Shown here one piece after another: positions 1 through 64,000 of a DNA stretch of 64,000 bases. The notes beneath the pieces are model-generated. The model was not told the origin of the DNA, ran no database searches, and saw only the letters and a program-made list of their open reading frames with translations. The first letter of the stretch is position 1. Each line of letters begins with the position of its first letter. A program made the translations under genes and the position numbers. The stretch is from Pseudarthrobacter sp. IC2-21 (GTDB lineage Bacteria > Actinomycetota > Actinomycetes > Actinomycetales > Micrococcaceae): positions 2,356,001 to 2,420,000 of the forward strand of contig NZ_CP139145.1 in NCBI RefSeq assembly GCF_034048115.1, written 5' to 3'.

Positions 1-145
1 GGAGCCTGTCCGTGGCGTCCCAGGCCTGCAGGTTGGGCGCCTCAACATCGGGGTACCGCCTGAGCCTGCCGAGGATGTTGTCAAGGCTGTTCTCTGCCAC
101 GTTGTTCCTGCCGTTTGCCGGTGTGCCGGGTGGTTGGGTTGTCAC
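1..145 (-). CDS. SAM-dependent methyltransferase, N-terminal part (cut by window edge)
   Basis: Only the first 48 codons are in the window; the gene runs off the left edge. The start is GTG at 145, which overlaps the TGA stop of the upstream monooxygenase gene (GTGA arrangement), so translation is probably coupled. The readable protein contains LRRYPDVEAPNLQAWDATD, a sequence I recognise from the N-terminus of actinobacterial class I methyltransferases related to the RsmC/RlmG group of rRNA (guanine-N2) methyltransferases. The SAM-binding core is outside the window, so the substrate cannot be judged. The coding frame is clear; the family call rests on the N-terminal motif alone. Confidence 0.7.
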   Translation of the reverse strand, partial: MTTQPPGTPANGRNNVAENSLDNILGRLRRYPDVEAPNLQAWDATDRL

Positions 146-1200
146 TGCTGGAATGCGGGCAATTTCAGAATGGCAGCCACTGCCGCCCTGCCCGCACGGT
201 TCGCCCCGATGGTGGACGACGACGGCCCGTAGCCCACGAGGTGCACGCGCGGCTCGGCTGCCACCTGGGTTCCGTCCATGGCGATCCCGCCGCCGGGTCC
301 CCTCAGGTGCAGCGGCGCGAGGTGTTCAAGCTCCGCGCGGAAGCCGGTGGCCCACAGGATCACATCCGCCCGGAGGAGGCTGCCGTCGGTGAGGCGGACG
401 CCGTCGGGCTCGATGGACGTGAGCATGGGCTGCCGCCGCAACGCGCCGCGCTTTTCCGCAGCCTGCAGGGCAGGTGTCCGGATCAGGCCGGTCACGGCAA
501 CAACGCTCTGCGGGGGCAGTCCCAGCCTGACGCGCTCCTCCACGAGGGCGACGGCGTCGTGCCCCGCTTTTGCGTCGAAGGTGGCGTCACGCCATTCGGG
601 CTCGCGGCGGGTGAACCAGCTGGTGGTGGTGATCCGGGAGATCTCATCCACCAGCCCGACGGCGGAAATCCCGCCGCCCACCACAATGACGTGTTTACCG
701 CGGAACTCCTCAGCCGAGACGTAGTCGGCCACGTGCAGCTGCCGGCCGAGGAAGGTGGCGCGGCCCGGATAGATGGGCCAGAAAGGCCTGGTCCAGGTGC
801 CGGTGGCGTTAATGACGGCTTTGCCCGTCCAATCGCCGTGATCGGATCTGACCAGAAGGCGGCCGGCCGGATCCGTGTCTTCCCTGGCAACGGAGGAGAC
901 CTTGACCGGGCGCAGGACTTCAATCCCGAGTTGCCGTTCATAGGCCTCGAAGTACCTGCTCAGGAATTCTGAGCTGGGTTCCGCCGGGTCCACATCGGGC
1001 TTGGCAATTCCGGGGAGGTCGCTGATGCCGTTCACCGTTTCCATGATCAGGCTCTTCCAGCGGTGCCGCCACGCACCGCCCGGGCCCTGCTCGGCGTCGA
1101 GGATCGTGTATCCCAGCCCCCGGCGCTTCAGGTGGTAGGCCGCGGAAAGACCCGCCTGCCCGGCGCCGATGACCACAACGTCGGTGGTTCCGTTTTCCAT
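142..1200 (-). CDS. Flavin-containing monooxygenase / NAD(P)-binding oxidoreductase
   Basis: 352 aa. The N-terminus carries an FAD-binding Rossmann motif (VIGAGQAGLSAAYHLKRRG, about residues 10-28). A second dinucleotide motif (VVGGGISAVGLVDE, about residues 172-186) should bind NAD(P)H. The ATGTWTRPFWPIYPG segment between them fits the flavin monooxygenase/CzcO-like family. These soluble enzymes hydroxylate or oxygenate nucleophilic or ketone substrates; the substrate here is not predictable. The gene lies 19 bp downstream of the PhnA-like gene and overlaps the next methyltransferase start by 4 bp, so the three probably form one transcript. Length is near the family norm for short FMO-like proteins. 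Confidence 0.8.
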   Translation of the reverse strand: MENGTTDVVVIGAGQAGLSAAYHLKRRGLGYTILDAEQGPGGAWRHRWKSLIMETVNGISDLPGIAKPDVDPAEPSSEFLSRYFEAYERQLGIEVLRPVKVSSVAREDTDPAGRLLVRSDHGDWTGKAVINATGTWTRPFWPIYPGRATFLGRQLHVADYVSAEEFRGKHVIVVGGGISAVGLVDEISRITTTSWFTRREPEWRDATFDAKAGHDAVALVEERVRLGLPPQSVVAVTGLIRTPALQAAEKRGALRRQPMLTSIEPDGVRLTDGSLLRADVILWATGFRAELEHLAPLHLRGPGGGIAMDGTQVAAEPRVHLVGYGPSSSTIGANRAGRAAVAAILKLPAFQQ

Positions 1201-1219
1201 GTCCGCAGGCCGGATTCCG

Positions 1220-1573
1220 CTAGACCTTCTTCACCACGGAGGATTTCAGCTGCATGGGCCCCACTCCGTCCACCTTGCAGTCGATGTCATGGTCTCCCAC
1301 GCCGTCGACGAGCCTGATGCCGCGGACCTTGGTTCCCACCTTGATCACACCGGAACTTCCCTTGATCTTCAGGTCCTTGACCACCGTCACGGTGTCCCCG
1401 TCCGCGAGGACGTTGCCCACCGCATCCTTGATGATCCGCGGCCCCGGTTCCCCGTCGTCGGGCGCCGTCCCGGGGGCCCACTCATGGCCGCACTCCGGGC
1501 AGACCAGCAGCGCACCCATCTCGTAGGTGTGGACACTGGCACATTCCGGGCACGGCGGCAGGGACTCATTCAC
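1220..1573 (-). CDS. PhnA/YjdM family zinc-ribbon protein
   Basis: 117 aa from the GTG at 1573. The open frame continues upstream to 1636, but homology to the E. coli PhnA (YjdM) family begins at this [11 protein letters not shown]. Two CxxC pairs (CPEC near residue 8, CPEC near residue 25) form the N-terminal zinc ribbon. The C-terminal PhnA domain follows, with the conserved [19 protein letters not shown] block and the [18 protein letters not shown] ending. Despite the name the family is not the C-P lyase; its role is unclear. It is the first gene of a probable three-gene minus-strand operon and is divergent from cfa. The exact start is uncertain because no strong ribosome binding site stands out. 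Confidence 0.85.
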
Positions 1574-1657
1574 ACCCCCATGATAATCGGGCCGCCGCAC
1601 TGACAGGCGCGCGCCGCCGTCGTACTGTTGGGCCATACCTGAAGAAAGGCACCGAGC

Positions 1658-2965
1658 ATGGCAACGGAGAATCGGGCAGCGCCGCTGCTGGCGAAAGCAC
1701 TGGGCATCGTCCTGGGTACAGATGAGATACCACTGAGGTTACGTGCGTGGGACGGTTCAGAGGCGGGGCCGCCGGATGCACCCGTGCTGGAGTTCAGGCA
1801 CCGCCGGGCGTTGCGGCGGATCCTGTGGTCGCCCGGTCAGCTGGGGCTGAGCCGCGCGTATGTTGCCGGTGACATTGACGCGCCGGGCGACATCTTCGCC
1901 GCCTTCACCGCCCTGAGCTCGGTGGGTAAGTTTTCCGAGCCCGGTCCCTTCCGGCCGCTGACGCCCCGCGAACTGGGCACACTGATGCGGACGGCGGTCC
2001 GGCTCGGGGCGGTGGGACCCAATCCTGCGCCCCCGCCCGAAGAAGCAAGGATTACCCGCAAGGGCCGGCTCCACACGCGGCAGCGGGATGCTGCGGCAAT
2101 TTCACACCATTACGACGTCGGCAACGACTTTTACGCCCTCGTGCTCGGTTCATCGATGGTGTACTCGTGCGCTGTGTGGAGTGAGGCTTCGGCCGCCGGC
2201 ACCGAGGGGCTCCCGGCGGGTCTGGACGCTGCGCAGCGGGCCAAGCTTGACCTGGTCTGCCGGAAGCTCGGCCTCCAGCCCGGGATGAGGGTGCTGGACG
2301 TGGGCTGCGGCTGGGGCAGCTTTGCCCTGCACGCTGCACAGAATTACGGGGTCACGGTCGTTGGCGTGACGCTGTCCTCCGAGCAGGCCGTGCTTGCACG
2401 CAAACGGGCCGCCGAGGCGGGCCTGACCGAAAACGTCGACATCCGCGTGCAGGATTACCGGGATATCGATGACGGGCCGTTTGACGCGATCAGTTCGATC
2501 GGCATGTCCGAGCACGTCGGCCGGGAACAGACGCCGCGCTATGTGGACACGCTGCACTCGCTGCTCCGGCCTGGGGGCCGGCTGCTCAACCACGCCATCT
2601 CCTGGAATGCCGGGCCAACCAAACCCGACCCCGACTCCTTCATCCCGCGCTATGTGTTCCCGGACGGCGAAATGCTGGGCCTCGGCGAAATGGTTACCGC
2701 GCTCGAAGGCGGCGGGTTCGAGATTCTTGACGTGGAGGCCCTGCGGCAGCACTACGCCCTGACTTTGCGGGCATGGGTGCGGCGGCTGGAAACCAACTGG
2801 GACGAGGCAGTTGCCCTCACCAGCTTGGGCCGGGCCAGGATCTGGCGGCTGTACATGGCCTCCAGCGCCCTCGGATTCGAATCCGGCCTGACCGGAGTCA
2901 ACCAGATCCTGGTTCAACGCGCCGGCGGTGCGCAGCCGCCGTTGCGCCGGACGGACTGGATCTAG
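1658..2965 (+). CDS. cfa: Cyclopropane-fatty-acyl-phospholipid synthase
   Basis: 435 aa. It transfers a methylene group from SAM to the double bond of unsaturated acyl chains in membrane phospholipids. The SAM-binding motif [16 protein letters not shown] lies near residue 212, and the conserved SIGMSEHVG follows near 282. An upstream AAGAAAGG supports the ATG at 1658. The N-terminal ~130 residues match the lipid-binding lobe of the CfaS/mycolic acid cyclopropane synthase family. Length is slightly above the 380-430 aa typical of the family. It is monocistronic: divergent from the PhnA-like gene and closed by a strong hairpin at 2997. Confidence 0.93.
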
Positions 2966-2996
2966 CTGCCCGGTCCCGGCCGGCAGGCGGATAATC

Positions 2997-3028
2997 AAAA
3001 AGAGCCACCCCTGGGGGTGGCTCTTTTT
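2997..3028. terminator. Bidirectional intrinsic terminator between cfa and tRNA-Ala
   Basis: A-tract, then the arms AGAGCCACCCC and GGGGTGGCTCT around a one- or two-base loop, then a T-tract. It has poly-T on either strand, so it can end both cfa (plus) and the first tRNA-Ala (minus). Confidence 0.9.
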
Positions 3029-3047
3029 GTGGACGGATGGTCCGGCT

Positions 3048-3123
3048 TGGTGGAGCTGAGGGGACTCGAACCCCTGACCCCCTGCATGCCATGCAGGTGC
3101 GCTACCAGCTGCGCCACAGCCCC
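3048..3123 (-). tRNA. tRNA-Ala (anticodon GGC), CCA encoded
   Basis: Full cloverleaf on the minus strand. The acceptor stem GGGGCTG/CAGCTCC includes the G3:U70 pair that identifies alanine tRNAs. The anticodon stem CCTGC/GCAGG encloses loop ATGGCAT, giving anticodon GGC. The T-arm has GGTTCGAATCC. The 3' CCA is encoded (TGG at 3048-3050 on plus). A second, almost identical gene lies 260 bp upstream. Confidence 0.97.
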
Positions 3124-3238
3124 AAACCGTTGTTCCCCCGGCCTTTCGGGCCGCTCGAAGCAACCTGATTAGCTTAATGGAAATCCGGGCCGTGCGCCAA
3201 TCGGAGGGCGAGCTGGCCGGGCGGTCAGCTGCGGCGAC

Positions 3239-3269
3239 GGGAGAAGTCCCCGCCGATGGGACTTCTCCC
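3239..3269. repeat. Perfect 12-bp inverted repeat between the two tRNA-Ala genes
   Basis: GGGAGAAGTCCC and GGGACTTCTCCC flank a 7-base loop. There is no T-tract on either side, so it is not a standard terminator. It lies in the 260-bp spacer between the tRNA-Ala copies, where no gene is seen. Confidence 0.75.
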
Positions 3270-3340
3270 CCGGGAACGCGGGCGGGAAAAGACCACATGA
3301 GGGGGAATTGTGTGTCGCCAGCGCGGGCGTAACGGGCAAC

Positions 3341-3376
3341 AAAAAAGTCCGCCGGAATCTTTCGATTCCGGCGGAC
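3341..3376 (-). terminator. Intrinsic terminator of the second tRNA-Ala
   Basis: A perfect 13-bp stem (GTCCGCCGGAATC with GATTCCGGCGGAC) and a 4-base loop. Read on the minus strand it is followed by six T. It begins 8 bp downstream of the tRNA-Ala at 3384. Confidence 0.93.
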
Positions 3377-3383
3377 CATCCGG

Positions 3384-3456
3384 TGGAGCTGAGGGGACTC
3401 GAACCCCTGACCCCCTGCATGCCATGCAGGTGCGCTACCAGCTGCGCCACAGCCCC
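3384..3456 (-). tRNA. tRNA-Ala (anticodon GGC), CCA not encoded
   Basis: The 73-nt tRNA body matches the copy at 3051-3123, with the same acceptor, anticodon loop ATGGCAT and T-arm, including G3:U70. After the discriminator A the genome reads CCG rather than CCA, so the final base of the 3' end must be repaired and added by the CCA-adding enzyme. It has its own terminator directly downstream. Confidence 0.97.
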
Positions 3457-3554
3457 GGACCTTCGCTGCCCCGTGATCTCCGGAGCAACTCAAATATCTT
3501 AGACCAGCATTTCCGAAAATTCCAAATCGGGCATATTCGGGCCGGTAAGGCCGG

Positions 3555-3956
3555 TTATTCGGATTCCGAAGCGGCTGATGCCTTCGCGGATGCGTCGTCG
3601 GCAAGCTGAAGGTCGACGACGGGGCAGTCCTTCCAGAGGCGCTCCAGGGCGTAGAAGACGCGGTCTTCCTCGTGCTGGACGTGGATCACGATGTCAGAGT
3701 AGTCCAGCAGTACCCACCGGCCGCCGGCGCGGCCTTCGCGGCGGACCGGGCGGAGATCCTGCTTGGAGAGTTCTTCTTCAATGCCGTCCACGATGGCGTT
3801 GACCTGGCGTTCGCTGGGGGCCGATGCGATGAGGAAGACGTCCGCCAGGGCGAGGCGTTCGCTGACATCGAGCGCCACAATGTCGTGGGCGATCTTGTCC
3901 GCGGCGGCCTTGGCGGCGTGGCGGGCTGTGGCGATGGATGAATCTGATGCAGTCAC
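3555..3956 (-). CDS. rsfS: Ribosome silencing factor RsfS
   Basis: 133 aa. RsfS binds ribosomal protein uL14 on the large subunit and blocks subunit joining in stationary phase or starvation. The conserved core is visible: DIVALDVSERLALADVF, then SERQVNAIVDGIEEEL, then GGRWVLLDYSDIVIHVQHEE and the YALERLWKDCP ending. The roughly 15-residue Ala/Ser-rich tail is an extension. It is the last protein gene of the nadD cluster, 45 bp after the Ala/Pro-rich protein gene. The nadD-rsfS neighbourhood is widely conserved in bacteria. Confidence 0.95.
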   Translation of the reverse strand: MTASDSSIATARHAAKAAADKIAHDIVALDVSERLALADVFLIASAPSERQVNAIVDGIEEELSKQDLRPVRREGRAGGRWVLLDYSDIVIHVQHEEDRVFYALERLWKDCPVVDLQLADDASAKASAASESE

Positions 3957-4001
3957 GGGACTCCTTGTAGTTTTCTAAAGTTTTGTAGGGGGCGCAGCCG
4001 G

Positions 4002-5384
4002 TTAGCGGGAGAGACCGGTGGCGATGAGGATGACGCCCGAAATGAGGGCCACAATTCCGAAGACCAAAACGATGACCTGCATGAGCCGGAGCCGGTTGGC
4101 GCGGGCCAGGCCTGCCGTTGCCGCGTCCAGCGGTTCCAGCCCATGGGCGGAGCGTGCGGGTACGCGGTGCATGTCCTCGAAAAGACCTTCAGCCTCGGCC
4201 GAAGTATCGTCCGGCACTGCTGAAACCAGGCGCTTTGGCTCTGACGCCGCCCGGGCGGCAGCTTCGGCCCGGGCGATGACCCGGGAACGGCCCGACGGGC
4301 TCCCCGCTGCCGGTGCGGCGCCGGCCTGCCTGGATGCGGGAGAGGGCCGGCGGTTCTTGCCGCCTGGCCGGACTTTGGCTCCAGGCTGGGTCTGCACAGG
4401 CACGTAGGTGGTCGCCGGCGGTTTCATGACCGGCCGGTCGACACCCGGAACCTGGACGAATTCAAGCGGCGTAACCATGGCCAGGTTGTCCGCGGTTGCG
4501 GGACCCGACTGACCGGTGGCGGGACCTGGCTGAGCGGCCGGCCGGCCGGCAGCGGTCTGGGCGGACACGGCCTGGGTGGCTGCCGCCCGCCCGTGGGGGG
4601 CCTGTGCCTGGGTGCTCTGTGCCTGGGGGCTCTGTGGAGCGGAAGCCACCGCCTGCTCGGCCAGCTTCTGCTTGGCCATGGCGCGGCGGTTCAGGACGGC
4701 GGCACGCTCCGCGAGGGCGATCTGTTCCGCGAGGATGTCCGGGTCCACTGCCTCGGGGTCGAGGGAGGCGATGTGCTCCATTTTGGCAAGCTGGTTCTTC
4801 GCCTGCTCGGCAATGAGGGCACGCGTCGCCAAGGCCTGCTCCACGCTCATGCCGTCCGGCAGGCCCGTTCCTCCGGCGGGAGTTGACGGAGCGGCTGCCG
4901 GGGTACCCGGTGCGGGAGTGCCGACGGTGGAAGCCCTGCCTGCTGCCGTGCCGGGTGCCTTACTGCCGGGTACCGGGGTGCCTGGTGCCGGAGCACCGGG
5001 TGCGGTGGCCGGGGAGCCTGGAGCAGCCGGAAGCGGCTTGCCCATCGGGGCGGCGATGATGGGGTTCGCTGAGGTGACAGCCTGTTCCTTGAGTTGCTGG
5101 AGCCTCAACTGCCGCCGGGTGGGAGGACCGCCCGCCGAAAGCTGCCCTTCCTTTTCTTCAAGTTCCTTGATGGTGCGCAGGGCGGCACGGTCCCGCGCCC
5201 GGATTTCCGATGACCGCTGGGCCTGTGTTTTTTCCGGGACTGAATCCACCGGCGCGTCGGCCGCGCGGCGTTGTTTTGAGGCAGGCGAAACCTGGCCCGG
5301 GACCGTGGACCCGGTAGCCGTCTTCTCATCTCTGGCCTGCCGCAGTTCGCGGCGGCTGCGGACGGGGGGCTGTTCCTGACTCAT
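4002..5384 (-). CDS. Ala/Pro-rich membrane-anchored protein of unknown function
   Basis: 460 aa from the ATG at 5384. The open frame extends further upstream, but there it overlaps nadD. I do not recognise the family. The N-terminal ~170 residues are charged, with a short possible coiled coil (SSEIRARDRAALRTIKELEE). The middle is low-complexity Ala/Pro/Gly/Gln, including runs built on PGTP/APGTP. A helical stretch rich in Ala, Gln and Leu sits near residues 200-250. The C-terminus ends in one membrane helix (MQVIVLVFGIVALISGVILI) plus a few residues, which suggests tail anchoring with a large cytoplasmic part. It starts 7 bp after the nadD stop and is followed by rsfS, so it is co-transcribed with them. 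Confidence 0.75.
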   Translation of the reverse strand: MSQEQPPVRSRRELRQARDEKTATGSTVPGQVSPASKQRRAADAPVDSVPEKTQAQRSSEIRARDRAALRTIKELEEKEGQLSAGGPPTRRQLRLQQLKEQAVTSANPIIAAPMGKPLPAAPGSPATAPGAPAPGTPVPGSKAPGTAAGRASTVGTPAPGTPAAAPSTPAGGTGLPDGMSVEQALATRALIAEQAKNQLAKMEHIASLDPEAVDPDILAEQIALAERAAVLNRRAMAKQKLAEQAVASAPQSPQAQSTQAQAPHGRAAATQAVSAQTAAGRPAAQPGPATGQSGPATADNLAMVTPLEFVQVPGVDRPVMKPPATTYVPVQTQPGAKVRPGGKNRRPSPASRQAGAAPAAGSPSGRSRVIARAEAAARAASEPKRLVSAVPDDTSAEAEGLFEDMHRVPARSAHGLEPLDAATAGLARANRLRLMQVIVLVFGIVALISGVILIATGLSR

Positions 5385-5391
5385 TGAAAAC

Positions 5392-6009
5392 TCATTCAGT
5401 ACTTGCTGGCTCGTCTGTTTCGGTAAGTTGCTCAGCTTCGGGCGGAAAACCCTCGGCGTACAGCCCATATTTGGCGATGTATTGCACCACTCCGTCCGGT
5501 ACCAGGTACCAGACGGGATTGTTCGCGGCCACCCTGGTGCGGCAATCCGTGGAGGAGATGGCCATGGCGGGCACCTCCAGCAGGCTGACGTCCTTCCGGC
5601 CCATCCCGTCGAGCACATGCCCCGGCCGGGTCACGCCGACAAAGTGGGCCAGCGACCACAGCTCATCGATGTCTTTCCAGGACAGGATCTGTGCCAGGGC
5701 GTCCGCGCCGGTGATGAAGAACAGGTCCGCATCGGGGCGCTGGGTCCGCAGGTCACGCAGGGTATCGATGGTGTACGTGGGGCCAGGCCTGTCGATATCC
5801 ACCCTGCTGACGGTGAACCGGGGATTCGATGCAGTAGCGATCACCGTCATGAGGTACCGGTGCTCAGGCTTGCTGACGTGTTTATGCGTCTTCTGCCATG
5901 GCTGGCCGGTGGGGACAAAGACCACTTCATCCAGGCCGAACTTGGCGGCCACCTCACTGGCCGCAACCAAGTGGCCGTGATGGATGGGATCAAAAGTCCC
6001 GCCCATCAC
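5392..6009 (-). CDS. nadD: Nicotinate-nucleotide adenylyltransferase
   Basis: 205 aa. It joins NaMN and ATP to make deamido-NAD in NAD synthesis. The signature [11 protein letters not shown] is at the extreme N-terminus, and the second nucleotide-binding motif appears as [10 protein letters not shown] near residue 166. The start is set at a GTG (6009) directly before MGGTFDP. Family members usually have a few more residues before this motif; the in-frame upstream codons read RLRLG but include no ATG or GTG before the preceding gene's stop, so a rarer start such as CTG is possible. It follows the small membrane protein gene by about 50 bp. Confidence 0.95.
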
Positions 6010-6061
6010 GCCCAGGCGCAGCCGTTCTTTCGCACCTTCACGGTGCAGAACACGGGAAATG

Positions 6062-6295
6062 TCAGTGGCCTTGGCCGCGGTCGTGCTTGTTGGGGTGCTG
6101 GCGGTGCGGATCGGCGTGCTCTTCGGTCGCGGTGTGGCGGTTGCCCAGGTTGGAGTAGGACAGCGTGATAAACATCAGCGCCAGCAGGATCGCGAACATC
6201 ACGCCGCCGATCACGAACGGTGGCGCTATGAGCGGGGCCGCTTCCTCATGTTCAACGGCGGCGGCAACGGTCATGGCGATCTGCTGGAGCAGCAT
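6062..6295 (-). CDS. Small single-pass membrane protein, unknown function
   Basis: 77 aa. There is one membrane helix ([19 protein letters not shown], about residues 28-46), a short N-terminal part and a His-rich polar C-terminal tail (the last ~25 residues contain six His). I recognise it only as the kind of small protein often found between proA and nadD in Arthrobacter relatives. It lies 76 bp after proA and just before nadD on the same strand. The stop falls in the region where an extended nadD would begin. Confidence 0.7.
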
Positions 6296-6371
6296 TTTCT
6301 CCCCTAGGGTTCAAGGATGTGGGCAGCGGATCTTCCCGCCGTTCCGGACTTCTGTCTATGTTACCGCGTTG

Positions 6372-7748
6372 TTAGCCGCGGACCTGGCCCTCGCCCTGCA
6401 CGATCCACTTGGTGGTGGTGAGCTCGGTGAGGCCCATCGGGCCGCGGGCATGCAGCTTCTGGGTGGAGATGCCCACTTCGGCACCCAGGCCCAGCTCCCC
6501 GCCGTCGGTGAACCGCGTGGACGCGTTGACGATCACGGCCGCCGAGTCGATCTCCGCAATGAACCGTTCCGCGTTGGCCAAGTTGTTGGTGAGGATCGCT
6601 TCGGTATGGCCGGTGGACCAGGTGCGGATGTGCTTCACCGCGTCATCGAGGCTGTCCACCATGGCCACAGCGAGATCGAGGTCCATGTACTCGGTACCCC
6701 AGTCCTCATCCGTGGCGGGGGTGGATTCGATGGAAGCAGGCAGGGCGGCGCGGATGCGATCGTCCGCGTGAAGGGTGACGCCGGCACCGCGCAGTGCGGC
6801 GGCAACGGCCGGCAGCACCGTGGAGCGGGAGTGGACCAGCAGCGTTTCCACGGTGTTGCACACGCTGGGCCGCTGGGTTTTTGCGTTCAACAGAATGTCC
6901 ACTGCCATCTCTTCACTGGCGGATTCGTCGATGAAGATATGGACGTTACCTTCGCCGGTCTCGATGACGGGAACGGCGGCGTTCAGCACAACGGACTGAA
7001 TCAGGTCCCGGCCGCCGCGGGGAATCAGGACGTCCACACGGCCACGCGCCCGCATCAGCGCGTTGGCTCCTTCCCGGCCGTACTGGTCCACCGTCTGCAC
7101 GGCGTCCGAGGGCAGGCCAACGCTGTTCAGGGCGTCACGGAGCACCTGGACCAGGGCTTCATTCGTGGCGGCCGCAGCCGTGCCGCCGCGGAGGATGACG
7201 GCGTTGCCGCTCTTCAGCGCGAGGCCGGCGATGTCAACGGTCACGTTGGGACGGGCTTCGTAGATAGCTGCCACCACGCCCATGGGTACGTTAATCTGGC
7301 GCAGCCGCAGGCCGTTGGGCAGGGTCTGGCCGCGGACCACGTTGCCTACGGGATCCGGCAGCGTGGCCAGGTTCTCCAATGCGTCCACCAGCCCGGTGAT
7401 CCGGGCGTCGGTAAGGGTCAGCCGGTCCAGCATGGCCGCCGAGGTTCCGTTCGCCTTGCCTGCCGCCACGTCCTTGGCATTGGCCGCCAGGATGATGCTC
7501 TTGCGTTCCAGGAGGGCGGCGCCGATGGCGCGGAGGCCGCGGTCCTTCCAAGCCCGGTTGGCGCGGGACATCCGGCGGGCTGCCTGCTTGGAGCGGTCAG
7601 CAATGGCGTGGACGGCAGCCTCGACCTCCTCCGCCGACACGGACACTGCAGTCTTCGGCGACGCGGCATCCGGCGCCTTCGGGGCATCGGAGAGTCCCGT
7701 GTTGTCTCCGGAAGTCGCAGCAGTAGCGTGGGTCAGTGCCTCAGTCAT
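6372..7748 (-). CDS. proA: Glutamate-5-semialdehyde dehydrogenase (gamma-glutamyl phosphate reductase)
   Basis: 458 aa. It reduces gamma-glutamyl phosphate to glutamate-5-semialdehyde with NADPH, the second step of proline synthesis. The catalytic cysteine lies in SVCNTVETLLVH (about residue 298). GVVAAIYEARPNVTVDIAGL and the glycine-rich NAVILRGG are typical of ProA. About 30 Ala/Thr/Ser-rich N-terminal residues exceed the ~420-aa norm, so translation might begin at an internal codon. It lies 26 bp after proB in the same operon. Confidence 0.96.
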   Translation of the reverse strand: MTEALTHATAATSGDNTGLSDAPKAPDAASPKTAVSVSAEEVEAAVHAIADRSKQAARRMSRANRAWKDRGLRAIGAALLERKSIILAANAKDVAAGKANGTSAAMLDRLTLTDARITGLVDALENLATLPDPVGNVVRGQTLPNGLRLRQINVPMGVVAAIYEARPNVTVDIAGLALKSGNAVILRGGTAAAATNEALVQVLRDALNSVGLPSDAVQTVDQYGREGANALMRARGRVDVLIPRGGRDLIQSVVLNAAVPVIETGEGNVHIFIDESASEEMAVDILLNAKTQRPSVCNTVETLLVHSRSTVLPAVAAALRGAGVTLHADDRIRAALPASIESTPATDEDWGTEYMDLDLAVAMVDSLDDAVKHIRTWSTGHTEAILTNNLANAERFIAEIDSAAVIVNASTRFTDGGELGLGAEVGISTQKLHARGPMGLTELTTTKWIVQGEGQVRG

Positions 7749-7774
7749 GATCCAAGTTTAGGCGAGTCAGGGCC

Positions 7775-10565
<2,791 letters not shown>

Positions 10566-10576
10566 TTAAAAGAACA

Positions 10577-10604
10577 GTGGAGCGGACCAAATGGCCCGCT
10601 CCAC
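10577..10604 (-). terminator. Weak intrinsic terminator or attenuator between rpmA and obgE
   Basis: Arms GTGGAGCGG and CCGCTCCAC with a 10-base loop. On the minus strand it is followed by TGTTCTTTTAA, a short imperfect T-tract. It may let the two ribosomal protein genes be made in excess of obgE. Confidence 0.55.
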
Positions 10605-10621
10605 CGCTTCAGAACTATTTG

Positions 10622-10885
10622 TTACTCTGCAGCTGCAGCGGTAACGATGTTGACAACGCGACGACCGCGGCGGGTGCCGAATTCGACAGCTCCCGGGGTC
10701 AGTGCGAACAGGGTGTCGTCTCCGCCACGGCCAACGCCGGCGCCCGGGTGGAAGTGGGTGCCACGCTGGCGGACGATGATCTCGCCTGCGGAAACTACCT
10801 GGCCGCCGAAGCGCTTGACGCCGAGGTACTGGGCGTTGGAGTCACGACCGTTGCGAGTGGAGCTCGCGCCTTTTTTATGTGCCAT
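10622..10885 (-). CDS. rpmA: 50S ribosomal protein L27 (bL27)
   Basis: 87 aa. The N-terminus [20 protein letters not shown] is canonical for L27, whose N-terminal arm reaches the peptidyl transferase centre. [19 protein letters not shown] and the [17 protein letters not shown] core are conserved. It sits 59 bp after rplU, the usual L21-L27 pair. Confidence 0.98.
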
Positions 10886-10944
10886 TTGAAATGCCTGCCT
10901 CTAAATTCTGGGGAATCTGCTGAAAACCTGAACAGTAACGAAGG

Positions 10945-11265
10945 TTACTTGATACCAGTGATCTTGACCTTGGTCAGTTCCTGACGGTGACCTTGGCGCT
11001 TCTTGTAACCGGTCTTGTTCTTGAACTTCTGGATGACGATCTTCGGACCACGGAGGTCGTTGAGGATCTCAGCCGTAACAGTTACCTTGGCCAGGTCCGC
11101 AGCTGCGGAGGTGACCTTGTCACCGTCTACCAGGAGCAGGGCGGGCAGCTCAATGGTGCTGCCAGCTCCACCGGCGACGCGGTTGAGGGTAACGAAGTCT
11201 CCAACGGAGACCTTCTCTTGCCGGCCGCCTGCGCGGACAATCGCGTACACCACTTGGGAACTCAC
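10945..11265 (-). CDS. rplU: 50S ribosomal protein L21 (bL21)
   Basis: 106 aa. [20 protein letters not shown] at the N-terminus and the C-terminal [21 protein letters not shown] are the conserved rRNA-binding parts of L21. MSSQ precedes the conserved region. The upstream GAGAGAAGTGAG may serve as the binding site. It is the first gene of the L21-L27-Obg-ProBA run. Confidence 0.98.
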
Positions 11266-11349
11266 TTCTCTCGACGTTTATAACTAAATTTGCGTGCGGG
11301 CCCGGAACCAAAACTGGCTGGGATTCCCGCTGTGCCTCAACGCCGTGGG

Positions 11350-11355
11350 ATCATA
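11350..11355 (-). promoter_or_regulatory. Candidate -10 box (TATGAT) upstream of rplU
   Basis: On the minus strand TATGAT follows CTTGGGT. Transcription from here would give a leader of roughly 75-80 nt before the L21 start. No convincing -35 at 16-18 bp was found, so this is tentative. The 258-bp gap (11266-11523) between rplU and the thiD-tenA stop holds nothing else I can identify. Confidence 0.3.
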
Positions 11356-11523
11356 ACCCAAGTGTTGGCGTAAGCACCGAAGATCTAGAATACGCTAATT
11401 TCGCCTTCGGCTGCAAATGAGGCTGGTTACGGCCGGTCGTCTGTGATAGGTCCCACTAGTGAACCGTCCGGACAATCCGAAACCGTGCCTGACTATCATA
11501 CCGGCTGCAGACACCGCAGCCGT

Positions 11524-13215
11524 TCAGGCGTGCAGGCGCGGCGCGTCGAAGAAATCCAGCTCGAATCGGCAGGAGTGCCTGAACGCCTGAAGCATTGCGG
11601 CCTGTTCGTCCGCGGACGCCTTGCTGCCGGCCTCGCCGGCCATCGCGATCGCTTCGCGGGTTGCCTGAGCGAAGTCCTCGTCGGCATAGGTCCGCAACCA
11701 TTCGGCATAGGGATGGGCTTCGGGTGCGCCCGCTGCCAGGAACTGCGCATGCAGGGTCTGGCCCACTTCCGCGTAGAGCCAGAAGCACGGCAGGACTGCC
11801 GCCACCAGCACGGCGTAGCTGCCGGCGGCGGAGGCCGCAAGCAGGTGATCCACGTACGACTTGGTGACCGGGCCCAGGGTGCGCTCCACCGTGCGGGTGC
11901 TGAGCCAGGTGCGATGCAGCTCGGATTCGACCTCGAGGCACTGTTGGGCGGACCTGGCCCAGAACAGCTGGGCGGCCTCCGTAGGCGCCAGCGCGCTGGC
12001 CCGGGCCAGGGCACGGGAATAGCCGTTGAGATAGATGGCATCCTGGGCGAGGTAGTAGGCGAACTGGTCCTCTGCGAGAGTGCCGGCCGCCAGCCCGCGG
12101 ATGAATTCGAGCCGGTAGATGGCGTCCAGGTCGGGGGCCGCCGCCCGGCGAAGGGTCGCAGCGAAATCTTTGCCGGTGAGTTCCGCGGCTGCGGATTGGG
12201 CTGCGGGATCCCCTGCTGCGGATTCAGCCGGAACCGGCGCACCGCCAACAGGTTTCCCGCCGGCCTCAGGCTGGTGGAAATGGTGGAAATGGTTAATTGG
12301 GCCGCTCCCGCTTCCCACCTCCAGCAGCCCGGACGCCTGAAGTGCACCCGCGAGCCAGGGCTTTACCTCCCGCAGTGACGCCTCCCAGTCCCCCAGCCTG
12401 GCCTGCGCCGTGGCCATGGCCGAGGACAGCGAGCAGCCGGTGCCATGGCTGTTGCGGGTGGGAATCCGGTCTCCGGCCACTTCCACCACCGGGCGTGACA
12501 GCAGCCCCCCGGCGTTGACGAGGGCATCCGGGCACGCACCGCCGTCGAGATGGCCCCCCTTGACCAGGATGGTGGCGCCGGTGGCAGCGGCCAGGCGCTT
12601 GCCCTGTTCCAGCGCGGTGGCCCAGCTGTGGGCGCGCGGCGCGGCCACAAGGATCGCCAGTTCGGCGAGGTTGGGCGTGATCAGGTCCGCCAGCGGCAGC
12701 AGGGTCCGCAGGGCAGCCTCCGCGGATTCTTCCAGCAGCCGGTCCCCGCTGGTGGCCACCATGACCGGATCCAGAACAACGACGGCGGGACGCACCTTTT
12801 CGAGCCAGCTGCGGACGGTGTCAATCACCTCCGCGTTGCCCAGCATGCCGATCTTGACGGCGTCGATGGTGATGTCATCACTGATCGCGTCAAGCTGCTG
12901 GCGCAGGAATCCGGCCGGCGGCACGTGGACATCCCGGACTCCCCGGGTGTTCTGCGCGGTCAGGGCGGTGATGGCTGCCATGCCGTAACCGCCCAGGGCG
13001 GCGATGCTCTTGAGGTCGGCCTGGATGCCTGCCCCGCCGGACGGATCCGATCCTGCGATGGACAGCACCCGCGGAGTATGTCGCACCCCCGCCGCCGCCG
13101 AGGATTCCGGTGCAGGGCGCCGGGCAGAACCCTGCGCAGGAGATTGCGTTTCCTGGCTGCTGGAAGATTCTGAGGACGCGGGAGGAAGGACATAGGTCGA
13201 AGCCAAAGGAGACAT
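11524..13215 (-). CDS. ThiD-TenA fusion: HMP(-P) kinase and aminopyrimidine aminohydrolase
   Basis: 563 aa. After ~48 low-complexity residues comes a ThiD domain (about 49-300; VLSIAGSDPSGGAGIQADLK, then NSHGTGCSLSSA as the anion hole). It phosphorylates hydroxymethylpyrimidine for thiamin synthesis. A linker rich in His, Gly and Ala (about 300-345) leads to a TenA/thiaminase II domain (about 346-563). That domain has YLAQDAIYLNGYSRAL and the active-site cysteine in LPCFWLYAEVG; it salvages pyrimidine from degraded thiamin. A TPP riboswitch lies directly upstream. The ATG at 13215 sits inside the riboswitch 3' end with almost no spacing from GAAGGG; the TTG at 13206 (codon 4) is 8 bases from that GAAGGG and may be the true start. 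Confidence 0.93.
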   Translation of the reverse strand: MSPLASTYVLPPASSESSSSQETQSPAQGSARRPAPESSAAAGVRHTPRVLSIAGSDPSGGAGIQADLKSIAALGGYGMAAITALTAQNTRGVRDVHVPPAGFLRQQLDAISDDITIDAVKIGMLGNAEVIDTVRSWLEKVRPAVVVLDPVMVATSGDRLLEESAEAALRTLLPLADLITPNLAELAILVAAPRAHSWATALEQGKRLAAATGATILVKGGHLDGGACPDALVNAGGLLSRPVVEVAGDRIPTRNSHGTGCSLSSAMATAQARLGDWEASLREVKPWLAGALQASGLLEVGSGSGPINHFHHFHQPEAGGKPVGGAPVPAESAAGDPAAQSAAAELTGKDFAATLRRAAAPDLDAIYRLEFIRGLAAGTLAEDQFAYYLAQDAIYLNGYSRALARASALAPTEAAQLFWARSAQQCLEVESELHRTWLSTRTVERTLGPVTKSYVDHLLAASAAGSYAVLVAAVLPCFWLYAEVGQTLHAQFLAAGAPEAHPYAEWLRTYADEDFAQATREAIAMAGEAGSKASADEQAAMLQAFRHSCRFELDFFDAPRLHA

Positions 13216-13297
13216 CCCTTCGCCGGTACTAACCGGACAGGTTCAACGGGTGTGGATCTCAGCCGGCCCTTTGCGCGGCACCCCGTGTCAGTAACCC
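13212..13297 (-). promoter_or_regulatory. TPP riboswitch (THI element)
   Basis: On the minus strand the conserved blocks occur in order: ACGGGGTGCC, GGCTGAGATC, ACACCCGTTGAACCTG, GGTTAGTACCGGCGAAGGGA. They match the TPP aptamer core, including the CUGAGA pyrimidine-binding loop. A short outer helix can form between GACA (13289-13286) and TGTC (13214-13211), which includes part of the annotated ATG. The position, immediately upstream of thiD-tenA, fits repression by thiamin pyrophosphate at the translation step. Confidence 0.95.
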
Positions 13298-13344
13298 ACC
13301 CTAGCGTTTACCCGCGTTTGCCGCCTCACATGAAGCCGAAACGG

Positions 13345-13387
13345 CGGAAGCCCGCACCGCCCCGGAAAAGGGCTGTGCGGGCTTCCG
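13345..13387 (-). terminator. Hairpin downstream of rne
   Basis: A 13-bp perfect stem (CGGAAGCCCGCAC with GTGCGGGCTTCCG) around a 17-base loop, 22 bp past the rne stop. The following minus-strand sequence CCGTTTCGG is only weakly T-rich. It separates rne from the TPP riboswitch leader. Confidence 0.7.
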
Positions 13388-13409
13388 TGGAGGTGTCCAA
13401 GCCAACGGG

Positions 13410-16400
13410 TCAGAGTTCCGAAGCGGGTACTCCTACGCCGAGGATAATCGGCGCGTTGGTTTCTTTCGGCGCAGCCGCCGCACGGGCTTCGGTGCGCTCC
13501 GGCGCCTTGGCAGCATGCGTATGACCGGCACTGGCGACCTGAACGGCTTCGTGATGCTCCACCGTGGTGGCGTTGGCTGCGCCCTGGGCTCGGCTCGCGC
13601 TCCGGTTCCGCCGCGGACGGCGGGCCCGGGGCTGCTCGGTGTGGTCGGAATAGTCCTTCTCCGCCACGGCGGGAGCCTGGGCAGGCGCCTGGGCCTGGGC
13701 CTGGGCAGGTGCCTGGGCCTGGGCCTGGGCGGGAGCCTCGGCAGGCGCCTGCCGGGCAGGCTCGGCGGGGGCAGCCGGGGCCGGTTCGCCAAGCTTGGCG
13801 AACGCCTCCGCCAGGCGGTCCAGGGTCAGCGCCGGAGCCTGGGGCTGTTCCTCGTGATGCTCCACGAACGGCAGCACCACCTGCTCGCCGCCGAACGTGA
13901 GGACCGCGGCAGGGCGGCCGGTGCTGTCCGTTTCGGACGGATGTGCCGGCGTCGAAGCAGGGGTTGCCGTGCCGGGGGTGCTGCCGGCAGCGCCATGGGC
14001 TACTTCCTCGTCGTGCAGGTGGGCGGCGTGTGCAGCGGCCGCGATGTTGGCCAGGGCCACCCTTGTCGCTTCAGCCTTGGCATGGCGTTCGGCATCTGTC
14101 GGATCAGGGTGGACCGTGTGGATCTGCACGGGAGCTGCCGGCGCTACGTCCAGCGGCTGGCCGCCGCGGCCGCGGCGGCGCTTCCGGTCGGTCCGGGCGC
14201 CCTGCTGGGCTTCCGGGCGGGCGTCGTTGCGCTGGTTGTCCGGCCGCTGTGTGTCCGGCCGGGTGTCCGCCCGCTGCACGTGGTGCTCGGCGGCGACGGT
14301 GTTGGCGCGGCGGTGCTCCACAGGATCGTCGTGGGTGACAATTCCGCGGCCGGCGCAGGCCTCGCACTGTTCCCCGAAGACTTCCAGAAGACCGGTGCCC
14401 ATGCGCTTGCGCGTCATCTGCACCAGACCCAGCGAAGTCACCTCAGCCACCTGATGCTTGGTGCGGTCACGGCCCAGGCATTCCACCATGCGGCGGAGCA
14501 CGAGGTCGCGGTTGGACTCAAGGACCATGTCGATGAAGTCGATGACAATGATGCCGCCGATGTCCCGGAGCCGGAGCTGCCGGACCACTTCTTCGGCCGC
14601 TTCGAGGTTGTTCTTGGTGACGGTTTCCTCGAGGTTGCCGCCGCTGCCGGTGAACTTTCCGGTGTTGACGTCCACCACGGTCATGGCTTCGGTCCGGTCG
14701 ATGACCAGCGAGCCGCCGGAGGGCAGGAAGACCTTGCGTTCGAGTGCTTTGTGGATCTGCTCGTCGATCCGCCAGGCCGAGAAGATGTCCTGGTCCTTGG
14801 TCCACTTTTCCAGCCGGCCCACCAGGTCCGGGGCCACGTAGGTTACGTAGGCCTCGATGGTGTCCCAGGCCTCTTCACCGGAGACGATCAGCTTCGAGAA
14901 GTCCTCGTTGAAGACGTCACGGACCACCTTGATGGTGAGGTCCGGTTCGCCGTACAGCAGTTCGGGGGCGAGGATCTTGGTGGAGGTGGACTGGCTTTCA
15001 ATGCCCTCCCACTGTGCACGCAGGCGGTTGATGTCATGTGTGAGTTCCTCTTCAGAGGCACCCTCCGCGGCGGTGCGGACGATCACACCGGCGTGCTCAG
15101 GCAAACGGTCCTTGAGGATGCGCTTGAGGCGGTTGCGTTCGACGTCGGGCAGTTTGCGGGAGATGCCCGTCATGGAGCCGCCCGGGACGTAGACCAGGTA
15201 ACGGCCCGGGAGGGAGATCTGGCTGGTCAGCCGGGCACCCTTGTGTCCCACGGGGTCCTTGGTCACCTGGACCAGGACGGTGTCCCCTGACTTGAGCGCA
15301 TTTTCGATCCGGCGCTGCTTGCCTTCGAGGTTAACCGCGTCCCAGTTCACTTCACCGGCGTACAGCACGGCGTTGCGGCCGCGACCGATGTCAACGAATG
15401 CTGCTTCCATGGAGGGCAGGACGTTCTGCACCTTGCCGAGGTAGACGTTGCCGATCAGGGAGTCCTGCTGGGTCTTGGAGACAAAGTGCTCCGCCAGGAC
15501 GCCGTCCTCGAGGACACCGATCTGGATTCTGTCGTCGCGCTGGCGGACGATCATCTGACGGTCCACGGATTCGCGGCGGGCCAGGAACTCGGCCTCGGTG
15601 ATCACGGTCCTGCGGCGGCCGGTGTCGCGGGATTCGCGGCGGCGCTGCTTCTTGGCTTCGAGCCGGGTGGAGCCCTTCACACTGGTCACGCGGTTGTTGA
15701 CCGGCGCTTCGGTAACTGCCCGCGGAGCCCGTACCCGGGTCACCGTGTTGGGCGGATCGTCGTCTCCGCCCCCGGTCAGCTCCAGGTCCTGGTCGCCACG
15801 GCGGCGGCGGCGGCGACGGCGGGAGGTCACACCTTCGTCGTTCTGGACGGCGGTTTCGTCGTCGTCGTCACCGGCACCGTCCTCGGCGCCTTCGGAACCA
15901 TCGGTGTCGGCCCCGGCCTCGGTATCACCGGCGCGGCTGCGGCCTCGGCGGCCGCGGCTGCGGCGACGCCGGCGGCCGTTGGCGTCATCGCCTTCGCCCT
16001 CTTCGGCGTCGTCCTCTTCCGCCTCTTCCACCGCTGCCGGAACAGGGCGGACGACGGCGGTCAGGTCCGGTGCCTGGAACAGGACCGATGTGGCTGAGCC
16101 CGGTTCCAGGAACAGCGAACCAAACGGGCTGGGCGGCTCTTCGGCCGGAGCAGCAGGTGCGGTCACAGCAGCCGCGGTTTCCGCGGCAGGGGTTACAGCG
16201 GCCGGGGTTACAGCGGCAGGTGCGGCAGCAGGCGTTGTGGCGGGGGCAGCGGCGCCAGGCGCGTCCTGCGCTTCGGCGGCGGGGGTGCCAGCGGCTGCCG
16301 GTTCTGCCGGCACGGCGGCGGCTTCCGGTGCTGAAACGTTCGGCGCGGAGGTCTTTCGGGTGGCTACCCGACGGCGGCGGACCGGCTTCGTGTCGGCGTC

Positions 16401-16757
16401 CGCCGGCTCGGAAGCCGCGGGGCCGGCCGTGGCAGGCGCCGCTTCCCCTTCTGCGGCGGGGGGTTCAGTGTTCTCCACGGCGAAGGCAGGCAGCGGTTCC
16501 GCGGCTTCGGGCTTCTTGCGGGCGCGGGTCCGGCGGACGGGGGCCTTGGTGTCCGCGGCAGCCTCAACGACGGCAACTGACTCCAGGACCGCGGCCGTCT
16601 CAGCGTCGGTATCGGTCAGGGACGGCTCAGTGGCGGATGTTGCGACAGCCGCCTTCGGGGCTGCTTTGCGGCGGGTTCGGGGAGCCTTCGGCGCCACCTC
16701 GGGAGTTTCAGGAGTCCCTGTTTCAGCATTAACGGCTGGTACGTGTTCATTTTCCAT
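13410..16757 (-). CDS. rne: Rne/Rng family endoribonuclease (RNase E/G)
   Basis: 1115 aa. This is an endonuclease for rRNA and mRNA processing. The catalytic half lies in the middle (about residues 395-860): an S1 RNA-binding segment (GNVYLGKVQNVLPSMEAAFV near 436), DNase-I-like catalytic residues in GGIIVIDFIDM (near 737) and the zinc-link CEACAGRG (near 799). Long Ala/Pro/Glu-rich, acidic and Arg-rich arms flank it on both sides, the actinobacterial layout where the scaffold is split to both ends. Arg/Lys tracts near 270 and 310 may bind RNA. The start follows AGGGGCAGGAG. The C-terminal arm contains a DNA tandem duplication (13681-13728). Confidence 0.95.
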   Translation of the reverse strand: MENEHVPAVNAETGTPETPEVAPKAPRTRRKAAPKAAVATSATEPSLTDTDAETAAVLESVAVVEAAADTKAPVRRTRARKKPEAAEPLPAFAVENTEPPAAEGEAAPATAGPAASEPADADTKPVRRRRVATRKTSAPNVSAPEAAAVPAEPAAAGTPAAEAQDAPGAAAPATTPAAAPAAVTPAAVTPAAETAAAVTAPAAPAEEPPSPFGSLFLEPGSATSVLFQAPDLTAVVRPVPAAVEEAEEDDAEEGEGDDANGRRRRRSRGRRGRSRAGDTEAGADTDGSEGAEDGAGDDDDETAVQNDEGVTSRRRRRRRRGDQDLELTGGGDDDPPNTVTRVRAPRAVTEAPVNNRVTSVKGSTRLEAKKQRRRESRDTGRRRTVITEAEFLARRESVDRQMIVRQRDDRIQIGVLEDGVLAEHFVSKTQQDSLIGNVYLGKVQNVLPSMEAAFVDIGRGRNAVLYAGEVNWDAVNLEGKQRRIENALKSGDTVLVQVTKDPVGHKGARLTSQISLPGRYLVYVPGGSMTGISRKLPDVERNRLKRILKDRLPEHAGVIVRTAAEGASEEELTHDINRLRAQWEGIESQSTSTKILAPELLYGEPDLTIKVVRDVFNEDFSKLIVSGEEAWDTIEAYVTYVAPDLVGRLEKWTKDQDIFSAWRIDEQIHKALERKVFLPSGGSLVIDRTEAMTVVDVNTGKFTGSGGNLEETVTKNNLEAAEEVVRQLRLRDIGGIIVIDFIDMVLESNRDLVLRRMVECLGRDRTKHQVAEVTSLGLVQMTRKRMGTGLLEVFGEQCEACAGRGIVTHDDPVEHRRANTVAAEHHVQRADTRPDTQRPDNQRNDARPEAQQGARTDRKRRRGRGGQPLDVAPAAPVQIHTVHPDPTDAERHAKAEATRVALANIAAAAHAAHLHDEEVAHGAAGSTPGTATPASTPAHPSETDSTGRPAAVLTFGGEQVVLPFVEHHEEQPQAPALTLDRLAEAFAKLGEPAPAAPAEPARQAPAEAPAQAQAQAPAQAQAQAPAQAPAVAEKDYSDHTEQPRARRPRRNRSASRAQGAANATTVEHHEAVQVASAGHTHAAKAPERTEARAAAAPKETNAPIILGVGVPASEL
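13681..13728. repeat. 24-bp tandem duplication inside rne
   Basis: Two adjacent 24-base units (13681-13704, 13705-13728) differ at one position. They begin GCAGGCGCCTGGGCC or GCAGGTGCCTGGGCC and encode alternating Ala/Gln/Pro in the C-terminal arm of the RNase. The unit length is a multiple of three, so copy-number change would not shift the frame. Confidence 0.9.
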
Positions 16758-17255
16758 ATGTAGCTACACTCCTGCCCCTGATGTGCCGCCACATCCGGCA
16801 CCCAATGGGGCACATATTGTCAAAACCCGCAGGCGTTGACAGAAGTCAAGTGGATACTCCCAGGTTCGCACCGGCAATGGGGTGCGGCAGCCCGTGGGAG
16901 CCGTCGGCTGTGTCCTGAAACCCGTTGTTCTACACGCCACAACCAGGTGCCGACCAATGGAATTGCGGGAGGCCGGATCAGAGAATCCAAAGCCTGCCCT
17001 GCTCATCATTGGCGGTCTTGAAACAAGCCACCGGACCGGAGTCCGAATGTGGGTCGGCCTCCAGCCATGTTCATTCTCTCACACCCCGGCCCCGGGACTG
17101 CGGAAGCGCGGTCAACGAATCCGCTCCGGAGAGCCGGGCTGCCAGGGCGGCTGAGGTGCGGTGCTGGCCGAGCCGCCCTATTTGCTGAGGGGTGTGTTCA
17201 GCCGCCGGCGTTACAATCGGGCTAGGAGCACCCGAAACAAAGGACGCCAGACACC
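16758..17255. other. 498-bp divergent intergenic region between rne and the VKOR gene
   Basis: No supported gene; short open frames here lack family similarity and have poor codon use. It must contain the rne promoter and 5' leader (minus) and the VKOR promoter (plus). Long rne leaders are common and often control the enzyme's own mRNA, but no specific structure is identified here. Confidence 0.6.
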
Positions 17256-17960
17256 ATGCCCAGTATGTCCCCGCACGGTACCGACACCACGCCTGCTTCC
17301 CGCACGGTCGGGGCCTCCCCCGCTGGAACACCTTCCAGCGAGGTGGCGGAGAGGACGGCACCCGGCCTGCCGCGCATGACCCGCAACCGGCCTTTCGGCT
17401 GGCTGATGGTGATCACGGGCATCATCGGCTGGCTTGCCTCGGGAACCCTGGTCCTGGAAAAGCTCGAAGTCCTCAAGGATCCCAACCACGTCACAGTGTG
17501 CGACGTGAATCCTTGGATTTCCTGCGGCCAGGTGATGCAGACCTGGCAGAGCGCGGTGTTCGGGTTCCCCAACATGTTCATCGGCATTGTGGCTTTCGCC
17601 GTCATCATCACCGCGGGCATGGCCCTGCTGTCCGGCGCCACGTTTGCCCGCTGGTACTGGGTGGGGCTTCAGGCCGGCGTCACCCTGGGTTTCGCGTTTG
17701 TGGTGTGGCTGTGGTCCCAGGCGCTGTACTCGATCCACATCCTGTGCCCGTTCTGCATGATCGTCTGGGCGGCCATGATCCCGCTGTTCGTCTGGGTCAC
17801 CATCAGGAATATTAGCCACGGCGTGATCCCCATGCCCTCAGGCGCGGCCAAGGTCCTGGGCGATTCGGGCTGGATCATCACGGCGCTGCTCTATGTCGCC
17901 GTCATCGCCACCATCTTCTTCGCCTTTATTCAAGTGTTCGCGGGCACGTCCGGCTTCTAG
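17256..17960 (+). CDS. Vitamin K epoxide reductase (VKOR) family membrane oxidoreductase
   Basis: 234 aa. It probably reoxidises a periplasm-facing thiol-disulphide partner (DsbA-like) and passes electrons to menaquinone, the role of actinobacterial VKOR. After a ~45-residue Ser/Thr/Pro-rich N-terminus come about five membrane helices. The loop cysteine pair is in CDVNPWISC (about 82-90), and the quinone-side active pair is CPFC (about 163-166). No fused thioredoxin domain is present. The start is supported by AAAGGA 11 bp upstream; a second ATG three codons later is also possible. Confidence 0.93.
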   Translation: MPSMSPHGTDTTPASRTVGASPAGTPSSEVAERTAPGLPRMTRNRPFGWLMVITGIIGWLASGTLVLEKLEVLKDPNHVTVCDVNPWISCGQVMQTWQSAVFGFPNMFIGIVAFAVIITAGMALLSGATFARWYWVGLQAGVTLGFAFVVWLWSQALYSIHILCPFCMIVWAAMIPLFVWVTIRNISHGVIPMPSGAAKVLGDSGWIITALLYVAVIATIFFAFIQVFAGTSGF

Positions 17961-17970
17961 CACACACAGA

Positions 17971-18006
17971 GAAAAGCCCCCGTTTCCGAAGAAACGGGGG
18001 CTTTTC
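17971..18006. terminator. Strong bidirectional terminator between VKOR gene and ndk
   Basis: A perfect 16-bp stem GAAAAGCCCCCGTTTC with GAAACGGGGGCTTTTC and loop CGAA. The T-rich base of the stem reads TTTTCTGTGTG on plus and TTTTCTCTGTG on minus. It lies between convergent genes. Confidence 0.93.
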
Positions 18007-18078
18007 TGTGTGCGCGGGGCGGGGTCACTTGGTGCCCGATGGACAGCCCGGAGCGGGCTTTAAGAGACCCCGCGTTCC

Positions 18079-18498
18079 CTAGCCCTGAAACCAGATCTTG
18101 ATTTCGCGTTCGGCCGAGTCCACGGAGTCGGAGCCGTGAACCAGGTTCTGCTGGACCTTCAGGCCCCAGTCGCGGCCGAAGTCGCCACGGATGGTCCCGG
18201 GGGCAGCCGTGGTGGGGTCGGTGGTTCCGGCGAGGGACCGGAAGCCTTCAATGACGCGGTGGCCTTCGAAGATCGCGGCCACTACCGGGCCGCTCAGCAT
18301 GAATTCCACAAGGGGCTCGTAGAACGGCTTGCCCACGTGCTCTTCGTAGTGCTGCTCCAGGAGTTCGCGGCTGGCGTCAACTTTTTTCAGCTCGGCGAGG
18401 GTGTACCCCTTGGCCTCAATGCGGCTCAGGATAGCGCCGCTGAGGTTGCGGGCCACGCCGTCGGGCTTGATCAAAACGAGGGTGCGCTCAATGCTCAC
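18079..18498 (-). CDS. ndk: Nucleoside diphosphate kinase
   Basis: 139 aa. It balances NTP pools by phosphate transfer from ATP to NDPs. The phosphohistidine is in the signature [15 protein letters not shown] (His near 117). [15 protein letters not shown] at the N-terminus is canonical. Full family length. It is the last gene of the ileS-folC-DUF4233-ndk run and is closed by the terminator at 17971. Confidence 0.98.
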
Positions 18499-18535
18499 AG
18501 TTGCTCCAATGCGTTTGGGGGGTTTCGGGACAAGT

Positions 18536-18982
18536 CTACGAGGCCGGCGGGGTGTCCCCGTGCGCGGCGTTCCATTCAGCCTGCTCGCGTTCGCGCTGCG
18601 CGGACTCCGAGTCGATCCTGATCCCGGTGCGGATCCCGTACCACCAAGCCAGGCCGAACAGTGCGCCCACCAGGAACATCATCGGCTCCACGATTCCGGT
18701 GAGGATCAGCACGATCTGAAGGATCCAGCCCAGTGCCACTCCCCACGGCTTGGAGAGCACCGCACAGGCGAATACCATGACCAGGCTGAGCGCAATGCCG
18801 GTCCCCAGAATCAGGGCCGGCGGGAATTCACCGCGCCTGAGTCCGAAGACGGCAAGGGTGGCAAAAAAGACCACAAAAGCTTCGAGCAGCAGGACCGTGG
18901 AGGCGAACATCACCTTGGTGGAACGCCGCTTTTTGGGCATCCCCGGACGCCATTCACGTTGTGCCTTGGTCAGCTTTGCCAC
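18536..18982 (-). CDS. DUF4233 family membrane protein
   Basis: 148 aa with four predicted membrane helices: [60 protein letters not shown] and [16 protein letters not shown] basic N-terminus and a charged C-terminal tail flank them. The DUF4233 family is typically found directly after folC in actinobacteria, as here (2-bp gap). No function is established. Confidence 0.85.
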
Positions 18983-18984
18983 GG

Positions 18985-20343
18985 CTAGGCCTCCGTCTTT
19001 CCAAGCAGGATCCGGGCCTCGGCCACCAGGGTGATCGAACCGGTCACCAGGACGCCGCCGGACAGGTCATCGTTGGCTTCAGCACGTTCCACAGCCCACT
19101 CCAGGGCGTCGTCGAGCTTCTCCGCAATGTGGATGTTGTCCTCGCCAAACCCCAGTTCCACGGCCAGTTCCGCCAGCTCCGCCGCCGGGACAGCGCGCGG
19201 GGAGTTGGACTGCGTGAAGCAGTATTCCTCCGCCAGGCCGCCCAGGGATTCCTTGAGCTGGCGCAGGATCTCCTCGGCGTCCTTCTCCTTCAGCACCCCT
19301 ACCACCGGGACAAGCCGGGTGAAGGTGAAGGCTTCCTGGATTGCTTCGGCGGAGACTTTGATGCCGTCCGGGTTGTGGGCTGCATCCACAATGATGGTGG
19401 GTGCGGTCCGGACAACCTCCAGCCGGCCCGGCGAGGTGACGGACGCGAAGGCTTCCTGCAGCACTTCTGGGTCCAATTCCTTCTCGCCGCCGAAGAAGGC
19501 TTCGAGCGCTGCCACGGCCACCGCGGCGTTCTGGGCCTGATGCGCGCCGTGCAGCGGCAACAACAGGTCCGGGTACCGGCCGGCGATGCCCTGGATGCTG
19601 ACTACCTGCCCGCCCACGGCAACGGTCCGTGACTCGACGCCGAATTCGACGCCTTCGAAGCGGAACGGCACCCCTACGTCCTTGGCCTTTTCAAGCAGCA
19701 CCTGGGCAGCGTCAACAGGCTGTGCGGCGCTGACGAGGTAGCCGCCGGGTTTGATGATGCCGGCCTTTTCGTAGGCGATGTCTTCGGTGGTGTCGCCCAG
19801 CAGGTCCGTGTGGTCCAGCGAGATGGGCGTGATCACCGAGACCTGTCCGTCGCCCACGTTGGTGGCGTCGGTGATGCCGCCGAGGCCCACCTCGATGACG
19901 GCAACGTTAACCGGCTGGTCAGCGAAGATGGCGAAGCCCAGAATGGTCAGGCACTCAAAATAGGTCAGCCGGGGCTCCCCTTCGGCCTCCAGCTCGGAAT
20001 CGACAATCTGCAGGTAGGGCCGGATCTCATCCCAGATGCGGACGAATGTTTCGTCGCTGACGGGGTGGCCGTCGATGCTGATGCGCTCGGTGACCTTGGA
20101 CAGGTGCGGGCTGGTGTAGCGGCCGGTGCTCAGGCCGTGGGCACGCAGCCCGGCTTCGATCATCCGGGCCGTGGAGGTCTTGCCATTGGTACCGGTGACG
20201 TGGATGATCGGGTACGCCTTGTTGGGCTCGCCCAGAACGTCCATGGCCCGGAACAGGGGCGCCAGCCGCGGCTCCATCTTGTTTTCGGGCGCACGCCCCA
20301 GCAGCTCGGCGTAGACGCTTTCTACGGAAAATTCGTCAGTCAT
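18985..20343 (-). CDS. folC: Folylpolyglutamate synthase / dihydrofolate synthase
   Basis: 452 aa. It adds glutamate to dihydropteroate and to folates using ATP. The Mur-ligase type P-loop VTGTNGKTSTARMI is near residue 51, ALEVGLGG is seen as VIEVGLGGITDATNV, and SLDHTDLLGDTTEDIAYEKAGI is the conserved central motif. Length fits the bacterial family. It sits 3 bp after ileS and 2 bp before the DUF4233 gene, so one transcript is near certain. Confidence 0.97.
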   Translation of the reverse strand: MTDEFSVESVYAELLGRAPENKMEPRLAPLFRAMDVLGEPNKAYPIIHVTGTNGKTSTARMIEAGLRAHGLSTGRYTSPHLSKVTERISIDGHPVSDETFVRIWDEIRPYLQIVDSELEAEGEPRLTYFECLTILGFAIFADQPVNVAVIEVGLGGITDATNVGDGQVSVITPISLDHTDLLGDTTEDIAYEKAGIIKPGGYLVSAAQPVDAAQVLLEKAKDVGVPFRFEGVEFGVESRTVAVGGQVVSIQGIAGRYPDLLLPLHGAHQAQNAAVAVAALEAFFGGEKELDPEVLQEAFASVTSPGRLEVVRTAPTIIVDAAHNPDGIKVSAEAIQEAFTFTRLVPVVGVLKEKDAEEILRQLKESLGGLAEEYCFTQSNSPRAVPAAELAELAVELGFGEDNIHIAEKLDDALEWAVERAEANDDLSGGVLVTGSITLVAEARILLGKTEA

Positions 20344-20346
20344 GGC

Positions 20347-23300
20347 TCAGGCCTCTGCTTTTTCGACGGTGATGCGGGGGTCGCCGGACTCGGCCGGAAC
20401 AGTGTCCAGCTCAAGGGTCAGGGTTTCGGTCTTGACCAGCTCGGTGTTGGCCACCAGCGCATCCAGGACAGCCTGGCTGGCCGTCACGGTGGTCCGGATC
20501 CGGTCGCTGACATTCAGCCCGGCGTCCTTGCGTGCCTGCTGGATGGCCCGCACCAGATCGCGGGCGGTTCCTTCGGCTTCGAGCTCCGGGGTGAGCTCAG
20601 TGTTGAGCACCACGAATCCGCCGCCGGGCAGCACCGCTACTGACGCCGATCCGCCGTCGGCCTCTGCCACCACAGTCTCCAGGGTGTACTCCTGCGGTTC
20701 CAGCTCCAGACCACCGGCGGTGACCACGCCCTCGTCGGAAACGGACCAGTCGCCGGACTTGGAGCCCTTGATGGCCTGCTGGACGTTTTTGCCCAGGCGC
20801 GGTCCGGCGGCCCGGGCGTTGACCACGAGCTTCTGCTCGATGCCGAATTCCTCCGGGGAGGCGCTCTCTGCGTCCAGCAGCCGGACGGAACGGATGTTCA
20901 GTTCATCGGCGACGACGGCGGCGAAACCTTCCAGCGCATCCGCGCCGGGTGCCACGACAGTCAGTTCCTGCAGCGGCAGGCGGACGCGGAGGTTCGCGGC
21001 CTTGCGGAGCGAGGACCCGGTGGAGCAGATCTGCTGCACGCGGTCCATCGCTTCCACCAGCGCGGCGTTGGCCGGGAAGAGGTCAGCGTCCGGCCAGTCG
21101 GCCAGGTGCACTGAGCGGCCCCCGGTCAGGCCGCGCCAGATCTCCTCGGAGACCAGCGGCAGCAGCGAGGCGGCCACGCGGGACACCGTCTCCAGCGCGG
21201 TGTACAGGGCGTCGAACGCGTCGGCACTTTCATCGAAGAAGCGCTGGCGGCTGCGGCGCACGTACCAGTTGGTGAGCATGTCCAGGTAGCTGCGCAGTTC
21301 GTCGCAGGCGCCGGAGATGTCGTAGCTGTCCAGTTGCGCGGTCATGTTGCGGACCAGGTCCCCGGTGTTGGCCAGCAGGTACTGGTCCAGGGTGTCGGCG
21401 TAGCCGTCGCAGCGAAGCTTTGCCTCGTACCCGGCCGCTTGTCCTGCAGCAGCGTTCGCGGCGTTGGTGTACAGCGTAAAGAAGCTGTAGACATTCCACA
21501 GCGGCAGAATGACCTGGCGGACGCCGTCGCGGATTCCCTGTTCGGTGACCACCAGGTTTCCGCCGCGCAGGATGGGGCTGGACATCAGGAACCAGCGCAT
21601 GGCATCTGACCCGTCGCGGTCCAGGACTTCGGAGACGTCGGGGTAGTTGCGCAGGCTCTTGGACATCTTCTGCCCGTCAGAGCCCAGCACGATGCCGTGG
21701 CTGATGACGTTCCGGAAGGCCGGCCGGTCAAAGAGCGCGGTGGAGAGGATGTGCAGCATGTAGAACCAGCCGCGGGTCTGACCGATGTACTCCACAATGA
21801 AGTCGGCCGGGTTGTGCGTGTCGAACCAGGCTTCGTTTTCGAACGGGTAGTGGACCTGGCCGTACGGCATGGAGCCGGAGTCAAACCAGACGTCCAGGAC
21901 GTCCTCCACGCGGCGCATCACGGACTGGCCCTCTTCGGGGGTCCGGGGATCGTCCGGGTTCGGGCGGGTCAGTTCGTCGATGAAGGGGCGGTGCAGGTCC
22001 ACCTGGCCGGCCTTGTTCAGCGGCAGCCGGCCGAAGTCGGCCTCGATCTCGGCGAGGGAGCCGTAGACGTCGGTGCGCGGGAATTCGGGGTCGCTGGACT
22101 GCCACACCGGGATGGGGCTGCCCCAGTAGCGGTTGCGGCTGATGGACCAGTCGCGGGCGTTGGCCAGCCACTTGCCGAACTGGCCGTCCTTGACGTTCCC
22201 CGGGATCCAGTTGATCTCCTGGTTCAGCTCGGACATCCGGTCCTTGAACTTGGTCACTTCCACGTACCAGGAGGACACTGCGCGGTAGATCAGCGGGTTG
22301 CGGCAGCGCCAGCAATGCGGGTAGCTGTGTTCGTAGCTGGCCTGGCGGACCAGGCGTCCCTGGGCGCGGAGCACCTGGGTGATGGGCTTGTTGGCGTCGA
22401 ACACCTGCAGGCCCACGATGTCGTGAAGGTCGCCGTGGCTGAAGAGCGGCAGGAACTTGGCACCCTCGTCCACGGACAGGACCACCGGGATGCCGGCTTC
22501 TTCACAGACCTTCTGGTCGTCCTCGCCGTAGGCGGGGGCCTGGTGCACGATGCCGGTGCCGTCGGTGGTGGTGACGTAATCCGCCACCAGGAAGCGCCAG
22601 GCGTTCTGGGTGCCGTACTTTTCGGTGTCGCTGAAATCGTGCCACAGCGGCTGGTACTGCAGGCCCTCAAGTTCCGCGCCCGTGTGGGTTGACACGACGG
22701 CGGCCTCGGCGGAGGCGAAGTCCTCGTAGCCCAGGTCCTTGGCATACGTCGAGAGCAGGTCGGCGGCCAGCAGGAAGCTGCCGGTGACCGGTGCGTCCGG
22801 CGCGGCAGCCTTCACGCCACCGGGACCGGCAGGGAGGACGGCGTAAGTGATGGAAGGGCCGACGGCGAGCGCAAGGTTCGTGGGTAGCGTCCAGGGGGTG
22901 GTGGTCCAGGCGAGCGCCTGAACGCCGGCCAGCTGCCGGGACAGTTCCGACTCCCCCGCCGTGATGGGGAAGGTGACGGTAACGGTCTGGTCCTGGCGGT
23001 TCTTGTAGACGTCGTCATCCATGCGCAGTTCATGGTTGGACAGCGGCGTCTCGTCCTTCCAGCAGTACGGCAGCACTCGGTAGCCGTTGTAGGTCAGGCC
23101 CTTTTCGTGCAGCTGCTTGAAGGCCCAGAGAACGGACTCCATGTACTCGACATTGAGCGTCTTGTAGTCGTTGTCGAAGTCAACCCAGCGGGCCTGGCGG
23201 GTGACGTAGCTCTTCCACTCGTCGGCGTACTTCATGACCGAGGCTCGGCAGGCATCGTTGAACTTGTCGATGCCCATGGCCTCGATCTGGGTCTTGTCCG

Positions 23301-23679
23301 TCATGCCCAGCTGCTTCATGGCTTCGAGTTCGGCGGGCAGCCCGTGGGTGTCCCAGCCGAAGCGGCGCTCAACCCGGCGGCCGCGCTGGGTCTGGTAGCG
23401 GCCCACCAGGTCCTTGGCGTAACCGGTCAGCAGGTGGCCGTAGTGCGGGAGGCCATTGGCGAAGGGAGGTCCGTCGTAGAAGACGAATTCGTTGCTGCCC
23501 GGCTGGCCGCCGGGCGCATCGGCGCTGCGCTGGTCGATGCTGGCCTGGAAGGTGCCGTCCTGCTCCCAGTACTTCAGGATGCGCTCTTCGATCTCCGGGA
23601 ACTTCACGGAGGCAGAGACGCCGGCGCCGCTCGAAGCGGTGGCCGAAGGGGAAGATGAGGCTTTGGGATAATACGTCAT
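20347..23679 (-). CDS. ileS: Isoleucyl-tRNA synthetase
   Basis: 1110 aa from the ATG at 23679. The frame is open beyond, but an AGGA 8 bp upstream supports this start. Class I catalytic motifs: [12 protein letters not shown] (HIGH, near 80) and [10 protein letters not shown] (KMSKS, near 671). The CP1 editing region lies between. The overall layout is the long actinobacterial/eukaryotic-like IleRS with an extended C-terminal part ([20 protein letters not shown] at the N-terminus). It is controlled by the T-box RNA upstream and leads the operon with folC, DUF4233 and ndk. Confidence 0.97.
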
Positions 23680-23681
23680 TC

Positions 23682-23978
23682 TCGACATCCTGGGTTGAAC
23701 TGGTGAACCGTCCGGACACTGCCAGCCGGTTCTTTTCAGGATGCGAGGACGGCTCCTGTGTTGTCCTGGGACTGTTGTCCCGGGACGACACACTGACCGC
23801 GGTACCACCTCACTTACCGGCGCTGCACCTGCTCCGCGAAGAGCCGGGGCCGCACCGGCCGCTCATTACAGCTGTAACGGGCATACCCGTCCGGTTCTAA
23901 TGACACCGCTGCCGGTTTCCAGGCGGTCGGTGCGTTCTTCCGGAAGCTCACCGGTGATAGCCGGGTCATAGCCACCAT
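23682..23978 (-). promoter_or_regulatory. T-box riboswitch of ileS, probably acting on translation
   Basis: On the minus strand the invariant T-box AGGTGGTACCGCGG lies at 23810-23797; its UGGU would pair the ACCA end of uncharged tRNA-Ile. A Stem I-like arm (base ACCCG with CGGGT) carries CTATCACCGGTGAGC with specifier AUC (Ile) at 23958-23956. No terminator with a T-tract follows. Instead CATCCTG (23743-23737) is exactly complementary to CAGGATG (23692-23686), which holds the ileS ribosome binding site. This fits the translational ileS T-boxes known in actinobacteria. Confidence 0.93.
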
Positions 23979-24085
23979 AGAGTCTACTATCGCCGGGCCG
24001 TTCACCGCCATTCCCGGGCACCCGCGAAGAGTAGGGCATGGTTAGGGGGTCCGATTCGTAGGAAGACGCGTGACCGGGCCCAATA

Positions 24086-25171
24086 ATGGACGGTATGCAG
24101 AGGGCCGGTGTCCGCGGGCGCAGCAGGCAGTTCCGGCGTATCGGCGCCGGGGTTTGCTGGGCCGTGGCGGTGGTCCTCTGCCTGCCCGGCGCATTGCTGA
24201 CCGTCCTGCGTCTTGTCCGGTGGGATCTGGGCACCCCCTGGATTCAGCTGCTGTCCTTGTTTCCGGCCACTCTTGCATTCACGACGGCGGCGCTGGCGGC
24301 CGCCGTGCTGGCGGTTTGCCTGAGCTCCCGGCTCAGCCGGACGATCCTCGCTGCGGCGGCGACGGCCCTTCTCCTGATTCAGCTGCAGCTGGTGGCGCCG
24401 GGCCTGTTACCCCGTGACTTGCCCCGTGACCGACCAGGCGCGGCACCCCAGGCCGCGGCCGCAGCTGGCGGTCCCATCCCCGGCACGGGCCGGACGGTGA
24501 CCGTGATGGCCCTCAATGTGGGGTCCTCGGGAGTTGACTCCACGGTGCTCCTGAAAGAGGCCCTTGCCCGCAAGGCCGACATTCTGGCGCTGCCGGAACT
24601 GGGCCCTCCCGGCCTGGAAGCTTTGGAGGCCGCGGGAATCGCAGCGGACTTCCCCTACCGCTCGGTGGATGTTGATTGGGCCGGAGTGGGCAGTGCGATC
24701 TTTTCAAGGTTCCCGTTGCAGGCATCCGGGCGTGTGCCGGACAGCGCCTTCTACCAAAGCACGGGGGTGGTGACCGTTCCCGGCGCGGCCGGTGCCATCC
24801 GCCTGGCTGCCATCCATGTTGATTCCCCCCGTCCCGGCCGCATCCCCGGCTGGCGTCAGGAGCTCCGGCAGCTGGGCGGGCTCCGGCAGGATGTGCCCGG
24901 GCCGGCCTCAACCATCCTGCTGGGTGACTTTAATGCCAGCTACGATCACCGCGAGTTCCGTGAACTGCTGGCCACGGGCCTCACGGATGCCGCGCAGGCT
25001 GCAGGCCAGGGCATGACACCGACCTGGCCGGCCGGCTCGCGGGTCCCGCTGTTCGTTGCGCTCGACCATGTCCTGGTCACGGCCGACATCGGGATCCGAA
25101 GCTTCGCCACCGTCGCCGTTCCCGGCACCGACCATGCCGGTGTTATCGCGGAGCTTGTCCTGCCGGGTTAA
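24086..25171 (+). CDS. Membrane-anchored endonuclease/exonuclease/phosphatase (EEP) family protein
   Basis: 361 aa. The N-terminal ~115 residues hold three membrane helices (WAVAVVLCLPGALLTVL, LFPATLAFTTAALAAAVLAV, ILAAAATALLLIQLQ). The EEP catalytic domain follows, probably outside the membrane: VTVMALNVGSS, LALPELG (with the metal-binding Glu), LLGDFNASYDH and a terminal GTDHAGV carrying the catalytic His. Substrate is unknown; relatives act on nucleic acids or phosphoesters. A second ATG at 24095 is an alternative start. It is divergent from ileS. Confidence 0.88.
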   Translation: MDGMQRAGVRGRSRQFRRIGAGVCWAVAVVLCLPGALLTVLRLVRWDLGTPWIQLLSLFPATLAFTTAALAAAVLAVCLSSRLSRTILAAAATALLLIQLQLVAPGLLPRDLPRDRPGAAPQAAAAAGGPIPGTGRTVTVMALNVGSSGVDSTVLLKEALARKADILALPELGPPGLEALEAAGIAADFPYRSVDVDWAGVGSAIFSRFPLQASGRVPDSAFYQSTGVVTVPGAAGAIRLAAIHVDSPRPGRIPGWRQELRQLGGLRQDVPGPASTILLGDFNASYDHREFRELLATGLTDAAQAAGQGMTPTWPAGSRVPLFVALDHVLVTADIGIRSFATVAVPGTDHAGVIAELVLPG

Positions 25172-25220
25172 GGCTCACCCCGGATGCCCCCGGGCATTCT
25201 GTCCCGGTCAGCCTGTCCCG

Positions 25221-26024
25221 TCAGCCCTTGCGGATGAGCTTATGCGTGGCGGCCTGGGCAACCGGCCGGATGATGATCTGGTCCAGGTTGACGTGGTGCG
25301 GCGCGCTGACGGCATACCGGACCACGTCGGCCACGTCCTCTGCGGTGAGGGGCTTCTCCACACCCTGGTAGACCTTCGACGCTGCCTGCGCATCGCCCAG
25401 CCGGTTCAGTGCGAACTCCTCGGTCTGAACCAGGCCGGGCGCCACCTCGATGACCCGCAGGTTGTTCTCCGCCTCCTCCAGGCGCAGCGCGCCGGTCAGG
25501 GCGTGCTGGGCGAACTTGGCCGCGTTGTACCCCGCCCCGCCCTCATAGGCCACCAGGCCGGCCGTGGAGGTCAGGTTCAGGACCGTCCCCTCACCGTTGG
25601 CCCGGAGCATGGGCAGGAACGCCCGCGTGAGCTTCAGGGTGCCCAGAACGTTGACCCGGTACATCCAATCCCAGTCATCGGTGTTGGCAGTGGCCACGGG
25701 ATCAGCGCCGCGCGCGCCCCCGGCGATGTTGATCAGCGTTCCCGCGCCCCCTGCTTCGGTGACTTTGGCGAGAAGCCGTTCGACGTCGTCGTCCTCTGCA
25801 ATGTCAGCGGGGATCCCGACGGCGCCGGTCTCAGTTTCCAGGGCAGCCAGCCGTTCGGCGCGGCGCGCCACTGCGAAGACGGTCCAGCCGTCCGCCCGCA
25901 AGGCTCGGACAGTGGCCTCGCCAATGCCGGTGCTGGCGCCGGTAACAACGGCGGCCCGGTTGGGGTTGGAATTGTTCTGTGCGGCGGGGTCCTGCGCGGA
26001 ACCGGTCTGTGCATCGTGAGTCAT
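25221..26024 (-). CDS. Short-chain dehydrogenase/reductase
   Basis: 267 aa. Classical SDR: cofactor motif TGASTGIGEATV (about residues 27-38), NIAGGARG as the variant NNAG position, the catalytic Ser in NLTSTAGLVAY and Tyr/Lys in YNAAKFAQ. The ARRAERL after beta-2 suggests NADP(H). Substrate cannot be inferred. It is convergent with the EEP gene and lies 9 bp after the DUF488 gene, so probably co-transcribed with it. Confidence 0.92.
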   Translation of the reverse strand: MTHDAQTGSAQDPAAQNNSNPNRAAVVTGASTGIGEATVRALRADGWTVFAVARRAERLAALETETGAVGIPADIAEDDDVERLLAKVTEAGGAGTLINIAGGARGADPVATANTDDWDWMYRVNVLGTLKLTRAFLPMLRANGEGTVLNLTSTAGLVAYEGGAGYNAAKFAQHALTGALRLEEAENNLRVIEVAPGLVQTEEFALNRLGDAQAASKVYQGVEKPLTAEDVADVVRYAVSAPHHVNLDQIIIRPVAQAATHKLIRKG

Positions 26025-26033
26025 GGCACCACC

Positions 26034-26414
26034 CTAACGGCCCGGCGGCGCGGGATGCTGTTGTATGAACTCCAAGAGCACCTGCGCGTGGTTCACCTCA
26101 GGATCCCGGGCCGCATAAAGGAGTGTGACCCTTGTATGGGTCGCTGCCAGGTCATGAAGCGCGGCAACGGCAGGGTTGTTCTCGAGCTCCTGCCTGTAAT
26201 GCTGCCTGAAGTCTTCGAAGCGCTCTTTCATGTGGCCGAAGTCCTTCCGGAGCGGTTCCGAGGGGGCAATCTCCTTCAGCCACATGTCCAGCCGCGCGTT
26301 CTCCTTGCTCAGTCCGCGGGGCCAGAGCCTGTCCACCAGAACCCGGCAGCCGTCGTCGTCCGCCGGTTCCGCATAGATGCGCTTGATCCCAAAAGTTGCC
26401 GCCGACGTACCCAT
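26034..26414 (-). CDS. DUF488 family protein
   Basis: 126 aa from the ATG at 26414; an earlier in-frame start at 26462 would nearly reach valS. The family core is clear: FGIKRIYAEPADDDGCRVLVDRLWPRGLSKE, then LRKDFGHMKERFEDFRQHY and VTLLYAARDPEVNHAQVL. Function is unknown; some members are linked to uroporphyrin-III methyltransferase annotations without proof. It is divergent from valS with about 60 bp between starts. Confidence 0.88.
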   Translation of the reverse strand: MGTSAATFGIKRIYAEPADDDGCRVLVDRLWPRGLSKENARLDMWLKEIAPSEPLRKDFGHMKERFEDFRQHYRQELENNPAVAALHDLAATHTRVTLLYAARDPEVNHAQVLLEFIQQHPAPPGR

Positions 26415-26476
26415 ACGCCGCATGCTACTGGAGTCGCGGGACCACGGGGCCGATGAGTCCATGAAACAATTGCCAA

Positions 26477-29095
26477 ATGGCTGATGACACTCAGGGTACA
26501 GACACGCCCTCCACCGCCCCTATCAACGTTCCGGATAAGCCCGCCCTTGAGGGGCTCGAAGCTGCCCTGACGCAGCGCTGGCTTGCCGAAGGGACCTACA
26601 AATTCAACCCGGACACCACCCGGGAGCAGGTCTACTCGATCGACACTCCCCCGCCCACCGCCTCAGGTTCACTGCATGTGGGGCACATGTTCTCCTTCAC
26701 GCAGACCGATGTGCTGGCCCGTTACCAGCGCATGATCGGCAAGAACGTGTTCTACCCGATGGGCTGGGATGACAACGGGCTGCCCACCGAACGCCGCGTG
26801 CAGAACTACTACGGCGTCCGCTGCGACCCGGCCATCCCGTACAACGCCGATTACCAGCCGCCGGCGCAGCCGGCCAAGAACCAGCGCGATTTCGACGTCG
26901 TCTCGCGCCGGAACTTCATCGAACTGTGTGAAGAACTGGCTGTGGAGGACGAGAAGGTCTTCGAGAGCCTGTTCCAGCAGCTCGGCCTTTCGGTGGACTG
27001 GCAGCTGACCTACCGAACCATCGATGACTCCTCACGCCAGGTCTCGCAGCGGGCCTTCCTGGCCAACCTCGCGGCCGGCAATGCCTACATGGCCGAGGCC
27101 CCCACCCTGTGGGACGTCACGTTCCGCACCGCCGTGGCCCAGGCTGAACTTGAGGACCGGGAAGTGGCCGGCGCCTACTACCGGTACCCGTTCTTCACCG
27201 AGGACGGCGAGAAGATCTACATCGAGACCACCCGTCCCGAATTGCTCGCAGCGTGCGCCGCCCTGGTGGCAAACCCCGACGACGAGCGGTACCAGCCGCT
27301 GTTCGGCAAGAAGGTCACCTCCCCCGTTTTCGGCGTCGAGGTTGAGGTCAGGGCCCACCCGCTGGCCAAGGCGGACAAGGGGTCCGGCATCGCCATGGTC
27401 TGCACCTTCGGCGACCTCACCGACGTCACCTGGTGGCGCGAACTCCAGCTGCCCACCCGGGCAATCGTGGGCCGCGACGGCCGGATCATCGGCGACACTC
27501 CGGACTGGATCACCACCGACGCCGGCCGCGCCGCTTTTGAAGCGATCGCCGGCAAGACCGTGTTCAGCGCCAAGGAGGCCGTCGTCGAGCGCCTGGCCGC
27601 CGAGGACCTGATCGACGGCGAGCCCAAAAAGATCATGCACCCGGTGAACTTCTACGAGAAGGGCGACAAGCCCCTCGAAGTGGTCACCTCCCGCCAGTGG
27701 TACTACCGCAACGGCGGCCGCGAGGAAGATCGCCGCGAACGCCTGATCGCGCGCGGTCACGAAATCGATTTCCACCCCGCCTTCATGCGGTCCCGCTACG
27801 AGAACTGGATTTCCGGCCTGAACGGGGACTGGCTGGTTTCCCGGCAGCGCTTCTTCGGCGTGCCGATCCCCGTCTGGTACCCGCTGGACGCAGACGGCAA
27901 CCCCGACTACGACGCACCCATCGTGCCGTCGGACGACCAGCTGCCGGTGGACCCCGCCGCGGACGCCGCCCCCGGCTACGACGAGGCGCAGCGCGACGTT
28001 CCCGGCGGCTTCACCGGTGACGCCGACATCCTCGACACCTGGGCCACGTCCTCCCTGACGCCCCAGATCGTGGGCGGCTGGAGCCGGGACGAGGACCTTT
28101 TCGCGAAGGTCTTCCCGTTCGACCTCCGCCCCCAGGGCCACGACATCATCCGCACCTGGCTCTTCTCCTCGGTGGTCCAGGCCGACGCTCTGCAGAACGT
28201 TGCGCCGTGGAAGCATGCGGCCATCTCGGGCTGGATCCTGGACCCGGACCGCAAGAAGATGTCCAAGTCCAAGGGCAACGTGGTGGTTCCCACCGACGTG
28301 CTGGACGAATTCGGCTCCGACGCGGTCCGCTACTGGGCCACCTCGGCCAAGCTTGGCGCGGACACGGCGTACGAGATCGCGCAGATGAAGATCGGCCGCC
28401 GGCTGGCCATCAAGCTGCTCAACGCCTCCAAGTTCGTCCTGAACCTTGGCGCCACCGAAAACTCCGTGGTTTCCACTGACCTGGCGGTGCTCACCAACCC
28501 CTTGGACCGCGCTGTGCTGGCGCAGCTGGCTGAGGTGGTCCAGCAGTCCACGAAGGCCTTCGATAACTACGACTACGCCCGCGCCCTGCAGATCACCGAG
28601 AGCTTCTTCTGGCAGTTCACGGACGACTACGTGGAGCTCATCAAGGACCGCGCCTACGGTGCTGCCGGCGAAGCAGAGCAGGCATCGGTCCTGGCTGCCC
28701 TCGCCACAAGCCTGGACACGCTGCTGCGCCTGTTTGCCCCGTTCCTGCCCTTCGCCACCGAGGAGGTCTGGGGCTGGTGGCGTACCGGGTCCGTGCACCG
28801 GGCCGCATGGCCTGCCGCCGTTTTGGTCGACGGCGACACCACCCTGCTGGCCACCGTGGGTACTGCCCTCAGCGGGGTCCGCAAGGCCAAGTCCGAAGCC
28901 AAGGTCAAGCAGCGCACCGAGGTCCTCTCGGCCACCATCACGGCTTCGGAGTCGCTGACCACCCAGCTCAAGGCCGGGCTGGGCGACCTGAAGGCCGCCT
29001 CGAATGCCCGCGAACTGACCCTGGTGGCAGGCGACGGCGAACTTACCGTCAGTGACGTGGTGCTGGCGGCCCCGGAGGAACAGCCGGTCGCCTGA
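26477..29095 (+). CDS. valS: Valyl-tRNA synthetase (archaeal/Rickettsia-like subtype)
   Basis: 872 aa. Class I motifs: GSLHVGHMFSFTQTD (HIGH, near 67) and KKMSKSKGNVV (KMSKS, near 593). The editing domain lies between. The segment YPMGWDDNGLPTERRVQ replaces the PGTDHAGIATQ-type motif of most bacterial ValRS and resembles the archaeal-type enzyme. The long C-terminal coiled-coil arm of E. coli-type ValRS is not apparent; the protein ends with a short acidic tail. A hairpin terminator follows at 29152. Confidence 0.95.
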   Translation: MADDTQGTDTPSTAPINVPDKPALEGLEAALTQRWLAEGTYKFNPDTTREQVYSIDTPPPTASGSLHVGHMFSFTQTDVLARYQRMIGKNVFYPMGWDDNGLPTERRVQNYYGVRCDPAIPYNADYQPPAQPAKNQRDFDVVSRRNFIELCEELAVEDEKVFESLFQQLGLSVDWQLTYRTIDDSSRQVSQRAFLANLAAGNAYMAEAPTLWDVTFRTAVAQAELEDREVAGAYYRYPFFTEDGEKIYIETTRPELLAACAALVANPDDERYQPLFGKKVTSPVFGVEVEVRAHPLAKADKGSGIAMVCTFGDLTDVTWWRELQLPTRAIVGRDGRIIGDTPDWITTDAGRAAFEAIAGKTVFSAKEAVVERLAAEDLIDGEPKKIMHPVNFYEKGDKPLEVVTSRQWYYRNGGREEDRRERLIARGHEIDFHPAFMRSRYENWISGLNGDWLVSRQRFFGVPIPVWYPLDADGNPDYDAPIVPSDDQLPVDPAADAAPGYDEAQRDVPGGFTGDADILDTWATSSLTPQIVGGWSRDEDLFAKVFPFDLRPQGHDIIRTWLFSSVVQADALQNVAPWKHAAISGWILDPDRKKMSKSKGNVVVPTDVLDEFGSDAVRYWATSAKLGADTAYEIAQMKIGRRLAIKLLNASKFVLNLGATENSVVSTDLAVLTNPLDRAVLAQLAEVVQQSTKAFDNYDYARALQITESFFWQFTDDYVELIKDRAYGAAGEAEQASVLAALATSLDTLLRLFAPFLPFATEEVWGWWRTGSVHRAAWPAAVLVDGDTTLLATVGTALSGVRKAKSEAKVKQRTEVLSATITASESLTTQLKAGLGDLKAASNARELTLVAGDGELTVSDVVLAAPEEQPVA

Positions 29096-29151
29096 CCTCA
29101 GGCCCCTCATAGGTGCCTGTCCGGAAGCGACTGCCGGTTTTGGGCAAAGGG

Positions 29152-29194
29152 GAAGCCCCATCAGCGTTTTGCCGTTGGTGGGGCTTCGACTTTT
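29152..29194 (+). terminator. Terminator downstream of valS
   Basis: GAAGCCCCA and TGGGGCTTC arms with an 18-base loop, followed by GACTTTTC. It lies 57 bp after the valS stop. Confidence 0.7.
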
Positions 29195-29388
29195 CGGCCA
29201 TCCGGTGACGTCTTGATGGTCTGGCAGAATCCTCGGATCTTCAGGTCTTCCTACCTCGTCACAGGTAGCTCATATCTGACTTTGCCGAAGGCTGCGCCGA
29301 ATATATTTCACTGAATCTTTGGTTCCTGCGTCCCGCTTCTTTCGAAGTGGGTAAGAACTATTTTGGTCGCCTCCAGGATGGAGTGCAA
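29195..29388. other. Gene-free stretch with relatively low GC
   Basis: Between the two hairpins downstream of valS. The sequence is visibly richer in A and T than its surroundings (for example GAATATATTTCACTGAATC). No open frame with credible codon use and no family similarity was found. It may be a relic or hold an RNA, but nothing specific can be supported. Confidence 0.5.
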
Positions 29389-29430
29389 GAGCCCCGAAAG
29401 AACTACATGACAGTAATTCTTTCGGGGCTC
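29389..29430. terminator. Hairpin between valS and the nitroreductase-like gene
   Basis: A perfect 14-bp stem GAGCCCCGAAAGAA with TTCTTTCGGGGCTC and a 14-base loop. Only three T follow on plus and TTG on minus. It lies 34 bp past the minus-strand gene stop and probably ends that transcript. Confidence 0.75.
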
Positions 29431-29464
29431 TTTGCTGCCCAATCATGGTGTGGGCGAGCTGGAA

Positions 29465-30079
29465 TCAGTCGAATTCCGGGCTTTCGCTGCGGCTGCGCTT
29501 CAGCTCGAAGAAATGCGGGAAGGAAGCGAGCGTGACCGTGGCGTCCCATAGCTCGCCGGCACGCTCGCCGCGCGGGATCCGGGTCAGGACGGGACCGAAA
29601 AACGCTGTTCCGTTGAAGGCCACAACCGGCGTGCCAACGTCCTGGCCCACCAGGGAGATGCCTTCCTCGTGGCTGGCCCGCAGCTGCGCGTCGAAGGCGT
29701 CCGAACCTGCTGCCTCGGCCAGCCCGGCAGGCAACCCGCACTCGGCCAGGGCTTTGGCGATGACGACGTCGAAGTCTTTCTCGCCGCCAATATGGATCAG
29801 CGTACCCATGGCGTCGTACAAGGGCTTGACCACCTGATCACCATGCTGCTCCCTGGCGGCAGTGATGACGCGCACCGGGCCCCATCCCCTGTCCATCAGC
29901 TCCCGGTAGCCCGCATCGAGATCCCGGCCCTCGTTCAGGACGGACAGGCTCATTACGTGCCAGACGGTCTTGATGTCCCGGACAGCTTCGACCTCCCCGA
30001 TCCAGCGCGAGGTGATCCAGGCGAACGGGCACAGCGGATCGAACCAAAAATCGGCGTGGTTAGTGGTGGCTTCAGTCAT
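29465..30079 (-). CDS. Mycothiol-dependent nitroreductase Rv2466c family (DsbA-fold) protein
   Basis: 204 aa from the ATG at 30079, which has AGAGGAG upstream. The thioredoxin-fold start ADFWFDPLCPFAWITSRWI aligns with Mycobacterium tuberculosis Rv2466c, as do DVGTPVVAFNGTAFFGPVL and the C-terminal SFPHFFELKRSR. Rv2466c uses mycothiol and a CPWC active site. Here the motif is CPFA: the first cysteine is kept and the resolving cysteine is Ala. It may act through a mixed disulphide with mycothiol alone. It starts 51 bp after the clpX stop, so it may be read from the clp operon. Confidence 0.88.
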   Translation of the reverse strand: MTEATTNHADFWFDPLCPFAWITSRWIGEVEAVRDIKTVWHVMSLSVLNEGRDLDAGYRELMDRGWGPVRVITAAREQHGDQVVKPLYDAMGTLIHIGGEKDFDVVIAKALAECGLPAGLAEAAGSDAFDAQLRASHEEGISLVGQDVGTPVVAFNGTAFFGPVLTRIPRGERAGELWDATVTLASFPHFFELKRSRSESPEFD

Positions 30080-30130
30080 GCGTAAGCTCCTCTGGTTCTT
30101 CAATTGCGTAGTTCGTAGGTTCTGAAGGAG

Positions 30131-31411
30131 TTATGCGGATTTGCGACGCTTGCTCACGTGCGGGATGAGCGTGGGCTCCGCCTTCTTCAGGACAACATCG
30201 GATGTGATGACCACGCTGGCCACGTCCTCCCGGCTGGGCAGGTCGAACATGACCGGCAGCAGCACTTCCTCCATGATGGCGCGCAGGCCGCGGGCACCGG
30301 TGCCACGCTCCAAGGCCTGATCCGCGATGGCGTTGAGGGCGTCCTCATCAAAGGCGAGTTCCACGCCGTCGATCTGGAACATCTTCTGGTATTGCTTGAC
30401 CAGTGCGTTCTTGGGCGTGGAGAGGATCTGGATGAGAGCGTCCCGGTCCAGGCTTGAAACCGTGGTAATCACCGGCAGGCGTCCAATGAATTCCGGGATC
30501 AGGCCGAACTTCAGCAGGTCTTCAGGCATGACCTCCCCGTAGGAGTCCACCTTGTTGCTGGCATCGTTGAGCGGCGCGCCGAAGCCGATGCCCTTGCGCC
30601 CGGACCGCGAGCCGATGATTTCCTCGAGCCCGGCGAAGGCGCCTGCGACGATGAAAAGCACATTGGTGGTGTCGATCTGGATGAATTCCTGATGGGGGTG
30701 CTTCCGGCCGCCCTGCGGCGGGACGGAGGCAACGGTCCCTTCCAGGATCTTCAGCAGGGCCTGCTGAACGCCTTCGCCGGAAACATCCCGGGTGATGGAG
30801 GGGTTTTCGCTCTTGCGCGAAATCTTGTCGATCTCATCGATGTAGATGATGCCCTGTTCGGCCTTTTTGACGTCGTAGTCCGCTGCCTGGATCAGCTTGA
30901 GGAGGATGTTCTCCACATCCTCGCCCACGTAGCCCGCCTCCGTCAGGGCGGTGGCATCAGCAACGGCGAACGGGACGTTCAGGCGCCGGGCCAGCGTCTG
31001 CGCAAGGTACGTTTTGCCGCAGCCCGTGGGGCCGATGAGCAGGATGTTGGACTTGGCGATTTCGACGTCGTCGTGGTGGCCTGCATCGGCGAGGCTGCCG
31101 CTCTTCGGGGCGTGCCCTGCCTGGATCCGCTTGTAGTGGTTGTAGACCGCAACGGCGAGGGAACGCTTGGCAGGCTCCTGGCCGATGACGTATTCCTGCA
31201 GGAAGTCAAAGATTTCGCGGGGCTTGGGCAGTTCGAAACTCCCCAGATCGGCGACTTCGGCGAGCTCTTCCTCAATGATCTCGTTGCAGAGTTCAATGCA
31301 TTCGTCGCAGATGTAAACACCGGGCCCGGCTATGAGCTTGCGCACCTGCTTCTGGCTCTTTCCGCAGAAAGAACACTTCAGCAGATCCGTGCTCTCGCCA
31401 ATCCGAGCCAT
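30131..31411 (-). CDS. clpX: ATP-dependent Clp protease ATP-binding subunit ClpX
   Basis: 426 aa. This AAA+ unfoldase feeds substrates to ClpP. The N-terminal zinc-binding domain has [11 protein letters not shown] and CDECIELC (about residues 14-39). Walker [16 protein letters not shown] is near 127, Walker [11 protein letters not shown] follows, and the ClpP-contacting IGF loop is present as [10 protein letters not shown]. Full family length. It stands third in the tig-clpP1-clpP2-clpX order, with 178 bp and a hairpin separating it from clpP2. Confidence 0.98.
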
Positions 31412-31539
31412 ATGTGAACCCCTTTAGTATCTGCTGCCAGGCAGCTGTGCACCGTTGCTGGAATCGTGGGCGGCCTGGGTGGGCCGGCCGTGACACCTTC
31501 CACTCTAGGTCACATTTGACCGCAAGGGTGGAAAGCTAA

Positions 31540-31575
31540 GGCCGGTGCGGGCCAAAATACTGGGCCGCACCGGCC
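31540..31575 (-). terminator. Hairpin between clpP2 and clpX
   Basis: An 11-bp perfect stem GGCCGGTGCGG with CCGCACCGGCC and a 14-base loop, directly after the clpP2 stop. The minus-strand downstream sequence TTAGCTTTCC is a poor T-tract, so partial read-through into clpX is likely. Confidence 0.6.
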
Positions 31576-31589
31576 TGTCGGGAATGTTG

Positions 31590-32249
31590 CTAGCGGGCGA
31601 GTGCCTGCGGTTTCATCTTGCGGGAGTCAAGCACCTGGTCGATGAGGCCGTAGTCAAGGGCCTCGGCTGCCGTCAGGATCTTGTCGCGTTCAATATCGTT
31701 GTTGACCTGCTCAGGGGTGCGGCCCGAGTGCTGGGCCAGCGTGTCCTCAAGCCAGGAGCGCATCCGCATGACCTCAGCGGCCTGGATCTCGAGGTCGGAG
31801 GCCTGTCCGCCCTGACCGCCGGAGAGCGCGGGCTGGTGGATCAGGACGCGGGCGTTGGGCAGGGCCAGGCGCTTGCCCGGCGTGCCGGCGGCCAGGATGA
31901 CGGCGGCGGCACTGGCGGCCTGGCCGAGGCAGACCGTCTGGATCTCCGGCCGGATGTACGTCATGGTGTCGTAGATCGCCGTCATGGCCGTGAAGGAGCC
32001 GCCCGGGGAGTTGATGTAGAGCGTGATGTCGCGGTCCGGGTCCGTGGACTCGAGCACCAGCAGCTGGGCCATGACGTCGTCCGCCGAGGCGTCGTCAATC
32101 TGGACCCCGAGGAAGATGATGCGGTCCTCGAACAGTTTGGTGTACGGGTCCTGGCGTTTGAAGCCGTACGGTGTGCGCTCTTCGAACTGGGGAAGTACGT
32201 AGCGGCTGGTCGGAAGATTACCGGCAGTCGATCCGAAGTTGTAAGTCAT
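31590..32249 (-). CDS. clpP2: ATP-dependent Clp protease proteolytic subunit ClpP2
   Basis: 219 aa. Serine peptidase of the Clp barrel. The catalytic Ser lies in [16 protein letters not shown] (near 111) and the His in [14 protein letters not shown] (near 136). The N-terminus [20 protein letters not shown] and the sequence around the Ser match actinobacterial ClpP2 rather than ClpP1. In mycobacteria ClpP1 and ClpP2 form a mixed tetradecamer. It follows clpP1 by 39 bp. Confidence 0.96.
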
Positions 32250-32288
32250 TTTTTGTTGCTCCTGATCTGAATGTTCGAAAGTGCCGGG

Positions 32289-32939
32289 TTACTTCTCGGA
32301 GGCCGGCTCGCCGGAGTTCCCGTTGGCGGTTCCCCCACCGCCGGATACGGAACCGGCGTGGGCCGCGATCTTGTCAAAGAAGCCGTACTCGAGGGCTTCG
32401 GTGGCCGTGAACCACTTGTCGCGGTCATTGTCCTTGAGGATGGTTTCCACGGTCTGGCCGGTCTGGTCCGCAGTCAGTTCAGCCATCACCTTTTTCATGT
32501 GCAGGATCAGTTCGGCCTGGATCTTGATGTCCGAGGCCGTGCCGCCGATACCGCCGGAGGGCTGGTGCATGAGGACGCGGGCGTTGGGCGTGGCGTAGCG
32601 CTTGCCCTTCGTGCCCGAGGACAGCAGGAACTGGCCCATGGAGGCTGCGAGCCCGGTGGCGACCGTGACGACGTCGTTGGGGATGAACTGCATGGTGTCG
32701 TAGATGGCCATGCCGGCCGTCACGGAACCGCCGGGTGAGTTGATGTAGAGGTAGATGTCCTTTTCCGGGTTCTCCGCGGAAAGGAGCAGCAGCTGCGAGC
32801 AGATGGCGTTGGCGTTGTCGTCGCGCACCTCGGAGCCCAGCCAGATGATCCGCTCCTTGAGGAGCCGGTTGTAGATGTAGTTGTCCTGGGCGGCCGGATC
32901 GACGGTCGCCATCCGGGGGCTCTCTGCGTGCTGTGACAT
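32289..32939 (-). CDS. clpP1: ATP-dependent Clp protease proteolytic subunit ClpP1
   Basis: 216 aa. The catalytic Ser lies in [15 protein letters not shown] (near 98) and the His in [16 protein letters not shown] (near 122). The [22 protein letters not shown] core is canonical ClpP. It is the first of the pair and is probably the partner subunit of ClpP2. The C-terminal ~20 residues are Gly/Ser/Asn-rich. The 220-bp gap upstream to tig contains the tig terminator and presumably the clp promoter. Confidence 0.96.
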
Positions 32940-33108
32940 GTGTACTTACCTCTCGCTGGTGACGGTGACATCACTGAACTTCACTACTGGACACTAACCG
33001 GTTTGATGACCGATTTGTTCGCCGGAATCGCGCTGTTCGCTGACGGCGCACGATCCCCGGCGGCCGACGGAGCAATGCTGTTCCCGGACGGGGCTTTAAC
33101 GAAAGCAA

Positions 33109-33132
33109 CCCCCGGACCGGTCGGTCCAGGGG
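33109..33132 (-). terminator. Terminator downstream of tig
   Basis: CCCC-GGACC and GGTCC-GGGG arms with loop GGTC. Read on minus it is followed by TTGCTTTCGTT. It lies about 30 bp after the tig stop. Confidence 0.7.
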
Positions 33133-33160
33133 CTGCCTTCAGTTGTACTGTCCGGCCGTG

Positions 33161-34549
33161 CTAGAACTTCACAGCTGCCGGGTCGTCGCTCGCGGTGGCT
33201 TCCGTGCCGGCCTGGGCGTCCTCGGTGGACTCCTCCACGGCCGGAGCTTCCTCTTCGCCGCCGGGACGGACGAAGTCGCTGAGGTCAACGGCCTTGCCGT
33301 CGGTGTCAGTGACCGTGGCCTGGCCCAGGACAACAGCCAGGGCCTTGCGGCGGCGGACCTCGGAAACCATCATGGGAACCTGGCCGCTCTGATCGATGAT
33401 CTGGGCGAACTGGTTCGGGTCCATGCCGTACTGGCTGGCCGTGGACACGATGTAGTCGATCAGCTCGTTCTGGCTGACATTGACGTCTTCCTTTTCGGCG
33501 ATCGCGTCGAGGATGATCTCGTTCTGGAAGGCGCGTGCGGTGTTGGCCTTGACCTCTTCGCGGTGCTCCTCGGTGTCGTGCTCGCCGTCACCGTGTCCGT
33601 TGCCGTCCTTGAAGTGGGCTTCGAGCTGCTCTTCGACCACAGAGTCCGGAACCGGGACCTCAACGAGCTCAACGAGCTTGTCCAGTACCTTGTCGCGGGC
33701 CTCTACGCCCTGCTCCACAACCTTGGACTCAGCGGCCTGCTTGGCCAGGTCTTCGCGAAGTTCGGCGAGGGTGTCGAACTCGGAGGCCAGCTGGGCGAAG
33801 TCGTCGTCAGCCTCGGGGAGCTCGCGCTCCTTGACGGCCTTCACGACAACCTTCACCTGGGCCGACTCGCCGGCGTGGTCGCCGCCCACCAGAGTGGTAT
33901 CGAAGATCGCATCCTCGTCAACGCTCAGGCCGGTGACTGCCTCGTCGAGGCCTTCCAGCATGGTGCCTGCGCCCACCTGGTAGGACAGCCCGGCAGCGGA
34001 ATCAACCTCGGCACCGTCAATGGTGGCGGTGATGTCGATGGTGAGGAAGTCACCGTCGGCAGCCGGACGGTCCACGGACTTGAGCGTGCCGAAGCGGCCA
34101 CGCAGTTCGTCCAGGGCCTTGTCCACGTCCTCGTCAGAGGACTCGGCAGCGGCTACCTCGACCTTGATTCCGGCGTAGTCCGGGAGTTCGATCTCGGGGC
34201 GCACATCAACCTCGGCGTGGAACTTCAGTTCCCCGTCCGTGGAGGTGGGGTCCGGAACTTCGGTGATTTCAACCTCGGGGCGGCTCAGGGGGCGGATGCC
34301 GGATTCCTGAACTGCAGCCTGGTACCAGCCGTTGAGGCCTTCGTTGATGGCGGTCTCGAGGACGTAGCCGCGGCCGACGCGCTGGTCGATCAGCTTGGAG
34401 GGGACTTTGCCCTTACGGAAGCCAGGCACCTGAATCTGCGAAGCAACAGTCTTGTAGGCCTCGTCGATGCTGGGCTTCAATTCCTCAAAGGGGACCTCAA
34501 CATTGAGCTTGACCCGCGTGGGGGTGAGGTTCTCGACAGCGCTCTTCAC
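33161..34549 (-). CDS. tig: Trigger factor
   Basis: 462 aa. This is a ribosome-bound chaperone and peptidyl-prolyl isomerase. The N-terminal ribosome-binding domain includes the signature [14 protein letters not shown] (about 42-56). The FKBP-type domain follows (about 160-245, [14 protein letters not shown]). The helical C-terminal domain is interrupted by a His/Asp/Glu-rich stretch ([15 protein letters not shown], near 320), and the tail is acidic. It is immediately upstream of clpP1-clpP2-clpX, a standard arrangement. Confidence 0.97.
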
Positions 34550-34634
34550 GGTCTAAGTACTCCTGGGGTTTCGTGGGATGGGTATCTGCAACGCATTTCT
34601 TCCCCGGGCCGCGTAGACGGTCGAGGCCGCAGAG

Positions 34635-34709
34635 TCGGGGTGACAGGATTTGAACCTGCGACTTCCTGCTCCCAAAGCAGGTGCTCTAGCCAAGCTGAGC
34701 TACACCCCG
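34635..34709 (-). tRNA. tRNA-Pro (anticodon TGG)
   Basis: Minus-strand cloverleaf. Acceptor CGGGGTG/CACCCCG, D-arm GCTC/GAGC, anticodon stem CCTGC/GCAGG with loop TTTGGGA (anticodon TGG, G37 as usual for proline), T-arm GCAGG TTCAAAT CCTGT. CCA is not encoded. It lies 85 bp upstream of tig. Confidence 0.96.
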
Positions 34710-34853
34710 TAAGTGCACAGGCAAGTCTACGGTGATTTCTGCCCCGATTGCACATTTGACACGTGGGGCATGAATTAGGTTTAGTTGTATCCGGCTTCAA
34801 CAGCCAGACCGAAGAACGCAGCAGACCGGCAGGCCCGGCGAGCGTGCTTTTCC

Positions 34854-34924
34854 GGGGACGTAGCTTAATGGTAAAGCCTCAGTCTTCCAAACTGATTACG
34901 CGGGTTCGATTCCCGTCGTCCCCT
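34854..34924 (+). tRNA. tRNA-Gly (anticodon TCC)
   Basis: 71-nt cloverleaf. Acceptor GGGGACG/CGTCCCC, discriminator U73 as usual for glycine, anticodon stem CAGT/ACTG closing loop CTTCCAA (anticodon TCC), T-loop TTCGATT. The genome reads CCG after the discriminator, so CCA is not encoded. Confidence 0.96.
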
Positions 34925-34930
34925 CCGGAC

Positions 34931-34966
34931 ATGCAGGGCTCCTTTTACGGGGCCCTGCATTTTTTT
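34931..34966 (+). terminator. Terminator of tRNA-Gly
   Basis: ATGCAGGGCTCC and GGGGCCCTGCAT arms (one mismatch or G-U) around TTTTAC, then seven T. It starts 6 bp after the tRNA. Confidence 0.93.
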
Positions 34967-35039
34967 GTTTCTCTGGAACCTGCTACTGCATCGTGTTTCC
35001 CTGCATCCTGTTTCTGCGAAACCTAAGCGTCAGTTCCCG

Positions 35040-35927
35040 CTATGCCTGGCAGCCGGGGCACCAGTACAGCTTGCGGCCAACCAGTTCCGAGACCGCCACC
35101 GTCGTGGCGCAGACCCTGCACGGAAGCCCCTCCCGCTTGTACACAAAATGCGCGTCCTCCCCCGCGGGCAGCACCGCCCCTTCCTCCCAGTACACCGCCG
35201 GTGTGGTGATGATCCGCCCGTCGCGGACGCCGTCGGCCATCACGGCGGCGGTGTCGTCCCACAACTGTCCGGCAGCACCGGCGGATAAGGTGTTGCCTGG
35301 AAGCCAGGGATTGATCCGCTGGCGGAAGAGCACCTCGGCCCGGTAAACGTTGCCGACGCCGGCTATCACCTTCTGGTCCATCAGCAGCGCGGCGACGGGC
35401 GTCTTCCGCGACAACACGCCCGTCACGAAGCGTTCCTTGTCCTCGGGCAGGTTCCGCAGCGGGTCAGGCCCGAGCCTGGCCAGGACGGCGCGCGCCTCGG
35501 CCTCGGTGATGGCGGCGCAGGTCGTGGCGCCGCGGAGGTCCGCCCACCCGTGCCGGCTCACGAGCCGGACGCGGACGGCGCCTTTCGGTTCGGGCGGCCC
35601 GGCGTACTCGACCGCCGCCACGTCCTCAAACAGTTCGCTCTCCCCGACCTTCCGGGGCGCGCCGATGCTGGAGGCGCCTCGGAAGGTGTCGTCACCGCCA
35701 AAATCCCAGGCGCCGTACAAACCCAGGTGGACATGCAGCACCACGGCATGGTCAAAATGCAGGAAGAGGTGCTTGCCGTGGGCCCGGGAGTCGGTGAGCA
35801 CCTGGCCGTCCAGGAGCGCGGCGCCGTCGGCGAAGCGGCCCTGGGGGCTGCTGACCGTCAACGGTTCGCCGGTGAACACGTCACCGAACTGCTGCGCCAG
35901 GCGGCGGACTGAATGCCCCTCCGGCAC
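35040..35927 (-). CDS. Fpg/Nei family DNA glycosylase (endonuclease VIII-like)
   Basis: 295 aa. It is a bifunctional base-excision enzyme for oxidised bases. The N-terminal catalytic proline is present in MPEGHSVRRLA; PEGH rather than PELP points to the Nei subgroup. The helix-two-turn-helix region is DQKVIAGVGNVYRAEVLF, and the C-terminal zinc finger has CRVC and CPGC. The start is GTG at 35927, whose G is also the last base of the rpiB TAG stop (TAGTG), so translation is tightly coupled. Confidence 0.93.
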   Translation of the reverse strand: MPEGHSVRRLAQQFGDVFTGEPLTVSSPQGRFADGAALLDGQVLTDSRAHGKHLFLHFDHAVVLHVHLGLYGAWDFGGDDTFRGASSIGAPRKVGESELFEDVAAVEYAGPPEPKGAVRVRLVSRHGWADLRGATTCAAITEAEARAVLARLGPDPLRNLPEDKERFVTGVLSRKTPVAALLMDQKVIAGVGNVYRAEVLFRQRINPWLPGNTLSAGAAGQLWDDTAAVMADGVRDGRIITTPAVYWEEGAVLPAGEDAHFVYKREGLPCRVCATTVAVSELVGRKLYWCPGCQA

Positions 35928-36421
35928 TACTCGATGACCTCGCCGGTGGCCTCATACGCCGCGATTTTGCCGATCCGCCGCACGTGCCGCTCGTCGTTGC
36001 TGAACGGCTCCGCGAGGAAGGCTTCGATCAGCTCGGTGGCTTCCTCCACCGTGTGCTGGCGGCCGCCGACCGCCACGACGTTCGCGTCGTTGTGTTCACG
36101 CGCCAGCGTTGCGGTGGAGTGGTTCCAGGCAAGTGCCGCGCGGACACCCTTGACCTTGTTGGCCGCGATCTGTTCGCCGTTGCCCGAACCGCCCAGCACG
36201 ATGCCCAGGGCATGGACGCCCGCCTGCTGGTCCGCCACGACGGCGAGCGCTGCGTTGATGCAGAAGGACGGGTAGTCATCCTGCGCGTCGTAGACCTTGG
36301 GGCCATGGTCCACCACGTCGTAGCCCTTGGCCGTGAGGTGGGTGACCAGGTGGGCGCTGAGTTCCATGCCTGCGTGGTCGGTGGCGATGTGTACCCGCGG
36401 GAAGGCAGGGGAAGAAGTCAC
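35927..36421 (-). CDS. rpiB: Ribose-5-phosphate isomerase B
   Basis: 164 aa. It interconverts ribulose-5-phosphate and ribose-5-phosphate. IATDHAGMELSAHLVTHL at the N-terminus and the GIVLGGSGNGEQIAANKVKG anion-binding loop are typical. The loop reads GGSGNG where many RpiB have GTGIG, as in the actinobacterial (mycobacterial) branch, which uses a Glu in place of the loop Cys. The downstream glycosylase starts inside its stop codon. Small pair operon. Confidence 0.95.
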   Translation of the reverse strand: MTSSPAFPRVHIATDHAGMELSAHLVTHLTAKGYDVVDHGPKVYDAQDDYPSFCINAALAVVADQQAGVHALGIVLGGSGNGEQIAANKVKGVRAALAWNHSTATLAREHNDANVVAVGGRQHTVEEATELIEAFLAEPFSNDERHVRRIGKIAAYEATGEVIE

Positions 36422-36471
36422 AGCAGTGTCCGTTCGTTTCGGGCCGGGTCAGATCGACACGGACAAGAATA

Positions 36472-37488
36472 CTAGGATCCGCTCTCGCCGGGCACCGACC
36501 CGGCGCCATCGCGCTGGGCCCGTGCGGCCACGCGCGTCAGGACCTCGGCCAGCTGCGCGGCCTTCGCGGGGCTGCCGCCGCTGACCGCCACATTGTGTCC
36601 GTCGGTTTTGCGGACGACGACGGCGGGGCCGCTGCTGACCAGCATCGCGGCGGTGCCGCCGTGGTTACGGTAGCCCCACCCTCCGTAGTCGGCGGCGCGT
36701 ACCTCTGCGGCGCTGGCGGCGGAAATCGAGGCCGCGGGGACGTCCATGACGGGCAGCACGCCGGCCACCAGCACGCGCAGTCCCCGGCGGTCGGCCTTTA
36801 CCCGGGCGAAGAGGAAGGCGGCAGCCACCACGGCGACGGCGGCCAGCAGTGCACCCAGCCAGGGCAGGGCCACGGCAATCAGGGCGGCCGGGAAAAGGCT
36901 GGCGACGGCAATCATGACAAACACGGAGCTCCTGGCATGCACCCAGAGCCGGTACGTGTCCCTTGCCAAATCAGGATCCAGCTCGCGGGCGAGGGCCACC
37001 TCGAGGGCGCGGTCATCCTCGGGCGACCACTGCGTGTCGGCCTTGAAAACAAACCCCATGATGACTCCCAGTGACAGGGCCGCGCCGCTGCCCATCGCGA
37101 GGACTATCACGTCCACGTGGGACTCGCGGGCGTCGGCAAGCCCGGTCTGGCCCACCAGGCCGGCCGCCAGCACCGCGGTGACGAACAGGCTGACGGACAG
37201 TCCGGCGCCCATCATGATCCGGCGCATCACCGTAGGCCGGGACAGCGGCACCGCCTGCGACAGCACCAGCCAGCCGGCGGCCAGGATCAGCGCTGCGCCA
37301 CCCCACGCGTAGACAGCGAACGGCGCAAAGTAAGCTCCGCCGTCGGCCGTCCAGCCAATCGCGACCGGATTCGGAAGGTCTGCACGCAACAAAAAAGCGC
37401 TGACCACAAACGCCGCGGCCAGCACCACCGGGAAGCCCACTGCAAACCGAAGCGCCTTCGCATCCACCGAATCCCGGAACTTTCCCAT
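36472..37488 (-). CDS. DUF1648-type integral membrane protein
   Basis: 338 aa. About seven or eight membrane helices are spread over residues 12-235. The first contains the DUF1648-like pattern ADLPNPVAIGWTADGGAYF. The C-terminal ~110 residues are soluble, with YGGWGYRNHGGTAAMLVSSGPAVVV, a segment seen in other actinobacterial members. Function unknown. It is divergent from pepN, with a ~100-bp gap that should hold both promoters. Confidence 0.75.
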   Translation of the reverse strand: MGKFRDSVDAKALRFAVGFPVVLAAAFVVSAFLLRADLPNPVAIGWTADGGAYFAPFAVYAWGGAALILAAGWLVLSQAVPLSRPTVMRRIMMGAGLSVSLFVTAVLAAGLVGQTGLADARESHVDVIVLAMGSGAALSLGVIMGFVFKADTQWSPEDDRALEVALARELDPDLARDTYRLWVHARSSVFVMIAVASLFPAALIAVALPWLGALLAAVAVVAAAFLFARVKADRRGLRVLVAGVLPVMDVPAASISAASAAEVRAADYGGWGYRNHGGTAAMLVSSGPAVVVRKTDGHNVAVSGGSPAKAAQLAEVLTRVAARAQRDGAGSVPGESGS

Positions 37489-37589
37489 GCATTAACGCTA
37501 CTCCCGCCAGCGGCCGTGACAGAATGACTTCACTTGTGCCGGTGCAGGCCACCGCCCGCCGGCAACCGAAAATCTTCTGGAGGCCCCAC

Positions 37590-40166
37590 TTGCCAGGTAT
37601 GAACCTGACTCGCGCCGAAGCCCGCGAGCGTGCCGAACTCATCAACGTTGACTCCTACGAGGTTGCACTGGACCTCACCAGGGGCGGGCAGGTCTTCGGG
37701 ACCACCACCACGGTGAAGTTCACGGCCGTGCCGGGCTCCTCCACTTTCATTGACGCCGTTACTCACGCTGTGCACAGCGTCACCCTCAACGGGCTGGCAC
37801 TGGACCCGGCCACTGTTTCCGACGGCATCCGGATCCAACTGCCGGACCTGGCGGCAACAAATGAGCTGACGGTCGTGGCTGACGCGCCGTACATGAACAC
37901 CGGCGAAGGCCTGCACCGGTTCGTTGATCCGGTGGACGGCGAGGTCTACCTGTACACCCAGTTCGAGGTGCCCGATTCGCGGCGCATGTTCGCGGTCTTC
38001 GAACAGCCGGACCTGAAGGGCACCTTCGCCTTCACCGTCACGGCGCCCTCGGGCTGGGATGTCATCTCGAACTCCCCCACCCCCGCGCCCGTGGAAGCCG
38101 CCCCGGGGGACGACGGCGGCGCGCGGTCCGTGTGGGCGTTCGCCCCCACCCCGCGGCTGTCCTCATACGTCACCGCGCTCATCGCCGGCCCGTACCAGTC
38201 GGTCCGCGGCGATGTGACCAGCTCCGACGGCCGGGTGGTCCCGCTGGGCGTTTTCGCCAGGAAATCGCTGATGCAGTACCTGGATGCGGACAACATCTTT
38301 GAGCTGACGCGGCAGGGCTTTGAATTCTTTGAGGCCCAGTTCGGCGTCGCGTATCCGTTCGAAAAGTACGACCAGCTGTTCGTCCCCGAGTTCAACGCGG
38401 GCGCCATGGAGAACGCCGGTGCCGTGACCATCCTCGAAGGCTATGTGTTCCGCAGTAAGGTCACCGGCGCGCAGATCGAACGCCGCGCCATCACGGTGCT
38501 GCACGAGCTCGCCCACATGTGGTTCGGCGACCTTGTGACCATGCGCTGGTGGAACGATCTTTGGCTCAATGAGTCCTTCGCCGAATACATGTCGCACCTC
38601 GCCGCGGTGGAAAACACGTCCTTCACCAGCGCGTGGACCACGTTCGCTTCGGTGGAGAAATCCTGGGCCTACCGCCAGGACCAGCTGCCCACCACCCACC
38701 CGATCTTCGCCGAAATCAATGATCTGCAGGACGTGGAGGTCAACTTCGACGGCATCACTTACGCCAAGGGCGCCTCGGTGCTGCGCCAGCTCGTGGCCTG
38801 GGTGGGACCGGAGCAGTTCATGGCCGGCGTCCGCGAATACTTCGCCAAGCACGCCTGGCAGAACACCGAGCTCAGCGACCTCATGGCGGAGCTGGAGAAG
38901 GCCAGCGGCCGCGACCTGGACCAGTGGGGCCGGCTCTGGCTGGAGACGGCCGGCGTCAACACGCTCACGCCGGAACTCGATGTGGACGGTTCCGGCACCC
39001 TGACATCCTTCAGCATCGTCCAGTCCGCCGTGGCGGAGTGGCCCACCATCCGCCCGCACCGGCTGGCCGTGGGGTTCTACAACCTGACTGCCGCAGGCAA
39101 GCTGGAACGCGTTCACCGCGAAGAGCTCGACGTGGACGGCGAGCGCACCGAGGTGCCCGGGCTGGTCGGGCTGACGCAGCCGGACCTGATCCTGGTCAAC
39201 GATGACGACCTCGCCTACGCCAAGGTCCGGCTGGACGGGAAGTCACTGGCCACGGCCACGGCACATTTGAAGGATTTCAGCGCCAGCCTTCCCCGCACGC
39301 TGGTCTGGAACTCCGCCTGGGATGCGGCCCGCGACGGCCAGGCCCCGGCGCGCGGATATGTGCAGCTGGTCCTGGCGAATGTGGCGGCCGAGTCCGATTC
39401 GTCCGTCATTCTGGTCCAGCTGCGCCAGCTGGCCACCACCCTGAATTTCTACGTTGCCGAGGAACACCGCGCCGCCACCACCGTTGCGGCGGTGGACACG
39501 CTGTGGGATCTGGCCAGTGCGGCAGCAGGCGGCTCGGACGCCCAGCTTCAGTTTGTGAAGTCGTTCGCCCTGCTGGCGTCCAGCGGCGCCCAGCTGGACA
39601 CCGTCGCCGGCCTGCTGGACGGCTCGGTGGAGCTTGACGGGCTGGCGGTGGACCAGGACCTGCGCTGGGAACTGCTCGCCTCGCTGGTGGCGGGGGGCCG
39701 CCGGGGCCAGGGCGAGATCGACGCGGAGCTGGAGCGCGACAACACCGCCAGCGGGCAGAATGCCGCAGCGTTGGCAAAGGCCGCAATTCCCACTCCCGAG
39801 GCCAAGGCCGCGGCCTGGGAGTCGATCGTGGTCAAGGGAGAGCTCTCCAATGCGCTGCAGGGATCGGCCGTCACCGGCTTTATGCGCGTCCTGGACCGGA
39901 CATTGCTGGAGCCGTACTCGGAAAAGTACTTCGAGGCCGTTCCCGGCATCGTGGCGGACCGCACCCACGCACTGGCCCAGCAGATCGTCGTCGGGCTTTA
40001 CCCGGCGCTGCTGACCACGCAGGCCACGGTGGACCGCACGGACGCGTTTCTTGCCGGTCTCCCGGCGGACAGCTCGGCGCTGCGGCGGATGATGCTGGAA
40101 AATCGCGACGGCGTGGCCCGGGCCCTGCGGGCACGCGCGGCTGACGTCCTCCCGGGCGATGCGTAA
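37590..40166 (+). CDS. pepN: Aminopeptidase N (M1 family)
   Basis: 858 aa. It removes N-terminal residues from peptides. The start is placed at TTG 37590 because GGAGG lies 6 bp upstream and the product then begins MPGMNLTRAEARERAELI, as in other actinobacterial PepN; ATG 37599 is the alternative. Exopeptidase motif GAMENAG is near residue 270 and the zinc site HELAHMWFGD with NESFAEY near 304-330. The ERAP1-like C-terminal domain completes the protein. osmC follows 9 bp later. Confidence 0.96.
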   Translation: MPGMNLTRAEARERAELINVDSYEVALDLTRGGQVFGTTTTVKFTAVPGSSTFIDAVTHAVHSVTLNGLALDPATVSDGIRIQLPDLAATNELTVVADAPYMNTGEGLHRFVDPVDGEVYLYTQFEVPDSRRMFAVFEQPDLKGTFAFTVTAPSGWDVISNSPTPAPVEAAPGDDGGARSVWAFAPTPRLSSYVTALIAGPYQSVRGDVTSSDGRVVPLGVFARKSLMQYLDADNIFELTRQGFEFFEAQFGVAYPFEKYDQLFVPEFNAGAMENAGAVTILEGYVFRSKVTGAQIERRAITVLHELAHMWFGDLVTMRWWNDLWLNESFAEYMSHLAAVENTSFTSAWTTFASVEKSWAYRQDQLPTTHPIFAEINDLQDVEVNFDGITYAKGASVLRQLVAWVGPEQFMAGVREYFAKHAWQNTELSDLMAELEKASGRDLDQWGRLWLETAGVNTLTPELDVDGSGTLTSFSIVQSAVAEWPTIRPHRLAVGFYNLTAAGKLERVHREELDVDGERTEVPGLVGLTQPDLILVNDDDLAYAKVRLDGKSLATATAHLKDFSASLPRTLVWNSAWDAARDGQAPARGYVQLVLANVAAESDSSVILVQLRQLATTLNFYVAEEHRAATTVAAVDTLWDLASAAAGGSDAQLQFVKSFALLASSGAQLDTVAGLLDGSVELDGLAVDQDLRWELLASLVAGGRRGQGEIDAELERDNTASGQNAAALAKAAIPTPEAKAAAWESIVVKGELSNALQGSAVTGFMRVLDRTLLEPYSEKYFEAVPGIVADRTHALAQQIVVGLYPALLTTQATVDRTDAFLAGLPADSSALRRMMLENRDGVARALRARAADVLPGDA

Positions 40167-40175
40167 GCTGGCGGC

Positions 40176-40661
40176 ATGAGCCTGAGCCAGCACCACTACT
40201 CGTTGGCGGTCCAGTGGACCGGAAACCTGGGCGAGGGGACCTCGTCCTACCGCGGCTACTCACGCGACCACGACATCGTGATCCCCGGACTGCCGGTCCT
40301 CAAGGGGTCGGCCGATCCGACGTTCCATGGGGACCGCGACAGGTACAACCCCGAGCAGCTGTTGCTGGCGGCGCTGGCGCAGTGCCACATGCTGTCCTTC
40401 CTGCATGTGGCGGTCCGGCACGGGGTGGTTGTCACCGGCTACCGGGACGAGGCCACGGGACGTCTTCGGCTGAACCAGGACGGCAGCGGCCAGTTCGAGT
40501 CCGTCACGCTGAACCCGCAGGTCACCGTGGCCGACGAGGCGCACGTGGCTCTGGCGGAGCAAATGCACCGGGAAGCCAACCAGGTCTGCTTTATCGCCCG
40601 GAGCGTCAACTTCCCGGTGCTGCACTCCCCGGTGACCGTAGCGTCCCGCCCGCCCAACTAG
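40176..40661 (+). CDS. OsmC family protein
   Basis: 161 aa. OsmC/Ohr-fold proteins reduce organic peroxides with a pair of cysteines. Here one Cys is in LLLAALAQCHMLSFLHVA (about residue 70) and the second in EANQVCFIARSVNFPVLH (about residue 134), so both redox cysteines are kept. The start is 9 bp after pepN, so the two probably share a transcript. The TAG stop is formed by TA at 40659-40660 plus the first base of the IS630 element; without the element the codon would still read TAG. Confidence 0.92.
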   Translation: MSLSQHHYSLAVQWTGNLGEGTSSYRGYSRDHDIVIPGLPVLKGSADPTFHGDRDRYNPEQLLLAALAQCHMLSFLHVAVRHGVVVTGYRDEATGRLRLNQDGSGQFESVTLNPQVTVADEAHVALAEQMHREANQVCFIARSVNFPVLHSPVTVASRPPN

Positions 40662-41807
40662 TGGTGTGTCTCCAAAATAGTTGATGCTTTGAGCGTTAAG
40701 CTTGTGTCATGGCGAACATTGCTCCTGCTTTGGTGGTTTCTGATTCCCAGCGTGCTTTGTTGGAGGTGCTCGCGAAGTCGCAGACGGCGTCCCATCGCGA
40801 GGTTCAGCGGGCGCAGGTGTTGTTGATGGCCGCGGAGGGGTTGGCCAATGATTCGATCGCGAAGGTTGCCGGGCTGAGTCCGGGGACGGTCAGGTCGTGG
40901 CGGGCCCGGTTCGAGGCAGAAGGCTTGGCCCACTTGGGCGAGGTGCGTGCCGGGCGTGGCCGCAAGCCGGTCATTCCACAGTCCAAGATCGATGAAATCG
41001 TTGATCTGACGCGCAATTCCAAGCCCGAAGGACACACGCACTGGTCGGTGCGGACGATGGCCGCGAAGGTGGGTGTGTCCCCGGCGCAGGTTCAGCGGAT
41101 CTGGGCGGCCCGGGGCTTGAAACCACACCTCGTGGATACTTTCAAGCTCTCCAACGATCCGAAGTTTGAGGAAAAACTCATCGATGTCGTTGGTCTGTAT
41201 CTGAACCCGCCGGAGAAGGCGATCGTGCTGTGCATGGACGAGAAATCCTCGATCCAGGCCCTGGACCGCACCCAGCCGTCCCTTCCGATGACGAAGGGCC
41301 GGGCCGAAACAATGACCCATGACTACAAACGCAACGGCACCACCACCTTGTTCGCCGCCCTGGACGTGGCCACCGGAAAAGTCATCGGCTCGTGCCTGCC
41401 CAAGCACCGGCACGAGGAATTCCTGGTGTTCCTCAAAACCATCAACAAGGAAGTCCCGCGCGGTTTGGACGTCCATCTGATCCTGGACAACTACGCCACC
41501 CACAAACACCCGGACGTGAAGGCCTGGCTGGTCAGAAATCCGAGGTTCCAGCTACATTTCACCCCCACCTCATCCTCGTGGCTGAACCTGGTCGAGCGCT
41601 GGTTCAGGGAACTGACCGACAAGGCATTACGCCGCGGTGCGTTCCATTCGGTACCGGATCTGATCACCAAAATCGAGGAGTACCTCGCCGCCCACAACAC
41701 CGAACCCAAGCCCCTGGTATGGACCACGACCGCAGACTCAATCCTTAAGAAAGTAGCCCGCGGCCGCGTCGCCCTCGAGACCATCAAACAAAACTGAGAC
41801 AGACCAC
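40661..41807 (+). mobile_element. IS630-family insertion sequence, complete
   Basis: 1147 bp with TA duplicated on both sides (40659-40660 and 41808-41809). Terminal inverted repeats: left GTGGTGTGTCTC, right (reversed) GTGGTCTGTCTC, one mismatch in 12; a further matching TTGATG lies about 20 bp in at each end. Joining the flanks restores CTAG, the target preferred by IS630-type elements. It contains one intact transposase gene. The intact ends and open frame suggest a recent, possibly still active insertion. Confidence 0.95.
40709..41797 (+). CDS. IS630-family transposase
   Basis: 362 aa. The N-terminal helix-turn-helix/homeodomain-like region (about 25-75; SIAKVAGLSPGTVRSWRARF) is followed by a second winged-helix part (WSVRTMAAKVGVSPAQVQRIW). 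The DDE/D catalytic domain has VLCMDEKSSIQALDR (first Asp), VHLILDNYATHKHPDV (second Asp) and FTPTSSSWLNLVERWF (Glu). All three acidic residues are present and the frame is uninterrupted. It fills most of the element, ending 10 bp before the right end. Confidence 0.96.
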   Translation: MANIAPALVVSDSQRALLEVLAKSQTASHREVQRAQVLLMAAEGLANDSIAKVAGLSPGTVRSWRARFEAEGLAHLGEVRAGRGRKPVIPQSKIDEIVDLTRNSKPEGHTHWSVRTMAAKVGVSPAQVQRIWAARGLKPHLVDTFKLSNDPKFEEKLIDVVGLYLNPPEKAIVLCMDEKSSIQALDRTQPSLPMTKGRAETMTHDYKRNGTTTLFAALDVATGKVIGSCLPKHRHEEFLVFLKTINKEVPRGLDVHLILDNYATHKHPDVKAWLVRNPRFQLHFTPTSSSWLNLVERWFRELTDKALRRGAFHSVPDLITKIEEYLAAHNTEPKPLVWTTTADSILKKVARGRVALETIKQN

Positions 41808-41810
41808 TAG

Positions 41811-41858
41811 GTAGCAGTAAGTGTCGTTTTGAGGGCTCAAAACGACACTTACTGCTAC
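41811..41858. repeat. 48-bp palindromic repeat, copy 1
   Basis: Perfect 22-bp arms around loop GGGC. Block order on the left arm: GTAGC, variable AGTAAG, TGTCGTTTTGA; the right arm is TCAAAACGACA, CTTACT, GCTAC, followed by TTAC. It has the same length and constant blocks as the copy at 61275, with a different but still self-complementary variable block. It lies one base beyond the right TA duplication of the IS630 element and, without the element, would directly follow the osmC stop. It faces the convergent epimerase pseudogene. Confidence 0.92.
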
Positions 41859-41877
41859 TTACATGGAGGCTGCCGGG

Positions 41878-42868
41878 TCAGCGGCTTAGCAGGAGTTCTT
41901 CGGCGAGCAGGGCTTCCGTGGCCGGTGTGAGCCCCGCCTTGCGGTGGCGCTACAGACCCCGGCTACGCTCGTCCGCAAGCGTGTCCGCCAAGGTTTCCTG
42001 CCAGGGCCGGGTCCTCAGTCCGGCTGCCCTGGCGGACCGGTTGCTGCGGGTGCAGAACCCCCCGTGGCCAGGAGGCAGCCACAGCGGGAGCGAACCCGGC
42101 CCGGACCAGTAGTTGATCCCGTGCGCCACGAGCCAGTCCTCCGAAGCGCCCAGCACTTCGCCGCTGAACCCCGCGGCACTCTGCGATTCCGCAACATAGT
42201 CCCCGAACGGCACGCTGTGCCCCACCGCGTTCAGCGGGCCCGTCACCCCGTGCTCCGCCGCAGTGAGGATCCACGCAGCCAGGTCGCGGACGTCAATGAC
42301 CTGGGTGGCATGGCCACCGATGTCAGGGACGACGGCGGCCCGGTTGTCCCGCGCGAACCGCGCCGGCCAGTAGCCGTAGCGATCAGACGCATCACCGGGA
42401 CCGCCGATCAGGCCCGCACGGCAAAGATGGGCGTTGCCGCCGGTGGCTCTAAGTGTTTCCCGTTCGATGGCGGCCTTGGACTCTCCATAGTTTTCAGGCG
42501 TGGACGGGGTGCCGGGTGCCAGGGGCTGGAGAAGCGGGGCGTCCTCGGCGGCGTCCGGGGTGGAGTGGTCCGCGTAGACGGAGCAGCTGGACACGAACGT
42601 CCAGTGGCCCGTGCGGCCGGCGAGCGCTGTGAGCGCTGCTGTGGCCGGGACAGGATCGCGCTACCTCTATCACGGCGTCCCAGCCACCAGCCAGCGTCAT
42701 ATAGCTGTCCGCGCCGAGTGAGCGGTCTGCCTGCACCCATGCGACGCCTGCCGGTGGTTCCGCCGCAGAACCGCGGGCCAAACAGGTGACCCGGTGCCCG
42801 GCGGCCACTGCCTGCCGGGCGATTTCCGAGGAGAGAAAGGCTGTTCCGCCGAGGACGAGGATGCGCAT
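41878..42868 (-). pseudogene. NAD-dependent epimerase/dehydratase, disrupted
   Basis: The reading begins MRILVLGGTAFLSSEIARQA at 42868, an NAD-binding Rossmann start of the atypical SDR class. The first frame holds to WDAVIEVAR, then the homologous sequence continues in another frame as RDPVPATAALTALAG and FVSSCSVYADH, so a frameshift lies near 42655-42668. A 2-base loss or 1-base gain explains it. Later, an in-frame TAG after DERSRGL (about 41947) cuts the protein. The following codons RHRKAGLTPATEALLAEEL run to a TGA at 41878 and look like the original C-terminus. Two independent lesions argue for a decayed gene. Confidence 0.85.
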
Positions 42869-42985
42869 GGGTTCACGGTACGGCGCTAATGTTGAAAGAG
42901 AACAGAGCCTTACGCGCCGGGCGAACCCGCGCAGGCCTACGTTATCCCCGGCCGCCGCCGGAGACCCCAAGGAGTTTCACCTTAT

Positions 42986-43678
42986 ATGTTCAGCATGCTC
43001 TCGATCCTTCCATCCGCCGCCAGTAAGCCCGACGGCATCAGCATCACAGGAATCGTGATCAGCCTCGGGGTGGGCATTGCTGTCTGGCTGGTGGCGACGT
43101 TCGTCATTTCCCGGATCACCAAGCGGGTGGCTTCGGGAAGTAACTTCTTCAAGAAGGCGCACTTCAAGTGGGTTGCCCCGGCCATCCGGGCCCTGGACCA
43201 TGAGCGCCGGGTGCAGCGCGCCGAGACCATCGGTTCGCTTCTGAACAGCATCGTGGGCGTGCTGGTGGCCGTCATCACCAGCATGTATGTGCTGCAGAAC
43301 CTGGACATCAATATCGCGCCGCTGCTGACCAGCGTGGGGATCCTGGGTGTTGCCATCGGTTTCGGCGCCCAACAGCTGATCCGCGACTTCCTCGCCGGCA
43401 TCTTCATCACCATTGAGGATCAGTACGGGATCGGTGACGTCATCGAAACCAGCGAGGTGGTGGGTGTCGTCGAGTCCATGGGCCTGCGCATCACCCGCGT
43501 CCGCTCCGAGGACGGTGCCATTTGGTACCTCCGGAACGGTGAAATCCTGCGTGTGGGCAACCGTTCGCAAGGAACCTACGTGCCGGCCGAGGTACCGGAT
43601 GCCGGCGCCGAGGCCGCCTTGCACGAACCGGCCACAAACACAGAGACTAAGAAGACTGACCAGAAGGCGGGAGAATAG
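42986..43678 (+). CDS. Small mechanosensitive channel (MscS family)
   Basis: 230 aa. It releases solutes on membrane tension. There is an N-terminal helix (GIVISLGVGIAVWLVATFVI), then a second helix and the pore-lining region (LLTSVGILGVAIGFGAQQLIRDFLAGIF) typical of MscS TM3. The beta domain follows with EDQYGIGDVIETSEVVG. Shorter than E. coli MscS. AAGGAG is 11 bp upstream of the ATG. The truncated haemoglobin gene starts 4 bp after the stop, so they are co-transcribed. Confidence 0.93.
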   Translation: MFSMLSILPSAASKPDGISITGIVISLGVGIAVWLVATFVISRITKRVASGSNFFKKAHFKWVAPAIRALDHERRVQRAETIGSLLNSIVGVLVAVITSMYVLQNLDINIAPLLTSVGILGVAIGFGAQQLIRDFLAGIFITIEDQYGIGDVIETSEVVGVVESMGLRITRVRSEDGAIWYLRNGEILRVGNRSQGTYVPAEVPDAGAEAALHEPATNTETKKTDQKAGE

Positions 43679-43682
43679 AGCC

Positions 43683-44135
43683 ATGACCATACCCGTCGAA
43701 CCGCAGCGGCCACGCCAGCTCATGCAGAATGATCCGTTCAGCAAACCCGGCTACACCGACAACTTCTATGACGCCGTGGGCGGCCACGAGACCTTCGTGC
43801 GGCTGATAGATGTGTTCTACGACGGCGTGGCCACCGACACGCTGTTGCGCCCGATGTACCCGGAAGAGGATCTTGGCCCCGCCAAGCGACGCTTCCGGAT
43901 GTTCCTGGAACAGTACTGGGGAGGGCCCACCACGTACGGCGAAGAACGTGGACACCCGCGTCTGCGGATGCGGCACGTGCCGTTCCGGGTTACCCCTGAG
44001 GCCAAGGAACGCTGGCTGTTCCACATGCGGGCGGCGGTGGACTCCCTGGAGCTGCCGCCCTTGTACGAGGGAACGCTTTGGGACTATATGGAGCGTGCCG
44101 CCCTGTCCATGGTGAACAGCCCGTCCGAAGGCTAG
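43683..44135 (+). CDS. Truncated haemoglobin, group II (GlbO-like)
   Basis: 150 aa from the ATG at 43683, preceded by GGGAG. The family core includes FYDAVGGHETFVRLIDVFYDGV, YPEEDLGPAKRRFRMFLEQYWGGPTTY, RHPRLRMRHVPF-type sequence with the proximal His (LRMRHVPF) and AAVDSL. These 2-over-2 globins bind oxygen or NO and are common in actinobacteria. It overlaps the convergent next gene by 4 bp at CTAG. The stop is TAG at 44133-44135. Confidence 0.94.
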   Translation: MTIPVEPQRPRQLMQNDPFSKPGYTDNFYDAVGGHETFVRLIDVFYDGVATDTLLRPMYPEEDLGPAKRRFRMFLEQYWGGPTTYGEERGHPRLRMRHVPFRVTPEAKERWLFHMRAAVDSLELPPLYEGTLWDYMERAALSMVNSPSEG

Positions 44136-44788
44136 AGGCCTGTCCCTGTCCGGACCAGGACGTGCCCGCGGGGGCTGCTGAGGCGGAACCACCGGCCTGC
44201 CCGGTAGAGCATCTGTTCCCCGTCAGCGAGGAACCCGAGGGTGAGGGCCGCGAAGGCGGCTCCCGCCGGCAGGCCGGAGGCGTCCAGGGCGCGGCCCCAC
44301 ACCGCGGCCCGTGCGTTGTTGACGATCAGGGCTCCGGGCTGGGCCGGGACAATTCCGGCAACCTCTCGAATGCCGGCTTCCGCGGCCCGGCGGAGTTCGG
44401 AATCCTGCAGCGGGCCCAGCGGCTCCCAGCCCGTCCTCGGCGCGCCGACGCCCGTCCACGATTCGGCGACGGTCGACGGCGGCAGCGGCAGTTCGGCGTC
44501 GTCCTCCCCTGCCCTGGCCAGGCGGTCAAGGACTGCGGCCAGCGCAACGGTGACGTCAACCGTGGCAGGTTCGGCCAACGCCACCGTGCGCAGGCCCAGG
44601 ATGGTCGGTGTGCCTTCGCCCAGCAGCCGAGGCCGCAGGACACACACGTACGCCGCTAAAACCGACCCGGAGGCCTGAAGGCGGATGGCGCCGTCGTCAA
44701 TTGTTTTGGCGCGGGTGGCGAAGGTGCGCAGATCGGCGAGATCGCGCGGATCAGCGAACCGCAGGGACTGGGTGAGTAGATCAGACAC
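44132..44788 (-). CDS. Conserved hypothetical protein
   Basis: 218 aa, no membrane segment or recognised domain. The N-terminal ~25 residues (SLRFADPRDLADLRTFATRA) are polar. The middle is an alternating beta pattern with Ala/Val-rich stretches, and the C-terminus is GEQMLYRAGRWFRLSSPRGHVLVR. I know it only as an actinobacterial protein of this kind, with no assigned role. It is convergent with the globin gene (4-bp overlap) and divergent from tesB. Confidence 0.7.
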   Translation of the reverse strand: MSDLLTQSLRFADPRDLADLRTFATRAKTIDDGAIRLQASGSVLAAYVCVLRPRLLGEGTPTILGLRTVALAEPATVDVTVALAAVLDRLARAGEDDAELPLPPSTVAESWTGVGAPRTGWEPLGPLQDSELRRAAEAGIREVAGIVPAQPGALIVNNARAAVWGRALDASGLPAGAAFAALTLGFLADGEQMLYRAGRWFRLSSPRGHVLVRTGTGL

Positions 44789-44851
44789 ACCATGAACACT
44801 ACCGGCTGCGCCTCGGTTGAGCGGTGCCGGGGCTGCGTCTAGAGTCGAACC

Positions 44852-45835
44852 ATGACTGAAGCCGAAACCGGACTGCTGGCCCCGCCCAGTGGCGACCCTA
44901 CGTCCATGCTCATCCAGCTTCTCGACCTGGGCGAGTTGGAAGGGGCCAGGACGGACGAGGACATCTTCCTGGGGCCCTCATCGCAGCCGCAGCCCCGTGA
45001 ACGGGTGTTCGGCGGGCAGGTACTGGCCCAGTCGCTGATCGCCGGCATGCGGACGGTGGACGCGGACCGCTTTGTCCATTCCATGCATGGCTACTTCCTG
45101 AGGCCCGGCGACGCCAACAAACCCATCACCTTCGGGGTGCAGCGGCTGCGGGACGGCCGGTCCTTCTCGGCCCGCCGCGTCCACGCATATCAGGACGGCC
45201 TGCCCATCCTGTCGATGATCGCCTCCTTCCAAGACCTGGATGAAGGCCTGGATCACGAATCACAGATGCCTGCCGGCATCCCGGACCCGGAGTCGCTGCC
45301 CAGTACAGCTGAGCTGCTCGGCAAATTCGACCATCCCGTCGCGCAGCACTGGGCCTATGAACGGCCCTTCGACATCCGGCACGTGGACCCGCCCATCTAC
45401 GTTTCCGCCAAGGGCCAACATGAAGCCCGGAACGCTGTCTGGATGAAGACCTTCGGGCCCATGCCGGACGACGCCAACCTGCACCGGGCCGCGCTGGCCT
45501 ACGCCAGCGACTACACGTTGCTGGAATCGGTCCTGCGCCGCCACGGCCTGAGCTGGATCACCCCGGGCATGAGCGTCGCCAGCCTGGACCACGCCATGTG
45601 GTGGCACCGGCCGGCCCGGGTGGACGAGTGGCTCCTGTACGTCCAGGAATCCCCCAGCGCCCAGGGCGCCCGGGGACTCGCCACCGGGAAGATCTTCAAC
45701 CGGGCCGGGCAGCACGTCGCCTCCGTGGCACAGGAGGGCATGATCCGCGTGCCCACGGATCTGAAGGACAAAGTGGTGGGGGCAGTGCAGTCCAAACTCC
45801 TGCAGCACCAGATCCGCAAGGCTGTCCGGGACTGA
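44852..45835 (+). CDS. tesB: Acyl-CoA thioesterase II
   Basis: 327 aa. It hydrolyses acyl-CoA to free acid and CoA. Double hotdog fold: the first repeat has ERVFGGQVLAQSLIAGMRTV and MHGYFLRPGD, the second GMSVASLDHAMWWHRP and GARGLATGKIFNRAGQHVASVAQEGM. The TesB catalytic triad Asp/Thr(Ser)/Gln fits the conserved SLDHAMWWH and VASVAQEG contexts. Length is above the ~290 norm because of the N-terminal extension. Monocistronic, ended by the hairpin at 45858. Confidence 0.94.
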   Translation: MTEAETGLLAPPSGDPTSMLIQLLDLGELEGARTDEDIFLGPSSQPQPRERVFGGQVLAQSLIAGMRTVDADRFVHSMHGYFLRPGDANKPITFGVQRLRDGRSFSARRVHAYQDGLPILSMIASFQDLDEGLDHESQMPAGIPDPESLPSTAELLGKFDHPVAQHWAYERPFDIRHVDPPIYVSAKGQHEARNAVWMKTFGPMPDDANLHRAALAYASDYTLLESVLRRHGLSWITPGMSVASLDHAMWWHRPARVDEWLLYVQESPSAQGARGLATGKIFNRAGQHVASVAQEGMIRVPTDLKDKVVGAVQSKLLQHQIRKAVRD

Positions 45836-45857
45836 CTGCACCCTGCACCCTGGCAGC

Positions 45858-45906
45858 AGAAAGGCCGGTCCCCGTCCGTGAAATGAACTGGGAGCCGGCC
45901 TTTTCT
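45858..45906. terminator. Bidirectional terminator between tesB and ettA
   Basis: AAAGGCCGG and CCGGCCTTT arms with a 26-base loop; TTTTCTG on plus and TTTCTGCTG on minus follow. The genes are convergent. Confidence 0.75.
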
Positions 45907-45928
45907 GCACCTGAATCAGGCGTGTGGA

Positions 45929-47611
45929 TCAGTCGCGCGTGAGGCGGCGGTGCGTGACCCGGTGCGGCTTGGCCGCATCGGGACCGAGGCGCTCGATCTT
46001 GTTCTCCTCGTAGGATTCGAAGTTGCCCTCGAACCAGTACCACTTCGAGGGGTTTTCCTCGTCGCCTTCGTAGGCCAGGATGTGGGTTGCCACCCGGTCC
46101 AGGAACCAGCGGTCGTGCGAAACCACCACGGCACAGCCGGGGAATTCCAGCAGGGCATTCTCGAGGCTGCTGAGCGTTTCGACGTCGAGGTCGTTAGTGG
46201 GTTCGTCAAGGAGCAGCAGGTTTCCGCCCTGTTTGAGGGTCAGCGCCAGGTTCAGGCGGTTGCGCTCACCGCCGGAGAGGACACCGGCCTTCTTCTGCTG
46301 GTCAGGTCCCTTGAAGCCGAAAGCGGCGACGTAGGCACGCGACGGCATTTCAACCTGGCCTACCTGGATGTAGTCCAGTCCGTCGGAAACAACTTCCCAG
46401 AGTGTCTTGTTGGGGTCGATGCCGCCCCGGCTCTGGTCCGCATAGGAGATCTTGACCGAGTCACCGATCTTCAGCTCTCCGCCGTCGAGCGGTTCCAGGC
46501 CAACAATGGTCTTGAACAGTGTGGACTTGCCGACGCCGTTGGGACCGATGACACCGACAATGCCGTTGCGCGGCAGCGTGAAGGACAGTCCGTCGATGAG
46601 TGTGCGGTCATCAAAGCCCTTCTGGAGGTTCCTGGCCTCCAGCACCAGTCCGCCGAGGCGGGGGCCCGGTGGAATCTGGATCTCTTCGAAGTCCAGCTTG
46701 CGGGTGCGGTCCGCCTCGGCAGCCATCTCCTCGTAGCGGGCCAGACGGGCCTTGGACTTGGTCTGGCGCCCCTTGGCGTTGGAGCGAACCCATTCGAGTT
46801 CCTCGGTCAGGCGCTTGGCCTGCTTGGCGTCCTTCTTGCCCTGGACCTCCAGGCGCGCACGCTTCTTCTCCAGGTAAGTGGAGTAGTTGCCCTCGTAGGG
46901 GTACAGGTGCCCGCGGTCCACTTCGGCGATCCATTCCGCGACGTGGTCAAGGAAGTACCGGTCGTGGGTGACGGCCAGGACTGCGCCGGCGTAGCTGGAA
47001 AGGTGCTGCTCCAGCCACAGAACGCTCTCGGCGTCAAGGTGGTTGGTGGGCTCGTCCAACAGCAGGAGGTCGGGCTTCTGCAGCAGGAGCTTGCAGAGGG
47101 CCACGCGACGGCGCTCACCGCCGGAGAGGAGGGTAACATCGGCATCGGCCGGCGGGCAGCGGAGCGCGTCCATGGCCTGCTCCAGCTGGGAGTCGAGGTC
47201 CCAGGCGTCGGCGTCGTCGATGGCTTCCTGAAGCTTGCCCATTTCTTCGAGCAGCACGTCATAGTCAGCGTCGGGGCTGGCCATTTCCTCGGAGATCTCG
47301 TTGAAGCGCTGGATCTTGCCGTAGATCTCGCCCACACCCTCCTGGACGTTGCCCAGGACCGTCTTGTCCTCGTTCAGCGGTGGCTCCTGCAACAGGATGC
47401 CCACCGTGTAACCGGGGCTGAGCCGGGCCTCACCGTTGGAGGGGGTGTCCAGGCCGGCCATGATCTTCAGGATGGTGGACTTACCGGCACCGTTCGGGCC
47501 AACAACACCAATTTTGGCGCCCGGGAAGAAGGACATGCTTACGTCGTCAAGAATGAGTTTTTCGCCAACAGCCTTGCGGGCCTTGGTCATTGTGTAGATA
47601 AATTCCGCCAT
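45929..47611 (-). CDS. ettA: Energy-dependent translational throttle protein EttA (ABC-F)
   Basis: 560 aa from the ATG at 47611 (MAEFIYTMTKARKAVGEK, the usual EttA N-terminus). EttA binds the ribosomal E site and gates the first elongation step by ATP state. Two ABC domains: Walker A GPNGAGKSTILK and signature LSGGERRRVAL in the first; GPNGVGKSTLFK and LSGGERNRLNLAL in the second. The arm and inter-domain linker contain ARLEVQGKKDAKQAKRL. No membrane helices, as expected for ABC-F. Confidence 0.97.
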   Translation of the reverse strand: MAEFIYTMTKARKAVGEKLILDDVSMSFFPGAKIGVVGPNGAGKSTILKIMAGLDTPSNGEARLSPGYTVGILLQEPPLNEDKTVLGNVQEGVGEIYGKIQRFNEISEEMASPDADYDVLLEEMGKLQEAIDDADAWDLDSQLEQAMDALRCPPADADVTLLSGGERRRVALCKLLLQKPDLLLLDEPTNHLDAESVLWLEQHLSSYAGAVLAVTHDRYFLDHVAEWIAEVDRGHLYPYEGNYSTYLEKKRARLEVQGKKDAKQAKRLTEELEWVRSNAKGRQTKSKARLARYEEMAAEADRTRKLDFEEIQIPPGPRLGGLVLEARNLQKGFDDRTLIDGLSFTLPRNGIVGVIGPNGVGKSTLFKTIVGLEPLDGGELKIGDSVKISYADQSRGGIDPNKTLWEVVSDGLDYIQVGQVEMPSRAYVAAFGFKGPDQQKKAGVLSGGERNRLNLALTLKQGGNLLLLDEPTNDLDVETLSSLENALLEFPGCAVVVSHDRWFLDRVATHILAYEGDEENPSKWYWFEGNFESYEENKIERLGPDAAKPHRVTHRRLTRD

Positions 47612-47657
47612 GGTTCCAAATCTAGTGGGTTGGCGGGCAGAACTCACATTCGGCGCC

Positions 47658-48254
47658 TTAGGCTGCTGCCCCTACGAAGCACTTCCCGGTGGTAAGCACC
47701 GGCAGGACCGTGACCGTCACGCTGCCGTCCCGGATGTGGCCGAACACGCAGTCTGTGCCTTGCAGCACAGCGGATTCAATGGCATCCGCTTCCAGCCCCG
47801 TGGGCGTGCGGCTCGCCGATACTTCCAGGACTGACGGCTGGACACCGGCGCCAGTCAGAGCCTCCGTTACCTGCGCGGTGGCCGGTTTGGGGGTTCCCGC
47901 CGCGAGCCGGTTCAACGCAGCCGTCACGGTCTGTCTCATTGCGGTGGTGGCAGGGCTCTCCGGCGCCGTGGCCCCGGCCTTCCCGGCCGTGCCGGTTGCC
48001 GGGCTGCCTGGTCCAGGTGCTGCAGCAGTGCCGGACCCGGCGCCTTCCGCCGGCGATTGTGTGGCCGGTGGCTGGGTGCCGGCCGCCGGCGGGCTGGCCG
48101 ACGGACCAGCGGCGCAACCCGACAGCACAACGGAAGTCAGGCCGCCGACCGCCAGCAGCACCACAGCCCTGCCCATGACTGTTCTGCGCTGCCGGGTAAG
48201 CGCCGGCCGGCTGATGACGGAGGTTGCCTGCCGCTTGACGGTCGTGCGCTTCAT
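47658..48254 (-). CDS. Predicted lipoprotein of unknown function
   Basis: 198 aa. The lipobox is VVLSGC (Cys near residue 48) after a hydrophobic stretch (AVVLLAVGGLTSVVL). If the start is the ATG at 48176 the signal peptide would be of normal length; with the ATG at 48254 there is a basic 26-residue extension. A Pro/Ala/Gly-rich linker follows the lipid anchor (about 50-105). The C-terminal domain (TVTAALNRLAAG to VLPVLTTGKCFVGAAA) has two cysteines that may pair. It resembles a DUF6993-type domain; that name is tentative. Confidence 0.75.
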   Translation of the reverse strand: MKRTTVKRQATSVISRPALTRQRRTVMGRAVVLLAVGGLTSVVLSGCAAGPSASPPAAGTQPPATQSPAEGAGSGTAAAPGPGSPATGTAGKAGATAPESPATTAMRQTVTAALNRLAAGTPKPATAQVTEALTGAGVQPSVLEVSASRTPTGLEADAIESAVLQGTDCVFGHIRDGSVTVTVLPVLTTGKCFVGAAA

Positions 48255-48283
48255 GCCGCCATTCTGTCACGGCGCCAGCCCCC

Positions 48284-48316
48284 GGAGGTCCGCCCGGGGT
48301 CCGCCGGAGGTCCGCC
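48284..48316. repeat. Three 11-bp tandem units
   Basis: GGAGGTCCGCC, CGGGGTCCGCC, GGAGGTCCGCC in direct succession, with a partial fourth unit (GGAGTGCC). They lie in the 126-bp gap between ssb and the lipoprotein gene, upstream of the latter. No gene overlaps. Confidence 0.8.
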
Positions 48317-48380
48317 GGAGTGCCGGCTGAGGGCCGGCACCCCGCGGCGCGTGTCCTGTGTGATGATTCCAGCCTCCACT

Positions 48381-48911
48381 TCAGACGGCGGACTCGACGA
48401 GTTCGCCGGTCTCAGCGTCGACCGGAACGTAGTTACCGTCACTATCCTCAACGAAGACGGCGGCCGCATCACCGTCACCGTGTTCCCCTTCGTCGGTGTC
48501 CCGGTCCTCGTCGGGATCGGCAGGTCCGTCCTCGTTTGCATGCTGCGGCCCATTGTTGACCGTGCGAATGTAGTTGGCCGAACCCCACATAAGATCGTGA
48601 CCCACGGACTCCGCATCGATTTCGTGTGCGAAATGGACGCGGCCGTCTTTCTCCCATGTGCGCAGCTTGAGCCGGCCCACCACAATCACGCGCTGGCCTT
48701 TCTTGATGCTGCACCCCATGTTCCCGGCCAGTTGCCGGTACCCCTGGACCGTGAACCAGTTGGTGTGCGTGTCCACCCAGGTACTCGTATTCCGGTCGAA
48801 GCGCCGGGCCGTTGACCCAAGGCGGAACGAGGCGGTTCCGACGCCCGTTGTGGTGGTGGAGGTCCTGATGTCGGTGGCGACGAAGCCCCGGAACGTTACG
48901 TAATCGCTCAT
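48381..48911 (-). CDS. ssb: Single-stranded DNA-binding protein
   Basis: 176 aa. OB-fold region about 1-115: VTFRGFVATDIRTSTT, ASFRLGSTARRFDR, NWFTVQGYRQLAGNMGCSIKKGQRVIVVGRLKLRTWEKDG. The C-terminal ~60 residues are very acidic. The last residues (GELVESAV) do not have the DDDIPF-type tip that recruits repair proteins, so this is probably a secondary SSB. The replicative ssb next to rpsF is not in this window. An AGGACA lies upstream of the ATG. Confidence 0.9.
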   Translation of the reverse strand: MSDYVTFRGFVATDIRTSTTTTGVGTASFRLGSTARRFDRNTSTWVDTHTNWFTVQGYRQLAGNMGCSIKKGQRVIVVGRLKLRTWEKDGRVHFAHEIDAESVGHDLMWGSANYIRTVNNGPQHANEDGPADPDEDRDTDEGEHGDGDAAAVFVEDSDGNYVPVDAETGELVESAV

Positions 48912-49119
48912 TGTCTTGTCCTGTCTCGGAAGGTGTGCCTTAGCGGCAAAACCAGCTTCGCGCGGACAGCATCAGGCCGCGAGGGAGAAGAGCCTGTATG
49001 TGGACAACCCGCCGTCGACTGCCGTGTGGAGGACATGTGCATGGCGCGGCTTTGGCGCAGCCGCACCCGGGGCAATGTAAACTTCTTCATGCGCCGGATT
49101 TCTGGTCGTGGCGCCACGT

Positions 49120-49195
49120 GCCCCAGTAGCTCAGGGGATAGAGCAGCGGCCTTCTAATCCGCCGGTCGGGGGTTCGATTCCCTCCTGGGGCACCA
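49120..49195 (+). tRNA. tRNA-Arg (anticodon TCT), CCA encoded
   Basis: Acceptor GCCCCAG/CTGGGGC, D-arm GCTC/GAGC, anticodon loop CTTCTAA (anticodon TCT), T-arm with GGGGGTTCGATTCCCTC. The 31-39 pair at the anticodon loop is C-U, a mismatch. The 3' CCA is present in the genome. Terminator at 49240. Confidence 0.95.
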
Positions 49196-49239
49196 CTGTA
49201 TGAGGCGTTTCTTCGAGTGCAGATGCGTAGAGACACACA

Positions 49240-49267
49240 AACACCCCGGTCTTCGGACCGGGGTGTT
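49240..49267 (+). terminator. Terminator of tRNA-Arg
   Basis: Perfect 12-bp stem AACACCCCGGTC with GACCGGGGTGTT and a TTCG tetraloop. No long T-tract follows (CGCGT). It may also end the minus-strand repeat-protein gene. Confidence 0.75.
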
Positions 49268-49357
49268 CGCGTATCGGTTCAGCCTGCGTGGTGCGGGCGG
49301 TGGCCCTGTTCTGTGCTCACCATGACTTCACCGGCAGACCTGAGTGGGTTCCTGGAC

Positions 49358-49792
49358 TTATTCCGTTTGGTCCTTTCCGGATGCCGTACCGGATTCAGAG
49401 CCGGCCTCCGGGACTTCCCCGGGGACCGCCTTCGTTTTCCTGGCGGGGTCTACTGAACCGCCCGCCCCGTAGCTGCCCTCCGGATAACGCCCAACCTCGG
49501 ACGCCGCGGTGCGCCCTGGCACCGATCCGGCAGCACCGTAGTCGGCCTGGACGTACCTGCCCGACTCTCCGGCCTTGTCTCCGAGCGGCTCGGGCAGCCC
49601 GCCTTCGCTTCCGGCGGCGCCATAGTTTCCCTCGCCGTAGCGGCCTTCTTCATCGTCCGCGTGGCGGCCCGTCTGCGATCCGGCCTTCCCGTAGTCGCCT
49701 TCGACGTACCGGCCGCGGAGGTCCGGTTCTGCCGGCGGCTTCTCCGTGGCTGCCTCATTCGGGGTGTCTTCGATGCCACTGTTTTGGGTCAT
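49358..49792 (-). CDS. Hydrophilic protein with four GRYxEGxYGxxGS repeats
   Basis: 144 aa, no Cys, no membrane segment, very acidic and Gly-rich. Four copies of a 13-residue unit: GRYVEGDYGKAGS (about 27-39), GRYGEGNYGAAGS (about 50-62), GRYVQADYGAAGS (about 78-90) and GRYPEGSYGAGGS (about 100-112). Variable polar spacers separate them. It is probably intrinsically disordered. I do not recognise a function. It lies between tRNA-Arg and the debranching enzyme gene on its own. The ATG at 49792 is preceded by an AAAGGCAC-type site. Confidence 0.8.
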   Translation of the reverse strand: MTQNSGIEDTPNEAATEKPPAEPDLRGRYVEGDYGKAGSQTGRHADDEEGRYGEGNYGAAGSEGGLPEPLGDKAGESGRYVQADYGAAGSVPGRTAASEVGRYPEGSYGAGGSVDPARKTKAVPGEVPEAGSESGTASGKDQTE

Positions 49793-49887
49793 GATCGTGC
49801 CTTTCCCGAAAAGAGCGCTGCGTCTTTGCCGCGCAATTTAAGTCTAGCCAGGCCGGGGTCTCCCACCATGATTCCTCAGGGACCACC

Positions 49888-52077
49888 TTAGTGGCCGCCC
49901 AGATTGAACAGTTCGCTGAGCGGAGGCCGCGGTTCGCGGCGGAGCTTGATACTTTGAGGCAGTCCACTGACGTCCACTGACTCATCGTCGATGTGGATGG
50001 ACAGGCGTCCGTCCCCTGAGAAGGGCACGTTGTCGAAGTGGAAGTGGGTATTCCGCGGCGGCAGTGTGGGTGCCAGCCACACCTCGTCCCAAGGCAATCC
50101 CGGGTCAAAACGCAGCAGCGTCCTGATGAGCTGAACCGGTGCTGCCGACGCCCATGCCTGCGGGGAACACGAGGCCGGGTATGGGACTGGCTCGGGGTAT
50201 CTGGCGCGGTCGAGACCACAAAAGAGTTCCGGCAGCCGGCCATTGAAGCGATCCGCAGCCTCAAGCAATGCGTAGGCCACTTTCCGGGCCTCATCAACGA
50301 AGCCATGCCGCATCAGGCCCGCCGCCGCGATGGCGTTGTCATGGGGCCACACGGACCCGTTATGGTAACTGGCCGGGTTATAGGCCCCCATGGTTGATGC
50401 CAGGGTTCTGATCCCCCAGCCGGTAAACATTTCGGGAGACACCAGATGTTCGGCCACCTGCGCGGCCTTGTCGTTGTCCACGATGCCTGTCCACAGGCAA
50501 TGGGCCATGTTGGACGCGAGCGCGTCAACAGGTTTTTTGTCCTTATCCAAGGCAATAGCGAAATACCCGCGGTCCGAAAGCCAGAACTGTTCATTGAACG
50601 CCTGCTTCAGGCTGGTCGCCTTTGCCACGCAGCTTTCTGCTGTCCGCGCGTCACCGGCAGCCGTGGCCAGCAGCGCCCGGCCGATATATGCGGCATACGC
50701 GTATCCCTGGACCTCGCACAGGGCGATGGGTGGTTCGGCGAGGGTCCCGTCAGCGAAATTGATCCCGTCTCCGGAGTCCTTCCATCCCTGGTTGCGCAAG
50801 CCCCTTTCCGTTTTCCGCTGATATTCAATAAAGCCATCGCCGTCCCGGTCCCCGTAATCCTCCATCCAGCGAATAGCCCGGTCCGCGGCAGGAAGCAGTT
50901 GGCGCATCGCTGCATCATCAAGGCCCCATCTGGCCAGCTCGGCCAGGACGATCACAAAAAGCGGGGTCGCATCGATGGTGCCGTAATAAACTCCGCTGCC
51001 CCCCAGCGCGAGCCCGGCGGTGGCTCCGAGGCGGACTTCGTGAAGGATGCGGCCCGGCTCCTCCTCCGAAGCGGCGTCCACTTTGGTTCCCTGGTGCTCC
51101 GCCAACGTCAGGAGGGTGCCTTTGGCCAGTGACGGGTCCAGGAGCAGGGACATGAATGACGTGAGCAGGCTGTCCCGGCCAAAGAGCGCCATGAACCACG
51201 GTGCGCCGGCTGCAACCACGGCGCGGTCCGGCTGATCGGGGTTGAAGATTCGGAGCGACCCGAGGTCCTCCTGGCTGCGCCGGATGACCCTTTCCACGGC
51301 CTCATCCCGCAAATTTGCCGTGGGCATGGATGCGCGCCACTCCATGACACGGCGCAAGGCATCCGCCACCGGCACGCCCCCTGCTGCGGCGCTCGCGTGA
51401 CCGCCCGTGCCGGCCAGCACGGGTTTTGCCGAGATGGTCCCTGACCATTGCCCGTGGGCGGCGATGGTTGTCTCCAGCACCAGCGAATCCCCCTCCAGCC
51501 GTGATCCGGCGAAAGCGACCGTGATGCGTTCGGTGTGGCCGTCCCGCTCTGACTCCAGCTCAAGGCCTTCCGGCGTCAAGCGGCGGGAACAGTGCTCGCG
51601 CGGGGCCTGCCTGCCTTCCTTCACCTCGAACAAGCTGGCAAAGTCCGCGTCGGGGAACAGCTCTACCCGGCATTGCATCGGCCCCTGGGAGTAGTTGTGC
51701 ACCGTGACCGTTTCAAGGAGACCCTCCCCAAGCTTGCGTTCCCGGTCAATGAGCAAGGAGGTATCGGCGTGATCGTCCCTGCGCGGTCTTCCAACGAAGA
51801 CCCCATGAAACGGCTCCGGGGTGGTGGCGGAGAGGGACTCAAGGGGCAGGCCCTGAACCTTCAGCATCCATTCACTGATGAATCGCGTGTCCTGGAAGAA
51901 CAGTCCGTGCGGAAGACACGCGGCCATGTCCCCGTTGGGGGCTGAGATGCAGAACGATGTTCCCTGGACCAGGGTGAGTGCCCCCGGACCCGCCGACCCG
52001 GCGCTGTTCCCGACACCCCACCCGGCCATTCGTAGCCTCTCCCGCAGCGATACCCGCAAAGCCAAACCATCTTCCAT
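49888..52077 (-). CDS. Glycogen-debranching N-terminal domain / amylo-alpha-1,6-glucosidase family protein
   Basis: 729 aa from the ATG at 52077; 52107 (TTG) or a later ATG (MAGWGVGN) are alternatives. The N-terminal domain (LVQGTSFCISAPNGDMAACLPHGLFFQDTRFISEW) is the Bac-GDE N-terminal type. The C-terminal (alpha/alpha)6 barrel of GH15/GH63-like fold includes GAPWFMALFGRDSLLTSFMSLL, GQEDG-like MEDYGDRDGDGFIEYQRKTERGLRNQGWKDSGDGI, and WPHDNAIAAAGLMRHG. These enzymes act on alpha-glucans or related oligosaccharides. Monocistronic. Confidence 0.9.
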   Translation of the reverse strand: MEDGLALRVSLRERLRMAGWGVGNSAGSAGPGALTLVQGTSFCISAPNGDMAACLPHGLFFQDTRFISEWMLKVQGLPLESLSATTPEPFHGVFVGRPRRDDHADTSLLIDRERKLGEGLLETVTVHNYSQGPMQCRVELFPDADFASLFEVKEGRQAPREHCSRRLTPEGLELESERDGHTERITVAFAGSRLEGDSLVLETTIAAHGQWSGTISAKPVLAGTGGHASAAAGGVPVADALRRVMEWRASMPTANLRDEAVERVIRRSQEDLGSLRIFNPDQPDRAVVAAGAPWFMALFGRDSLLTSFMSLLLDPSLAKGTLLTLAEHQGTKVDAASEEEPGRILHEVRLGATAGLALGGSGVYYGTIDATPLFVIVLAELARWGLDDAAMRQLLPAADRAIRWMEDYGDRDGDGFIEYQRKTERGLRNQGWKDSGDGINFADGTLAEPPIALCEVQGYAYAAYIGRALLATAAGDARTAESCVAKATSLKQAFNEQFWLSDRGYFAIALDKDKKPVDALASNMAHCLWTGIVDNDKAAQVAEHLVSPEMFTGWGIRTLASTMGAYNPASYHNGSVWPHDNAIAAAGLMRHGFVDEARKVAYALLEAADRFNGRLPELFCGLDRARYPEPVPYPASCSPQAWASAAPVQLIRTLLRFDPGLPWDEVWLAPTLPPRNTHFHFDNVPFSGDGRLSIHIDDESVDVSGLPQSIKLRREPRPPLSELFNLGGH

Positions 52078-52241
52078 AAAACTAGGGAGGATCACCCGCC
52101 ACTGCAAGAGGCTCGACGGCGGTACACCGGGAGGCGGCGACCCTCGCCCGGGATGGCGGTCAGGAACGGTCGAACCGGCATGCGGCGCGGGGCGGGATCC
52201 GGACGCCGGGCGGGATCATGCGGGGTGGCTAAAGTTGCTGG

Positions 52242-52925
52242 ATGGAGAACCGCGAACTCGTGGCCGCGATCCGGACAGCGCTTGCGGACCGTGCCGATCC
52301 TGTGCGTGCGGCCGGGATGCAGGCCTACATGAAGTCATCCATCCTTTCCCTGGGCGTCAGGGTTCCGGAGGTTCGCCGTTGCGTCCTGGCCGCGGCAGCT
52401 GCCGCTCCGGTTCAGACGCCGGACGAGTTGCGGGCAACCGTCCTGGTGCTGTGGCGGGAAGCGCGCTGGCGGGAAGAACGGTACGCCGCGATCGAACTCA
52501 CGGCACTCCGGCTGGTAGCGAGGGACGCCGGGATGCTCCCGGTTTATGAGGAAATAGTTCGAACGGGCGCCTGGTGGGACTTCGTGGACGGGGTGGGCCC
52601 AAGGATCTGCGGCCTCCTGCTGGCACACCGGTCGCTGATGACCCCCGTGCTGCTGGAGTGGAGCAGGGATGCGGACTTATGGATCCGGCGCGCTGCCATT
52701 ACCTCCCAGCTGAAGGCCAAGGCCGCCACCGATACCGATCTCCTGGGCGCCGTGATCGAGGCCAGCCTGGATGACCCGGAGTTCTTCATTCGGAAGGCCA
52801 TCGGCTGGGCACTGCGTGAGTTCGCCAAGACCAACCCCGGCTGGGTCAAAGATTTTGTGGCACAACACGCCAGGCAACTGAGTCCTTTGTCGCGAAAGGA
52901 AGCCCTACGGCACGTCGAACCCTAA
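52242..52925 (+). CDS. DNA alkylation repair protein (AlkC/AlkD-like, HEAT repeats)
   Basis: 227 aa. The AlkD-type HEAT-like fold is seen: MKSSILSLGVRVPEVRR at the N-terminus, WREARWREERYAAIELTALRL, WWDFVDGVGPRICGLLL, LWIRRAAITSQL and FFIRKAIGWALREFAKTNPGWV. These Trp/Asp/Arg motifs are characteristic of AlkD, which removes positively charged alkylated bases. Length fits. It overlaps the convergent mannosyltransferase gene by 4 bp. Confidence 0.93.
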   Translation: MENRELVAAIRTALADRADPVRAAGMQAYMKSSILSLGVRVPEVRRCVLAAAAAAPVQTPDELRATVLVLWREARWREERYAAIELTALRLVARDAGMLPVYEEIVRTGAWWDFVDGVGPRICGLLLAHRSLMTPVLLEWSRDADLWIRRAAITSQLKAKAATDTDLLGAVIEASLDDPEFFIRKAIGWALREFAKTNPGWVKDFVAQHARQLSPLSRKEALRHVEP

Positions 52926-54478
52926 ATGACCGGGCGTTCCGTAACAGGCTCGCCCGTCTTCCGGAACAGCCGCTTGGTACGCGGATCCATGAAGATCAGG
53001 TACAGGCCAAAGAGGAGCCCGGTGATCGCAGCGGCAAACCGGGCAAGGATCAGTGGCAATCCCAGGTCCTCGGTCTGCAGATAGGGGAACACTTCCAGTT
53101 GGTCGGAGATCGCGTAGATCATGAAGAACGACACAATGAAATAGAGTGCCTTGACCTGCCAGTCGTTCCGGATACCTGTCACGGCAAAGAGCGGTATCAG
53201 CCACACCACATACCAGGACTGGATCATGGGCGCCAGCACCACAACTGCGGCGAAGGCCAGGGTGAGGCGCCGGATCAGGCGCTCATGCTCCCCCCGGAAA
53301 ATCTGGAAGGCGACGATGCCCACGGCAAGCAGCTTGCCGGCGTCGAACACCCAGCCTGCCAACGTCCCGCCGTCCAGCCCGAAAGCGTTGGAAATGGAGG
53401 AGACCACGAGGCCCACGAGCCCCACCGGGGCGTACCAGATGAAGATGCTGCCTGGAGCCGAGAGTCCGTTGATCCAGCCGAAGCCGAAGCCGTTGACCAG
53501 GCTCAGGGCGTACAGCAAGGCGAGGCTCAGGCCGCCTGTCAGGGCCCAGAAGAGGAACTTGCGGGGCCAGCCGGCGTTCTTACCCGCCCACATCAGACCA
53601 ATAAACGGCAGGAACACCACCGTGATGGGTTTGACGGCGATGGACAGCGTCACCAGAACTATTCCAAGCACCACCCGCCTGGTGGCCGCGTAATACAGCC
53701 CGGCCAGCGCGAGTCCGATCATGAGGGCATCGTTGTGGACGCTGGCGATGAAGTTGGTCAGGAACAAGGGGTTGGCCGCGGTCAGCCAGAGGGCCCGGTG
53801 CGGGTTGACGCCGTGCAGCTCAGCCAGCTTCGGCACATAGATGATGCAAAGCACCACGCCGACCAGTGCCACCAGCCTGAAGAGCATCACGCTGCCCTCG
53901 GGATGGACATTCGTGGACCAGACCACAAACTGTTCTATCCACAGGAACAGCTGGCCGTAAGGCACGGGGGCCTCGGTCCACAACCGGTCGGCGCCGAGCT
54001 GGAAGTAGTTGGACAGCGCCGAGATGCCGTTCTCGTACGGGTTGAAACCCTCCACCATAAGACGGCCCTGGCCGATGTAGGCGTACACGTCACGGCTGAA
54101 CAGCGGGACACTGACCACCATCGGCAGGCCCCACGCTGCGACTGCCTGCAGGGTGGCCTTGCGCGCTTCGGGCCCCCAGACCCGGACGCGCTGGCCGAGC
54201 CGCAGCCAGGAACGGACGAGGAGCATGCCGCCAACGGCCACGAGCACGATGGCCAAGGCAACACCGATTGCCTCAGTGCGCATCCAGATGAAGATCGGCA
54301 CGCGGCGGAGTTCGGAGACCGGCGCCAGCCAACCGACGCCTACAGAGCCGATGGCCATAAAGACCGAGCCGACAAAACCGGCCAGGATCGGGGACCGCGG
54401 GTTATCCACTTCGGCCGCACCGGGCCCGGGGATCACTGCGGCGGCCATCTCCCCCGTTGCAGGCACAGGCGCCGTCAT
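52922..54478 (-). CDS. MptB-like polyprenol-phosphomannose alpha-mannosyltransferase (GT-C fold)
   Basis: 518 aa from the ATG at 54478 (frame open further but unrelated). About 12-13 membrane helices. The first extracytoplasmic loop has FSRDVYAYIGQGRLMVEGFNPYENG, with the DVY-type acidic motif typical of the GT-C lipomannan mannosyltransferases MptA/MptB. SVHNDALMIGLALAGLYY and KPITVVFLPFIGLMWAGKN also match that family. In corynebacteria MptB starts the alpha-1,6 mannan core of lipomannan. It is divergent from orn. Confidence 0.87.
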   Translation of the reverse strand: MTAPVPATGEMAAAVIPGPGAAEVDNPRSPILAGFVGSVFMAIGSVGVGWLAPVSELRRVPIFIWMRTEAIGVALAIVLVAVGGMLLVRSWLRLGQRVRVWGPEARKATLQAVAAWGLPMVVSVPLFSRDVYAYIGQGRLMVEGFNPYENGISALSNYFQLGADRLWTEAPVPYGQLFLWIEQFVVWSTNVHPEGSVMLFRLVALVGVVLCIIYVPKLAELHGVNPHRALWLTAANPLFLTNFIASVHNDALMIGLALAGLYYAATRRVVLGIVLVTLSIAVKPITVVFLPFIGLMWAGKNAGWPRKFLFWALTGGLSLALLYALSLVNGFGFGWINGLSAPGSIFIWYAPVGLVGLVVSSISNAFGLDGGTLAGWVFDAGKLLAVGIVAFQIFRGEHERLIRRLTLAFAAVVVLAPMIQSWYVVWLIPLFAVTGIRNDWQVKALYFIVSFFMIYAISDQLEVFPYLQTEDLGLPLILARFAAAITGLLFGLYLIFMDPRTKRLFRKTGEPVTERPVI

Positions 54479-54638
54479 CTCAGGATCCAATCTCTTTGCT
54501 TTCAGCGCTTCGACCCAGCGGGCCGCGGTAGCCGCCCGGGCCACGCAGGCACAGCACAGCGGCCGCAATCCCAGCCCCTCTGTATCCGAAATCCTAGCAT
54601 CGGACGGTTGCAGCGGAGCTAAACGGTAGGCTGGTCCG

Positions 54639-55259
54639 GTGCCTATAACTAACGAACGCATCGTCTGGATCGACTGCGAAATGACTGGCCTGGACATCAA
54701 GAACGACGCCCTGATCGAGGTGGCGGCACTGGTGACGGACTCGGAGCTGAACATCCTGGGCGACGGAGTGGACGTTGTCATCAAACCGGAGGACGCCGCC
54801 CTCGCCCAGATGAACGACTTCGTCCGGGACATGCACACCCGCTCCGGGCTGCTTGAGGAATTGCCGCACGGCAAGACCATGGCCGAAGCGGAGGCCGCTG
54901 TCATGGAATACATCGAAAAGTGGGTTCCGGACCCCCGCAAGGCTCCGCTGGGCGGCAACTCCGTGGGAACAGACCGCGTCTTCCTCTCGCGGGACATGCC
55001 GGCCGTGGTAGAGCACCTGCACTACCGGGTCATCGATGTCAGCACCATCAAGGAACTTTCCCGGCGCTGGTTTGCCCGGGCCTACTTCCAGTCCCCCGCC
55101 AAGAAGGGCGGGCACCGGGCCCTCGGCGACATCAAAGACTCCATTGACGAGCTGCGCTACTACCGCGAGGCCGTTTTTGTGGCGGCCCCCGGACCGGACA
55201 GCGCCACGGCACGCGGCATTGCCCAGCGGATCACCGGCGGGCAGGCCCCGGCAGAGTAA
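54639..55259 (+). CDS. orn: Oligoribonuclease
   Basis: 206 aa. DEDDh exonuclease that degrades short RNA oligomers and pGpG. Motif I WIDCEMTGLD (Asp and Glu), motif II GNSVGTDRVFLSRDMP and motif III HRALGDIKDSIDELRYYR (His and Asp) are all present. GTG start at 54639. The C-terminal ~30 residues are an Ala/Pro/Gly-rich extension. tRNA-His follows. Confidence 0.97.
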   Translation: MPITNERIVWIDCEMTGLDIKNDALIEVAALVTDSELNILGDGVDVVIKPEDAALAQMNDFVRDMHTRSGLLEELPHGKTMAEAEAAVMEYIEKWVPDPRKAPLGGNSVGTDRVFLSRDMPAVVEHLHYRVIDVSTIKELSRRWFARAYFQSPAKKGGHRALGDIKDSIDELRYYREAVFVAAPGPDSATARGIAQRITGGQAPAE

Positions 55260-55385
55260 TCTGCGCCACGTTTCCGGGAATTTTCCGCGAAAAGGGCAAA
55301 AGTGGCACAACCATCGCCGAACAGCAGGTAAGCTATTTGAGTTGCCTTTCCAGAGGACCGGGTCACCGGAACACTGCAGGCACAT

Positions 55386-55459
55386 GGTGGGCTTAGCTCA
55401 GTTGGCAGAGCGCCTGGTTGTGGTCCAGGAGGTCGCGGGTTCAACCCCCGTAGCTCACC
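55386..55459 (+). tRNA. tRNA-His (anticodon GTG)
   Basis: Acceptor GTGGGCT/AGCTCAC with the extra G at -1 and discriminator C73, both identity elements of tRNA-His. Anticodon stem CCTGG/CCAGG, loop TTGTGGT (anticodon GTG). T-loop TTCAACC. CCA is not encoded. A terminator follows. Confidence 0.96.
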
Positions 55460-55493
55460 CTCATAGGACGGCAGAAGAAGCCGTCAGTTTGGA

Positions 55494-55530
55494 GGCCGTA
55501 CCGGAAATATCCGGTACGGCCTTCTTTTTT
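55494..55530 (+). terminator. Terminator of tRNA-His
   Basis: GGCCGTACCGG and CCGGTACGGCC with a 6-base loop, then TTCTTTTTT. It ends just before the def start. Confidence 0.9.
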
Positions 55531-55574
55531 GCACAAAGGCCGGCACCATGCCGCACGCACGAAGGGTCACCGCC

Positions 55575-56147
55575 ATGACAGTTCTGCCGATCACCATCTG
55601 GGGAGAACCGGTACTTCACCGCCGTGCCGCCGAGGTGGAGGTCTTCGACGATGAACTGCGCACCCTGATTGCCGATATGTTCGAAACCAATGATGCTGCC
55701 AACGGTGTGGGCCTGGCGGCCCCCCAGGTAGGCGTAGGCAAGCGAATTTTCGTGTACAAGTACCCGAACGAGGACGGCGCTCCTCCGGCCGGCGTGCTGG
55801 TGAACCCGGTCCTAACGCTGTCCAAAGTTTCCGGCGCACTCCCTGACCCCGATGAAGAGGAAGAAGGCTGCCTGTCCTTCCCGGGCGGCCAGTTCCCGCT
55901 CAAACGCGCGGAGTGGGCCCGGGTCCAGGGCTTCGACGGCAACGGGCAGCCGGTCGACTTTGAAGCGACGGGCTGGTTCGCACGGGTGATCCAACATGAA
56001 TACGACCATTTGGACGGCAAACTGTACGTGGACCGGCTGCTGGACCGTTATTCACGCAAAGCCAAAAAGCTGGCCAAGAAGAGCGGGTGGGGCGTTCCGG
56101 GCTTGACCTGGATGCCGGGTGTGGACCCCGACCCGTTCGGACACTGA
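55575..56147 (+). CDS. def: Peptide deformylase
   Basis: 190 aa from the ATG at 55575 (GAAGGG 8 bp upstream; an earlier ATG at 55548 adds nine residues overlapping the terminator tail). It removes the N-formyl group from nascent proteins. Motif 1 GVGLAAPQVG, motif 2 EGCLSFPG (metal Cys) and motif 3 QHEYDHLDG (metal His pair) are all present. The C-terminal tail (KKSGWGVPGLTWMPGVDPDPFGH) is longer than usual. Confidence 0.97.
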   Translation: MTVLPITIWGEPVLHRRAAEVEVFDDELRTLIADMFETNDAANGVGLAAPQVGVGKRIFVYKYPNEDGAPPAGVLVNPVLTLSKVSGALPDPDEEEEGCLSFPGGQFPLKRAEWARVQGFDGNGQPVDFEATGWFARVIQHEYDHLDGKLYVDRLLDRYSRKAKKLAKKSGWGVPGLTWMPGVDPDPFGH

Positions 56148-56173
56148 GGCAGCGGAGGAAGTTGGGGTGGCGC

Positions 56174-56971
56174 TTACTTTGCGGCGACGGTGGGCTGGTC
56201 CGGGCAGGAGTCCAGAACCCGCCGCATCGCTTCCTTCTCCGGCTGGGTGATCCACAGGCCGTAAGACGCCTTCACTGAAATCTGGCGGGCCACATAGTGG
56301 CAGCGGATGTTCTTGTTCTTCGGCAGCCAGGTAGCGGCGTCACCGGCGCCCTTTTCCTGATTCGCCGGCCCGTCGGCAGCCATAAGGTTCAGCGGATCGT
56401 TCGCAAGGCTCTGACGCTGCTGCAGGGTCAGCCCCTGCGCGCCCTTCTGCCACGCGTCACCGAGCGCCACAACATGGTCGATCTGGAGTTCCTTGCTGCT
56501 CTCCGGCCCGCGACGGAACTCCACGGCCCTACCCGTGTAGGGCTCCACGATGGACCCCGACGCCACCCTGCACTTGGACCCTTCCGTGAAGCCCACCCCT
56601 GCGAGGTCCCGCCGGAGAATGTCGTTGCGGGTGTCGCAGCCGTTCCGGTCGACGTCCTGCCACGCTTGCCCGAACGCTTCGCGCCGATAGGTGTCCTTTG
56701 AGGCACGCCCCTTGACAGCCAACCCCTGCAGGGCAGCCTTGGCGCTCCCCTGCGGGACCGGATAGACAGGCACCACCGGCTTCATCCAGGCCGCGTCAAA
56801 CACCGGCGCTTCGCTCGGCCCGCTAACAGCAGGCTCAACAGCGGCGAACTGGCCGGCCGTGAAAAACCACACTCCGGCTGCCATCGCCGACAGCCCAAGA
56901 AGGACCAGCAAGGCCCACGCCTGCCTCGAGCGCCGGCGCGCCCGGCGATAGGCGCTCCAACTGGCAGTCAT
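56174..56971 (-). CDS. Secreted or membrane-anchored HNH endonuclease family protein (DUF1524-like)
   Basis: 265 aa. An N-terminal signal anchor (WALLVLLGLSAMAAGVWFF, about 19-37) follows a very basic stretch (RRARRRSRQ). The nuclease region has LQIDHVVALGDAWQKGA (catalytic His) and NDPLNLMAADGPANQEKGAGDAATWLPKN, the HNH/DUF1524 pattern. NGCDTRNDILRRDL precedes it. Such proteins are common secreted nucleases in actinobacteria. It is convergent with def. Confidence 0.9.
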   Translation of the reverse strand: MTASWSAYRRARRRSRQAWALLVLLGLSAMAAGVWFFTAGQFAAVEPAVSGPSEAPVFDAAWMKPVVPVYPVPQGSAKAALQGLAVKGRASKDTYRREAFGQAWQDVDRNGCDTRNDILRRDLAGVGFTEGSKCRVASGSIVEPYTGRAVEFRRGPESSKELQIDHVVALGDAWQKGAQGLTLQQRQSLANDPLNLMAADGPANQEKGAGDAATWLPKNKNIRCHYVARQISVKASYGLWITQPEKEAMRRVLDSCPDQPTVAAK

Positions 56972-57072
56972 GGCTCGGGAACTCTTCCGGTTATGTCATG
57001 CACCAGAAGAGCCTAGGCCACCCCACAGACACGGCGGCGGTTATCCACAGTGGGGAGGAAGGGTGGCCGGAA

Positions 57073-57276
57073 CTACTGCTCCCGGATTACGCGGCGAAGG
57101 TCCTCTTCGGCCAAATGCAGGAGGCTTTCCAGCTGCTGAACGCGGTCTTCGCCGACGTCGCCGGCAGCGTGGGCGGCACGTGCCTGCTCAAGAAGCCTGG
57201 CAGCTTCCTTATGGTTGGCTTTGGCGACATCAAGGGCGTGTTCAAGGGTGGTCTCGTGAAGCGTCTCGTTATCCAT
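57073..57276 (-). CDS. Small coiled-coil protein, unknown function
   Basis: 67 aa. Almost entirely helical and charged: HETTLEHALDVAKANHKEAA, RLLEQARAAHAA, ERVQQ-type LESLLHLAEEDLRRVIREQ, with Leu/Ala at heptad-like spacing. Codon use matches neighbouring genes. No ribosome binding site stands out before the ATG. It lies downstream of gap, separated by a strong hairpin. The function is unknown. Confidence 0.55.
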   Translation of the reverse strand: MDNETLHETTLEHALDVAKANHKEAARLLEQARAAHAAGDVGEDRVQQLESLLHLAEEDLRRVIREQ

Positions 57277-57294
57277 GGCACCAGTGTGGTCCCG

Positions 57295-57328
57295 ATTCCC
57301 GGCTGATTCCAGCGAATCAGCCGGGAAT
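57295..57328 (-). terminator. Hairpin downstream of gap
   Basis: Perfect 15-bp stem ATTCCCGGCTGATTC with GAATCAGCCGGGAAT and loop CAGC, 39 bp after the gap stop. No T-tract on the minus strand. Probably ends the gap transcript. Confidence 0.7.
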
Positions 57329-57366
57329 TGGCTGGGAACGAAGCTGCAGGCCTGCCCAGCCGTTAG

Positions 57367-58845
57367 TCAGACGGCGATTGCGGCCAGGGCAGCGGCAGGT
57401 TCCTTCGCGGGGAAGGACGGCGGGTTGACGCCGGCCATTTCCTCCATGACGCGGACAACCTGGCAGCTGTAGCCGAACTCGTTGTCGTACCACACGTACA
57501 GGATGACGTTCTTGTCGTTGGAGATGGTGGCAAGGCCATCCACGATGCCGGCACGGCGGGAACCGACGAAGTCCGTCGACACAACCTCGGGCGAATCGAT
57601 GTAGTCGATCTGCTTGCGCAGGTCCGAATGCAGGGACATCTGGCGCAGGTAATCGTTCACCTCATCCTTGGTGGTGCCGTTTTCCAGGCTCAGGTTCAGG
57701 ATGGCCAGGGAGACGTCCGGGGTGGGGACGCGGATGGAACTGCCGGAGAGCTTGCCCTGGAGTTCCGGGAGCGCCTTCGCGACGGCGGTGGCGGCACCGG
57801 TCTCGGTGATGACCATGTTCAGCGCGGCGGAGCGGCCGCGGCGGTCACCCTTGTGGAAGTTGTCGATCAGGTTCTGGTCATTGGTGAAGGAGTGGACGGT
57901 CTCGACGTGTCCGTGGATCACGCCGAATTTGTCGTTGATGGCCTTCAGGACCGGGGTGATGGCGTTGGTGGTGCAGGAGGCCGCCGAGACGATCCGGTCG
58001 GTGTCCTCGATGCTGCCGTGGTTGATGCCGTGCACAATGTTCTTCAGCGCGCCCTTGCCGGGAGCGGTGAGGAGGACCCGGGCAACGCCCTTGCTCTGCA
58101 GGTGCTGGGACAGGCCCTCGGCGTCGCGCCAGCGGCCGGTGTTGTCCACCACCAGGGCATCCTTGATGCCGTAGGCGGTGTAGTCGATCGTGGCCGGGTT
58201 GTCCGAGTAGATGACCTGGACCTGCACACCGTTGGCGGTGATGGTGTTGGCGTCCTCGTCCACCCGGATGGTGCCCTCGAAGGAGCCGTGGACCGAGTCG
58301 CGGCGCAGCAGGCTGGCACGCTTGGTAAGGTCCTTGTCCGATCCGCGGCGCACCACGATGGCACGCAGGCGCAGGCCGTGGCCGCCGCCGGCCTTTTCGA
58401 TCAGGAGGCGGGCCAGCAGGCGGCCGATCCGGCCAAAGCCGTAGAGCACAACGTCGGTGCTGGTCCGGTCGTCGGCGCCGCGCTTGCCCACAACGTCGGC
58501 CAGTTCAGCGCGGAGGAACTCCTCCAGGGACGCGCCGTTGCCTTCAAGCTTGTACTTTTCGGCCAGTCGGGCCACGTCGATGGCAGCAGCACCAAGGTCC
58601 AGCTGCGCCAGGGTGTTCAGCAGCGGCGCGGTCTCCTCGAGGAGCAGCTCGGTGTTGCTCATGCGGCGGGCAAACCGGTGCGCCTTAAGGATGTTCATGG
58701 TGGACTTATTGATCAGGCTGCGGCCGTGGATGCTGGTCACCACGTTGTTTTCGCGGTACAGCCGGCCAATCACCGGAATCATGGCCTCGGCGAGAGCCTC
58801 CCGGCCCATCCACGTATCAAGACAAGAATCTGACGTCTGGCTCAC
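57367..58845 (-). CDS. Glyceraldehyde-3-phosphate dehydrogenase, long form
   Basis: 492 aa. The GAPDH core begins near residue 132 with VVLYGFGRIGRLLARL; the active-site Cys is in VSAASCTTNAITPVLKAI (near 290). A ~130-residue helical N-terminal extension precedes it (LAEAMIPVIGRLYRENNVV to ELADVVGKRG). This is the layout of Corynebacterium GapB-type enzymes, which work mainly in the gluconeogenic direction, rather than glycolytic GapA (~335 aa). GTG start at 58845 with GAGGAAGG upstream. It is downstream of rnpB with a terminator between. Confidence 0.94.
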   Translation of the reverse strand: MSQTSDSCLDTWMGREALAEAMIPVIGRLYRENNVVTSIHGRSLINKSTMNILKAHRFARRMSNTELLLEETAPLLNTLAQLDLGAAAIDVARLAEKYKLEGNGASLEEFLRAELADVVGKRGADDRTSTDVVLYGFGRIGRLLARLLIEKAGGGHGLRLRAIVVRRGSDKDLTKRASLLRRDSVHGSFEGTIRVDEDANTITANGVQVQVIYSDNPATIDYTAYGIKDALVVDNTGRWRDAEGLSQHLQSKGVARVLLTAPGKGALKNIVHGINHGSIEDTDRIVSAASCTTNAITPVLKAINDKFGVIHGHVETVHSFTNDQNLIDNFHKGDRRGRSAALNMVITETGAATAVAKALPELQGKLSGSSIRVPTPDVSLAILNLSLENGTTKDEVNDYLRQMSLHSDLRKQIDYIDSPEVVSTDFVGSRRAGIVDGLATISNDKNVILYVWYDNEFGYSCQVVRVMEEMAGVNPPSFPAKEPAAALAAIAV

Positions 58846-58965
58846 AGAACTACCTTCCTCGGTTCAGCCGCATACGTCCTCGTATGCGGTTGTAGGCCAC
58901 CTGACGTTGACCAGGGGCTCTGGCACCGGCGGGATTCTGTACATCCCGGGTGCCGTGGAGACGCG

Positions 58966-59002
58966 TAAAGAAAACCACCGGCTGCGAACGCAGACCCGGT
59001 GG
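58966..59002 (-). terminator. Intrinsic terminator downstream of rnpB
   Basis: Read on the minus strand: CCACCGG, inner stem CTGCG/CGCAG, CCGGTGG, then TTTTCTTT. It lies about 100 bp past the end of the RNase P RNA and before gap. Confidence 0.88.
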
Positions 59003-59100
59003 CGGAACTTCTACGTTCGCTCTCTATTCTAAGCGGGGTCCCTGCCCGCGACAGCCGCGGCCGACGTGAAGTCACTCACATGCCAGCCAGGGCAGTTTGA

Positions 59101-59492
59101 GCGGATGGGTTGACCGATACGCCGGGTTCTGTGCTCCCGTGCCGTTACCAGCGCGGGAGTAGCGGCCATCCATCTACGGACGCCGTTGCCGACGCCCTCC
59201 AGCGGCCTACCCGGACACTCGGGCGGGCAGCCCTCAATCGTGTCCTGTCTGGCCTTGCTCCGGGTGGGGTTTACCTAGCCTTCCCGGTCACCCGGGAAGC
59301 TGGTGGTCTCTTACACCACCGTTTCACCCTTACCTGCTGCCTTCCGTTGCCGGAAGACGCAGGCGGTCTGTTCTCTGTGGCACTGGCCTGCGGGTTACCC
59401 CGAGTGGGCGTTACCCACCACCCTGCCCTGCGGAGCCCGGACGTTCCTCGAGCCACTTGCGTGACGCGCGGCCGCCTGGTCAACCCATCCGC
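59101..59492 (-). ncRNA. rnpB: RNase P RNA, bacterial type A
   Basis: On the minus strand the ends pair perfectly as P1 (15 bases, GCGGATGGGTTGACC and its complement at 59101). Conserved blocks follow: GAGGAACGTCCGGGCTCC, then GGGTAACGCCC-type P-helix, CCACAGAGAACAGACCGCC and GGTAAGGGTGAAACGG. These are the invariant catalytic-core elements of the ribozyme that matures tRNA 5' ends. Size about 392 nt, normal for high-GC Gram-positives. Confidence 0.96.
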
Positions 59493-59620
59493 ACCCCAGT
59501 CTACCGGGGAAGGGGGGCACCGCCGTCGCTGGTTCCTTTCCAGGGCCCAAGTGGGACAATGGAGGGAGGAACCGGCCGCTGGTCACGGCCCGGGGACCAT
59601 CCAAGCCGGGAAGTGATCGT

Positions 59621-60448
59621 ATGGACCTCACCGCCGTTGTTGTGCTTGTCCTTGTCCTCCTTGTCCTGATCATCCTCGCCAGGATGTCGGTGAGGATTGT
59701 GCGCCAGTACGAGCAGGGCGTGTTGTTCCGGCTGGGCCGCGTGGCCGGGGTCCGCATGCCGGGCCTGCGCTTCATCATTCCAGTAGTTGACAGGCTTCAC
59801 CTGGTCAGCCTGCGGATCGTGACCATGCCGATCCAGTCACAGGGAATCATCACCCAGGACAACGTCAGTGTGGACATCTCGGCGGTGGCCTACTACCGCG
59901 TCGTGGATGCCGTGAAGTCGGTCGTGGCCATCGAGAACGTCGCGGCGGCGATCAACCAAATCGCCCAGACCACCCTGCGGAAGGTGGTCGGCAGGCACAG
60001 CCTGGACCAGACGCTGTCCGAAACCGAGCGAATCAACAGCGACATCCGCGAGATCCTGGACGCGCTTACTCTCGCCTGGGGTGTGGAGGTGACCCTGGTT
60101 GAGCTGAAGGATATCCAGCTTCCTGAGGGGATGAAACGGGCGATGGCGCGGCAGGCCGAGGCCGAGCGCGAGAAGCGGGCGAAGATCATCGCAGCTGAAG
60201 GCGAATCCATCGCGGCTGCCGCGCTGGGGGACGCTTCCGACACCATGATGGCCCACCCGTTGGCCCTGCAGCTGCGGAACCTGCAGTCGCTGGTGGAAAT
60301 TGCGGTGGACAAGAACTCCACGGTCGTCTTCCCGGCCCCGCTGATGAGTACCATTGGCGAACTCTCGGCATTCCTTGCCCGCGAAACGCAGGCGGCCCAA
60401 GCCCACAATCCCGGCGCTGCGTCCGCCACCCCCATCAAGGCTGCGTAG
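59621..60448 (+). CDS. SPFH/Band 7 (slipin-type) membrane protein
   Basis: 275 aa. One N-terminal membrane helix (VVVLVLVLLVLIILARM) precedes the band 7 domain: RIVRQYEQGVLFRLGRVAGVRMPGLRFIIP, TQDNVSVDISAVAYYRVVDA and LDALTLAWGVEVTLVELKDI. A C-terminal helix (MARQAEAEREKRAKIIAAEGE) probably forms coiled coils for oligomers. The family organises membrane microdomains. It is on plus, divergent from rnpB; yaaA follows 61 bp later. Confidence 0.93.
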   Translation: MDLTAVVVLVLVLLVLIILARMSVRIVRQYEQGVLFRLGRVAGVRMPGLRFIIPVVDRLHLVSLRIVTMPIQSQGIITQDNVSVDISAVAYYRVVDAVKSVVAIENVAAAINQIAQTTLRKVVGRHSLDQTLSETERINSDIREILDALTLAWGVEVTLVELKDIQLPEGMKRAMARQAEAEREKRAKIIAAEGESIAAAALGDASDTMMAHPLALQLRNLQSLVEIAVDKNSTVVFPAPLMSTIGELSAFLARETQAAQAHNPGAASATPIKAA

Positions 60449-60509
60449 AGACCCACGGGCCGGGACCGGCGCGACCGGGCGGTATCGCCGTCGCCGGTAG
60501 GATCGTACG

Positions 60510-61316
60510 GTGCTGATTCTGCTTCCCCCCTCCGAAGGCAAGACCCCCGCAGTCCGCGGATCCGCCGTCGACTGGCCCGACCTGAGCTTTCCGGCGCTCA
60601 ACCCGTACCGGGCGAAAGTCCTCGAAGCACTGGGGACGGTCAGCGCGCACCAGGACGCCCTCGCTTTGCTGGGCGTCGGGGCCTCGCTCAGGGACGACGT
60701 CGAACGCAACACCCGGCTCCATGCCGAACCGGCGGCGCCTGCCCACCAAATCTATTCGGGCGTTCTGTACGACGCCCTCGGTTACAAGACGCTGACACCG
60801 ACACAGCGCCGCAAGGCGGATGAATCCGTGCTGGTGGTTTCCGCGTTGTGGGGCGCCATCCGCTTCGCTGACCGGGTGCCCGCGTACCGGCTGTCGATGG
60901 GAACCGCACTGCCCGACGTCGGCCGCCTCGCCTCTTTCTGGAAGCCGCAGCTTTCGGAGGCCCTCGCGGATGCGGCCGCCGGGCACCTGCTGGTGGACTG
61001 CCGCTCCAGCACTTACGCCGCGGCGTGGGCGCCCCCGCCGGCGCAAACCGTAGCCGTGAACGTTTTCACCGAGGTGAACGGTGTACGCAAGGTGGTGAGC
61101 CACTTCGCGAAGCATACGCGCGGGGAATTGGCACGGCATTTGCTGTCCCGCCGCGGCAAGGCCCCGCAGACACCAGCTCAGCTGCTCAAGGCAGCCCGCG
61201 AGAAATGGGAAGCGGAGCTGGTGGACGGTGCAGCCCGCACGCCGCATGCGTTGAACATCATCCTCCCCAACTGGGTAGCGCTATCTGTCGTTCTGAGCGA
61301 TCAAAACGACAGATAG
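60510..61316 (+). CDS. yaaA: Peroxide stress protein YaaA
   Basis: 268 aa from GTG 60510 (MLILLPPSEGKTPAVRG is the family start). YaaA limits free iron and DNA damage under peroxide. Other conserved parts: YSGVLYDALGY, VVSALWGAIRFADRVPAYRLSMG and KVVSHFAKHTRGELARHLL. The last 13 residues (VALSVVLSDQNDR) and the TAG stop are encoded by the 48-bp palindrome at 61275. The native C-terminus was probably near ALNIILPNW, so the repeat seems to have extended or replaced it. Confidence 0.93.
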   Translation: MLILLPPSEGKTPAVRGSAVDWPDLSFPALNPYRAKVLEALGTVSAHQDALALLGVGASLRDDVERNTRLHAEPAAPAHQIYSGVLYDALGYKTLTPTQRRKADESVLVVSALWGAIRFADRVPAYRLSMGTALPDVGRLASFWKPQLSEALADAAAGHLLVDCRSSTYAAAWAPPPAQTVAVNVFTEVNGVRKVVSHFAKHTRGELARHLLSRRGKAPQTPAQLLKAAREKWEAELVDGAARTPHALNIILPNWVALSVVLSDQNDR

Positions 61317-61322
61317 CGCTAC
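61275..61322. repeat. 48-bp palindromic repeat, copy 2
   Basis: 22-bp arms with a single C/A mismatch, loop GCGA. Blocks on the left: GTAGC, variable GCTATC, TGTCGTTCTGA; right: TCAAAACGACA, GATAGC, GCTAC, then TTAC. Constant blocks match the copy at 41811 and the variable block covaries on both arms. It begins inside yaaA in frame, provides its stop, and lies before the convergent gene ending at 61333. Confidence 0.92.
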
Positions 61323-61332
61323 TTACTTGGGA

Positions 61333-62088
61333 CTAGCTGGCTGGGGCGGCCGTGTTCCACTCCGCCGAGCGCACCAGGATGGCGCCGGAGTCCGGGCAGA
61401 AAACAATGTCGTCCTCCGCGGCGGCTTTGATTTCGGCGAGGTCGCCGGGGCTCAGCTTCATTCCGGAGGCCTCGGAAGTGCCGTGGAAGAGCCGGGCAGC
61501 GCCCACACCGCGCTTGGCGAGCGTCTTTTCGTAGATTGCCAGCATCCCGGCATCGAGTCCGGCGGCGAATTCATCTCGCTGGCCCCGCACGACTTTCTCT
61601 TCGGCATCCACTTCAGCCAGGGCTTCATCAAGTTCGGCCCGGATGCCGCTAAAGGAGCCCTTGATGTCATCAACGATCTGCTGCTGGGCGGCCTGCCGTG
61701 CCCGGAGGGAGTCGAGGCGTTCGAGCACTTCGAGTTCCACGTCCTCGAGGTCCGAGCGGCGCTTGTTGAGCGAGGCGATGTCCTTCTGCAGTGCAACGAG
61801 GTCCTTCGACAGACCTGTGCCGCTGTTGAGCCGGGCCTCGTCCCGTTCTATCCGGTTGGCGACCTGCTCGACGTCGGCCTCCGCGCGCTTCAGCTCGGCT
61901 TCGGCGTCGTGGACAGCCACCTTGGCCCCGCCAAGTTCACCGTTGGCGACAGAGAGAGCAGCCTCGAGATCGGTGATCCGCGGATCAGAGTTGAGGGTGC
62001 GGCGGCGGTTGGACAGGGACTTGAGCTTTGCGTCCAGCCCCTGCAGTTCGAGCAACTTCAACTGTTCTGCCGGTGCTGCCTTAGCCAA
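61333..62088 (-). CDS. Coiled-coil protein with degenerate C4 zinc ribbon
   Basis: 251 aa. A long coiled coil spans about residues 8-190 (for example DAEAELKRAEADVEQVANRIE). The C-terminal part aligns with the zinc-ribbon family that usually carries two CxxC pairs. Here only one Cys remains (VFCPDSGAILVR, where CxxCGRILVR is normal) and the first pair reads FHGTSEASG. Zinc binding is probably lost. It sits next to the NIF3-like gene, the usual neighbour in actinobacteria, 62 bp after it. Convergent with yaaA. Confidence 0.88.
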   Translation of the reverse strand: MAKAAPAEQLKLLELQGLDAKLKSLSNRRRTLNSDPRITDLEAALSVANGELGGAKVAVHDAEAELKRAEADVEQVANRIERDEARLNSGTGLSKDLVALQKDIASLNKRRSDLEDVELEVLERLDSLRARQAAQQQIVDDIKGSFSGIRAELDEALAEVDAEEKVVRGQRDEFAAGLDAGMLAIYEKTLAKRGVGAARLFHGTSEASGMKLSPGDLAEIKAAAEDDIVFCPDSGAILVRSAEWNTAAPAS

Positions 62089-62150
62089 CTGCTACCTCCG
62101 CTTAAATCCTGCCGGCCGTAACCGGGCACCCGATCGGCGCTCCCTAGACT

Positions 62151-63074
62151 CTAGCGCCCGCCGGGAGTCAGAATGAAGTCCCACGGGTCACTGTTGGTGT
62201 TGCTGACGCGGATCTCCACGTCGTGGCCCTGGTCCGAGAGCACGTTGCCCAGGGCCGATGCGGCCGCCGGAAGCCAGAGCCACTCGCTGGCAAAGTGCGA
62301 AACGTCAATGAGATAGGGCCGGCCGTTCGCCGCCGACTCCCGGGCTTCGGACGCCGGATGGTGCCGGAGGTCGGCGGTGACATAAACATCAGCGTTGCTG
62401 GCCCGCACCTCATCGAACAGGGAGTCGCCCGCGCCCCCACACACCGCGATGCGCCGCACCAGGCCGTCCTTGTCGCCTGAGACCCGGACTCCGCCGGCTA
62501 CCGAGGGCAGGATGCCGAAGACACGCGCAGCGAAATCCCCCAGGCTCATGACGTCGGCAAGATCACCCACCCGGCCAATGCCCTCCTCGGGGAGACCGTT
62601 CGCGGCGACAGTCAGCGGTGCCACATCCTCCAGTCCCAGCGCATCGGCCAGCACATCGGAAACACCCCCGACGGCGGAATCGCCATTGGTATGCACAGTC
62701 AGCAGTGCCGTGCCTGACTCGATGAGCCGGTGGATCGCCTGGCCCTTGGCGGTGGTGGCGGCAACAGATGTGACCCCTTTGAGCAGCAGGGGGTGGTGGG
62801 TTATTAGCAGCTCGGCGCCCCACTCCACGGCCTCGTCGATGACCGCCAGGGTGGGATCCACGGCGAACATCACTTTGCTGACGGATGCGGCGGGGTGACC
62901 CGCCACCAGACCCACTTCATCCCAGTTTTCGGCCAGGGACTCAGGCCAGAGTTCCTCAACGGCCAGCAGGACCTGGCCCAGGGTGGGGGCAAGCGGCGTC
63001 TCTTCCTCGGCGCTGTCCCCGGAGCCGGTGCCGTCCCGGTCCGCATCTGTCACGCCGGTGTCTGCAGATTCCAT
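62151..63074 (-). CDS. NIF3-like dinuclear metal-centre protein
   Basis: 307 aa from the ATG at 63074; an in-frame GTG at 63119 is possible. Family motifs: NWDEVGLVAG, LLITHHPLLLKGVTS (metal His pair), VHTNGDSAVGGVSDVLADALG (Asn in place of the usual Asp) and the C-terminal LIDVSHFASEW (metal His). The N-terminal ~25 residues are acidic. Function remains unclear; NIF3 proteins form hexameric rings with a two-metal site. It precedes the coiled-coil gene in one probable operon. Confidence 0.93.
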   Translation of the reverse strand: MESADTGVTDADRDGTGSGDSAEEETPLAPTLGQVLLAVEELWPESLAENWDEVGLVAGHPAASVSKVMFAVDPTLAVIDEAVEWGAELLITHHPLLLKGVTSVAATTAKGQAIHRLIESGTALLTVHTNGDSAVGGVSDVLADALGLEDVAPLTVAANGLPEEGIGRVGDLADVMSLGDFAARVFGILPSVAGGVRVSGDKDGLVRRIAVCGGAGDSLFDEVRASNADVYVTADLRHHPASEARESAANGRPYLIDVSHFASEWLWLPAAASALGNVLSDQGHDVEIRVSNTNSDPWDFILTPGGR

Positions 63075-63173
63075 AGACTCAGTTTTACCCCATCCCGCCG
63101 TTTGGCCGGCACGTGCCACAGTCTCGTAGGGTGGTCAGGGAATCATCCGGGGCGCTCAACCATTGAAGAGGTC

Positions 63174-63698
63174 ATGAAAACTTTTGTTCTCGGCGGAGGC
63201 TGCTTCTGGTGCCTGGACGCCGTTTACCAGAAAACCAAGGGCGTCACCTCAGTTGTTTCGGGGTATACGGGCGGTCATGATCCGCAGCCTGACTACTATT
63301 CGGTCTGCAGTGGAACGACGGGCCACGCCGAGGCTGTGGCGGTGACTTTTGACGAGTCCGTCATCCCGGCGGAAGTCATCCTTGACATGTTCTTCGCGCT
63401 TCATGATCCCACCACGCTCAACCGCCAGGGCTACGACGTGGGTACCCAATACCGCTCCTCGATGTTCTACGAGACTACTGAGGAGAAGATCCTCTTCGAG
63501 GAAGCCATTGAGCGGAACCAGGCACTGTGGTCCCATCCGATTGTCACCGAGGTCAGCAGGCTCGCACGTTTCCACGTGGCCGAGGAGATCCATCAGGACT
63601 ACTACGCCAAGTACCCTGAGCAGGGCTACTGCCAGGTGATCATCAACCCCAAGCTTGCGAAGGCCCGCAAATATTACTCTGCATGGCTTAATGCTTAG
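63174..63698 (+). CDS. msrA: Peptide methionine (S)-S-oxide reductase
   Basis: 174 aa from the ATG at 63174, with GAAGAGG upstream; the open frame further upstream overlaps the divergent gene and is not needed. GGGCFWCLDAVYQKTKGV carries the catalytic Cys (residue 10). GYTGGHDPQPDYYSVCSGTTGHAEAV and FFALHDPTTLNRQGYDVGTQYRS are canonical. The second Cys in EQGYCQVIINP near residue 154 may act as resolving Cys. cysK follows. Confidence 0.97.
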   Translation: MKTFVLGGGCFWCLDAVYQKTKGVTSVVSGYTGGHDPQPDYYSVCSGTTGHAEAVAVTFDESVIPAEVILDMFFALHDPTTLNRQGYDVGTQYRSSMFYETTEEKILFEEAIERNQALWSHPIVTEVSRLARFHVAEEIHQDYYAKYPEQGYCQVIINPKLAKARKYYSAWLNA

Positions 63699-63763
63699 CA
63701 GCGTCAGCGGCCCCTCGTTAGGCTGACCTCAGTATTCATCCTTCTTCAGATAGGCGTATGTAC

Positions 63764-64000
63764 ATGGCACGGATCTATGACGATGTGACGCAGCTGGTCG
63801 GCGGCACCCCGCTGGTTCGACTGAACCGGCTGAGCGAAGGCCTGGACGCCACCGTCGCGGTCAAGCTTGAGTTCTATAACCCGGCAAACAGCGTCAAGGA
63901 CCGCATCGGTGTAGCCATCGTGGACGCCGCGGAGAAGTCAGGCGCCCTCAAGCCCGGCGGCACTATCGTCGAAGGCACCTCCGGGAACACGGGCATTGCC
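63764..64000 (+). CDS. cysK: Cysteine synthase A, N-terminal part (cut by window edge)
   Basis: 79 codons in the window, running off the right edge. The start is ATG 63764 ([20 protein letters not shown]); ATG 63758 two codons earlier also fits. The PLP lysine is in [11 protein letters not shown] (Lys near residue 44) and the substrate loop begins [10 protein letters not shown]. CysK makes cysteine from O-acetylserine and sulphide. Linkage with msrA links sulphur supply to methionine repair, though the 65-bp gap leaves co-transcription open. Confidence 0.95.

Follow-up and report, generated by a model that had tools for sequence, protein, structure and literature searches.

The palindromes and their neighboring genes

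The analyzed window, a 64,000-nucleotide stretch of the Pseudarthrobacter sp. IC2-21 chromosome, contained two copies of a long palindrome. The full copy, 66 bp in length and designated type A, was located at 61266..61331, with yaaA on one side and a gene for a CT398-like coiled-coil protein with a C4 zinc ribbon on the other. The two genes are convergent: yaaA, which encodes the peroxide stress protein YaaA, occupies 60510..61316 on the plus strand, and the zinc-ribbon gene occupies 61333..62088 on the minus strand. It was noted that the yaaA reading frame now terminates within the palindrome and that YaaA takes a 254-aa form in most relatives. The second palindrome, also of 66 bp, was found to be interrupted by an IS630-family insertion sequence at 40661..41807 (plus strand), with its severed left end (CCCAACTA) at 40653..40660 and its larger part to the right of the insertion at 41810..41867. 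The transposase ORF of this element (40709-41797) matched NCBIfam transpos_IS630 at E 2.5e-81. The TA at 40659-40660 was duplicated at 41808-41809, and the junction falls at the TA of the palindrome's left end (CCCAAC-TA...TA-GGTAGC).

Alignment of all copies defined an element of 66 bp, comprising two 31-base arms and a 4-base loop, with the consensus CCCAACTAGGTAGC-N6-TGTCGTTNTGA-N4-TCANAACGACA-N6'-GCTACCTAGTTGGG. Its ends read CCCAAC. The initial annotation had reported two 48-bp palindromes in this window; both were present at the positions given, but 61275-61322 proved to be only the middle of the full element, and the TTAC placed just after the hairpin is really the right arm continuing. 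The palindrome at 41811 looks shorter because the IS630-family element splits its left end at the TA. The six-base blocks AGTAAG and GCTATC, described as wholly different, differ at four of six positions. The palindromes themselves are real; the copy at 61275 carries a C/A mismatch inside the core. Both copies do lie between convergent genes as had been stated, and for the one at 41811 the left neighbor is now the IS transposase, with an OsmC gene beyond it in the same direction.

The full window copy was predicted to fold at -45.5 kcal/mol on both strands. The core pattern gave no match in 100 shuffles of the window, and at the palindromes no Rfam match was as high as the gathering score of its family. 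Elsewhere in the window, a class A RNase P RNA (59102-59487) and a TPP riboswitch (13198-13295) were both ordinary.

A dispersed family with covarying arms

Searching the 4.27-Mb chromosome with the core pattern recovered 42 copies of the palindrome, compared with 0 in the control. The proposal of a dispersed family was therefore borne out, with copies found genome-wide and not just inside IS elements. A covariance model added weaker matches in the genome, including palindromes with other arms (CATCGATTGCTCCG), designated type B.

We then assessed the pairing of the two arms across the 42 copies. The N6 blocks were exactly complementary in 23 copies, and 89.3% of all pair cells were paired. 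Changes on both sides of a pair were observed in 68 cells, against 38.0±4.4 after shuffling and no more than 14 in controls with slid partners. The same was found among 28 orthologous copies at the yaaA site, where 115 cells were changed on both sides, compared with 48.3±6.5 in shuffles and at most 23 in slid controls. Pairing has thus been kept through change, which agrees with the compensatory change first described from the two window copies. Conservation of pairing was uneven along the arm: positions 10-14 and 21-27 were unpaired in 0-3 of the 42 copies and the N6 block in 0-8, compared with 25/42 for position 6 and 15/42 for position 28. The N6 blocks were also found to be recurring arm types, with two different arms in some copies, so part of the covariation pattern reflects subfamily structure.

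An autonomous element ending in single arms was considered and rejected for this genome, in which all arm matches with 0 or 1 mismatch were inside palindromes. Separately, type A palindromes also occur as a second pair with a spacing of 836 bp (L027; G000 1400464-1401365, where G000 denotes this genome), and this pair encloses a short Ser/Pro-rich open frame rather than the nuclease gene described below.

Position relative to genes

The palindromes were found to occupy a distinct niche at the 3' ends of genes. By our own gene calls, which were made with a codon-likelihood script and not a published gene finder, 23 of the 42 copies were between convergent genes, 16 between tandem genes, and 3 between divergent genes, with none intragenic; 39 of the 42 were at the 3' end of a gene. 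The background of 332 gene pairs, palindrome pairs included, comprised 62 convergent, 205 tandem, and 65 divergent pairs, giving a convergent excess among the palindromes (Fisher p = 1.3e-8, approximate because some gene pairs overlap). At 13 gene ends (12 sites), the stop codon is supplied by the CCCAAC-TAR end of the element itself.

A wider set showed a similar distribution. From 185 palindromes scanned, 41 without the family motif were excluded, and the remaining 144, which include the orthologous yaaA-site copies, comprised 86 convergent, 41 tandem, 5 divergent, 2 intragenic, and 1 unclassified copies, along with 9 that lay too close to the end of a locus. In 116/127 of the set, no more than 30 bp separated the palindrome from the nearest stop (median 4 bp). 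All seven type B copies that were checked lay within 15 bp of a called stop.

The initial annotation had suggested that the palindromes may act as bidirectional terminators, which our results did not support. No U-tract followed the hairpin (T made up 15.7% of the next 25 bases), 9 of the 16 tandem copies were within 50 bp of the start of the next gene by our own gene calls, and G-U was not preferred over A-C on the sense strand of the tandem copies (14 vs 19). An apparent lack of U-tract terminators at palindromes (0/225 vs 16/509 gene ends) failed once a less strict detector and independent sites were used, with 2/62 gene ends bearing a palindrome and 7/272 without one having such a terminator. 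As few gene ends of this genome have a U-tract terminator, whether or not a palindrome is present, that comparison is uninformative. A palindrome was also encountered between aceA and aceB on the conjugative plasmids pAD51 (L304) and pADNL1 (L305), and the chromosomal copy at G000 606964, which lies between similarly sized genes, may represent the same locus. Terminator or stabilizer roles of the palindromes may be secondary.

The association with the IS630-family element was examined across the genome. Three of its four copies were located in palindromes, in each case at the TA of an arm end (p about 1e-9 under random insertion), and the fourth occupied the site CAAC-TA-GATG, which suggests that the element may recognize the sequence CAACTAG rather than the hairpin. 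Among the yaaA palindromes of relatives, an IS630 end was found at the TA in L212, and an IS end in the right arm in L238.

Distribution and turnover across genomes

The core was present in 34/37 genomes of the genus, this genome included, at 1 to 120 copies where present, and in none of 22 genomes from other genera of the order. Across the class, the core alone was found in 3/394 genomes, all of the same genus. The covariance model extended this range, with matches in 39/197 genomes and 14/32 genera of the family and in 20/297 genomes of the order at E 1e-4. Two of the out-of-family matches were examined (L288 and L289) and possessed a similar core with other arms. The exact core was also recorded on one contig of a viral collection (L277).

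At the yaaA site, the palindrome was kept in 27/65 named loci, with remnants or nothing in the others; this count follows the rejection by eye of 3 of the 30 matches returned by the script. The closest named relative by YaaA (98%) was Pseudarthrobacter sp. H3Y2-7. Comparing orthologous with paralogous copies gave mixed results: orthologue likeness was below that of the median paralogue in 5/8 comparisons, middling in 1/8, and near the best in 2/8, with a ninth filled orthologue of 68 bases (G258) omitted. Palindrome copies have been gained and lost between species. No target duplication above the level of shuffled flanks was detected in 82 canonical-ended copies. The empty-site comparison gave no clean insertion signature among the cases listed (of 226), which were mainly deletions or replaced sequence; a TCAGG repeat was noted in one of the listed cases (L159). 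At four palindrome-less orthologous sites (L186, L187, L204, and L205), a different hairpin or repeat can occupy the same intergenic gap.

A predicted nuclease gene flanked by matching palindromes

In this genome, a gene of about 310 codons, the candidate partner nuclease gene (G000 1178563-1179495), is enclosed by type A palindromes at G000 1178434 and 1179487, a distance of 1,053 bp. A palindrome-baited search recovered 15 copies of this gene in 14 genomes, and palindromes were detected on both sides of 13/15; the exceptions were the G000-B copy and a frameshifted copy in G011, for which no downstream palindrome was detected. The gene was contained in 13 of the 16 regions of the bait search, and the regions without it (L326-L328) had been taken around single palindromes. 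The proteins formed two subtypes, with subtype A accompanying type A palindromes and subtype B accompanying type B palindromes. The mean arm score was 12.3 within A and 15.1 within B, compared with 5.8 between A and B.

By profile, the N-terminus of the protein is AbiEi-like and the C-terminus matches the MTES_1575/DUF559 nuclease profiles, with MTES_1575 below its curated cut-off in 4/4 proteins and DUF559 above its cut-off in 1/4. A profile search of solved structures identified 3hrl, an endonuclease-like protein, at E 3e-4. Across 55 sequences, the invariant columns were E208, R212, D241, E252, G255, D267, R270, and W279, among which E208, D241, E252, and D267 are the conserved acidic residues of the predicted nuclease core. 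No AbiEii nucleotidyltransferase was named among the annotated neighbors in L308 and L310-L312, and no relative was found in viral contigs searched with the nuclease protein alignment.

A conserved box, TGTGGATA(A), was located upstream of the start in 17/18 Micrococcaceae genes (L024, L306-L308, and L313-L325), at 46-48 bp in 16/18 and just past the upstream palindrome, against a background of 0.003 per 150 bp. It was absent upstream of the three Tsukamurella genes. The box is identical to a DnaA-box-like sequence and could be part of a promoter or a DnaA box. What had at first looked like a DnaA box in type B palindromes turned out to belong to the region upstream of the nuclease gene.

As an independent test, plasmid records were searched by protein alone, with no palindrome as bait, and all seven matches were examined in a palindrome scan that allowed loops of up to 34 bases. 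Palindromes of the same family were found at both ends of the gene in 5/7 loci, three from Arthrobacter (L306, L307, and L308) and two from Tsukamurella (L310 and L311); the upstream palindrome of L306 is degenerate and was found by eye and at score 10. In a further Tsukamurella locus (L312), inspection by eye showed the gene enclosed by a pair of inverted arms, each about 33 bases long. The Nonomuraea locus (L309), a partial protein match, had no palindrome. Half of the palindromes (10/20) fell within the gene-flanking 7.6% of 39.8 kb (p = 5.6e-7). The palindrome-gene-palindrome locus is a recurring one.

The palindrome sequences differed among the six palindrome-bearing plasmid loci, and across the gene family palindrome and protein varied together. 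Upstream and downstream palindromes of the same gene had a similarity of 15.2, compared with 6.4 for those of different genes. Palindrome similarity was correlated with protein similarity, in a comparison that still includes relatedness (Mantel r = 0.77; 0 of 2000 permutations). Within subtype A the correlation was also strong (r = 0.84; 6 of 2000), and within subtype B it was weak (r = 0.23; 190 of 2000).

Several of these palindromes were themselves dispersed. For the L311 palindrome, 8 records of Tsukamurella tyrosinosolvens gave 20 places, a count in which one palindrome may appear on both strands. The L310 palindrome was encountered at 11 places in 9 records, the L307 palindrome at 10 in 2 records, and the L308 palindrome at 3 in a single record, while the arm of L312 had 5 places in 3 records. 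Six of the seven records of the L311-palindrome set without the nuclease were examined (H16 was left out), and the six Tsukamurella copies comprised five between convergent annotated genes and one between tandem genes, with an annotated stop no more than 11 bp away in every case. Copies lay under annotated genes in 1/8 entries of the L311-palindrome set (H16) and in 3/9 entries of the L310-palindrome set.

Interpretation and alternative explanations

The pairing of palindrome and nuclease gene is well supported. On balance, we favor a reading in which a REP-like mobile repeat has given rise to the palindromes as its non-autonomous copies and has as its partner a standalone nuclease of the DUF559 type (PD-(D/E)XK-like), AbiEi-like in its N-terminal part; movement of the repeats by the nuclease is inferred. 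Counting against this reading are Pfam scores mostly under the curated cut-offs, the weak Mantel correlation within subtype B, the Nonomuraea relative with no palindrome, the two bait-found genes for which no downstream palindrome was detected, the lack of a clean insertion signature, and the entries that lie under annotated genes.

A different account, which we regard as unlikely, is that the palindromes are 3'-end elements under RNA selection, either bidirectional terminators or mRNA stabilizers, and that the nuclease gene is merely one more bearer. The location of 39/42 copies at 3' ends, close against stop codons, the very stable fold of -45.5 kcal/mol on both strands, and the retention of pairing through change would all be expected from such elements. 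The same copies, however, have no U-tract and no preference for G-U, and 9/16 of those in tandem are within 50 bp of the next start, as at aceA/aceB. The palindrome at yaaA is present in only 27/65 relatives, and the account leaves unexplained why, in several genera, a single gene family has matched palindromes on both sides. We consider it rather improbable that the AbiEi-nuclease is instead a regulator, a toxin-antitoxin-like protein, or a defense factor, with the palindromes serving as its operators or as self marks and owing their spread to general recombination rather than to the protein. The AbiEi-like N-terminus fits this role, as does the upstream palindrome, which adjoins a conserved box lying 46-48 bp ahead of the start in 16/18 genes, but operators would be expected at promoters, yet the dispersed copies are at gene ends, and the nuclease gene has a second palindrome at its own 3' end.

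The covariation itself could have arisen by mutational correction between arms (template switching) together with the descent of subfamilies, the hairpin itself being under no selection. Recurring N6 arm types and copies with two different arms are consistent with this process, but it should act on whole arms, and position 6 was unpaired in 25/42 copies and position 28 in 15/42, compared with 0-3 for positions 10-14 and 21-27. As a full explanation it is very improbable, and arm correction could be acting together with the favored reading. We give almost no credence to the palindromes being leftovers or MITEs of the IS630-family element: three of its four copies are indeed in palindromes, but the ends of the IS are unlike those of the palindromes, its fourth copy is in CAAC-TA-GATG, and the 82 canonical-ended palindromes are without target duplication. 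The IS630-family element is a visitor in the palindromes.

Under the favored reading, in which the nuclease partners the repeats, the protein would bind its cognate palindrome. It may also bind at its own promoter, because the conserved TGTGGATAA, roughly 47 bp ahead of the start, directly follows the end of the upstream palindrome. The protein would then nick or cut the palindrome, and repair would copy or replace palindromes elsewhere. Copies would persist where genes terminate and where the element can provide a stop codon, and the palindrome ends would then become landing sites for the IS630-family element.

These results point to a type of small mobile DNA that has escaped notice until now and that has an enzyme of its own. 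More broadly, we judge it about evenly balanced whether this constitutes a new class of mobile repeat in the Actinomycetes, in which a restriction-enzyme-like nuclease joined to an AbiEi part recognizes its own long hairpins and spreads them into gene ends with no HUH or DDE chemistry, each nuclease lineage having its own hairpin sequence. An own hairpin sequence per lineage means that several nuclease-hairpin families per genome are possible; two were found in this genome and three in one Tsukamurella strain. If a nuclease of this common, uncharacterized type does move repeats, the hairpins at many actinobacterial gene ends would be explained, standalone AbiEi-DUF559 proteins would gain a role, and a second, non-homologous route to the repeat-plus-partner design would be apparent. 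The question also bears on transcript 3' ends and on IS landing sites, and the idea is directly testable because there is one candidate gene per palindrome family.

Comparison with known systems

The domains of the partner protein match those of standalone AbiEi-DUF559 and REase_MTES_1575 proteins, and its relatives are named as DUF559, endonuclease-domain, or AbiEi-family proteins. In the open-licence portion of PubMed Central, we found nothing linking standalone AbiEi-DUF559 proteins to dispersed palindromes and no description of this palindrome family. TRIT terminators of mycobacteria are conserved hairpins at gene ends in actinobacteria, and the palindromes resemble them by description only, as hairpins at actinobacterial gene ends. 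For REP-like palindromes in genomes without a RAYT, we know of no mover.

It had been suggested at the outset that the palindromes may be REP-type elements with a GTAG foot resembling the one that RAYT transposases recognize. The family is indeed REP-like in its behavior, but the RAYT part of the proposal was not supported, as GTAG is internal to the stem and no match to Y1_Tnp (PF01797) was found in this genome, with a match in only 1/61 genomes of the genus; the profile gave matches in 5/14 controls. REPs are targeted by other IS elements (PMC1525189), and the REP-inserting elements (IS1397, ISKpn1, IS621, and others) likewise land in a dispersed palindrome. They differ in that the element here is of the IS630 family, a term absent from PMC1525189.

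In REP/RAYT systems, a copy of the repeat stands on each side of the partner gene, and the repeat varies in step with the protein (PMC2817692). The palindromes are likewise dispersed, extragenic, and present in many copies (42 in this genome, with none intragenic by our gene calls), and a partner gene again lies between two repeats, here from another protein family. The differences lie in the parts: there is no Y1 transposase, the repeat lacks a 5' GT(A/G)G head, and each repeat is a single 66-bp, near-perfect hairpin with a DUF559-type partner. The likeness to REP/RAYT systems is a matter of design alone, analogous rather than homologous.
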